This document shows, piece after piece, positions 1 through 38,329 of a DNA stretch of 38,329 nt. Positions within the stretch are counted from its first letter, which is position 1. Every line of letters starts with the position of its first letter. The DNA comes from Bacillota bacterium (GTDB lineage: Bacteria; Bacillota; Sulfobacillia; RBS10-35; JAJYVN01). The translations under genes and the position numbers were made by a program. Below the pieces are notes generated by a model. The model was given only the letters and a program-made list of their open reading frames with translations, did not search any database and was not told where the DNA came from. The DNA lies in assembly GCA_021806565.1 (NCBI GenBank), contig JAJZXK010000026.1, forward strand, positions 1-38,329, in the 5' to 3' direction.

Positions 1-161
1 CACCGCACGCTCTGTCCCCGCCGCCCAGGCCGGATGACCTAACCTCCACTCCCAAGCCACACCACCTCCGCCGCACCTTGACAACTTCATCAGACGCCCC
101 GAGGGGGGTTGACATACGGTGTCCCCGCCGGACACAGCCCAAAGCGCCGGCCGCGGGAACG

Positions 162-2516
162 TCAGAGCATGGATTGCGGGTCGGGATCCGCGGCCGCCCG
201 GGCCACGCCGAGCCGGCCCGCGACCTCCCGCAGGGCCGAGCGCGCGGCGGCCCGCATCGCGGCGGCGGCGTCCCGCGGGCCCCGCAGACAGACGTGCCAG
301 CGATACTGCCCGCGCAACTGCGCCAGCGGCGCCGCCGACGGACCCCAGAGGTCCACGCCCTCCGGCAGGCGCCCCGCCAGGGCCAGCGCCAACACCTCCG
401 CGCCGGACTGGGCGGCGAACGCCTGTCGCGACCAGACCAGCAGGCGGATGAGCCGGCCGTAGGGCGGAAAGCCCGCCGCCCGCCTCAGCGCCAGGGTCTC
501 GTCGGCGAAGGCGGCGTAGTCGTGGTGTGCGGCCCGCAGCACCGCGGGGTGCTCCGGGGTCCGGGTCTGCACGATGACCTCCCCCGGTTCGTCGCCCCGC
601 CCGGCGCGTCCCGCCACCTGGCAAAGCAGTTGAAAGGTGCGTTCCGGAGCACGGTAGTCGGGGTGGTGGAGCGCGGTGTCGGCATCCACCACCCCGACCA
701 GGGTCACCCCGGCGACGTCCCAACCCTTGGCCACCATCTGCGTGCCGATCAGCACGTCGGCGGCTCCCGACCGGAAGCCTTCGTAGATGCGCTGGTGCGC
801 ACCCTTGCTGCCCGTGGTGTCCAGATCCATCCGCAACAGCCGCGCCGAGGGGAAGCGCCGCGCCACCTCTTCGGCCACCCGCTGCGTGCCGATGCCCCGC
901 AGTTGCAGCCAGGGTCCGCCGCAACCCGGACAGCGCGCCGGCACCGGCCGCACCGCGGCGCAGTAGTGGCAATGGAGTTGGCGGTCGGAGGCATGGTAGG
1001 ACAGCGACACACTGCACTGTTGGCAGCGGGCGAGGTAGCGGCAGTCGCGGCACAAGAGCAGCGGCGCATACCCCCTCCGGTTGAGGAACAACAGCACCTG
1101 CCTGCCTCGGCCCAGGTGGTCGGCCATCGCCGCGGCCAGTTCCTTGCCCAGCAGGGTGCCCGGCGCCTCGGTCGCCATGTCGATGAGCCGCACGCTGGGA
1201 AGCGGCCGGTCCAGCACGCGCTGGCGCAGGTCGAGGCGGACGATCTGGGCTGCCGCAGCGGCGTCGTAGGTCTCCAGATCCGGGGTGGCACTGCCCAGCA
1301 GGACCGGGATGCCGAGCCGTCGGCCCCGCCACAGCGCCACCTCGCGCGCGTGGTAGCGGGGGGTCTCCTCCTGCTTGTAGGAAGGCTCGTGCTCTTCATC
1401 GACCACGATCAGACCGAGGCGCTGGAACGGCGCGAACACGGCCGAACGGGCGCCGACCGCCACCGCGACCTCCCCGCGCCGGATGCGCCACCATTCGTCG
1501 TGGCGCTCCCCGGCCCCGAGTCCGCTGTGCAGCACCGCGACGGCGTCCCCGAACCGGCCGCGGAAGTGGGAGACGGTCTGTGGTGTCAGCGCGATCTCGG
1601 GCACCAGCACCAGCGCCTGGCGGCCGGCCGCGATCACGGAGGCGATCGACCGCAGGTAGATCTCGGTCTTACCGCTGCCGGTCACGCCCCACAGCAGGAA
1701 CGCTCCCTGACGCGGCAGGCGCAGGTACGGTGCCAATGCCTCCAGCGCCGCGGCCTGTTCCCCGGTCGGCTCCGGTGGAGCGCCCCCCACCCCCGGCGGC
1801 CCGCTGAAAGGATCCCGGCGGCGAAGCGCGGCGCCGACCTGCAGCCACCCCCGCGCCATAAGGGCCGCGATGGCGGCGGGCCGCACGCCGCGGGCCAGGT
1901 AGGCCGCGCGCGTCAGACCGGGTTCGGCGTGGATCGCCCGCCAGGCGGCCCGCTGGGCCGGCGCCCGCGCCAGGGCCGCATCGTCGGTGGGCGCTCCGTC
2001 TGCTGGCGAGTACACGGGTTCATCCCGCAGCGGTTCGCCGGGCGGCGGCAGCAGTGGACGCACCGCGGAACCGGGCGGGCAGATGGCCACCTCCGCCAGC
2101 CACTGCGCGAGTTCAAGCTCCACCGGCCCCAGGAGCGGCTCAGGATCCAGCACCTGCGCGATGCGGCGCAGGCGCGCGCCCGGCGGGGGCGTGTCCCGCA
2201 GGGCGAAAACGACGCCGGGCAGCACGCCGCGCGAGCCAAACGGCACCCGCACCCGCTGGCCGGGCTGCACAGGCTCCCCTTCCGGCTGGATGTAGGTAAA
2301 AAGTTGCTCTGGAGCCCCCGGGCCGGCGTCCACCGCCACATCCGCGTAGAGCCGGTGTGTCGGCGGGGACGCATCCGGCAGCAATGGCCGCGGGAGCGCT
2401 TGGGGTTTCAACGCGGGCGGCGCCCCCTCACTCGGGCAACCACCGCTCGGCGGCGTCGACGATGGCTTCCGCGACGGCGCGCTTATGCAGCGGGCCGACC
2501 TCCGCCACCGCACCAT
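162..2516 (-). CDS. priA: Primosomal protein N' (PriA) helicase; true start probably downstream of the ORF start (about 2350-2400)
   Basis: Walker A LLWGVTGSGKTEIYL, DEEH box (VVDEEHEPSYKQEETPRYHAR), paired Cys Zn motifs (CRDCRYLARCQQC, CHYC...CPGCGG), AGRAGRGDEPGEVIVQT; ORF N-terminus overlaps the coaBC end. Confidence 0.96.
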   Translation of the reverse strand: MVRWRRSARCISAPSRKPSSTPPSGGCPSEGAPPALKPQALPRPLLPDASPPTHRLYADVAVDAGPGAPEQLFTYIQPEGEPVQPGQRVRVPFGSRGVLPGVVFALRDTPPPGARLRRIAQVLDPEPLLGPVELELAQWLAEVAICPPGSAVRPLLPPPGEPLRDEPVYSPADGAPTDDAALARAPAQRAAWRAIHAEPGLTRAAYLARGVRPAAIAALMARGWLQVGAALRRRDPFSGPPGVGGAPPEPTGEQAAALEALAPYLRLPRQGAFLLWGVTGSGKTEIYLRSIASVIAAGRQALVLVPEIALTPQTVSHFRGRFGDAVAVLHSGLGAGERHDEWWRIRRGEVAVAVGARSAVFAPFQRLGLIVVDEEHEPSYKQEETPRYHAREVALWRGRRLGIPVLLGSATPDLETYDAAAAAQIVRLDLRQRVLDRPLPSVRLIDMATEAPGTLLGKELAAAMADHLGRGRQVLLFLNRRGYAPLLLCRDCRYLARCQQCSVSLSYHASDRQLHCHYCAAVRPVPARCPGCGGPWLQLRGIGTQRVAEEVARRFPSARLLRMDLDTTGSKGAHQRIYEGFRSGAADVLIGTQMVAKGWDVAGVTLVGVVDADTALHHPDYRAPERTFQLLCQVAGRAGRGDEPGEVIVQTRTPEHPAVLRAAHHDYAAFADETLALRRAAGFPPYGRLIRLLVWSRQAFAAQSGAEVLALALAGRLPEGVDLWGPSAAPLAQLRGQYRWHVCLRGPRDAAAAMRAAARSALREVAGRLGVARAAADPDPQSML

Positions 2517-3660
2517 CCCGGTGGAGGATGGTCACGCGGTTGGTCTCGACCTCAAAGCCGGCGTCCGGGTGCAGCACGTCGTTGTGGACGATCAGGTGCA
2601 GGCCCTTGGCGTCCAGCTTGCGGCGGGCCTCCGCCAGGTCACCGCCCGCCTCGGCGGCAAAACCGACCAATACGGTCCCCTGGGGATCGCGGCCGAGTTC
2701 CGCGAGGATGTCCGGATTCGCCACGAGTTCGATCGTCCGCTCGGCAGCGCCACCGCGCTTCCACTTCCCTGGGGCGACGGCCCGCGCCCGCCAGTCCGAC
2801 ACGGCCGCGGCCGCGAAGACCGCGGCGGCGCCCGTCGCCTCGGCCCGCACGGCCTCGCGCATCTCCAACGCCGTCTCCACGCCCAGCACGCGCACCCTGG
2901 GCGGATCGGCCAGCGCCACCGGACCGCGGACCACGGTCACCGCGGCGCCGCGATCCCGCAGCGCCTCGGCCAGGGCAAACCCCATGCGGCCGCTCGAACG
3001 GTTGGAAAGGAAGCGCACCGCGTCCAGAGGCTCTCGCGTCGGGCCGGCCGTCACCACGACCCGCCGGCCGGCAAAGCGCGTCGGGGCTCGGGGCGCAAGC
3101 AGCGACGCCAGCGCCGCGACGATGGCCTCGGGCTCCGCGAGCCGGCCGTGGCCCTCCCCTTCACCCGGGGCGCCGAGCGGCCCGTACACGGGTCCGATCA
3201 GGTGGCGGCCATCCGCCCGCAGGGTGGCCACCGCCCGGCGCACCGCCGGTTGCTCCCACATGCGGTGGTTCATCGCCGGCGCGAAGGCGACCGGCCCCGG
3301 GAAGGCCAGCAGCCACGTCGTCAGGTAGTCGTCGGCCAGACCGAGCGCCGCCCGCGCAAGCAGATCGGCCGTCGCAGGCGCCACCAGGCCCGCATCCGCC
3401 CATCGCGCCAGGGCGATGTGGTCGATGGTCCGCGGCTCGAAGAGATCCGTGGCCACCGGTTCGCCCGTCAGGCCGGCAAACAGTGCGGGCCCGACGAAGC
3501 GCGCCGCCGCACCGGTCAGCACCACCCGCACCTGGGCCCCGACACCGACCAGCAGGCGGGCCAGCGAAGCGGCCTTGTAGGCGGCGATGCTGCCACCCAC
3601 CCCCAACACGACGCGCCGGCCGGACAGCACCGCGCCTTGCCCCGCAGTCGCAGCGCTCAC
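2428..3660 (-). CDS. coaBC: Bifunctional phosphopantothenoylcysteine decarboxylase/phosphopantothenate-cysteine ligase
   Basis: N-terminal flavoprotein GVGGSIAAYKAASLARLL, APAMNHRMWEQPAVRRAV; ligase region VVVTAGPTREPLDAVRFLSNRSSGRMGFALAEA. Confidence 0.96.
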   Translation of the reverse strand: MSAATAGQGAVLSGRRVVLGVGGSIAAYKAASLARLLVGVGAQVRVVLTGAAARFVGPALFAGLTGEPVATDLFEPRTIDHIALARWADAGLVAPATADLLARAALGLADDYLTTWLLAFPGPVAFAPAMNHRMWEQPAVRRAVATLRADGRHLIGPVYGPLGAPGEGEGHGRLAEPEAIVAALASLLAPRAPTRFAGRRVVVTAGPTREPLDAVRFLSNRSSGRMGFALAEALRDRGAAVTVVRGPVALADPPRVRVLGVETALEMREAVRAEATGAAAVFAAAAVSDWRARAVAPGKWKRGGAAERTIELVANPDILAELGRDPQGTVLVGFAAEAGGDLAEARRKLDAKGLHLIVHNDVLHPDAGFEVETNRVTILHRDGAVAEVGPLHKRAVAEAIVDAAERWLPE

Positions 3661-3672
3661 CCTCCAAGCACC

Positions 3673-4065
3673 CTACCTTGTCCGGTCGCCGATGCGCTCG
3701 AAATACAACTTGCCCGCCGACAGCTCCTCAAGGGCGACGGTGACCGGCTTTTCGGAAAGCGACTCGACCCGCCGCTGGCTGCCGGCCAGGATCTGGCGGG
3801 CGCGCTTGGCGGCCACGCTGACCAGCGTGTACTTGCTCTGAAGGTAGGCAGCATCGACGCCATCTTCCCACTCGGCCTCGTCAAAGCCTTCCGGGAAACC
3901 GGCTTCCCCTTCGCTGGCTTCGGCCGCTTCCAGCCCCTGCTCCGCGCCCTGGGCATCGGCCGCAGGTGCCTCCACCTCGGCGTCCGCCGCCGCGGCGGGA
4001 TTCTGGGTATCGGTTGTCTGCTCGCTGTCCGTCTCCATGGCTGGCTCCCCCTCTTGGACGGGCAC
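3673..4065 (-). CDS. rpoZ: DNA-directed RNA polymerase omega subunit with acidic N-terminal extension
   Basis: YTLVSVAAKRARQILAGSQ...KPVTVALEELSAGKLYFER; located next to coaBC as in many Firmicutes. Confidence 0.88.
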   Translation of the reverse strand: MPVQEGEPAMETDSEQTTDTQNPAAAADAEVEAPAADAQGAEQGLEAAEASEGEAGFPEGFDEAEWEDGVDAAYLQSKYTLVSVAAKRARQILAGSQRRVESLSEKPVTVALEELSAGKLYFERIGDRTR

Positions 4066-4073
4066 CCGTCTGT

Positions 4074-4382
4074 TCAGGACGGGCCCTGCGTGGACGCATC
4101 GCCGTCTTCTGCCGCGTCGGGCGCCGGGTCGTGCAGGACCTCCCGATTGCCCAACCGGTGGGCGACCGTCTCCGGCTGGACGGCCGAAAGGATAACGTGT
4201 TCGGAGTCCGTGAAGATGACCGCGCGCGTCCTGCGGCCGTAGGTCGCGTCGATCAGCACGCCCTGGTCGCGGGCTTCGCCGATCATGCGCTTGATCGGCG
4301 CGGAGTCGGGGCTGACGATCGCGACGATGCGCTGGGCGGAGACGATGTTCCCGAAACCGATGTTGATCAGTCGGATGTCCAC
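4074..4382 (-). CDS. remA: RemA/DUF370 family regulatory protein with C-terminal extension; GTG start within the longer ORF 4074-4928
   Basis: [77 protein letters not shown] is typical of DUF370. Confidence 0.9.
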
Positions 4383-4411
4383 CTCAAACCCCCTCCGGCG
4401 GCCCGTCCACG

Positions 4412-5248
4412 CTATTCGACGTTCTGGGCCTGTTCCCGCAGCCGCTCTACCGCCAACCGCGCCTCCAGGGCCTGCGCCCCGATGGCGGGATCGCCCGCCT
4501 TGGCCGCCACGGTGGTCCATTCGCGCGCGCACTCCTGTGCCAAGAAGTCCAGGCGCCGCCCGACCGGCTCGGCGGCGGTCAACGCCGCGCGCAGCTGCGC
4601 CACATGGCTCTCCAGGCGCACCAGCTCTTCGCGCACGTCGCTGCGGTCCACCTCGCGCAGAGCCTCGACCGCCGCCGCCGGCGCGGCCCCGGTCAACTCG
4701 GCGAACCTGGCCCGAAAACGGGCCCGTTGCTGAGCCAGCGACCCGGGAAGGATCGCCCGCGCCCGCTCCAGCGCCTCCGACTGACGGTCGACCTCCTCGG
4801 CCAGCGCAGTCTTCAGCGCATCTCCCTCCCGGTCGCGCATCGCCACCAGCGCGGCCAGCGCCGGCGCCGCCACCACTTCGACCTCCGGCCAGCGATCCGG
4901 GCCGGTTGAAGAGGCGACCAGCCGGCAAACACCCGGCAGGCGCATCAGAAAAGCCGCGCTACCTCCCGGGGGCACGGCACAAGCCTCTGCCACCAGGAGC
5001 AGTTTTTCATGATATTGCCGGGCCAGATCCATGTCAACGAACGCAGTCTCGGGCTCACACAGCGCGCCGGCAGCCACCGTGCAGTCCACCCGTCCGCGGC
5101 GCAAGCGCGAGGCAATCAGGGCCCTCAATGGCGCTTCGCACGACATCAGCCGTTCTGGCAGACGCACAGAGATGTCCAGATAGCGGTGGTTGACCGACCG
5201 CATCTCGACACGGATCCCACCGCCCTCGCCCAGCCCGTAGCCGGTCAT
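4412..5248 (-). CDS. YicC family protein (YicC-like endoribonuclease)
   Basis: [34 protein letters not shown] at N-terminus; C-terminal [23 protein letters not shown]; adjacent to remA. Confidence 0.93.
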
Positions 5249-5376
5249 GCTGCGGACGCGCCCCACTCCTGCCAGCGCGCCACCCCCCCAAGCGAAACAC
5301 CGGGAAGCTGGAGCCGCCTTCCGCATGTCCAGGCGGAATCCTGCCCGCCTGCGGCCGCCGACGCTGCGCCAGCGCG

Positions 5377-5745
5377 TCAGCGGCCCGCGTTGGTGCCACC
5401 CGGAGCGCCCGCCGCACCGCCGCGGCCCGCCGCCGGGCCGCCGCGCAGCCGCTGCATGCGGGTCACGTAACCGCCCACGCGGCCGCTGTCGGCGGCGCTG
5501 AGGGCGCCCCAACCCTCCGCCTGCACCTTGGCCCACAGACCGAGGGCCTTGGCACCCTCGACCTTCAGCGCGTATGCGGGAGACGCCTCGGATTCCGCCC
5601 GGCGCTGGCGGCGTTGGCGCGAGCGCCCGCTTTCCCGCCGCGGCCGAGCCGCCGCGTCTGCGGCCGCCTTGCCGGCGCCCCCCCCGCGCGCATCCTCCAG
5701 TGGAGCATCCGGAGCGTCACTGTACACTTGTTCCAACGCTGCCAT
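5377..5745 (-). CDS. Alpha/beta-type small acid-soluble spore protein-like, with N-terminal extension (start uncertain, ORF opens at 5787)
   Basis: C-terminal block ALKVEGAKALGLWAKVQAEGWGALSAADSGRVGGYVTRMQRL resembles the SASP pattern ExAxELG...GxLTxxxxGxVGGxMVxxM. Confidence 0.68.
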   Translation of the reverse strand: MAALEQVYSDAPDAPLEDARGGGAGKAAADAAARPRRESGRSRQRRQRRAESEASPAYALKVEGAKALGLWAKVQAEGWGALSAADSGRVGGYVTRMQRLRGGPAAGRGGAAGAPGGTNAGR

Positions 5746-6457
5746 CCCCTTCGGGGGATAAGCTGCCCCGATCGGTGTCCGCCGCATGCGCCCGCGCGTA
5801 CCGGCAGAGCATCACTGCCGGACAACCCGCACAGACCGGACGGCGCTTCTTGCACCAACCCTTGCCGACGGCGACCAAGAGCGCGTGCCACTCCCCCAAC
5901 CAGGCCGCATCCGCCCCCGGTGGCAGGCAGGGCGCCAGGCGGAGCTGCGCCGCCTCATACCGGTCGGGGACGTCCCGGGGCAGGATGCCAACCCGGCTCA
6001 GGACCCGGCGGCTGTATGCGTCGGCCACCATGGCCGGATGCCCCAGCGCGTAGCAGAGGATCGCATCGGCCGTCTCTGGGCCCACCCCATGCACGGCCAG
6101 CAGGGCGGAGCGCAGCGGGGCCGTCGGTTGCGCGGCGAGCGCCGCCACCCCCCCCGCCCCGGCGATGAAGCGCGCCAGGGACTGGAGCTTGCGTGCCTTG
6201 GCGTGGTAGTAGCCGGCGGGCCGGCAGCACTCCGCCACCAGCCGGGCGTCGGCTTCGGCCAGCCGGCGCGGGTCGATCAGGTCTACCGCCCGCAGGGCAG
6301 ACACCGCGCGGTGCGCGTTGGTCCAGGCGACCGCCTGCGTCAGGACCGCACCCACGCAGACCTCTTCGGGGCTCTCCGCCGGCCACCAGCCCTGCGGGCC
6401 GAGCCGCTCCAGCATGGCGGTATACAGCGCCTCGACCCAACGCCGGCCAGCCGTCAC
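5717..6457 (-). CDS. Endonuclease III/MagIII-like HhH-GPD DNA glycosylase with Fe-S cluster motif
   Basis: HhH LLAVHGVGPETADAILCYALGHPAMVADAYSRRVL; C-terminal CKKRRPVCAGCPAVMLC (C-X6-C-X2-C-X5-C); GTG start overlaps the TGA of the upstream gene. Confidence 0.85.
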   Translation of the reverse strand: MTAGRRWVEALYTAMLERLGPQGWWPAESPEEVCVGAVLTQAVAWTNAHRAVSALRAVDLIDPRRLAEADARLVAECCRPAGYYHAKARKLQSLARFIAGAGGVAALAAQPTAPLRSALLAVHGVGPETADAILCYALGHPAMVADAYSRRVLSRVGILPRDVPDRYEAAQLRLAPCLPPGADAAWLGEWHALLVAVGKGWCKKRRPVCAGCPAVMLCRYARAHAADTDRGSLSPEGDGSVGTSVQ

Positions 6458-7716
6458 GCCGGGCCAGCCGCGCGGGCCGCCAGCGCCGTCGCCACCTTGC
6501 GCACCGCCCGGCCGATATCGTCCACATCGGCGTCCGTATAGTTCTGGTGCCACGCCAGGTGGCAGAGCCGCCGCGCCGCCGTCTCCGCCGCCGGACACAG
6601 ACCGGGGCCGAAGGCCGGCTGCGGCCGGGCACCCGGGGCCGTGAACGGATAGGCGGAACCGCCGTACGTGCGGCGCTCGGCCAGGGCCGGCGTCAGGTAC
6701 AGCGGCGGCACGTAGCCGCTGGCCAGCGGCACGCCCTCGGCCCGCACCAGGCGGGCGAACCCCCCGGCGTCCAGGCCCAGCACGCCGGGGTCGATGTTGA
6801 ACCCATACTGCCAGTATGCCGAGCGGCTGCCCTCCGGGGTCGGCGGCACGGCCACCCCCGCCAGGCCAGCCAAGAGGGCGTCCAGCCGCGCGGCGCGTTG
6901 CTGGCGGCGCCCCACGATCCCCTCCAGCCGGTCCAACTGCGGCAGCGCCACCGCGGCCTGGAGTTCCGTCAGCCGGTAGTTCATGCCCAGAAACAGGTGG
7001 GTGCGCACCGGGCCCTCGCGCGGCCAACCCTTATCCGCAAACAGCCGCATCCGCTGCGCCGCCTGCGGCTCGCGGGCCAGGGTCAGTCCGCCTTCCCCGG
7101 CCGTGAAGTGCTTGCTCTGCTGCATGCTGAAGCAGCCGAAATCCCCGAACGTGCCGAGCAGCCGCCCCCCGACCCGGGCCAATGGCGCCTGGGCGCAGTC
7201 CTCGATCAGCGCCACGCCGCGCCGACGGGCCAGGGCGGCCAGCTCCACCACCGGCGCCGGCTGGCCGAACAGGTGCACACAGATGATGGCGCGCGTCCGC
7301 ACCGACAGTCGGCGCGCCACATCCGCTGGATCCAGGCAATACGTCTCCGGATCCACGTCGGCGAATACCGGGATCGCGTTCTGCGCCAGGACCGGGATCA
7401 CCGAACCGAAGTCGGTGATCGGCGGCACGATGATCTCGTCGCCGGGTTCGGGATCCACCGCCGCAACGGCCAGGTGGACGGCCGCCGTCCCCGAACTGCA
7501 CGCCGCCACCTGACCCGGCCCCACCCCGTACAGGGCGGCGAACGTCGTCTCCAGTTCGCGCACCTTGGTACCGCCGTAGCGCCACAGCTGCCGCCCCGCT
7601 ACGACGGCGGCCACGGCCTGCGCATCGGCCGCGGTGATCTCCGGCCCTGTGTCGCCGTACGGAAACGCTGCCCGGCGGACCGGCTCCCCGCCTTCACCGG
7701 CCAAGTCCCCACCCAT
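6454..7716 (-). CDS. DegT/DnrJ/EryC1/StrS family PLP-dependent aminotransferase
   Basis: CSSGTAAVHLAVAAVDPEPGDEIIVPPITDFGS; GCFSMQQSKHFTAGEGGL (PLP-Lys region); LFLGMNYRLTELQAAVALPQLDRL. Confidence 0.94.
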   Translation of the reverse strand: MGGDLAGEGGEPVRRAAFPYGDTGPEITAADAQAVAAVVAGRQLWRYGGTKVRELETTFAALYGVGPGQVAACSSGTAAVHLAVAAVDPEPGDEIIVPPITDFGSVIPVLAQNAIPVFADVDPETYCLDPADVARRLSVRTRAIICVHLFGQPAPVVELAALARRRGVALIEDCAQAPLARVGGRLLGTFGDFGCFSMQQSKHFTAGEGGLTLAREPQAAQRMRLFADKGWPREGPVRTHLFLGMNYRLTELQAAVALPQLDRLEGIVGRRQQRAARLDALLAGLAGVAVPPTPEGSRSAYWQYGFNIDPGVLGLDAGGFARLVRAEGVPLASGYVPPLYLTPALAERRTYGGSAYPFTAPGARPQPAFGPGLCPAAETAARRLCHLAWHQNYTDADVDDIGRAVRKVATALAARAAGPA

Positions 7717-7752
7717 GCGGATGCTCCCCCCCGGTTTGGCACCGCGGACGGC

Positions 7753-9183
7753 TCACCCTTTGGCGCGCGACGCCGCCGCACCTGCCGCGGCCTGGGCGGC
7801 GCCGCGCTGCAGGCTGTCGGCGGCGCGGGTGGCGGTCGCGAAGCTGGCCGCGACCGACCCCTGAGGCTGGACGAGCAGCCGCCGGAGCGCCGTCGCGATC
7901 GCCTCGCGCGTCAGGGCGTCGGCATGGGCGAAACGCTCGCCCCCCGGCGGCAGCGCCTGCACCCCGGACGGCAGGGCGAACGCATCCAGGTGCTTTCCGG
8001 CCAGGGCCGGGACCGCGGCGCGCAGTTGCGTCAGCCACACGTTCCAAAGGCCCAGCACGCCCGGGGGACGCAGGGCCGCGGTCGCCATGGACTGTTGCCA
8101 GGCCGACCGCGTGCATAGCCAGCGCACCAGCGCCCATGCGGCGCCGGTTTGCCGGCTGCGCGCGCTGACGCCGAAGGCTCGGATCCCGGTGGAGGTGTAG
8201 CGGCCGGCCGGCCAGCGCGGCAGCGGAACAAAGTCCCATTGCAGGTGGGTCCAGGCGGCCGCGAAGCGGACGGCGTCGCCCGCCGAAGCCGTCGGCGCGA
8301 CCTGCAGTCCGGCGGCGAACGACTGCCGGGCGGCCCGCCCGGGCTGGGCGGCACCGCTACGCAGCAGTCCGTAGACGAACCGGCCCGCCGCGAGGGCACC
8401 CGCGCTGCCCAGACCGCAGCGCTGCGGGTCGGCCGGGTCGACGAGCGCGCCGCCGAATCCCTGGAGATAACAGGCCGCCGGGATGCCGGCCGCAAAGAGG
8501 ATCGTCGTCCCGAAGCGGTGCTTGCCGCCGCCGACCGCAGCGGCGGCGCGGGCCGCCAACTGGGCGTAAGCCCGCCAGTCCCAGTCCGCGGCCGGGGCGG
8601 AGAGCCGCAGCGTGCGCAACAGCCCGAGGTTCACGGCGACGGCTGCCGTATCCAGGCCGCTGGGCAGGGCGAACAACCCGGCGGGCGTCGCCAGGGCCGC
8701 CAGTTGACCGGCGCAGAGCCCACTCAGATCCACCCGCTCCGCCTGCACATAGCCCTGCAGGTCGGCGAGCAGCCCGGCCGAAAGCCAGGATTCCAGGGCG
8801 CCGCCGCCGGCGCGCAACGCGACCACGTCCGGCCCCTTGCCCGACCGCACCGCCGCGAGCGCGTCGGCACGGCCCGGGTCGATCTCCAGGCGTATACCCC
8901 GGTTGGACGCCAGAAACGGGGCCGCCGCCGCCAGGGCCCGCTGCACCAGCGAACCCGACGCCGTTCCCGCGCCCCCGCCGAAGGGCTGCCAGCGCAGCAC
9001 CGTCACAGGGGCCGACGCTGCTGGCCTGGAGCGGGAAGCGACCTGAACGCGCACGCCGGAACCGATGCGCCCGCAGGCCGTGATGCCCGCCGCGCCGCCG
9101 GCCACCGCCGCGAGCACGGCCCGGCGGCGCAGCGCGGGAGACGGTCGATCCGCGCCCAGAAGTCCCACCGTTCCTCTCTTCAT
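7753..9183 (-). CDS. Extracellular solute-binding protein family 1-like Tat/lipobox lipoprotein, paralogue 1
   Basis: Signal ALRRRAVLAAVAGGAAGITACG; WDFVPLPRWPAGRYTSTGIRAFGVSARSRQTGAAWALVRWLC aligns with the three other binding proteins in the window. Confidence 0.82.
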   Translation of the reverse strand: MKRGTVGLLGADRPSPALRRRAVLAAVAGGAAGITACGRIGSGVRVQVASRSRPAASAPVTVLRWQPFGGGAGTASGSLVQRALAAAAPFLASNRGIRLEIDPGRADALAAVRSGKGPDVVALRAGGGALESWLSAGLLADLQGYVQAERVDLSGLCAGQLAALATPAGLFALPSGLDTAAVAVNLGLLRTLRLSAPAADWDWRAYAQLAARAAAAVGGGKHRFGTTILFAAGIPAACYLQGFGGALVDPADPQRCGLGSAGALAAGRFVYGLLRSGAAQPGRAARQSFAAGLQVAPTASAGDAVRFAAAWTHLQWDFVPLPRWPAGRYTSTGIRAFGVSARSRQTGAAWALVRWLCTRSAWQQSMATAALRPPGVLGLWNVWLTQLRAAVPALAGKHLDAFALPSGVQALPPGGERFAHADALTREAIATALRRLLVQPQGSVAASFATATRAADSLQRGAAQAAAGAAASRAKG

Positions 9184-9653
9184 AGCCTTTTGTTTCCGGC
9201 CGCTGGCGCGGTCAGTTTCCTGCTTGGAGATTCCTGCTTCGTTGCGGCTGGTTTCGCCAGGCCGTTCTTCTGGCCAGAGCCCTCCGCTCCACAGGCGTTT
9301 TGTGTCTCCGGGGAACTCCCGGCGACAAGCGCCGCGAGGTTCCGCGCCGCGTTGAGGTCCCGGTCGATCACCACTGCGCACGTCTCGCACCGCAAGACGC
9401 GTTCCGACCGTGGCATGGCATCCTTGGCGGCGCCACAGACCGAGCACGTCTTTGTAAACGGGCAAGAGCGTGGCGCGACCACCAGCCGTGACCCATACCA
9501 AGTGGTCTTGTACGCCAGCATCCGCCGGAACTCGCCCCATCCAGCGTCCGCGATGGACCGCGCCAGCGAGTGGTTGCGGATCATGCCACGCACCGCAAGG
9601 TCCTCGACCACGATGACCGACTTGGTTTTCGTCAGGTAGGTGGTCGCCGCTTT
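9180..9653 (-). pseudogene. TnpB (IS607/IS605-type) C-terminal remnant
   Basis: VIVVEDLAVRGMIRNHSLARSIADAGWGEFRRMLAYKTTWYG, zinc ribbon CSVCG...CETC, VIDRDLNAARNLAAL; N-terminal half including the RuvC-I Asp is absent. Confidence 0.88.
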
Positions 9654-10129
9654 CAGTGCCTTCTCGGCCCGATTTCGGGCCAACCGGCGCCCATACAACT
9701 GTGCGCACATGCTGGTCAACACGTCGATCATGTCTTGCACCACGTCGTCCTTGGTCTCTTGCGGATCGACCACAACAAGGCGTCCGCCCTGGGCGGCACG
9801 CGCAGCCTCGACATGTTCGGCACCAAACCGCATAAGTCGATCTCGATGCTCGACGGCCACCATGGCGACGGAGGGGTCCGCCAGCACCTTCATGAGAGCC
9901 CACCTCCGTTACCGTGCGCACCACGGAGTAGCCTTTGCGCGTCACGAACTCGACGCACACGCACACGCGCATAGACCGCCACCCCGGTTGGCTCCTCCTT
10001 CGGGGGCTTCAAGATGATGGTGCCTGTGGGCAACTGCTCTGCTGGCACAGGCAATTTGCCATCGCGATACATTCGCCACGCGGCGTGGTAGCTGATGCCT
10101 TGCTCCTTCGCCCGTGCGCTCTGTTTCAT
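9654..10129 (-). pseudogene. IS607-family serine recombinase TnpA, frameshifted and deleted
   Basis: Three frames carry pieces: SYHAAWRMYRDGKLPVPAEQLPTGTIIL...VAVYARV, EFVTRKGYSVVRTVTEVGS, and MKVLADPSVAMVAVEHRDRLMRFG...DDVVQDMIDVLTSMCAQLYGRRLARNRAEKAL; segment after YARV with the catalytic Ser is missing. Confidence 0.88.
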
Positions 10130-10544
10130 GCCTACGGTATATCACAGGCGCTGATATCTGTAGATATTACCGGTCAACCGTTAACACCCCCCATGGGCCG
10201 GCAGGGACATCTGCCCGCCCATCCGACCGAAACCCGACGCTCCCGTCCAGCACAGACGGCGCTGCCGGCCCCGCGGTTCGCTACGGCCGCCCGACGGGCA
10301 TCCTCCGGCCGGCCGCATCGCCCACAGCGTACCGGAGGTGGGCCGCCTCTGACGAACCGGACTCCCCGGTCGAGGCCGCGCGCCCTGCGGGTCTGTCAGC
10401 CTGCACTAGGAGGTGCGGCGGCCGGTGCATGCCCCCGGCCGGGGGTGAACGCGTCCGAGGACGGGGATGGGGATGGGAGCGGGAAACGGCGGGTCGCCAC
10501 CGATTGGGGGGCGGTACACCGGCCGCGCACCGCCACGGCCGGAC

Positions 10545-11939
10545 CTAGCCGCGGCCGGCGGCGAACATACTGGACAGCCGCTGATCCGACCGCCGCTGCC
10601 GCGCGATGAGCCGCGCGCCGTCCGGTGGCGGGTGCCGCCGCGCCTCGGCCTGGAGCGCGTCGACCTGCTTGGCCACCGCCGGCAGCACCACCGCCGGGTC
10701 CGCCTGCTGGCGGCCGATCTGGTCGAACACACCGTTGATCATCGCCATGGCGTTTTCCGGCGCGTACTTGAAAGCCCGACCCGCCCGTCCCCAACGCGCC
10801 GCAGACTCCGCATACCAATGCAGGCCGCGACCGCGGAAGCCTGGCACCACCGCCTCCATCACCGCCGTCATCTCGGGCCACAGGGCCAGGATGCTGGGCG
10901 GCTTGAGCAACACGCGCATCCCGTAGCGCTGGAACGCCGGATCGACCGCCAGATAGTGCAGCAGGGCCCAGGCGGCCTCCGGCGCGCGGCTCTGGGCGGA
11001 GATCGCATAGCCCTCGCTACCCATCCAGGAGAGGCGGCCCGCCGGATACTCCGGTATGGGCAGGAACGCCCAGCGGCCGGATCCCCAAAGCTGCGCATCG
11101 CGCAGCAGGTGGTTGTTGCGGTTCTCGACGAACGTCGCCGCCCACGGCGTGGCGAGCGGCGCCCCGATCCCGGTCGCGACCCCGGAGGCGAACAGATCCT
11201 GCCACCAACGGACGCCGCGGACCACCGCCCGCCCACCCAGCAGACACCGCGTGCGCGACGCATCCATGACGCGGCCGCCGAAGATCTCCAGCGCAAAGTC
11301 GGCATTGGGCAGGGGTCCGCTGGATCGGTATGGGACACCGCGATACACGGGGCAGAAGCCGTAGTGGTGGCGACCAGCCGCATCCCACGTCGCCGCCCGG
11401 AACAGCCGTTCCGCCTCGGCGATCGTCCACCCGGGATCCGGGTGTGGGATGCCGCGCGCATCCAGATCCGCGAGGTTGACCGCGATGACGGCCACGTTCA
11501 GGTAGTTGGGCAGAAACCACAGTCCGGCGGCCGTCTCAAACTGGCGCATTTGTCCAGCCGACCAGGTGGACATGGGGATGTTGTCCCGCGCCAGCTTCGA
11601 ACGCAGATCGGCCACCAGGCCGCTGGACGTGATGTAGGGCACGATGTCGAACTCGCTGAAGACGTCCGGCGCCGTACCCGCCAGCAACTGCGGGATCGCC
11701 CTGCCGCCGTCCACGGGGCCGACCACCTCGACGCGCAGCCCGCGGTGGCTGCGCTCGAACGCGGCCAAGGGCGTCCGGACGAAGGTCTGCCACCGCGGAC
11801 CGGCCGCAAGCCACCCGGCCCACGGGGCGAAGTGCAGCACCGTCTCCTGGGCCTGAGCCGCCGGCCGACCGGCGCGTGCACAGCCCGACAGCAACGCCAA
11901 TCCCGCCACGGACATGGCGGATCGCCGCGTGAGCCGCAC
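10545..11939 (-). CDS. Extracellular solute-binding protein-like Tat/lipobox lipoprotein, paralogue 2
   Basis: GTG start preceded by AGGAGGGG; signal RLTRRSAMSVAGLALLSGC; WAFLPIPEYPAGRLSWMGSEGYAISAQSRAPEAAWALLHYLA; C-terminal DQRLSSMFAAGRG. Confidence 0.88.
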   Translation of the reverse strand: MRLTRRSAMSVAGLALLSGCARAGRPAAQAQETVLHFAPWAGWLAAGPRWQTFVRTPLAAFERSHRGLRVEVVGPVDGGRAIPQLLAGTAPDVFSEFDIVPYITSSGLVADLRSKLARDNIPMSTWSAGQMRQFETAAGLWFLPNYLNVAVIAVNLADLDARGIPHPDPGWTIAEAERLFRAATWDAAGRHHYGFCPVYRGVPYRSSGPLPNADFALEIFGGRVMDASRTRCLLGGRAVVRGVRWWQDLFASGVATGIGAPLATPWAATFVENRNNHLLRDAQLWGSGRWAFLPIPEYPAGRLSWMGSEGYAISAQSRAPEAAWALLHYLAVDPAFQRYGMRVLLKPPSILALWPEMTAVMEAVVPGFRGRGLHWYAESAARWGRAGRAFKYAPENAMAMINGVFDQIGRQQADPAVVLPAVAKQVDALQAEARRHPPPDGARLIARQRRSDQRLSSMFAAGRG

Positions 11940-12213
11940 TGCAAACCCCTCCTGCGTCCAACGGCCTCTGCGTTGGTGCCACGGGTTCGACGGATGGCGG
12001 CGGGGCGGGCGCGGGTTGATATCCCCCCCATGGCGTATGGACTTCCCCCCCGCCCGGCCGCGGCCTCCCGCCGGAAGACCGGACGATCCGCACACGTACC
12101 AAGGCGGGGGCGTCGCCGCGGCCCCCCTCGGGCCCGGAACCGCGCGCAGCGCTGCACCGTCCAACCGCGCGGGCGGGTACCACCAGGACGGCGGCGCCGC
12201 AGCCCGGTCCCAG

Positions 12214-14400
12214 ATGCGCATCCTTGCATCGATTCGCGCCCATGTGGCCAAAGGGGTGGTCGCCTCGAACGCGCGCAAGGCCTGGCTCCCACTCATCCTC
12301 ACCCTGGCGCTGGCGGGATGCGGTGGCCGGCCCGCAAGCCCGTCCGGGTCGGCCGCCTCAGGCACCGGATCGAATACCTCCACCTCGTCGGCGTCGGCGT
12401 CCGGCTCGTCGGCGGCATCGGCGGCGACCGGGTCTGAGGCACCACCCCGCGTGACCTCAAGCCACGTCGCGACGCTGAGCTCCCTTGCCGGCGCCCCGCC
12501 GACCACACTTTCGGCCGTGTCGTTCCTCAACGCCCAAGACGGTTGGCTGGGTGCCACCGGCCGCGTCGGCGTGACGGCCGATGGCGGCAGTCGCTGGTCC
12601 TGGCACCCCATCCAGGGGGTCGTGGTCGATAGCTTCAGCTTCGCCCAGGCCCGCGTCGGGTGGCTTGGCGGCCGGACGGCGGCCTGTCAGGCGGGCCCGT
12701 CCAAGGCCAGCGGCTGTGCGGATGTCCTGGCGCGGACCACCGACGGCGGGGCGCAATGGTCGGTCCAAAAGACAGTCCCCTGCGGCCTCCAGCCGGTGTG
12801 CGCCGGACCGACCGTGCACTTCGCCGACGCACGCCGCGGCTGGGCACTGGTCGACTGCCAAGCCGCGGGCGCCGGGGGCCGTCCGTGCCGGACCCTCTTG
12901 GCGACCACCGACGCGGGGAGCACCTGGACCCAGGCGCACCTTCCCGCGGGGTTCATGGCCACCGGCCTGGATGTGGTCAGCTCGCGGGAGGTGTGGTTGG
13001 CGGGGGTCCAGTGCGGCGCCTCCGCCCAGGGCCCTGGCGTCTGTCCGACAGCGCTCGAACACACGAGCGACGGCGGGCGGACATGGTCCGCCGCCGGCCT
13101 GCCTGGGAAGCTGACCGGAGGCGGCCAGATCTCCTTTGCCACGGCGTCCGACGGGTGGCTGCTTCCGTCCCCCGCCGCGGTCTGCACCATGGGCGGCTGC
13201 TGGCTGCCGCTGTATGCCACCACCGACGGCGGCCGTACCTGGACCAAGCTGGCCAGCAGCTACCAGCATTCGGGTTTCCAGGGCAGCCCCCAATTCGTGA
13301 ACGCCACCACCGGCTTCATCCCGATCCAGGCGGGTGCCGGCATCGGGGTGGGCGGCGTGGCACGCACCACCGACGGCGGGCGCACCTGGTCCAGCGTGGG
13401 GGGGGCCCGCCGCTGGAGCATCGCTTCCTTATCGGCGGTCAGCCCCCGCGACGTGTGGGCCATCGGCGGGATAGGCGTTTCTCCCGCCACTGGGCGATTC
13501 CGGTCCGGGTTCCTGGTCCATTCCAGCGACGGCGGGCGCACTTGGCGGCAGCAGTTACCGGTGGCACGCCCCCAGCAGGCGATCGACTTCCTGAACCGGA
13601 CCACGGGCTTCGGCCTGGGGACGGCCTCCGATCCGGGCGCGGTGCTGTCGACCGGCGACGGTGGCGCGACCTGGCGCGAGGTCGCCAGCTTGGCCGCCAC
13701 CCACGCGTGGTTATCCGGGGTCAGTTTCGCCAACCGCCACACCGGCTGGGCCGCGGGCTTGCAGGCCGGCGCCAAGCCGTTCGCTTGCTGCAAACCGCTA
13801 CTGCTGCGAACGCTGGACGGCGGCCGCACCTGGAAGGCGGTCGGCCGGCGCACGCGCACCGTTCTGGGCCTGCGCCTGTTCTCCCCCAGGTCCGGCGTGA
13901 TCGTGAGCAGCAAGGGTGCCGAGACCGGTGGACCGGCCGTTGTGCAGGCGACGGCAGACGGCGGCCGCACCTGGACGGCACGCGGGCCGGTCCCGACCGG
14001 CCAGCAACTGATCGGCGTCGGCTTCGCCAGCCCGAACGCCGGCTGGGCACTGACCTTCCGCACGGCCAAGGCCAAAGGATCGGAACCCAGCTACCAACTG
14101 GAACGGACGCTCGACGGTGGCCGGCAGTGGGCGCCGGCGGCCACCCTGCCCTTCGGCGAGGGGGCGACGTCCATCTTCACCGGCCGGAGCCGCGGCGTCT
14201 GGGTGCTCCAACCGCAACCGGGAGGGCAAAGCACCATGCTGTTGCACACGAGCGGCAGCGGTGGCTGGCAGCGGTGGCGTGTCGGGCTGGCCGACATCGG
14301 CGGCGCGGACTTCGGCGTGCGCGGGTCCGCCTGGCTGTTGACGCCCCGCGGCCTTTGGCATTCCGCCGACGGCGGGGCCCACTGGACCCAAATCGCTTAG
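12214..14400 (+). CDS. Lipoprotein with about 12 Asp-box (BNR/Ycf48-like) repeats, predicted beta-propeller
   Basis: Lipobox LTLALAGC, Ser/Thr/Ala-rich linker, then repeated DGG(R/A)(T/Q)W motifs (DGGRTWSA, DGGRTWTK, DGGRTWSS, DGGRTWRQ, DGGATWRE, DGGRTWKA and others). Confidence 0.87.
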   Translation: MRILASIRAHVAKGVVASNARKAWLPLILTLALAGCGGRPASPSGSAASGTGSNTSTSSASASGSSAASAATGSEAPPRVTSSHVATLSSLAGAPPTTLSAVSFLNAQDGWLGATGRVGVTADGGSRWSWHPIQGVVVDSFSFAQARVGWLGGRTAACQAGPSKASGCADVLARTTDGGAQWSVQKTVPCGLQPVCAGPTVHFADARRGWALVDCQAAGAGGRPCRTLLATTDAGSTWTQAHLPAGFMATGLDVVSSREVWLAGVQCGASAQGPGVCPTALEHTSDGGRTWSAAGLPGKLTGGGQISFATASDGWLLPSPAAVCTMGGCWLPLYATTDGGRTWTKLASSYQHSGFQGSPQFVNATTGFIPIQAGAGIGVGGVARTTDGGRTWSSVGGARRWSIASLSAVSPRDVWAIGGIGVSPATGRFRSGFLVHSSDGGRTWRQQLPVARPQQAIDFLNRTTGFGLGTASDPGAVLSTGDGGATWREVASLAATHAWLSGVSFANRHTGWAAGLQAGAKPFACCKPLLLRTLDGGRTWKAVGRRTRTVLGLRLFSPRSGVIVSSKGAETGGPAVVQATADGGRTWTARGPVPTGQQLIGVGFASPNAGWALTFRTAKAKGSEPSYQLERTLDGGRQWAPAATLPFGEGATSIFTGRSRGVWVLQPQPGGQSTMLLHTSGSGGWQRWRVGLADIGGADFGVRGSAWLLTPRGLWHSADGGAHWTQIA

Positions 14401-14979
14401 GCCGAAATCAGCCCCCGCAGCTTCTACGTGTGCCGCGCCAGCCGCTTCATCCGAGCAGCGACCCGCAGGCGTCGGACGATCCTGCACCGCGCCCAGGCTC
14501 TCAGCCGCATGCGGTCGTCGAAAGCGAATACACCGGCCCGAGCGGCCGCCCACTTTCCCGTCGACGGTGAAGCCCGCTCTGCACGCCAACCCTTGGGGCT
14601 GAACCGCCCCACGGCCAAAGCCGGGGGGTTCTGGACGTATCCGGCCCCTGGTCCAAAATCCTTTCGCCACGCGTAACCCTTAGCACCGAGAGGAACGTGC
14701 TCCGCCGGATCCCGCGCGGCCGCGGACCGAAGGCCAGCCACCAACGGTACCACGCGGGCTGCCCCGGTCCCATGCTCCACCTCTCTCCACGAACACAGTC
14801 CAAGCCGCCTCGGTCACAAACTCCAGCCGTTCCAAGGGTGGGCCCGTTCGGCCAGCGACGCCAGCCGCCCATTTGGCGTGCGGCACCACGGTGCCCCCGC
14901 TGTATCCTGCGGCAACCAAAGCCGTGGACGGACAGCCGCAGCCGCGATTCAGGCGGAAGGACCGAGGGTCGGCCGTGGA

Positions 14980-15765
14980 TCAGGCGGAGTAGATCACCGG
15001 GCAGTAAGCCGGGTCGTCGATGAAGGAGGTCAGGCCCTGGCGCCGGTCCGCCACCGGTCTGGAGCGCTCCGTGCGCAGATGGATGGCGAAGCTGCGGCGC
15101 GGCAGCCCGGAGCGGTTGGGACCGCTGCCGTGCAGCGTCAACTGGTCGTGGAAGCTCACCCCGCCCGGCGGCAGGGTCGCCTCGATCTCCTCCCACCGCT
15201 CACCGCTCGGAATGACGACCTGCTCTCCCTGGCGCCGGAAGTCCTCGGTGAAGAAGTTCCCCTGGTCCAGCAGGCCCCAGCGGTGCGAGCCCCGCACGTG
15301 CCGCACCGGCCCCGCTTCAGAAGTCACATCGCTCAACGCCACCCAGGCGGTGAACAAGTGGCTGGACGCCTCCCACTGCTGCCAGTACTGCCGGTCCTGG
15401 TGCCAGCCGACGTGCGGACTGTCGCCATCGCCGCTGCCGGCAGAAGGCTTGACCAGCATCTGCACCCACCACACCTGCACCCAGGAGGCTCCGGTGACGT
15501 CCGCGGCCAGCCTCCCCAGGGCGGGGTGGCGGATCAGGTCCATGATCCTCCGGTCGGCCACCTGCGGCATCTCGATCTTGACCAGCTTCTGCGGGGCGTC
15601 ACCCGGTTTCCAAAACGACGGTTGCGGAGGGACGCCGGTCTCATACTCGCCCCGCATGAGCGCGTCCATCCCGGCGACGGCCCGGGCCACCACGCCGGCC
15701 GGGACGGCGGGCTCGCGGCACAGACAGACGCCGTCTTGCTCATACCGCTCGCGCAACGTCTCCAC
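14980..15765 (-). CDS. Phytanoyl-CoA dioxygenase (PhyH) family protein
   Basis: HxD in HVGWHQDRQYWQ, HVRGSHRWGLL, SFHDQLTLHGSGPNRS. Confidence 0.88.
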   Translation of the reverse strand: METLRERYEQDGVCLCREPAVPAGVVARAVAGMDALMRGEYETGVPPQPSFWKPGDAPQKLVKIEMPQVADRRIMDLIRHPALGRLAADVTGASWVQVWWVQMLVKPSAGSGDGDSPHVGWHQDRQYWQQWEASSHLFTAWVALSDVTSEAGPVRHVRGSHRWGLLDQGNFFTEDFRRQGEQVVIPSGERWEEIEATLPPGGVSFHDQLTLHGSGPNRSGLPRRSFAIHLRTERSRPVADRRQGLTSFIDDPAYCPVIYSA

Positions 15766-15871
15766 CCACGACCACCGGCCTCCACTCCTTGCGCGCCTCG
15801 CACCGCGACCCGTCCCGTTCCACCCGGCCCGGGGCGCACCGGACGATCACGGCCGGGGGACGCGCGGGCCT

Positions 15872-16681
15872 TCAGAGATCCTGTTCCTCGCCGCACGGTC
15901 CACCCCAGGTGTTGGCGGGGAGGGCCACCTCGTCTCCCGAGCGCGTCAGTAGCGGGTTGTACCAGCCACTGATCTGCTGGGAGCTTGCTGGGACATAGTG
16001 AGCGATGAAGGCACGGCGGAAGCGTTCGCGGCTGGTGTTGGGGTAGCTGCCGTGCACCAGGGTTCCGTTGAAGAGCAGCACGTCGCCGGGGGCCAGGTTC
16101 AGCGGCAGCGGTCGCAGACCCGCCGGCAGGTCGACCTCGTCCTTGGTGAACGAAGCCTCCGGGTCAGCCGTGTGCGGACACAAGATGGCGAGGTCCTGGG
16201 TACCGGGCACGACCTGCAGCCCGCCGTTCTCCTGGTCCGAGGGGTCGACCGCCACCCAGGCGGCGATGCACTTACCCGGACGCGTCTTGAGGTAGTAGTC
16301 GTCCTGGTGCAGCGCCTGGCCGCGGGCCCCGGGCGGCTTGAAGTAGAACATGCTCTGCGCCGCCAGTGCCGACTCGCCCAGGCACGCCTCCACCGCGTCC
16401 AGCAGGCGCGGGTGCAACAGGTACCGGCGCACGGTCGCATCGACGCGGTGCGGCTGCATCATGCGCGGGTACGCCTTGAGGATGTCGCCCCCGCACTGTT
16501 CGAGCGGAACCGGGGCGTAGCACCCGGGGATCGGTGGCCCCGCCTGCAGCCGCATGAACGTCTCCCGGATCTCGCGCACCGCGTCCGCCGCCAGCAATCC
16601 CCGCGCGACCAGAAAGCCGTCGTGCCGGTAAGTCGCATGCCACGCCTCGCGCTCGCCCACCGCCGCCAGAGACCCGGCCAT
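15872..16681 (-). CDS. Phytanoyl-CoA dioxygenase (PhyH) family protein
   Basis: ALHQDDYYLKT, NGGLQVVPGTQDL, GDVLLFNGTLVHGSYPNTSRERFRRAFIAHY. Confidence 0.92.
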   Translation of the reverse strand: MAGSLAAVGEREAWHATYRHDGFLVARGLLAADAVREIRETFMRLQAGPPIPGCYAPVPLEQCGGDILKAYPRMMQPHRVDATVRRYLLHPRLLDAVEACLGESALAAQSMFYFKPPGARGQALHQDDYYLKTRPGKCIAAWVAVDPSDQENGGLQVVPGTQDLAILCPHTADPEASFTKDEVDLPAGLRPLPLNLAPGDVLLFNGTLVHGSYPNTSRERFRRAFIAHYVPASSQQISGWYNPLLTRSGDEVALPANTWGGPCGEEQDL

Positions 16682-16889
16682 CCCGCTCCCTCCTCCGGCG
16701 CTTCACCCGCCTCGTCGTGCTGGCGGTTCCGTCTGCGGCCCGCCGGTCCTGCCGACGGGCGGCCGCAGTGGGCGGTACCGGGCGGGGCCGATCTCATCCC
16801 GCAGGCAGGACTGGCCCGGTGGCGGACGAAGCCCGCCGCCGAATGCCGCCGCCGGCCGGGTGCCGCGACGGGCGGCTAGGGGGGAATCG

Positions 16890-18713
16890 GTGGTGGTGCC
16901 ACGTTCCGAATATCCGCGGCCCCAGTTCATGCGGGCGGATTGGCTCTGTCTCAATGGCCGCTGGGAGTTCGAACTCGACCAGGGCGACAGCGGGCTGGAA
17001 CGCGGGCTGCGCGACCGACCACTCGCGGGCCATATCACCGTGCCCTTCTGCCCGGAATCCACCCTGTCGGGGGTGGGCCACGTCGACTTCCTGCAGGCGG
17101 TCTGGTACCGGCGCACGGTGGAGATCCCCGCCGCCTGGGCGGGCAGACGGGTCCAGCTCCACTTCCAGGCCATCGACTACGATGCCACGGTGTGGGTCAA
17201 CGGCGTAGAGGTGGGACGGCACCGCGGCGGATTCACGCCGCTGCACTGCGACCTCGGCGGGATCGCCGAACCCGGCGATTGGGCGCAGATCGTCGTACGG
17301 GCTCGGGAACCGCGCGGCGAGCCCCGGCCCGGCGGCAAGCAGAGCAACTTCCACTACGCCAACCGCGCCTGCGACTACACCCGCACCACCGGCATCTGGC
17401 AGACAGTCTGGCTGGAACCCGTGCCGGAAACGCACCTGCGCCGCCCCCGCCTGACCCCGGATCTCGCCAACCGCCGCCTCGAGGTGGTCCAGCCCGTGGC
17501 CGGACCGCGCTCCGGGCTACGGCTGCGCGCCACCCTGCGCGACGAAGCCGGTGAGGTGGACCGCTGCGAGGTCGCGGCGGACGGGGACTTCACGCCGCGC
17601 CTGCGGCTGGAGGTACCCTCCGGGCGGTTGCGGCCCTGGAGCCCCGCGGATCCACACCTGTATGCCCTGGCGCTCGAACTCCTGGACGGCGAAGGGTCTG
17701 TGGTCGACCGCGCCACCAGCTATGCGGGGATGCGCTCGGTGACCGTCGACGGCCCCGCGGTCTTACTCAACGGACAACCAGTATTCCAGCGCCTCGTCCT
17801 CGATCAGGGCTACTATCCGGACGGCATCCTGACCGCACCCAGCGATGAAGCCCTGTGCCAGGACATCCTGCTTTCCCAGGCCGCCGGCTTCAACGGCGCC
17901 CGCCTGCACCAGAAGGTCTTCGAGGAACGCTTCCTGTATCATGCCGACCGGCTCGGCTACCTGGTGTGGGGCGAGTACGGCGACTGGGGCCTGCGCGGAG
18001 CGGCCCCGCGCGACCCGCGGCGCCACCAGCCCGCCGCCGCCCTGCTCACGCAGTGGCTTGAGGTGCTGCACCGCGATCAGAGCCATCCCTGCATCATCGG
18101 CTGGTGCCCGCTCAACGAGCAGGCGGAGCCGATCGAGGACGGCATCACCGCACTGGACGACCTGGCACACGGCCTGGTCCTCGCCACTCGCGCCGCCGAT
18201 CCCAGCCGCCCGGTTCTGGATGCCTCCGGTTGGTCGCATCGCGTCGGCTCAAGCGACATCTACGACGCGCACGATTACGACCAGGATCCGGAGTCGTTCC
18301 GCCGCCGCCACACGGCCCTGGCCGAGGGCAAGCCCTTCGTCAACGGACCGGCCGACCGCCCCTGGTCGGTGCCCTGGCGCGGCCAGCCATACTTCATCAG
18401 CGAGTTCGGCGGCATCTGGTGGAACCCGGAGGCGCGCGCCGACGAGCCGTCCTGGGGCTACGGCGACCGGCCGCGCAGCGAGGCCGAGTTCCGCGCGCGC
18501 TTTGAGGGCCTCTGCGCCGCCCAGCTCGACAACCCGCACCTTTTCGGGTACTGCTACACCCAGTTGACCGATGTGTTCCAGGAGCAGAACGGCCTGTACT
18601 TTTTCGACCGGCGGCCAAAGTTCGACCTGGACTGGCTGCGCTCGGTGCAGGCGCGACCCGCGGCCATCGAGCGGCCAGGCCCCGGGGACGGGGCCCGGCC
18701 GGCCGGCGACTAG
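16890..18713 (+). CDS. Glycoside hydrolase family 2 protein (beta-galactosidase/glucuronidase-like)
   Basis: GTG start after AGGGGGGA; LNGRWEFELD, sugar-binding domain, IIGWCPLNEQAEP (acid/base NE) and PYFISEFGGIWW (nucleophile E). Confidence 0.93.
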   Translation: MVVPRSEYPRPQFMRADWLCLNGRWEFELDQGDSGLERGLRDRPLAGHITVPFCPESTLSGVGHVDFLQAVWYRRTVEIPAAWAGRRVQLHFQAIDYDATVWVNGVEVGRHRGGFTPLHCDLGGIAEPGDWAQIVVRAREPRGEPRPGGKQSNFHYANRACDYTRTTGIWQTVWLEPVPETHLRRPRLTPDLANRRLEVVQPVAGPRSGLRLRATLRDEAGEVDRCEVAADGDFTPRLRLEVPSGRLRPWSPADPHLYALALELLDGEGSVVDRATSYAGMRSVTVDGPAVLLNGQPVFQRLVLDQGYYPDGILTAPSDEALCQDILLSQAAGFNGARLHQKVFEERFLYHADRLGYLVWGEYGDWGLRGAAPRDPRRHQPAAALLTQWLEVLHRDQSHPCIIGWCPLNEQAEPIEDGITALDDLAHGLVLATRAADPSRPVLDASGWSHRVGSSDIYDAHDYDQDPESFRRRHTALAEGKPFVNGPADRPWSVPWRGQPYFISEFGGIWWNPEARADEPSWGYGDRPRSEAEFRARFEGLCAAQLDNPHLFGYCYTQLTDVFQEQNGLYFFDRRPKFDLDWLRSVQARPAAIERPGPGDGARPAGD

Positions 18714-20308
18714 CCGCCCGGCATGCCGGTCGGCAGTTGGGCCAGGCTTCCTGGGATCGGGCGCACATTCGCCACACCCTGGCACCAAGCCGCCTTGGGG
18801 CAGTTCAGCGTCGGGGGAAACAGGCTCCCGACGCTGCCTCCCTTGGCCAGCCGGCCGCGCACTGTTCCCAGTTGGCCGTGCCAAAAGAGCGTCAGCAGCC
18901 GGTCCGCATACACCCACCCGCGCTGGCTCAGGTGACCGAAGGAGTCCATGAAGAGTGGATCGGTGTCGTGCGTCTGGAAGGTCGTCGCCGGGATCCCGTC
19001 GGCGTGGGCGATGGCCAGGTAGCGGTCGTAGACGACGCGCCGCGCGCGCGCCGACCAGGGGGTGTAGTCGGCGAGGTAGCCCTGCATGGGCTGCAGCCAT
19101 GCCAGCGGTCGAGCCCGGACCGCCCGCAGGGTCATGAACTCCAGGTTGAGGTCGGTCCAGCACCGGCAAACGACCACCCCGTGCACCCAACCCTGCGGCA
19201 CCGAGTAGACGTTGCCGAAGTGGTTGGTGAGCCCCGAGTGGTACAGGGCCAGTGCCCGCTTGCACCACGGTCCGTAGACCGGGCCGATGTCGGTGCAGTG
19301 CTGCCATTGCGACGGCAACACGCCGAACGGGTTGGTGTGCGCCGTGCGTTGCGCCTGCGCCGTCGCCCGCCGCAGTGTGGCCGTCCAGTCGATCGCGTGG
19401 CGGCGCAAGGGCACCTGGGCGGACAGCGGCCCCGGGGTGTGGGCCGCCTTGAGCAATACTTGCGGTGGGAGCGGGGCCAACGGCAGGTGCAGCAACTGCC
19501 GCCACCAGGGGGCGCGGCTGCGCTGAAGTTGCCTCAGGCCGCGCTGGGCCCTGGCCGCGGGATTCGCCAACTGGTCGATCGTCTGGACGGTTCTCCAGGC
19601 GTCCTGCAGTTGGGCGGTCCAGGCCAGCAGCCGACCGGCGGGGTCCAGCAGGGCGTAGCCGGCGCGCCCGGCGAGGCCGCCGCGCGCCAAGTCCCGCAGG
19701 GCGGCTCGGTCGAGCGGCAGCGATTGCAGGGTCGAGGGGAAATCCAGCATGCGCCGTGCGACGGCGGCCCGTAGCGCGTAGGGTACCGGCGCGTCGAAGG
19801 TGAAGACGGTGGCGATCTCCGGTGAAAACGTGTGCGCATAGGCCACCGGAGCGATGCCCTGCGCGCCCAGAAACCATGGCGAGTCGGATACGACGATGCG
19901 CTTGCCGCGTAGCGCATGGCCCAGGGCGCCGAACGTCTGGGCCCAGAACAGGTCCTCGGTGACCGGATAGCCGACGTTGAACACGCTGAAGCCGGTCGGA
20001 GCCGTGCGGTAGAACGTGCCCGCGTTGTACGGCTGGCCGCAGCAATACAACTCCGACGTTCCATAGATAGGCAACACGCCCTGCGTGGCCAGGGCCGCCC
20101 GCTGCATGGTCAGCGTCTGCGCCTTGAAGGGCAGGCTCATTGGGCCGAGCGCGCGCACGTAGCGGTCGGCCAACTGCGCGGCCGACGCGGTGTACGCAAG
20201 GAGCCAACCCACGGTCAGCGCCACCGCCAACAGGGCCGCCCACAGCCCCACGGGACGTCCAGAAGGCGAGGGTGTGTCCGGTGTCGGAACATTGCCCGTC
20301 GGAAGCAC
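18710..20308 (-). CDS. DltD-like protein (membrane-anchored SGNH-type)
   Basis: N-terminal TM GLWAALLAVALTVGWLLAY; PIYGTSELYCC...FSVFNVGYPVTEDLFWAQTFGAL...KRIVVSDSPWFL; C-terminal LFMDSFGHLSQRGWVYADRLLTLFWHG. Confidence 0.72.
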   Translation of the reverse strand: MLPTGNVPTPDTPSPSGRPVGLWAALLAVALTVGWLLAYTASAAQLADRYVRALGPMSLPFKAQTLTMQRAALATQGVLPIYGTSELYCCGQPYNAGTFYRTAPTGFSVFNVGYPVTEDLFWAQTFGALGHALRGKRIVVSDSPWFLGAQGIAPVAYAHTFSPEIATVFTFDAPVPYALRAAVARRMLDFPSTLQSLPLDRAALRDLARGGLAGRAGYALLDPAGRLLAWTAQLQDAWRTVQTIDQLANPAARAQRGLRQLQRSRAPWWRQLLHLPLAPLPPQVLLKAAHTPGPLSAQVPLRRHAIDWTATLRRATAQAQRTAHTNPFGVLPSQWQHCTDIGPVYGPWCKRALALYHSGLTNHFGNVYSVPQGWVHGVVVCRCWTDLNLEFMTLRAVRARPLAWLQPMQGYLADYTPWSARARRVVYDRYLAIAHADGIPATTFQTHDTDPLFMDSFGHLSQRGWVYADRLLTLFWHGQLGTVRGRLAKGGSVGSLFPPTLNCPKAAWCQGVANVRPIPGSLAQLPTGMPGG

Positions 20309-20420
20309 ACTGCCACCCCCCCGCCGGACGGACCGCCGCGGGCCGCCGACTCGGTCGGGCCCGGGCGGCCCACCGCTTCGGCGCAGCCCGCCGGTCCTCC
20401 TGGCAGACAGGCTGCGCAGG

Positions 20421-20825
20421 TCAGGTGTTGAGGATGCGCTTGGCCGTCTCGGCGTAACGGACTTCGACGTTGGCCACGTGCTCGACGATCTCGGCGATTG
20501 ACCAGGCGTCCGGCGAGGGACGCTGCGCCAACTGCTCATCGCTGAGGCCCACCAGCGCCGCCCGCATCCGGCCGAGTTCCTCTTCGGCCTGACCCAGGAT
20601 CATGTGCACCTCGCTCGGCCGCGCGCCGATGGCCCAGCGGGTCTTCTCGATCTGGTTGACGTGCTGGCGCTGGTGCTCGGCAAAGCGCAGCAACTGGTTG
20701 CGCAGCGCCCGCTGCACCCCCTCCGGCTTGTCCCCCAATCGGGCGTCCGGCGCGTCGGTCAGGTCCGCGACCACCTGAGCCCGCACCGCATCCAGGCGGG
20801 CGATCAACTCTTCCCGCTTGCCCAT
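20421..20825 (-). CDS. DinB-like (four-helix) family protein
   Basis: RDxxHV-type pattern FAEHQRQHVNQIEKTRWAIG and C-terminal SPDAWSIAEIVEHVANVEVRYAETAKRIL. Confidence 0.72.
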   Translation of the reverse strand: MGKREELIARLDAVRAQVVADLTDAPDARLGDKPEGVQRALRNQLLRFAEHQRQHVNQIEKTRWAIGARPSEVHMILGQAEEELGRMRAALVGLSDEQLAQRPSPDAWSIAEIVEHVANVEVRYAETAKRILNT

Positions 20826-20978
20826 CCCCGCAACCCACCCCTTTCGGCATCACGTGCCGCCCCACGGCGCCGCCACTGGGCATGCACGCATATCGATACG
20901 TTTGTGCTTACCGCCGCCGACTCCTGCCGCGTCCCGTCCGACATCCCGGCAAGCGCTGTGCGGGCCGCCGTCGCCCGC

Positions 20979-22817
20979 TCAGGTCGCGGCCGCCGCCGCC
21001 GACACCTTGCGCGCGACCAAGTAGAGCAGGCGGGACCGCAGCCGCCGGGCTTGGGGCGGCAGGGGACCGTCGTCGGCCGGCCCCACCGCCGGCTGAGCCC
21101 GCCGTCCGCGAAAGGGCACACCTGGGATTCCCGCCTGACCGAGTCGGCGCAACACTTCGAGCGCGGCCGCCACCGTCTCCACGGGCTCCATCGCCTGGGA
21201 GCGGACCTCGGCGCGCTCCACCTCCAGGCCGGCGGCGGAGACCAGCGCGCGCACCCGCGACTCCGTGGCGACCCGATCCGAGTCGCGCAGCGCCTCCGGC
21301 GACCCGCCCAGCCGCGGCCACAGCCCGCGCCAAGCGTCAGGCCACACAAACGGCAGGACGGCGCTGAATGCGACCCGGCCACCGGAGCGGACCAGCCGGG
21401 CCATCTCGGCAAGCGCCCGGCCCGGGTCGGCCCGGTGCAGGAACAGCCCGCCGACGACAAGGTCCGCCGTACCAGAGGCCAGGGGCAGGTCCTCGGCGGC
21501 AGACTGCAGGTAGCGTATCCAGGCATGACCGCGCGTCGTCGCGTGGCGCTGGCCGGCCTGTAGGCGGGACTCCACCGGGTCGGTCACCAGGAGTTGACCA
21601 CGAGGGCCGATGGCGGCAGCCAAACCGCCGTCGATCGTGAGGCGGCCATCGCCGGCTCCCACCTCGACCACCGCGCCGCCGGATGGCGGCGCAACGAAGG
21701 CGACAAAACTGCGCGCTTCGGCCACCGCGGCGTCGCCACCCCCACAGAGCAACTCTACCAAGCCACGGCTCCGCCGCAGGAAACCGCCGCGTTCGATGTC
21801 GTGCTCCAGCAACCGCTGGCCGGCTCGGGTCAAGACCAGCCTGCCGCCGCTGGCGGCCCGGAACAGTACGCCCTTGCGCTCGTACAGGGCGTCGTCGGCC
21901 GCGCGCAACGCGGGCTCCAGCCCTCCGGGATCAAAGGGTGCCACGCCCCACGACATCCCCGGGGCCAGAGGCAGAGTTTCGCGCCCACGCCGGAGCAGTT
22001 CCGCCTCCGCCTGCCTGACCAACCCCTCGGCGGACGGCGCATCCGCCGCCAGCACCAGGAACTCGTCGCCGCCATAGCGGACGGCGAGGCTGCCGGCCGG
22101 CAGGAGTTCGCGCAGAACCTCCCCCATGAGCGACAGGGCCTGGTCCCCCGCCAGATGACCGTAAAGGTCGTTGAGCCCCTTCAGGTCGTCCAGGTCGAGG
22201 AAGGCGACCGCCCCGCCCGTTCGCTCCCAGCGGCCGCGCACCCGTTCATACCAGGCCCGATTGCCCAGGCCGGTCACCGGATCGCTCCACACCCATGCGG
22301 CGGAAGCCCCGTCCGAGTGCGGCCATTCGTTCATCACCACGCTCAGCAGGAAATGCGGCGGGTCCGCCGCTGCCAGGGTTGCCAGCGACGTCACCCGCAG
22401 CGACAGGGGGCGGTCCCCTGTGCCCGTGTCGCAGACGGTGCACGGAACAATCCCGTCGGACGCGGCGGCCGTGTGCCACCATGCCGTGTTGTCGCCCGGG
22501 CCGGAGACCGGCCGGAGTCCGAGCACCTCTAGGGCCGGCCGCCCGCCGGCTTCGAACAGCCGCAGGTCCCAGAACCGCTCCGCGGACGGATTCATCCCCA
22601 CCAGCCTGCCCTGGGCGTCCAGAAGGCAGATCGGTGTGGGCAAACCCTCATAGAGCAGACGAGCAGCCTCATCCGGTCGCAACAGCCGCGGTACGCCGGT
22701 CACCACTGACCAGATCCTTCCCCCCGCGCCTCCGCCCAGCATCTGTATCGCACCCGCGGCGACCTGGCCGCTCTGCCAAACAGACCGCTTTTTCAGACAC
22801 TTGGTCGCTATTTCCAT
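20979..22817 (-). CDS. PAS-GGDEF-class I methyltransferase fusion protein
   Basis: Single open frame: PAS-like GLPTPICLLDAQGRLVGMNPSAERFWDLR; GGDEF domain DPVTGLGNRAWYE...AFLDLDDLKGLNDLYGHLAGDQAL...VRYGGDEFLVLA; then VVEVGAGDGRLTIDGGLAAAIGPRGQLLVTDPV...DLPLASGTADLVVGGLFLH...LVRSGGRVAFS. Confidence 0.85.
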   Translation of the reverse strand: MEIATKCLKKRSVWQSGQVAAGAIQMLGGGAGGRIWSVVTGVPRLLRPDEAARLLYEGLPTPICLLDAQGRLVGMNPSAERFWDLRLFEAGGRPALEVLGLRPVSGPGDNTAWWHTAAASDGIVPCTVCDTGTGDRPLSLRVTSLATLAAADPPHFLLSVVMNEWPHSDGASAAWVWSDPVTGLGNRAWYERVRGRWERTGGAVAFLDLDDLKGLNDLYGHLAGDQALSLMGEVLRELLPAGSLAVRYGGDEFLVLAADAPSAEGLVRQAEAELLRRGRETLPLAPGMSWGVAPFDPGGLEPALRAADDALYERKGVLFRAASGGRLVLTRAGQRLLEHDIERGGFLRRSRGLVELLCGGGDAAVAEARSFVAFVAPPSGGAVVEVGAGDGRLTIDGGLAAAIGPRGQLLVTDPVESRLQAGQRHATTRGHAWIRYLQSAAEDLPLASGTADLVVGGLFLHRADPGRALAEMARLVRSGGRVAFSAVLPFVWPDAWRGLWPRLGGSPEALRDSDRVATESRVRALVSAAGLEVERAEVRSQAMEPVETVAAALEVLRRLGQAGIPGVPFRGRRAQPAVGPADDGPLPPQARRLRSRLLYLVARKVSAAAAAT

Positions 22818-23058
22818 GGCGAGTCCACAGCACCGCCAGTATACGGGTGGTTCGCTGGCGCATCCCGTCGAAAACCGCGGTCCATCGACCCAGACCGGGC
22901 TCAGCGCCAGCAACCGCCATGCGCTCGCGAGGATCCGGCGCGCGGTTCGTCTCATCGCCGGAAGGGGTGGTGGACCTGACCGAGAAACGCGGGCGGACCC
23001 CCAGGGCGGCGCAAGGGCGGCCTTGATCGGCTGCCCGGAAAGCGAGGACGGAATACAC

Positions 23059-24045
23059 TTGGCAAACCCCTTGCGGATCGGCATCGTCGGCACCGGCGGC
23101 ATGGGCGGCCACCACGCCCGCGAGCTTCAACAGCGCAGCGACGCGCGGGTGGTGGCCCTGTGCGACGTCGCCGAGGCATCCCTGAACCGCGCCGCGGAGG
23201 CCTTCGCCTCCCACGGCGAGCATCCGTCCCTCTACCGCGACCTGCCCGCGATGCTCGCCGGGCAAGAGCTTGACGGCGTCGTCATCGCCACGCCCCACAC
23301 GCAGCACACCCACCACATCACCCTGGCGCTGGAGGCCGGCTGCAACGTCCTCTGCGAAAAGCCCCTCGCGACCGAGGCCGCCGCGGCGCGCGCGGTCATG
23401 GAACTGGCCGAGCGCCGGGGCCGCGTCCTGGCCATCGCCTACCAGCGACACGGCGACCCCTTCTACCGCCGCGCCCACGAGGCGGTCGCCTCCGGGGCGC
23501 TCGGACCGTTGCGCTTGATCACGGTCCTGATCGCCCAGGACTGCCTGGGCAACTTCCTGCCCGGACGCACCTGGCGCGCAGATCCCGCCCTGTCCGGCGG
23601 CGGACACTTCATGGACACCGGCTCGCACATCGTCGACATGTTGCTATTCGTGAGCGGCCTGCAGCCGGCTGCCGTCTTCGCCAACATCGACAACCACGGC
23701 ACGGACGTCGACGTGCTCACGGCGCTGTCGCTGCGCTTTGAGGGCGGCGCGGTAGGCACCTTCGCCGCCACCAGCCTCAGCCCGGAGTGGCGCGAGGAGT
23801 TTTCCTTCTACGGCGAGCAGGGCGTGCTCAACCTGCGGGGCGACCTCACGCTGCACCTGCGCGGCGCGCGCCCGGAGAAGCTGGAACCGAGCGGACCGAC
23901 GGTCACGCCCGTCGCCAACTGGATCGCGGCCATACGGGGCGAGGCGCAGGTGCAGGCACCGCCGCTCTATGGCTTGAGGGTGGCGCAGATCAGCGAGGCC
24001 GCCTATGCCTCGCAGCGTAGCGGGGTCAACGAGCCAGTGCGCTGA
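23059..24045 (+). CDS. Gfo/Idh/MocA family oxidoreductase
   Basis: RIGIVGTGGMGGHHARELQQ, VIATPHTQHTHHITLALEAGCNVLCEKPLATE; likely TTG start. Confidence 0.93.
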   Translation: MANPLRIGIVGTGGMGGHHARELQQRSDARVVALCDVAEASLNRAAEAFASHGEHPSLYRDLPAMLAGQELDGVVIATPHTQHTHHITLALEAGCNVLCEKPLATEAAAARAVMELAERRGRVLAIAYQRHGDPFYRRAHEAVASGALGPLRLITVLIAQDCLGNFLPGRTWRADPALSGGGHFMDTGSHIVDMLLFVSGLQPAAVFANIDNHGTDVDVLTALSLRFEGGAVGTFAATSLSPEWREEFSFYGEQGVLNLRGDLTLHLRGARPEKLEPSGPTVTPVANWIAAIRGEAQVQAPPLYGLRVAQISEAAYASQRSGVNEPVR

Positions 24046-24124
24046 GGCCAACGGCGGCGCCGGACCGGCGGGCGCATTCCAGGCCCGGTCCCTGGCTGCA
24101 GCCCGGGCACAGGGGGGCGACAGG

Positions 24125-25588
24125 ATGCCTCTGCCCGTGAACCGCTGCCGTCCCGCGCCGGCCCCGACGCGTCGGGCGCTGCTGGCGAGGATGCCGGCCG
24201 CGGCCGGCATCCTCGCCGGGGCCGGGCTGGCGGCCGGCTGTGGGTCTTTGCGCTCCACGACCCGGCCGCACGGCAACCGCCAAACGGTGCGGCTCGTGTT
24301 TCAGCCGCTGGCCACCCTGCCCTTCACCCAATTGGCCACGGTGTTCCGCGACGTCCTGCGGGGGTTCGAGGCCAGCAACCCCGGCATCACCGTCGACGTC
24401 GTGCCGCCCGCCGGAACGGCGGCGAACCTGGCGGCGATCACCGCCGGCGCCGGCGCAGACATCGTCTACGACTTCCATTTCGCGCCATACGCCCAACAGG
24501 GGCTACTGTTGCCACTGGATCCGTTCCTGCGCCAGGATAACATCACCACGGATCGCTGGTCGGCCACCCAGATGCGCGTGTACCGCACTCCGCAGGGCCT
24601 GTGCGCCCTACCCTGCTTCTTCGGCACCATGGTGTATGCGGCCAACCTCGACGACTTTGACCGCGCGGGCCTGGCGTATCCGGACCCGGCATGGACGTAC
24701 ACCGACTTCAGCGGTCTGGCGCGGGACCTGACCCGTGAGCGCAACGGGTTACGGCGCTTTGGCGCGGAGGTTGCCTGGTATGCGGCGTCGACCAACGACG
24801 GTGAGAGCGCCTGGCTGTTTCGCGCCTTTGGGGGACGGTTCATCGATCCCGCCGGCACCGGGTTGGAGATCAATTCGCCGCCCGGCCTGACCGCCGGCCG
24901 CTGGATGTATGAGCAACTGCTCTGGCCCGGCATCGCGACGCCCCGCCAGCCCGGCCGCACCAGCCTGCGCTTCGGGGACGGCCAGGCATCCATGGTGGCG
25001 ATCGGAAACTGGGACGTGGCCCGCGTGGTGCTCGCCGCCAAGGCCCTGAACAAATGGAACTTCTATCCGTTCCCCCGCTTCCCGCACGGCCGCACGACCT
25101 TCGGCACGGACGATTTCTACGCCATCAACGCCGGCACGCGCCACGTGCGCGAAGCCTGGGCACTGCTCAGGTGGCTGTGTGCGGAACCGGTCTGGCAGAC
25201 CGCGATGGTCCGCACGCAGTTGCTGTCTCCGAGTCTGGTCTCCCTGTGGCCGCTTTGGGAGCGCAGCGTGCGTTCCATCGCACCGATCCTGCACGACAAG
25301 GCGGTCGAGTGGTTCGCCCGCGCCGCCACCGGAGGCGAGGCGGTGGCCCCCGCATACTTCCACCGCCAGGACACACCCACCCAGGCGCTGATCGGCACCG
25401 CCTTCGGCCGGCTCCTGGCCCGACAGACCACGGTGGCCCGGGAGTTTGCGCGCCTGCAGACTCAGGTGGCCGCGCTCCAAGCGGCTGCCGCGCAGCAGGG
25501 ACCAGCCCCAACCCTGGCGCAGCAGCGGGCGACCCGGGCGCGGCAACAGCAGCGCATGGCGACCATGTTCGCGGCGGGCCGATCCTGA
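24125..25588 (+). CDS. Extracellular solute-binding protein-like Tat/lipobox lipoprotein, paralogue 3
   Basis: TRRALLARMPAAAGILAGAGLAAGC; WNFYPFPRFPHGRTTFGTDDFYAINAGTRHVREAWALLRWLC; C-terminal QQRMATMFAAGRS. Confidence 0.9.
   Translation: MPLPVNRCRPAPAPTRRALLARMPAAAGILAGAGLAAGCGSLRSTTRPHGNRQTVRLVFQPLATLPFTQLATVFRDVLRGFEASNPGITVDVVPPAGTAANLAAITAGAGADIVYDFHFAPYAQQGLLLPLDPFLRQDNITTDRWSATQMRVYRTPQGLCALPCFFGTMVYAANLDDFDRAGLAYPDPAWTYTDFSGLARDLTRERNGLRRFGAEVAWYAASTNDGESAWLFRAFGGRFIDPAGTGLEINSPPGLTAGRWMYEQLLWPGIATPRQPGRTSLRFGDGQASMVAIGNWDVARVVLAAKALNKWNFYPFPRFPHGRTTFGTDDFYAINAGTRHVREAWALLRWLCAEPVWQTAMVRTQLLSPSLVSLWPLWERSVRSIAPILHDKAVEWFARAATGGEAVAPAYFHRQDTPTQALIGTAFGRLLARQTTVAREFARLQTQVAALQAAAAQQGPAPTLAQQRATRARQQQRMATMFAAGRS
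24184..24217. repeat. Perfect 34-bp palindrome GGCGAGGATGCCGGCCGCGGCCGGCATCCTCGCC
   Basis: Sequence equals its own reverse complement; checked base by base. Confidence 0.97.
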
Positions 25589-25638
25589 GCCGGCCGGCCG
25601 CCGGCGGCATCGGGTAGAATCGCGATACGGTTCAGATC

Positions 25639-25974
25639 ATGCCACCCGTGGAGTGCAAGCACCAAGTGGCACAGACGCCACACACGCCGTTTGTGACCGA
25701 CCTCGACGGCACCCTGCTCGCCCCCGACGGGCAGCTCTCCGCCTGGACGCGCACCACATTGACGGACGTGCTGCAACGCGACTGCCCACTCACCTACGCC
25801 ACGGCCCGCAGCCGCCATAAATGACGCGGCGCGGGGACAGCCGCCTTCATGTTCGCCGCCACAGGCCGACGCCTAGCCGTGCGCAACGCCCAGGCACGCG
25901 TGCGCGCCGCCGCCAACGGCACCATCGTCGGCAACGACGCGGACGGGGCCACCGCCTACCTCCTGCGGAACTGA
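25639..25974 (+). pseudogene. HAD (Cof-type) hydrolase with internal deletion and in-frame stop
   Basis: N-terminal FVTDLDGTLLAPDGQLSAWTRTTLTDVLQRDCPLTYATARS, stop at 25822, then in the same frame MFAATGRRLAVRNAQARVRAAANGTIVGNDADGATAYLLRN; central domain missing. Confidence 0.83.
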
Positions 25975-26014
25975 CATCCACTGCCAAAAGGGCGGCCGCC
26001 CGCCACACGGCGCC

Positions 26015-26494
26015 TCAATGGGCCACCCCAAGCACGACCCGCACCGCCTCCGCCCGATCCGTGGCGCGGATGATCCCCCGCAGCCAAGCCGTCAACCGCT
26101 CCGCGTCCCTCTCCGTCCCCACCTCCTGCCGGACCGGCTCAGGCACTGCGTCGAATCGAACGGCGAACGCTTCGAGCACATCTGCCCGCCGCCCTTCGAT
26201 TCGACCCTCCGCCCGTCCCATGTCCTTCAGGTCGTCGAACAGGTTCGGGGTGATCGCCATCTCAGCCAACACCTCCATCACTCGCCTCCGCTCCGCGGGC
26301 GACGCCCGAAAGTATGCCAAGGCCAGCATCGCGTTCAGAATAACCTCTCTCAATGCGGGTTCCAACGGCTCCAACAACGGCACTGTCGCCACGATCAACT
26401 CGGGCATCGGCCGACGCACGCGCATCAAGGGTATGAGGGCCAACCGCACCGCGTCCGCAGGCGAGGCACGCCCGCCGGAGCACTCATCCAACAA
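26015..26494 (-). pseudogene. C-terminal part of an Rpn-family (PD-(D/E)XK) recombination-promoting nuclease/putative transposase
   Basis: LALIPLMRV...LREVILNAMLALAYFRASPAERRRVMEVL...AEGRIEGRRADVLEAFAVRF; upstream frame closed by TAA at about 26550, no nuclease domain. Confidence 0.55.
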
Positions 26495-26537
26495 TTCTTC
26501 GCCCTTACAAGGGCAGCACTGCGGGAAGACGGGACAG

Positions 26538-26586
26538 GGTGGCCGCTGTTAACCGGAACAGGTGGCCGGCATGACCGGAATCCGCA
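26538..26586 (-). mobile_element. Possible IS21-like terminal repeat relic
   Basis: Two imperfect 23-nt tandem copies GGTGGCCGCTGTTAACCGGAACA / GGTGGCCGGCATGACCGGAATCC; minus strand begins TGCGGATTCCGGTCAT. Confidence 0.45.
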
Positions 26587-26915
26587 CATGGGTGATCCGC
26601 AGGCTACAACCCGCCGACCGGCGGTGGGCGGTGAGTCGTAGCCTGGATCGAGAGGAGAGCGTCCGTGATCAACGACCGCCGGCTCACGCCGACGTTAGGC
26701 CGGTGGACGGCGGCCCGCCGGGGTCGGATGTACCCACCCCGGCAAGGAAAGGAGCGATCCGGAGCCATGTGCCCACGGCGGTTGTCCGGCAAGCCGCTGC
26801 CTTTGGGCCGCGTCTCCGGTCCGCTGTGCTGCGAGCCTGTTACCGGGTGGCAGACTGCCCACCCGAACCCGCTACGCTCGGTTTCAAGGTTCTGACCCAT
26901 TCTACCGGCAGGGAG

Positions 26916-26965
26916 GAGCGGCGCTTCCTCTGTCGCCTGAAGGCGGCAGCCCCCGCGCCGCGTGA
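26916..26965 (+). mobile_element. IS200/IS605-like right-end hairpin relic
   Basis: Nested inverted repeats: outer GCGGCGC/GCGCCGC, inner GTCGCC-TGAA-GGCGGC, layout typical of IS605-family right ends; no tnpB frame upstream. Confidence 0.5.
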
Positions 26966-27204
26966 TTTATGGTGCCGCACGCGATGGGTTCTCCGCCTCA
27001 GGCACCGCGGCGGCGATACCACACACCCCGGACGGCCGGGCGCAGCGAACAGCTGCCGCCCGCGGTGCGGCCCGAAACCACCGCCCGGCCCCGTCCGGAG
27101 GTGATCGTCCCAGACGACTCCCTCCACCTGCCCGCCACAGGTGCGACGGTTCTTGGGTCGATCACCCGCGGATCCACCCCGGCGCCATCCGGATACAGAG
27201 CACC

Positions 27205-28593
27205 TCAGTCCGCCGCCACGGGGAACGGGTCGGTCTCGTCGCCAACCTCCCGGCGCAGCCGCGTCAGTTCGGCCTTCAACTCGGCCACCACGCCCGCATA
27301 CTGCGGATCGTGGTAGACGTTGTGCAGTTCACGCGGGTCCCGCTCCAGATCGAACAACTCCCATTCCGGCGGCGCGGGCTCCTTTTCGTAGTAGTAGATG
27401 AGCTTGTGGCGTTCGGTGCGCACGCCGTAGTGCGCATACACGTTGTGGTGCGCAACGTGCATGAAGTAGCGGTAATACATGGATCGCTGCCACTGCGCCG
27501 TCGCCTCGCCGCGCAGGATGGGCCGCAGGCTCTGGCCCTGCATGCGTTCGGGGGCGTCGAGCCCCGCGTAGTCCAGCAGCGTCTGTGCGAAGTCGACGTT
27601 GAGGGCAAAGCGGGACTCGGTGCGTCCCTGGGGGATCTCCCGCGGGTAGCGCACCAGCATCGGCATGCGCAGCGACTCCTCGTAGAAGAAACGCTTGTCA
27701 TACCAGCCGTGGTCGCCCAGGAAGAAGCCCTGGTCGGACGAGTAGATGACGATGGTGTCCTCGGCCAGCCCCTCCGCGTCGAGGTAGTCCAGCAACCTGC
27801 CGACACCCTCGTCCACAGCCGCGACGCAACGCAGGTAGTCCTTGATGTAGCGCTGATACATCCACCGCCGCCGTTCCGGCAGGGAGAGGCCTTCGGGGGC
27901 CGGGGCCTTGACGTCCTTCGGCCCCAGGTCGCGGTCGACCCGCATCCGCGCGGCTGCGGCGGCCGCCGCCCGATCGGAGTAGTCGTCGTCCAAGGTGTCG
28001 GGCAGGGGCACGTCCCCGTCGGCGAAGAGTTCGGCGTGCCTGGGAGCCGGCTCCCAGGGTCGGTGCGGCGCCTTGTGGTGGCACATCAGCAGGAAGGGGC
28101 GCTCGCGGTCGCGCCGCTGCAGCCAGTCCAACGACTGATCGGTGATGATGTCGGTCACGTAGCCGGGATACACGCGCTCGGTGCCCATCTCGATCATTTT
28201 CGGGTCGTGGTAGAGCCCCTGGCCCGGAAGGACGTTCCAGTAGTCGAACCCGGTCGGATCGTGGATGCCGCCGTGGCCCAGGTGCCACTTCCCGACGATC
28301 GCCGTCTGGTAGCCCGCCCGCTGCAGCAGTTGCGGGAAGGTCGGTTGACGGCCGTCCATGCGTTCGTTGAGCGTCTGCACCTCGTTGACGTGGCTGTACG
28401 TGCCGGTCAGGATCGTGGCCCGGCTGGGGGCGCAGATCGAGTTCGTACAAAAGCAGTTGTCCAGCCGCACCCCGCCGGCCGCGATCCGGTCCAGATTCGG
28501 GGTGCGGTTGATGCGGCTACCGTAGCATCCGATCGCATGCGCCGCGTGGTCGTCGCTGAGGATAAACACGATATTCGGTCGGGTCCCCGCCAT
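27205..28593 (-). CDS. Sulfatase (formylglycine-type)
   Basis: RPNIVFILSDDHAAHAIGCYG; FGly motif CAPSRATILTG; ETAIVGKWHLG-type motif (QTAIVGKWHLGHGG). Confidence 0.96.
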   Translation of the reverse strand: MAGTRPNIVFILSDDHAAHAIGCYGSRINRTPNLDRIAAGGVRLDNCFCTNSICAPSRATILTGTYSHVNEVQTLNERMDGRQPTFPQLLQRAGYQTAIVGKWHLGHGGIHDPTGFDYWNVLPGQGLYHDPKMIEMGTERVYPGYVTDIITDQSLDWLQRRDRERPFLLMCHHKAPHRPWEPAPRHAELFADGDVPLPDTLDDDYSDRAAAAAAARMRVDRDLGPKDVKAPAPEGLSLPERRRWMYQRYIKDYLRCVAAVDEGVGRLLDYLDAEGLAEDTIVIYSSDQGFFLGDHGWYDKRFFYEESLRMPMLVRYPREIPQGRTESRFALNVDFAQTLLDYAGLDAPERMQGQSLRPILRGEATAQWQRSMYYRYFMHVAHHNVYAHYGVRTERHKLIYYYEKEPAPPEWELFDLERDPRELHNVYHDPQYAGVVAELKAELTRLRREVGDETDPFPVAAD

Positions 28594-28734
28594 CGATCCT
28601 GCCTCCACTCCATACGCCGGGGAGCTCGCGCGCCAACGCGCCCCGGCTCTATACTCCGGCCTTCGCCCCCAACGACCCCTGTCCTGCGCCGCCAGGCCGG
28701 ACAAGGCGCCAACCGCGCGGCTTGGGCGCACCGC

Positions 28735-31464
28735 TCATCCCTTCGGGCGCGTCAGCCGGATGCGGCGCACCGCCAACCCGGCGCCGCCGCTCAAGCGGAA
28801 GTCCGCGCGGTTGTTCTGGCGGCCGGTGAAGTCCGCATTGGAAAGCGTCCAGGTGACGGTCTTCCAGCCGCCGCCACCGGTGAGCGTCACGCTCGGACCC
28901 GCCGAGGTGTAGGCGCCGGCCAGGCCGGCCGCGGGGCTGTTGTAAGACGCGTGCAGCATCCCCCCGGCCGGGGCGTCCCAGTACGTGACCGACAACTCCA
29001 GCGCCCGCGGATACGACCAGCCGGGCACGTTGGCGACGAAGTAGAGGTAGCTCGAGGGGTTGGTCGGCGAGGGCCGGTTGCGGTCGAACACCACCGCCGG
29101 TTTGCCCCCGATGGAAGCGAGGTGGAAGTTGCTATCACCCAGATGGGCGCCGACCTGGCGCAACTCCATGCCCGAGGCCTTCCCGTCCAGCGCCAGGGAC
29201 ACCGACTGCGGATCGGTCGCCGGCAACCGCAGATGGGCGGAGAAGCTGGATGGCGCGACCGTGGGCTTGGCCGGCAACGCCGCCCCCGCCGGACGGCGGT
29301 TGTATTGGATGGCCCCGTCCACCAACGCCAGGGAGGCCTTGGCCGCCGCCGTGCAGCGCACGTAGACCAGTTCGGAAGGCAGAAGCGGCGACCAGTCGAC
29401 CGCAAGGCGCGCCACCGTCCCCCAGGCGCCGCCCACCGTCCCAGCCGGCCGCCAGCTCTTGCCGTCCGTGCCGACCTCCACGTCGCCGCTGCCGGTGAAA
29501 AGCAACTCCGCACCGGCCTGATGGCAGCCCTCCACGTTGAAGGCGTACGTCCAGCGGCGGCCGTCGCTCGCCTGCCGCAACTGCAGCGGCTGGCCGTCCC
29601 GCAGGTAGGCACCGCCGGACGAACCGGAGCCGGCGTCCCCCGCCAGCGCCAGATAGTAGCGGTCACGCGCGCCCCACCGCGCCGGCGTGCCGACGGGCGA
29701 AGTCCGGGCCATCCCCCGTTTCCAGGCTGTCCGGGCCAGGTCGACCAACTGGCCGGGAAGCACGAACCGCACCCCGGGCGGGTACTTGGCCCCGACCACC
29801 CGCATAACGTCCGCGTAGGTCTCGCCGTTGCCCAGACCGACCGTCAGAAACAGCGGCCGCACGCTGGTGGACGCCGCCAAGCGCTCGACGGCCGAAACGG
29901 CCTGCTCGGCCCCCGTCGCGCCGGCCCCGCCGTAGCCGCCGATCGGCAGGACCGGCCTGGAGTTCACCCATAGCGGCTCGGCCGGATAGGTACCGCCCTG
30001 GATATAGCCAAGGACGAAGCCGTCGGCGGCCTCACCCCCGTGCAGCAGGTCCCATAAACCCAGGGCCTGCGGGGTATGGACGCCGCCCTCATGTGGCAGG
30101 GCCTGGCCGAGGCGGAGGCCGGCGGAACGCATGGCCGACTGTGCCGACGCCACATAGGCCTTCCAGTGTGGTGTACCCACGAAGGACGGCAGGTCCGGAT
30201 ACCCGAAGGGCAACCAGGCGACCAGTTCGTCGTTGGGCGTGGCCGAATCAAAGTAGTGCCGCGCGATACCGGGCGTCCACCCGGGGGCCATGCCCTGCAT
30301 CGACCATCCCACGGGCACCTTGCCCCGGGCCGGGTCCAGCCAGCGCCCCTCGTGGAAGTCGATCAGCACCGAGATGTTGTCCCCATCGGTGACGACGACG
30401 GAGACATAGATCCCGTTCGGATCGAGGGCGGGTGCCGCCGCGCGCGGGCGCTGTGCGGGGGCCGGCGTGGCCGGCATGGCGGTATGCACACTGAGGTTCT
30501 CCGCCGACAGCCCCGGTGTGTCGGCCCCAACGAAGTTGACGCCGTGGCTGCTGCAAAAGATCGTCTGCTTCGCCTCGTTGTTCGTCCAGCCGAAGGCCGT
30601 GAACCGCTTGGCCGCCACCCGCCGCAGCACACCGGCCAGCACCCCGCCATGGCTGCCGGTCGCGATCTGGTTCATGTCCCCGATCCACGTGAAGGCCCGG
30701 GTCACCACGGCATAGTCGCGCGGCGTCCAGCGCAGCACCCTCTCGGTGCCATCGCCCGGCATGTCGCCCACGGAAATGAAGGCGAGCGCCCCTGGCGCCT
30801 GCTTACCAAGCTGCTTCCAGGCGTAGCGATAGGCGGCCGTGGCGTCGCGTAGCCCGACCTTGCGCAGGTCCAGGAGCGATTTCCATCCGCTGCCCGCCAG
30901 GTCGATCCCGCCCGCGGCCACAGCCGCGAGGCCGACCAGGGCGGACTGCGCGTCCGACGGGTCGACGGCAGCCGCCCCGTGCACCCAGGCCAGGGTGTTG
31001 GCGACGTTGATCGTCGCCGGCAGCGCCGGGTCCCAGACGATGTACTGGTCGACGCCGAGCCGCTTGGCCAGCGCGAACGCATCGGCCGGCGTCCCCTTGC
31101 GCACCCCGAGGTGGTAGCGGCTGCGATAGACCTCCAACCAGCGCGCGTCCGAGCCCTGAAAGGCCACACCACCCACGTAGTTGGACGGCAGGAGCACATA
31201 CAGTCCCTCTCCGCCATGGCGCACGCGGCGGTTGACCAGCCCCTGCAGGATGGCGACGGCCACCTGCGTATGCAGGGCGACTCCCTGCAGATCGACCACA
31301 AGTACCGACCCGGGCATCGCCGCCGGGGCTGGCAGCCAACCCTGCGTCCGGCCGGCCGCGACCGGCCCCAGCCCCCCGCATCCCGTGAGCCAGGGAAGGG
31401 CCCCGAGTAGCGGTAACGCACCCATCCCCCGCAGTACCGTCCGCCGCGCGACTCCCACGCGCAT
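28735..31464 (-). CDS. GxGYxYP-like Tat/lipobox lipoprotein, putative glycan-related (start could be 31485)
   Basis: Signal VARRTVLRGMGALPLLGALPWLTGC; VSVVVTDGDNISVLIDFHEGRWLDPARGKVPVGWSMQGMAPGW and DELVAWLPFGYPDLPSF resemble the GxGYxYP family core. Confidence 0.7.
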   Translation of the reverse strand: MRVGVARRTVLRGMGALPLLGALPWLTGCGGLGPVAAGRTQGWLPAPAAMPGSVLVVDLQGVALHTQVAVAILQGLVNRRVRHGGEGLYVLLPSNYVGGVAFQGSDARWLEVYRSRYHLGVRKGTPADAFALAKRLGVDQYIVWDPALPATINVANTLAWVHGAAAVDPSDAQSALVGLAAVAAGGIDLAGSGWKSLLDLRKVGLRDATAAYRYAWKQLGKQAPGALAFISVGDMPGDGTERVLRWTPRDYAVVTRAFTWIGDMNQIATGSHGGVLAGVLRRVAAKRFTAFGWTNNEAKQTIFCSSHGVNFVGADTPGLSAENLSVHTAMPATPAPAQRPRAAAPALDPNGIYVSVVVTDGDNISVLIDFHEGRWLDPARGKVPVGWSMQGMAPGWTPGIARHYFDSATPNDELVAWLPFGYPDLPSFVGTPHWKAYVASAQSAMRSAGLRLGQALPHEGGVHTPQALGLWDLLHGGEAADGFVLGYIQGGTYPAEPLWVNSRPVLPIGGYGGAGATGAEQAVSAVERLAASTSVRPLFLTVGLGNGETYADVMRVVGAKYPPGVRFVLPGQLVDLARTAWKRGMARTSPVGTPARWGARDRYYLALAGDAGSGSSGGAYLRDGQPLQLRQASDGRRWTYAFNVEGCHQAGAELLFTGSGDVEVGTDGKSWRPAGTVGGAWGTVARLAVDWSPLLPSELVYVRCTAAAKASLALVDGAIQYNRRPAGAALPAKPTVAPSSFSAHLRLPATDPQSVSLALDGKASGMELRQVGAHLGDSNFHLASIGGKPAVVFDRNRPSPTNPSSYLYFVANVPGWSYPRALELSVTYWDAPAGGMLHASYNSPAAGLAGAYTSAGPSVTLTGGGGWKTVTWTLSNADFTGRQNNRADFRLSGGAGLAVRRIRLTRPKG

Positions 31465-31670
31465 CCCCCCAGGTGGACCGTACATGCGCTCATGTGGGGC
31501 TCATTTCCTGCCAACCGCCGTCCAAACGAGCGGCAGGCCGCCGCCGCGGGCCGGGTGCGGGCCGCGATGGAGTCCCGGAGGGACCGCCCCAGGCGCAGGT
31601 GGGGACCGGGCCCGCCGAGACGGGCCGCCTGTGCGCGCACAGATGCGACACCACCGCGGCCGGCGCGGTT

Positions 31671-32954
31671 TCAGTCCTCCGGCTGCGTCGTCGCGCCGCG
31701 CGCCACGTCCACCTCCCAGTTCGAGATGGCCGCCCGCAGGCGCGCCGCCCGGGCCGGTTCCCGCGCGGCCAGGTCGTCGCCCTCGGCCAGATCGTGTTCA
31801 AGGTCGAAGAGGGCGGGTGGGGCGCCGTCCCGCAGCAGCAGCTTCCAGGGGCCCTCCCGGACGGCGCGGTCGCGGCCGTGTCCCCAGAAGATCTGCCGCG
31901 GCGCGAGCGCACCCGTCCCGAACAGCAGGGGGCACAAGTCCACCCCGTCGAGCGGACGGGGCGGCGCTCCCGCCCCCGCAAGGGCGAGGAAGGTCGGCAA
32001 CAGATCGAGGCAGACGGTCGGAACGTTGCAGCGCGACCCGGCGGGGATCCGTCCCGGCCAGCGGGCCATGGCCGGGATGCGGTGGCCGCCCTCCCAGAGG
32101 GTGCCCTTGCCGCCCCGCAGTTTGCCGTTGGAACCGACCCGCGTCGCCCCGTTGTCCGAAAAGAAGAAGACCAGCGTACGCTCCTCCAGCCCGAGCCGCG
32201 CCAAAGCGGCCAGGACCTCCCCCACCCCCGCGTCCATGGCTTCGGTCATCTCGCGATAGGCGCCGACCCGATCCTGCCGTTCGGGGTGTCGCCGCCCGTC
32301 CGCCATGCGCACCGGACCGTCGCCGGGACCCTGGTAGGGCGAGTGGACCGCCTCGTGCGCCACATAGAGACAGAAGGGTTCGTGCGCATGCGCCTCGATG
32401 AAGCCGACCGCATGGCGGGTGATCAATTGGGTCGTGTAGCCCTCCTCGGGCACCAGGCGGTCGCCGTCCCACCAATCGGGGAAACCGGCGCCGTCCACGT
32501 GGCTGAAGTAGTCGACGTTGCCGCTGACGTAGCCACGAAAGGAGTCGAAGCCGTGGCGGACGGGGTTGTAACGGGGATCATAGCCCAGGTGCCACTTGCC
32601 GCAGATCCCCGTCGCGTACCCCGCGTCGCGCAGCAGGCCGGCAAGGGTGGCCTCCCCCGGTTGCAGGCCGTGGTGGCGCAGGCCCGCGCCGGGATCGGCA
32701 AGGATCACGCCCGGGATGCCGGCGCGTTGCTGGTACCGCCCGGTGAGCAGCCCCGCCCGGGTGGGACTGCAGACCGCACCGCTGGAATGAAAATCATCGA
32801 AGCGCAGGCCGCCGGCGGCAAGGGCGTCCAGATGGGGCGTGCGCACCTGCGGATGGCCGTAACACGCCAAATCCCCGTAACCGAGGTCGTCGGCCAGAAC
32901 GATCACGAAGTTCGGCAGGGACCGGGGCGAAGACGCCGCCCCATGTGCGGGCAT
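31671..32954 (-). CDS. Sulfatase (formylglycine-type arylsulfatase-like)
   Basis: LPNFVIVLADDLGYGDLACYGHP; FGly motif CSPTRAGLLTGRY; TGICGKWHLGYDPRYNPVRHGFDSFRGY. Confidence 0.96.
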   Translation of the reverse strand: MPAHGAASSPRSLPNFVIVLADDLGYGDLACYGHPQVRTPHLDALAAGGLRFDDFHSSGAVCSPTRAGLLTGRYQQRAGIPGVILADPGAGLRHHGLQPGEATLAGLLRDAGYATGICGKWHLGYDPRYNPVRHGFDSFRGYVSGNVDYFSHVDGAGFPDWWDGDRLVPEEGYTTQLITRHAVGFIEAHAHEPFCLYVAHEAVHSPYQGPGDGPVRMADGRRHPERQDRVGAYREMTEAMDAGVGEVLAALARLGLEERTLVFFFSDNGATRVGSNGKLRGGKGTLWEGGHRIPAMARWPGRIPAGSRCNVPTVCLDLLPTFLALAGAGAPPRPLDGVDLCPLLFGTGALAPRQIFWGHGRDRAVREGPWKLLLRDGAPPALFDLEHDLAEGDDLAAREPARAARLRAAISNWEVDVARGATTQPED

Positions 32955-33124
32955 CGGGCCGTGCCCCCTTCCGGCCTGATATCGATCGCTTCTGCCTTCT
33001 GGCCCGCACGACCACGTCCTGCCGCCGCCGCACCGCTTCGCAGGGATGTCGGGGGAGCGGACCGGCCTTCCTGAACCATCGGTGATCACCCGGTGCGATC
33101 GGAACCGGAAGGTCGGCACACGGA

Positions 33125-33739
33125 TCACAGGCGGGAGCGCTCAGGGGTGAGCACCGCGGCAAACCGCGCCAGGCGGCCCCCCAGGTACCGCGCCGCCTCC
33201 AGGACCTCGGGCGCGACCGCGACGCCCTCGCGCGCAGCCTGGTAGCTCACGCCGTAGGGATTGCCGCCCGCGGCATAGACCACCCGGTCGGTGTAGCCCG
33301 GCGCGACGATCACCGTGCCCCAGTGGTACATGACGTTGTGGATCGTGTGCAGCGTCGTCTCCTGGCCGCCGTGCGGGTTGGCCGCGCCGGTGAAGGCCGC
33401 GGCCGGCTTGTTGGCCATGACGCCCCTGCCCCAGAGCCCGCCGAGTCCGTCGAAGAACAGCTTGAGCGCAGCGGCCATCACCCCGAACCGGGTCGGTGAA
33501 CCGAACGCGTAGCCATCTGCCCATTCCACGTCCTCCGGCGCCGCCAGGGGCACCCCGGCCGCCTCCGCCACGTGGGCCTTCCAGCCCGGATTGGCGGCGA
33601 CGACCGCTTCGGGTGCCAACTCCGCCACCCGCCGCAGCCGGGTCTGCGCGCCGGCCGCGCGCGCACCCTCCTCGACTGCCTGGGCCACGCGGTAGGTGTG
33701 TCCGGTAGCGCTGTAGTAAATCACCGCGAGCTTTGCCAT
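33125..33739 (-). CDS. wrbA: NAD(P)H:quinone oxidoreductase, WrbA flavodoxin-like family
   Basis: KLAVIYYSATGHTYRVAQAVEEGA; YAFGSPTRFGVMAAALKLFFDGLGGLWGRG; NPHGGQETTLHTIHNVMYHWG. Confidence 0.93.
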   Translation of the reverse strand: MAKLAVIYYSATGHTYRVAQAVEEGARAAGAQTRLRRVAELAPEAVVAANPGWKAHVAEAAGVPLAAPEDVEWADGYAFGSPTRFGVMAAALKLFFDGLGGLWGRGVMANKPAAAFTGAANPHGGQETTLHTIHNVMYHWGTVIVAPGYTDRVVYAAGGNPYGVSYQAAREGVAVAPEVLEAARYLGGRLARFAAVLTPERSRL

Positions 33740-33838
33740 CCGGTATCCCCCCCACTCCGCGACCGACCGCCGACGAGCGGCCGGTCCACCCCTGCACCCC
33801 GCACAGGCTCTCCCAACCGCTGGCTCCGCACCCGCCGC

Positions 33839-35305
33839 CTATTCCCCGTGGTAAAGGCCGCCGAAATAGGTCCGCCAGCCCGCGGGCGCCGGATGGGCGT
33901 CGGTCACGCGATACGCGGCGGGAAAGGCATCGCGGCCCTCTGAGCGCAACCACGCCGTCAGGGAGGGGTCGAGGCCGCGGCGGACGATTTCGTCCACGGC
34001 CGCGCGATGCAGGCGGACCACCGTCTCGGGATGGTCCGCGGCAACGTCGACCTTCTCCCCCAGGCGCCTCAGCGCGCAGCGCCCCGGATCGGCGGCTACG
34101 GCCAGGGCCCATTCCCGGTCGAAGGCCGAAAACAGGATGCCGCCGGCGCGCTGCTTCCAGGTGCTCACCGCGGTGCCGCACAGGGCGATCTCCCGCTTGG
34201 CGTGGTCTTCGCGCGCCGTGGCCAAAAGGTCGTGGGATTCGAGATCCTGCGGCGCCTGCCCACCGGCCAAGCCCAGCAGGGTCGCAAAGATGTCCTGCGA
34301 CTGCACGAGCGCGCTGCTCGTGCCGGACCCGGCCCCCGGCACGTGGACCAGTAGCGGGACGTGCGCCTCATTTTCCAACGGGGGTGCGGCCTTGCCGAAA
34401 GGGGAATCCGGGCGGTCTCCGACGTTGGTCCCGTGATCCCCGAGCAGCACCACCGCGGTCCGTTCCGCCAGACCCGTTTGCTCGAGCGTGTCCAGAAAGG
34501 TGCCGAGCCAGCGGTCCATGAACGTCACCTTGGCGGCGTATTGCGCCCTGAGGTTCAGGAGCGCCCGCGGTGAAAGGTCCGGCCGGTTGCGGCCCCCCGA
34601 GAAGGATCGCGGGTCCAGCATGCCGTCGTACCCGGGCGTACGATCGTACAAGCGCACATACTCGGGCGGCGAGTCCCAGGGCTCGTGGGGATCGAAGCAA
34701 TCGACCCAGAGAAAGAACCGGTCGCGGCTCGCGTTGTCGCGCAGGAACCGCGACGCCGTCGTGAACAGGCGGGCGACGTTCCAATCCTCTTCCCGCACCC
34801 GCCCGCGGTTGGTCGGCACATACCCCGCCCCGGGATTCCAGCCGCGCCGCAGGACGCGCTCGTCGTCACGCGGCAGGGGGTCGAACATCGGATCCAGGCG
34901 CCAGTTGGGCAGATAGGACCAGTCGTCGGTGATCCAGGCGCGGTCCACCTCCGCCCCCCGCACCTGCGTCCAGGCGTGGAAGGGGAAATCGAAACCGTGC
35001 CCGCCGTTGACCAGGTGAGGCGTGTCATGGATCAACTGGGTGCAATAGCCATGTTCGGCCAGGGCGCGGGGCAGGGTCGGCCGGTCGCAGTCCAGCGGCT
35101 TCCACGGGTGGAACGGCGCGCCGTACCGCCCTGTGATCAGATCCGTGCGTAGCGGGATGGTCGGAAAGCTGCCGGCGAAGGCCCGCCGGAAGTTCCACGA
35201 GCGGGCCGCCAACCGGTCCAGGTTGGGCGTTTGCACCTCCTGGTTGCCGTTGGCTCCGAGGTGATCGAAGCGCAACGTGTCGATGACGATCAGCACGATG
35301 TTCAC
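33839..35305 (-). CDS. Sulfatase-like alkaline phosphatase superfamily protein with Thr at the formylglycine position
   Basis: VNIVLIVIDTLRFDHLGANGN; FPTIPLRTDLITGRYG aligned to CxPxR; FFLWVDCFDPHEPWDSP; VVLLGDHGTNVGDR; GTG start after AGGGGGG. Confidence 0.9.
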   Translation of the reverse strand: MNIVLIVIDTLRFDHLGANGNQEVQTPNLDRLAARSWNFRRAFAGSFPTIPLRTDLITGRYGAPFHPWKPLDCDRPTLPRALAEHGYCTQLIHDTPHLVNGGHGFDFPFHAWTQVRGAEVDRAWITDDWSYLPNWRLDPMFDPLPRDDERVLRRGWNPGAGYVPTNRGRVREEDWNVARLFTTASRFLRDNASRDRFFLWVDCFDPHEPWDSPPEYVRLYDRTPGYDGMLDPRSFSGGRNRPDLSPRALLNLRAQYAAKVTFMDRWLGTFLDTLEQTGLAERTAVVLLGDHGTNVGDRPDSPFGKAAPPLENEAHVPLLVHVPGAGSGTSSALVQSQDIFATLLGLAGGQAPQDLESHDLLATAREDHAKREIALCGTAVSTWKQRAGGILFSAFDREWALAVAADPGRCALRRLGEKVDVAADHPETVVRLHRAAVDEIVRRGLDPSLTAWLRSEGRDAFPAAYRVTDAHPAPAGWRTYFGGLYHGE

Positions 35306-35542
35306 GAAGGACGCCCCCCCTGTTCCGCCCAGGCCGGCCAGCGGCCGGGCGCGCTGGTGGCGCGGGGACCGCGCCGCCATGACCGCCTTCGGTGGTCGCG
35401 GCGGCGCCCCTGCCTGCCTGCGTGCGTGGATTGACCGTGTGGGTCGAGGCTGGGCGGCACCACGCGGGGCGGTGCGCGCCCGGGCCGCTGGGATGTGCGC
35501 TGCCGGCCGGGCACCGCCGTCTCGGGGTCGCCCGCAGCAACC

Positions 35543-36445
35543 CTACCGAGTCGGTGCGTCCGCGGGCGCCCACAGCCGCAATGCGCCGGGATCGATGGTG
35601 AAGGTCGCCGGGAGGCCGCCGACCAGTTCGCCGTCGGCGTGCACCGCCACCCCGGCCGGCCCCTCGATGCGCACCTCTTTGGCCTGCTGGTAGTCCACGC
35701 CGGGACGCCCGACGTGCCGCCCGAGGAAGGCAAGGGGCAGGATGCCCAGAATGCGACCGCCGCGCAGGTCGCCGACCGTCATCACGTCCAGCAATCCGTC
35801 GTCGAGTTCGGCGCGCGGACAGATCCGCATCCCGCCGCCGTAAGCCGCCGCGTTGCCGATCGCGACCATGAGCCGGCGCGACGGGGCCGGCGGCTCCTGC
35901 GCGTCCAGAGCCACCTTCAGGATGGCGGGCTCATAGCGGAAAGCCTCGCGCACGGCGGTGATGAGGTAGAACAGGGCGCCGCCGTGCCGCTTGGCGGTCG
36001 CGTTGGCGATCCGGGCCACCTCGGCGTCAAACCCCACGCCGGCGATGTTCAAGTAGTACTGGTCGTGCACCCGCCCGAGGTCGACCCGCCGGACATCACC
36101 CGCCGCAAGGGCCGGCAGGAGTTGTGCGGCCGGTCTGCGCAGACCGGCGGAACGGGCGAAGTCGTTACCGGTTCCAAGCGGCAGGACGCCGACCGCAACC
36201 TCGCAGGAGCCGCAGCCGTTGACGATCTCGTGCAGGGTTCCATCGCCGCCGACCGACAGCAGGCGCGTGTACCCCGCCGACTCGGCCTCCGCGGCAAGAC
36301 GCGTGGCGTCTCCGGGTCCCGCCGTCGCCACCTCATCGAAGGTGAAACAGGCTTTGGCCTGCTCGCGCAAACGGGCCCAGCCCGCGGCCGCGCGGCCCGA
36401 ACCCGCCGCCGGATTGACCACCACGAGCGTGCGCTGCCTGGACAT
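35543..36445 (-). CDS. Diacylglycerol kinase/YegS-like lipid kinase family protein
   Basis: LVVVNPAAGSGRA; LLSVGGDGTLHEIVNG; GVLPLGTGNDFARS; MVAIGNAAAYGGGMRICPRAELDDGLLDV. Confidence 0.95.
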   Translation of the reverse strand: MSRQRTLVVVNPAAGSGRAAAGWARLREQAKACFTFDEVATAGPGDATRLAAEAESAGYTRLLSVGGDGTLHEIVNGCGSCEVAVGVLPLGTGNDFARSAGLRRPAAQLLPALAAGDVRRVDLGRVHDQYYLNIAGVGFDAEVARIANATAKRHGGALFYLITAVREAFRYEPAILKVALDAQEPPAPSRRLMVAIGNAAAYGGGMRICPRAELDDGLLDVMTVGDLRGGRILGILPLAFLGRHVGRPGVDYQQAKEVRIEGPAGVAVHADGELVGGLPATFTIDPGALRLWAPADAPTR

Positions 36446-36576
36446 CCCGCCCGTCCTCCCCGCATCGGTCCGTCCTCCGGGCTCCCAGGCACCCATGCGC
36501 CGACCACGGGGCGACGGCAAATCCCGCCAGAGGTACGCTGCCGGGTGTGGATCTCCTTTATCGGCATATCCGCACT

Positions 36577-36617
36577 CCGCTCGTATCCGCTATCCGCTCG
36601 TATCCGCTATCCGCTCG
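36577..36617. repeat. Short tandem repeat, 17-bp period (CCGCTCGTATCCGCTAT), about 2.4 copies
   Basis: Two exact 17-bp copies plus CCGCTCG; overlaps the stop codon of the binding-protein gene (36607-36609). Confidence 0.95.
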
Positions 36618-38055
36618 CCGCTGCGCCCGCCCCACCGGCGAACATCCGCCGCAGGCGGCGCAGGCGCAGGCGGGCGGCCGCCACCAACTGCGCCCCGTCC
36701 GGCCCCGGGCCGCCGTGCGACGCGGACGCCTGCAGGGCGTCGATCTGGTCGGCGATGGTGACAAAGGCGGTCTGGACCCCGATCTGCCGCGCCCACAATC
36801 GCCGCCAGGTCGCATCCAGGAGGGTGATGGCCTGCAGGGGTTGATACTTGAAAAACTGCACCCCGTAACCCTCGCCGCGCACCGCCGCCTCGCGCCAGTA
36901 GCCCAGGCGCTTACCGCGCAGCACCGGTGCGGCCGCGCGCACCACCGCCTCCCAGCGGTCCCACTGATCGACCAGCGCGGGCTGCTGCAGTGTCAGGCGC
37001 ATCACGAAGTCGTTCCAGTTCGGATCCAGCGTCACGTAGCGAAAGATCTCCCAGGCCAGTGCCTGATCCGGCGCAAGGTTGCTGAGGCCGTAGAAGTCGG
37101 AGTTCACACCGGCCGCACGGCGCACCGGCCAGCGGGGAAATGGGATGAAGTCCCATTTCACGCCGCTGCCCAGATTCCGCGCCGCCCAAAGCACCGCTTG
37201 GCCCGCGCCGCTGGAAAAGACCACGGACCCGCTGGCGATCCCCGAGTTCAGTCCCGTGCCGTCGATGTTGCCCGTGGTACAGATGCGGTCCCAGATCTGG
37301 GTGAACACCCACTGGCCAGCCCGGATGCTTCCAGGCAGGCCGAGCAGGCAGCGGGTGCGCGAGGCGTCCAGGAAGGCACCGCCGAAGCCGTGCAGGTAAC
37401 CGTAGCCTTCCGCGATATCGCCCGGATCGATGGAGAGGGTCGCCGCGTAACGCCTGGCCGTGCCGCTCCCACCGGCACAACGCCGCCAGAGGGACTCGGC
37501 GTCGCGGTAGGTCCAGGCGGGATCCGGATACGAAAGACCCAGGCGGTCGAGGATGTCCTGGCGGTAGAAGTAGACCTGGGCGGCGGTGTACGCGGGGACG
37601 GCGAATAGTCCGCTCGCCAGCCGGAAGGTTTCCAGTTGCCCCGCCGACCACAGCCCCGTCGACAGATTGTCCCGCCGCAACTCGGCGTCCAGCGGGGCGA
37701 GAAACGGCATGGCGGTGGCAAAGTCGTAGCAGCAGCCGGCGATGATCCACGGACCGGCTCCGGCCGTCAGGGAGGCGACGACCGCCGGCATGTCGCCCCA
37801 AGGCTGATATACCAGCCGCACCCCGCGGTGGCGTGCGTTCCAACCGACGTCCAGATGTCCCTGCACCAACCCCTGCACGGTGGCGCTGGCCGGCGCCTGC
37901 ACGTGCAACTGCACGGGAACCGTGCGGACCCCGGCCTGGGTGGCCGGACGGGCCGCACCCGCCCTCCGACAGCCGCCGGCCGCCACCGCGGCCCCCAGTG
38001 CCGCGGCCAGCAGCGTCCGCCTTCGCGACCGCCCCGCATCCCCGCCGTGCACCAT
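36607..38055 (-). CDS. Extracellular solute-binding protein-like Tat/lipobox lipoprotein, paralogue 4
   Basis: Start ATG after GAGGGGG; RSRRRTLLAAALGAAVAAGGC; WDFIPFPRWPVRRAAGVNSDFYGLSNLAPDQALAWEIFRYVT; C-terminal RRLRRMFAGGAGAAASG. Confidence 0.9.
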   Translation of the reverse strand: MVHGGDAGRSRRRTLLAAALGAAVAAGGCRRAGAARPATQAGVRTVPVQLHVQAPASATVQGLVQGHLDVGWNARHRGVRLVYQPWGDMPAVVASLTAGAGPWIIAGCCYDFATAMPFLAPLDAELRRDNLSTGLWSAGQLETFRLASGLFAVPAYTAAQVYFYRQDILDRLGLSYPDPAWTYRDAESLWRRCAGGSGTARRYAATLSIDPGDIAEGYGYLHGFGGAFLDASRTRCLLGLPGSIRAGQWVFTQIWDRICTTGNIDGTGLNSGIASGSVVFSSGAGQAVLWAARNLGSGVKWDFIPFPRWPVRRAAGVNSDFYGLSNLAPDQALAWEIFRYVTLDPNWNDFVMRLTLQQPALVDQWDRWEAVVRAAAPVLRGKRLGYWREAAVRGEGYGVQFFKYQPLQAITLLDATWRRLWARQIGVQTAFVTIADQIDALQASASHGGPGPDGAQLVAAARLRLRRLRRMFAGGAGAAASG

Positions 38056-38329
38056 CGCCATCCCCCTCGAGCGGCGATTGCCGGGCCGGTGCCACCGCTC
38101 CTGCAGCCGCGCGCGCGATTCGCGCCGACCTGCCCACACCGTTGCCGCGCCGTGCGCCGACCGGCAGGAATCGGCCCGCCCCAGGCGGCAAGGAGCAACA
38201 CGGCCACATCGGCAGCCGATGCTTCTGGAGGTGAGCCTTGGCCATGGACATCGGGAGCAGAGCGCCGGAGAGCGCGGCGGCGGCACCCGCGGGGCGATGG
38301 GGCGGCGCGCCGCCACCCGATCGCCGCTG

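Follow-up and report, generated by a model that had tools for sequence, protein, structure and literature searches.

Organization of the Fusion Gene

The window, i.e., the whole stretch of 38,329 nucleotides that was analyzed, carries on its minus strand one open frame in which a weak PAS segment, an intact GGDEF domain, a linker and a class I SAM methyltransferase (MTase) follow each other (Table 1). The first-pass annotation had placed this frame correctly at 20979–22817 without stating its strand; the start, however, is likely to be GTG 22706 rather than ATG 22817. With the stop codon at 20979–20981, ATG 22817 would yield a protein of 612 aa, and GTG 22706 one of 575 aa. The latter is the better candidate because of the Shine-Dalgarno-like GGGGGGAAGGA 8 nt upstream, the coding score, and the relatives, most of whose alignments begin at about residue 42 or beyond (612-aa numbering, used throughout). 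The first ~37 residues from ATG 22817 are without counterpart in relatives. As had been annotated, no obvious transmembrane stretch was seen on inspection of the sequence.

Table 1. Features of the PAS-GGDEF-MTase gene in the window.
Feature	Position	Strand	Basis
Whole fusion gene	20979..22706	-	Open frame, coding score, GGGGGGAAGGA before GTG, alignment of relatives
PAS-like sensor segment, ~residues 46–159	22341..22682	-	Pfam just below cut-off; 5xgb profile match
GGDEF (diguanylate cyclase) domain, residues 178–315	21873..22286	-	Pfam and motifs
Linker between GGDEF and MTase, residues 316–365	21723..21872	-	Comparison by eye
Class I SAM MTase core, residues 366–500 (VVEVGAGDG, LLVTDP, AAEDLP)	21318..21722	-	Pfam, motifs, profile match
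Variable C-terminal part of the MTase, presumed to bind the acceptor	20982..21317	-	Identity among copies; function inferred

The fusion gene is preceded on its 5' side by a divergent gene for a Gfo/Idh oxidoreductase and then one for a solute-binding protein, and is followed on the same strand by a DinB_2 gene and a DltD-like gene. Elsewhere in the window, an ORF with a Cas12f1-like TNB domain (9183–9893, minus strand) probably encodes a TnpB-type transposon protein. A 159-aa ORF without Pfam match (26018–26494, minus strand) resembles by eye Rpn-type transposase-like proteins in their C-terminal part. Three sulfatase genes clustered with a gene for a GxGYxYP glycoside hydrolase (27208–35380, minus strand) suggest the use of sulfated glycans.

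Canonical Cyclase Residues and Absence of the Primary Inhibitory Site

The GGDEF domain (PF00990) was matched with 73.4 bits at a cut-off of 23.8 (E = 2.4e-20). The roles of the catalytic residues, including D344 of PleD, have been described (PMC7288161); equivalents of D327, N335 and D344 are present in the window copy (FLDLDDLKGLND, GHLAGD), RYGGDEF is intact, and the metal and guanine residues as well as the GGDEF motif are kept in nearly all copies. Since the D344 equivalent is an aspartate, canonical c-di-GMP rather than a Hypr product is to be expected. A Hypr (cGAMP-making) GGDEF domain was ruled out on the same ground, namely Asp instead of Ser in GHLAGD. At the RxxD position, the window copy reads PAGS, and thus the primary I-site is absent. 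RxxD is missing from all fusions of the main clade, and two fusions from genome G028 (family f21) carry REND and RAGD. Given its canonical catalytic residues and the missing primary I-site, the GGDEF domain is predicted to make c-di-GMP without RxxD feedback inhibition, in agreement with the loss of product inhibition proposed previously.

The PAS matches remained just under the Pfam cut-offs (PAS_4 with 21.0 bits vs. 23.1, PAS with 19.9 vs. 22.6; E = 4e-4 to 8e-4). Among PDB entries, the family profile matched best to the PAS-GGDEF part of PA0861 (5xgb), at positions 12–279. As in PA0861 and other PAS-GGDEF(-EAL) cyclases, PAS precedes GGDEF; in contrast to these, the fusion adds a SAM MTase after the GGDEF domain, and its main clade is without RxxD. 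Matches in PHROGs covered the GGDEF part only. AlphaFold2 models built from two sequences only reached moderate confidence for PAS and GGDEF (pLDDT ~43–84 by block) and less than 50 for the MTase.

The MTase Domain Resembles Small-Molecule Methyltransferases

Methyltransf_11 matched residues 385–484 with 47 bits (cut-off 21.2; E = 4.1e-12), and VVEVGAGDG conforms to motif I (ExGxGxG). RYGGDEF, VVEVGAGDG, LLVTDP and the replacement of RxxD by PAGS had all been annotated, and all were found. Motif I and post-I are kept in most copies. In profile searches, 3bus was among the closest solved MTases, as were LahSB and a sterol methyltransferase. The SAM core and its motifs are common to the fusion and to the small-molecule class I methyltransferases 3bus, YcgJ and UbiE-like (PF01209); unlike the fusion, none of these is joined to a GGDEF domain, and the scores were far below the equivalog cut-offs. 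A UbiE/menaquinone enzyme was rejected (33.7 bits vs. a cut-off of 378; NF001240), as was a CheR chemotaxis methyltransferase, since no CheR family was among the Pfam matches at E ≤ 0.1. By sequence, the MTase resembles small-molecule methyltransferases, none of which is close enough to name the acceptor; most likely, the acceptor would be a small molecule differing between copies.

A relative of the fusion MTase also occurs behind an N-terminal region of ~250 residues that is unannotated and often contains VVMDTWLAG or similar (L069, L071, L072, L074, L075, L080, L081, L103, L105, L106 and L108). In the scanned loci with this region, the MTase was the sole Pfam match, and L071 adjoins an OmpR-type winged-helix gene. 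GRLVLTRAGQ in the linker of the fusion resembles by eye the LTxxGR stretch preceding the MTase of non-GGDEF relatives.

The Fusion Is a Multi-Copy Family of One Bacterial Class

The host genome (4.0 Mb) contains ten GGDEF matches, and five of these ten proteins have the fusion architecture (contigs C180, which is that of the window, C142, C96, C117 and C208). Five other genera of the family, represented by genomes G001 to G005, harbor about 1, 9, 2, 2 and 4 full copies, respectively, in addition to partial ones; JAJZZC010000262.1 (Bacillota MAG) belongs to one of these genomes, and L039 and L047 are identical. When a profile from 24 fusions was searched against 154 genomes of the class, with the best eight candidates per genome scored, collinear fusions were found in at least 18 genomes from four families (f1, f11, f21 and f46). 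G098 has one further fusion, divided into two abutting frames. In a phylum sample of 399 genomes with the best three candidates each, only the genome of the window matched at E ≤ 1e-60, and the plasmid collection held no record covering 80% of the query. Outside the host, 30 or more homologues keep the same domain order in one open frame.

The host assembly is a draft in 213 contigs, which could speak for a merge of two adjacent genes through sequencing or assembly error. The five open fused copies in the host and the same-order fusions in at least 17 other genomes make such a merge extremely improbable, and it was rejected in view of these independent copies. Thus, the GGDEF-MTase chain in one uninterrupted frame, as first annotated, is borne out both by Pfam and by the independent copies, and the fusion is a multi-copy protein family spanning four families of one bacterial class and no one-off.

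Conservation, Selection and Phylogeny

Among the copies of family f1, mean identity was 32% for PAS, 51% for GGDEF, 41% for the linker, 60% for the MTase core and 31% for the MTase C-terminus. The SAM-binding core of the MTase is therefore the best-conserved part of the protein, with the greatest variation in PAS and the MTase C-terminus. This pattern suggests that both the input and the acceptor vary around a pair of conserved catalytic cores. The window copy is diverged and without close relative, with 31% identity to other copies in the linker and 20% in the MTase C-terminus. In 12 pairs of related copies, dN/dS was mostly 0.1–0.4 in both GGDEF and MTase core, rough values since dS was near saturation in several pairs. 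Both cores are under purifying selection in related copies.

In the MTase-domain tree, 35 of 37 fusions formed one group (100/98). Nested inside it were L067 and L068, stand-alone MTases without PAS-GGDEF, near which no PAS-GGDEF remnants were found; L067 pairs as sister with L059, in which the GGDEF domain is already degenerate. The two G028 fusions grouped with MTases bearing a different N-terminal region. In the PAS-GGDEF tree, one branch had all 37 fusions to the same side of it (97/83; recovered in 97% of bootstrap trees). The fusion may have arisen once and been lost later in some copies, as far as the limited sample of non-fused sequences goes.

Among L048 to L050, all from genome G002, L050 resembles L048 in its PAS-GGDEF part (80–86%) and L049 in its MTase core (90%), which suggests either that paralogues recombined or that the assembly is chimeric here.

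Genomic Setting and the c-di-GMP Network

The host genome has two PilZ, seven EAL and five HD-GYP matches. PilZ, HD-GYP and EAL proteins are carried by the host and its relatives, with G028 being without EAL, and their presence makes c-di-GMP signalling plausible. No gene neighbor is common to the fusion copies, hence no pathway is indicated. Genes of a single HD-GYP subfamily adjoin a fusion in two genera, convergent with it at a distance of ~80–100 bp; the hydrophobic N-terminal half of their products looks membrane-bound. By a rough post hoc count, ~0.08 copies beside HD-GYP would be expected (P about 0.003), and the two adjoining HD-GYP proteins, being 46% identical to each other, may not be independent.

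A phage-type integrase gene is divergent to two related copies from different genera (L042 3951–5144, called by Pfam, and L060 6757–7962, called as a homologue), which hints that some copies are mobile.

Proposed Function and Independent Decay of Both Ends

The reading that we put forward, and to which we give about an even chance of being right, is that of a soluble PAS-controlled bifunctional enzyme that combines c-di-GMP synthesis with methylation, so that one signal has two outputs. First, the PAS segment would sense a signal differing from copy to copy. Second, the GGDEF dimer would convert GTP to c-di-GMP without feedback through the RxxD site. Third, the C-terminal MTase would methylate its copy-specific acceptor, and a single sensory input would thereby be passed on as both second messenger and methylation by the same protein. 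In favor of this reading, in which both enzymatic functions, the ligand of the PAS segment, the acceptor and any coupling are inferred, stand several lines of evidence: the retained GGDEF catalytic residues and MTase motifs with purifying selection on both; c-di-GMP proteins in the host, EAL on the same chain in L095, L098 and L099, and HD-GYP beside two copies; the independent decay of GGDEF and MTase; and the nearest solved MTases together with the variability of PAS and the MTase C-terminus. Points against it are the lack of conserved neighborhoods, PAS scores under the Pfam cut-offs, the degenerate copies, and the diverged linker and MTase C-terminus of a window copy without close relative.

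The degenerate copies fall on both sides. A broken GGDEF motif with an intact MTase was found in three copies: L045 (EGNVF; host, C208), L055 (GDDEL) and L059 (GADEL), the last with a truncated EAL reading frame directly upstream. These copies favor a GGDEF domain that mainly regulates the MTase, with GTP binding, dimerization or c-di-GMP binding switching methyl transfer and cyclase activity being minor. The MTase core as the most conserved part is in line with this, and Caulobacter CC3396 offers a precedent, its degenerate GGDEF domain being a GTP sensor for the neighboring EAL domain (PMC7288161). A pure sensor, however, needs no catalytic residues, yet most copies keep all of them; four EAL-PAS-GGDEF-MTase proteins keep GGDEF and lose MTase motif I; and the nested L067 and L068 have no GGDEF domain to be regulated by. 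We regard a mainly regulatory GGDEF domain as the main alternative, though a rather unlikely one.

The four proteins just mentioned, L097–L100, have VEVNAGRG-like letters in place of VEVGAGxG and thus lost motif I, with GGDEF intact. By Pfam, the f11 loci L095, L098 and L099 are EAL-GGDEF-MTase, with a weak PAS in between for L095 and L099; by sequence, L097 and the contig-cut L100 look like the other f11 EAL fusions. L057 likewise combines a broken motif I with an intact GGDEF, and the MTase of L064 is apparently frame-broken. The broken motifs I of L097–L100 and L057 would fit an MTase-like domain that is no enzyme and controls the cyclase as a sensor of SAM or a metabolite. However, most copies have kept motif I, purifying selection acts on the SAM core, two nested relatives consist of the MTase alone, and an N-terminal region of quite another kind precedes the same module elsewhere, which together render a mere sensor improbable.

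Either end can thus decay alone. The degenerate copies imply that some members cannot be bifunctional, and their independent decay argues that each end has a value of its own, with gating in intact copies still compatible. Two separable outputs explain this independent loss no less well than strict coupling does. Of the initial interpretation, the fusion, the GGDEF domain and the class I SAM MTase stand, and c-di-GMP-linked methylation or a GGDEF domain serving the MTase as GTP sensor remain suggestions. That the MTase methylates the very nucleotide which its own GGDEF domain makes or binds, yielding a methylated cyclic dinucleotide as second messenger, is highly improbable.

Comparison with Known Systems

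The customary view is that GGDEF proteins work via c-di-GMP and separate receptors. In CC3396, as in the fusion, a GGDEF domain is joined to another catalytic domain that it could in principle regulate; the partner in the fusion is a methyltransferase, and its GGDEF domain is mostly intact. MapZ-CheR1 also ties c-di-GMP to a SAM methyltransferase, the c-di-GMP-bound PilZ adaptor inhibiting the methyltransferase in trans (PMC7288161, PMC12564702), but it consists of two proteins and involves a CheR chemotaxis methyltransferase, whereas the fusion has no CheR match. A GGDEF domain joined to this kind of methyltransferase was not found in full-text searches of a library of 5.39 million open papers. 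The architecture is provisionally regarded as apparently undescribed.

Half of the GGDEF proteins of one genome bear their own MTase, and the arrangement is kept across genera with either end separately lost. The copies offer a natural series in which to test whether a single sensor drives both a second messenger and methylation, and they also suit testing whether GGDEF domains gate enzymes other than EAL. If the coupling is real, c-di-GMP or GTP signalling would gain a new and direct output.
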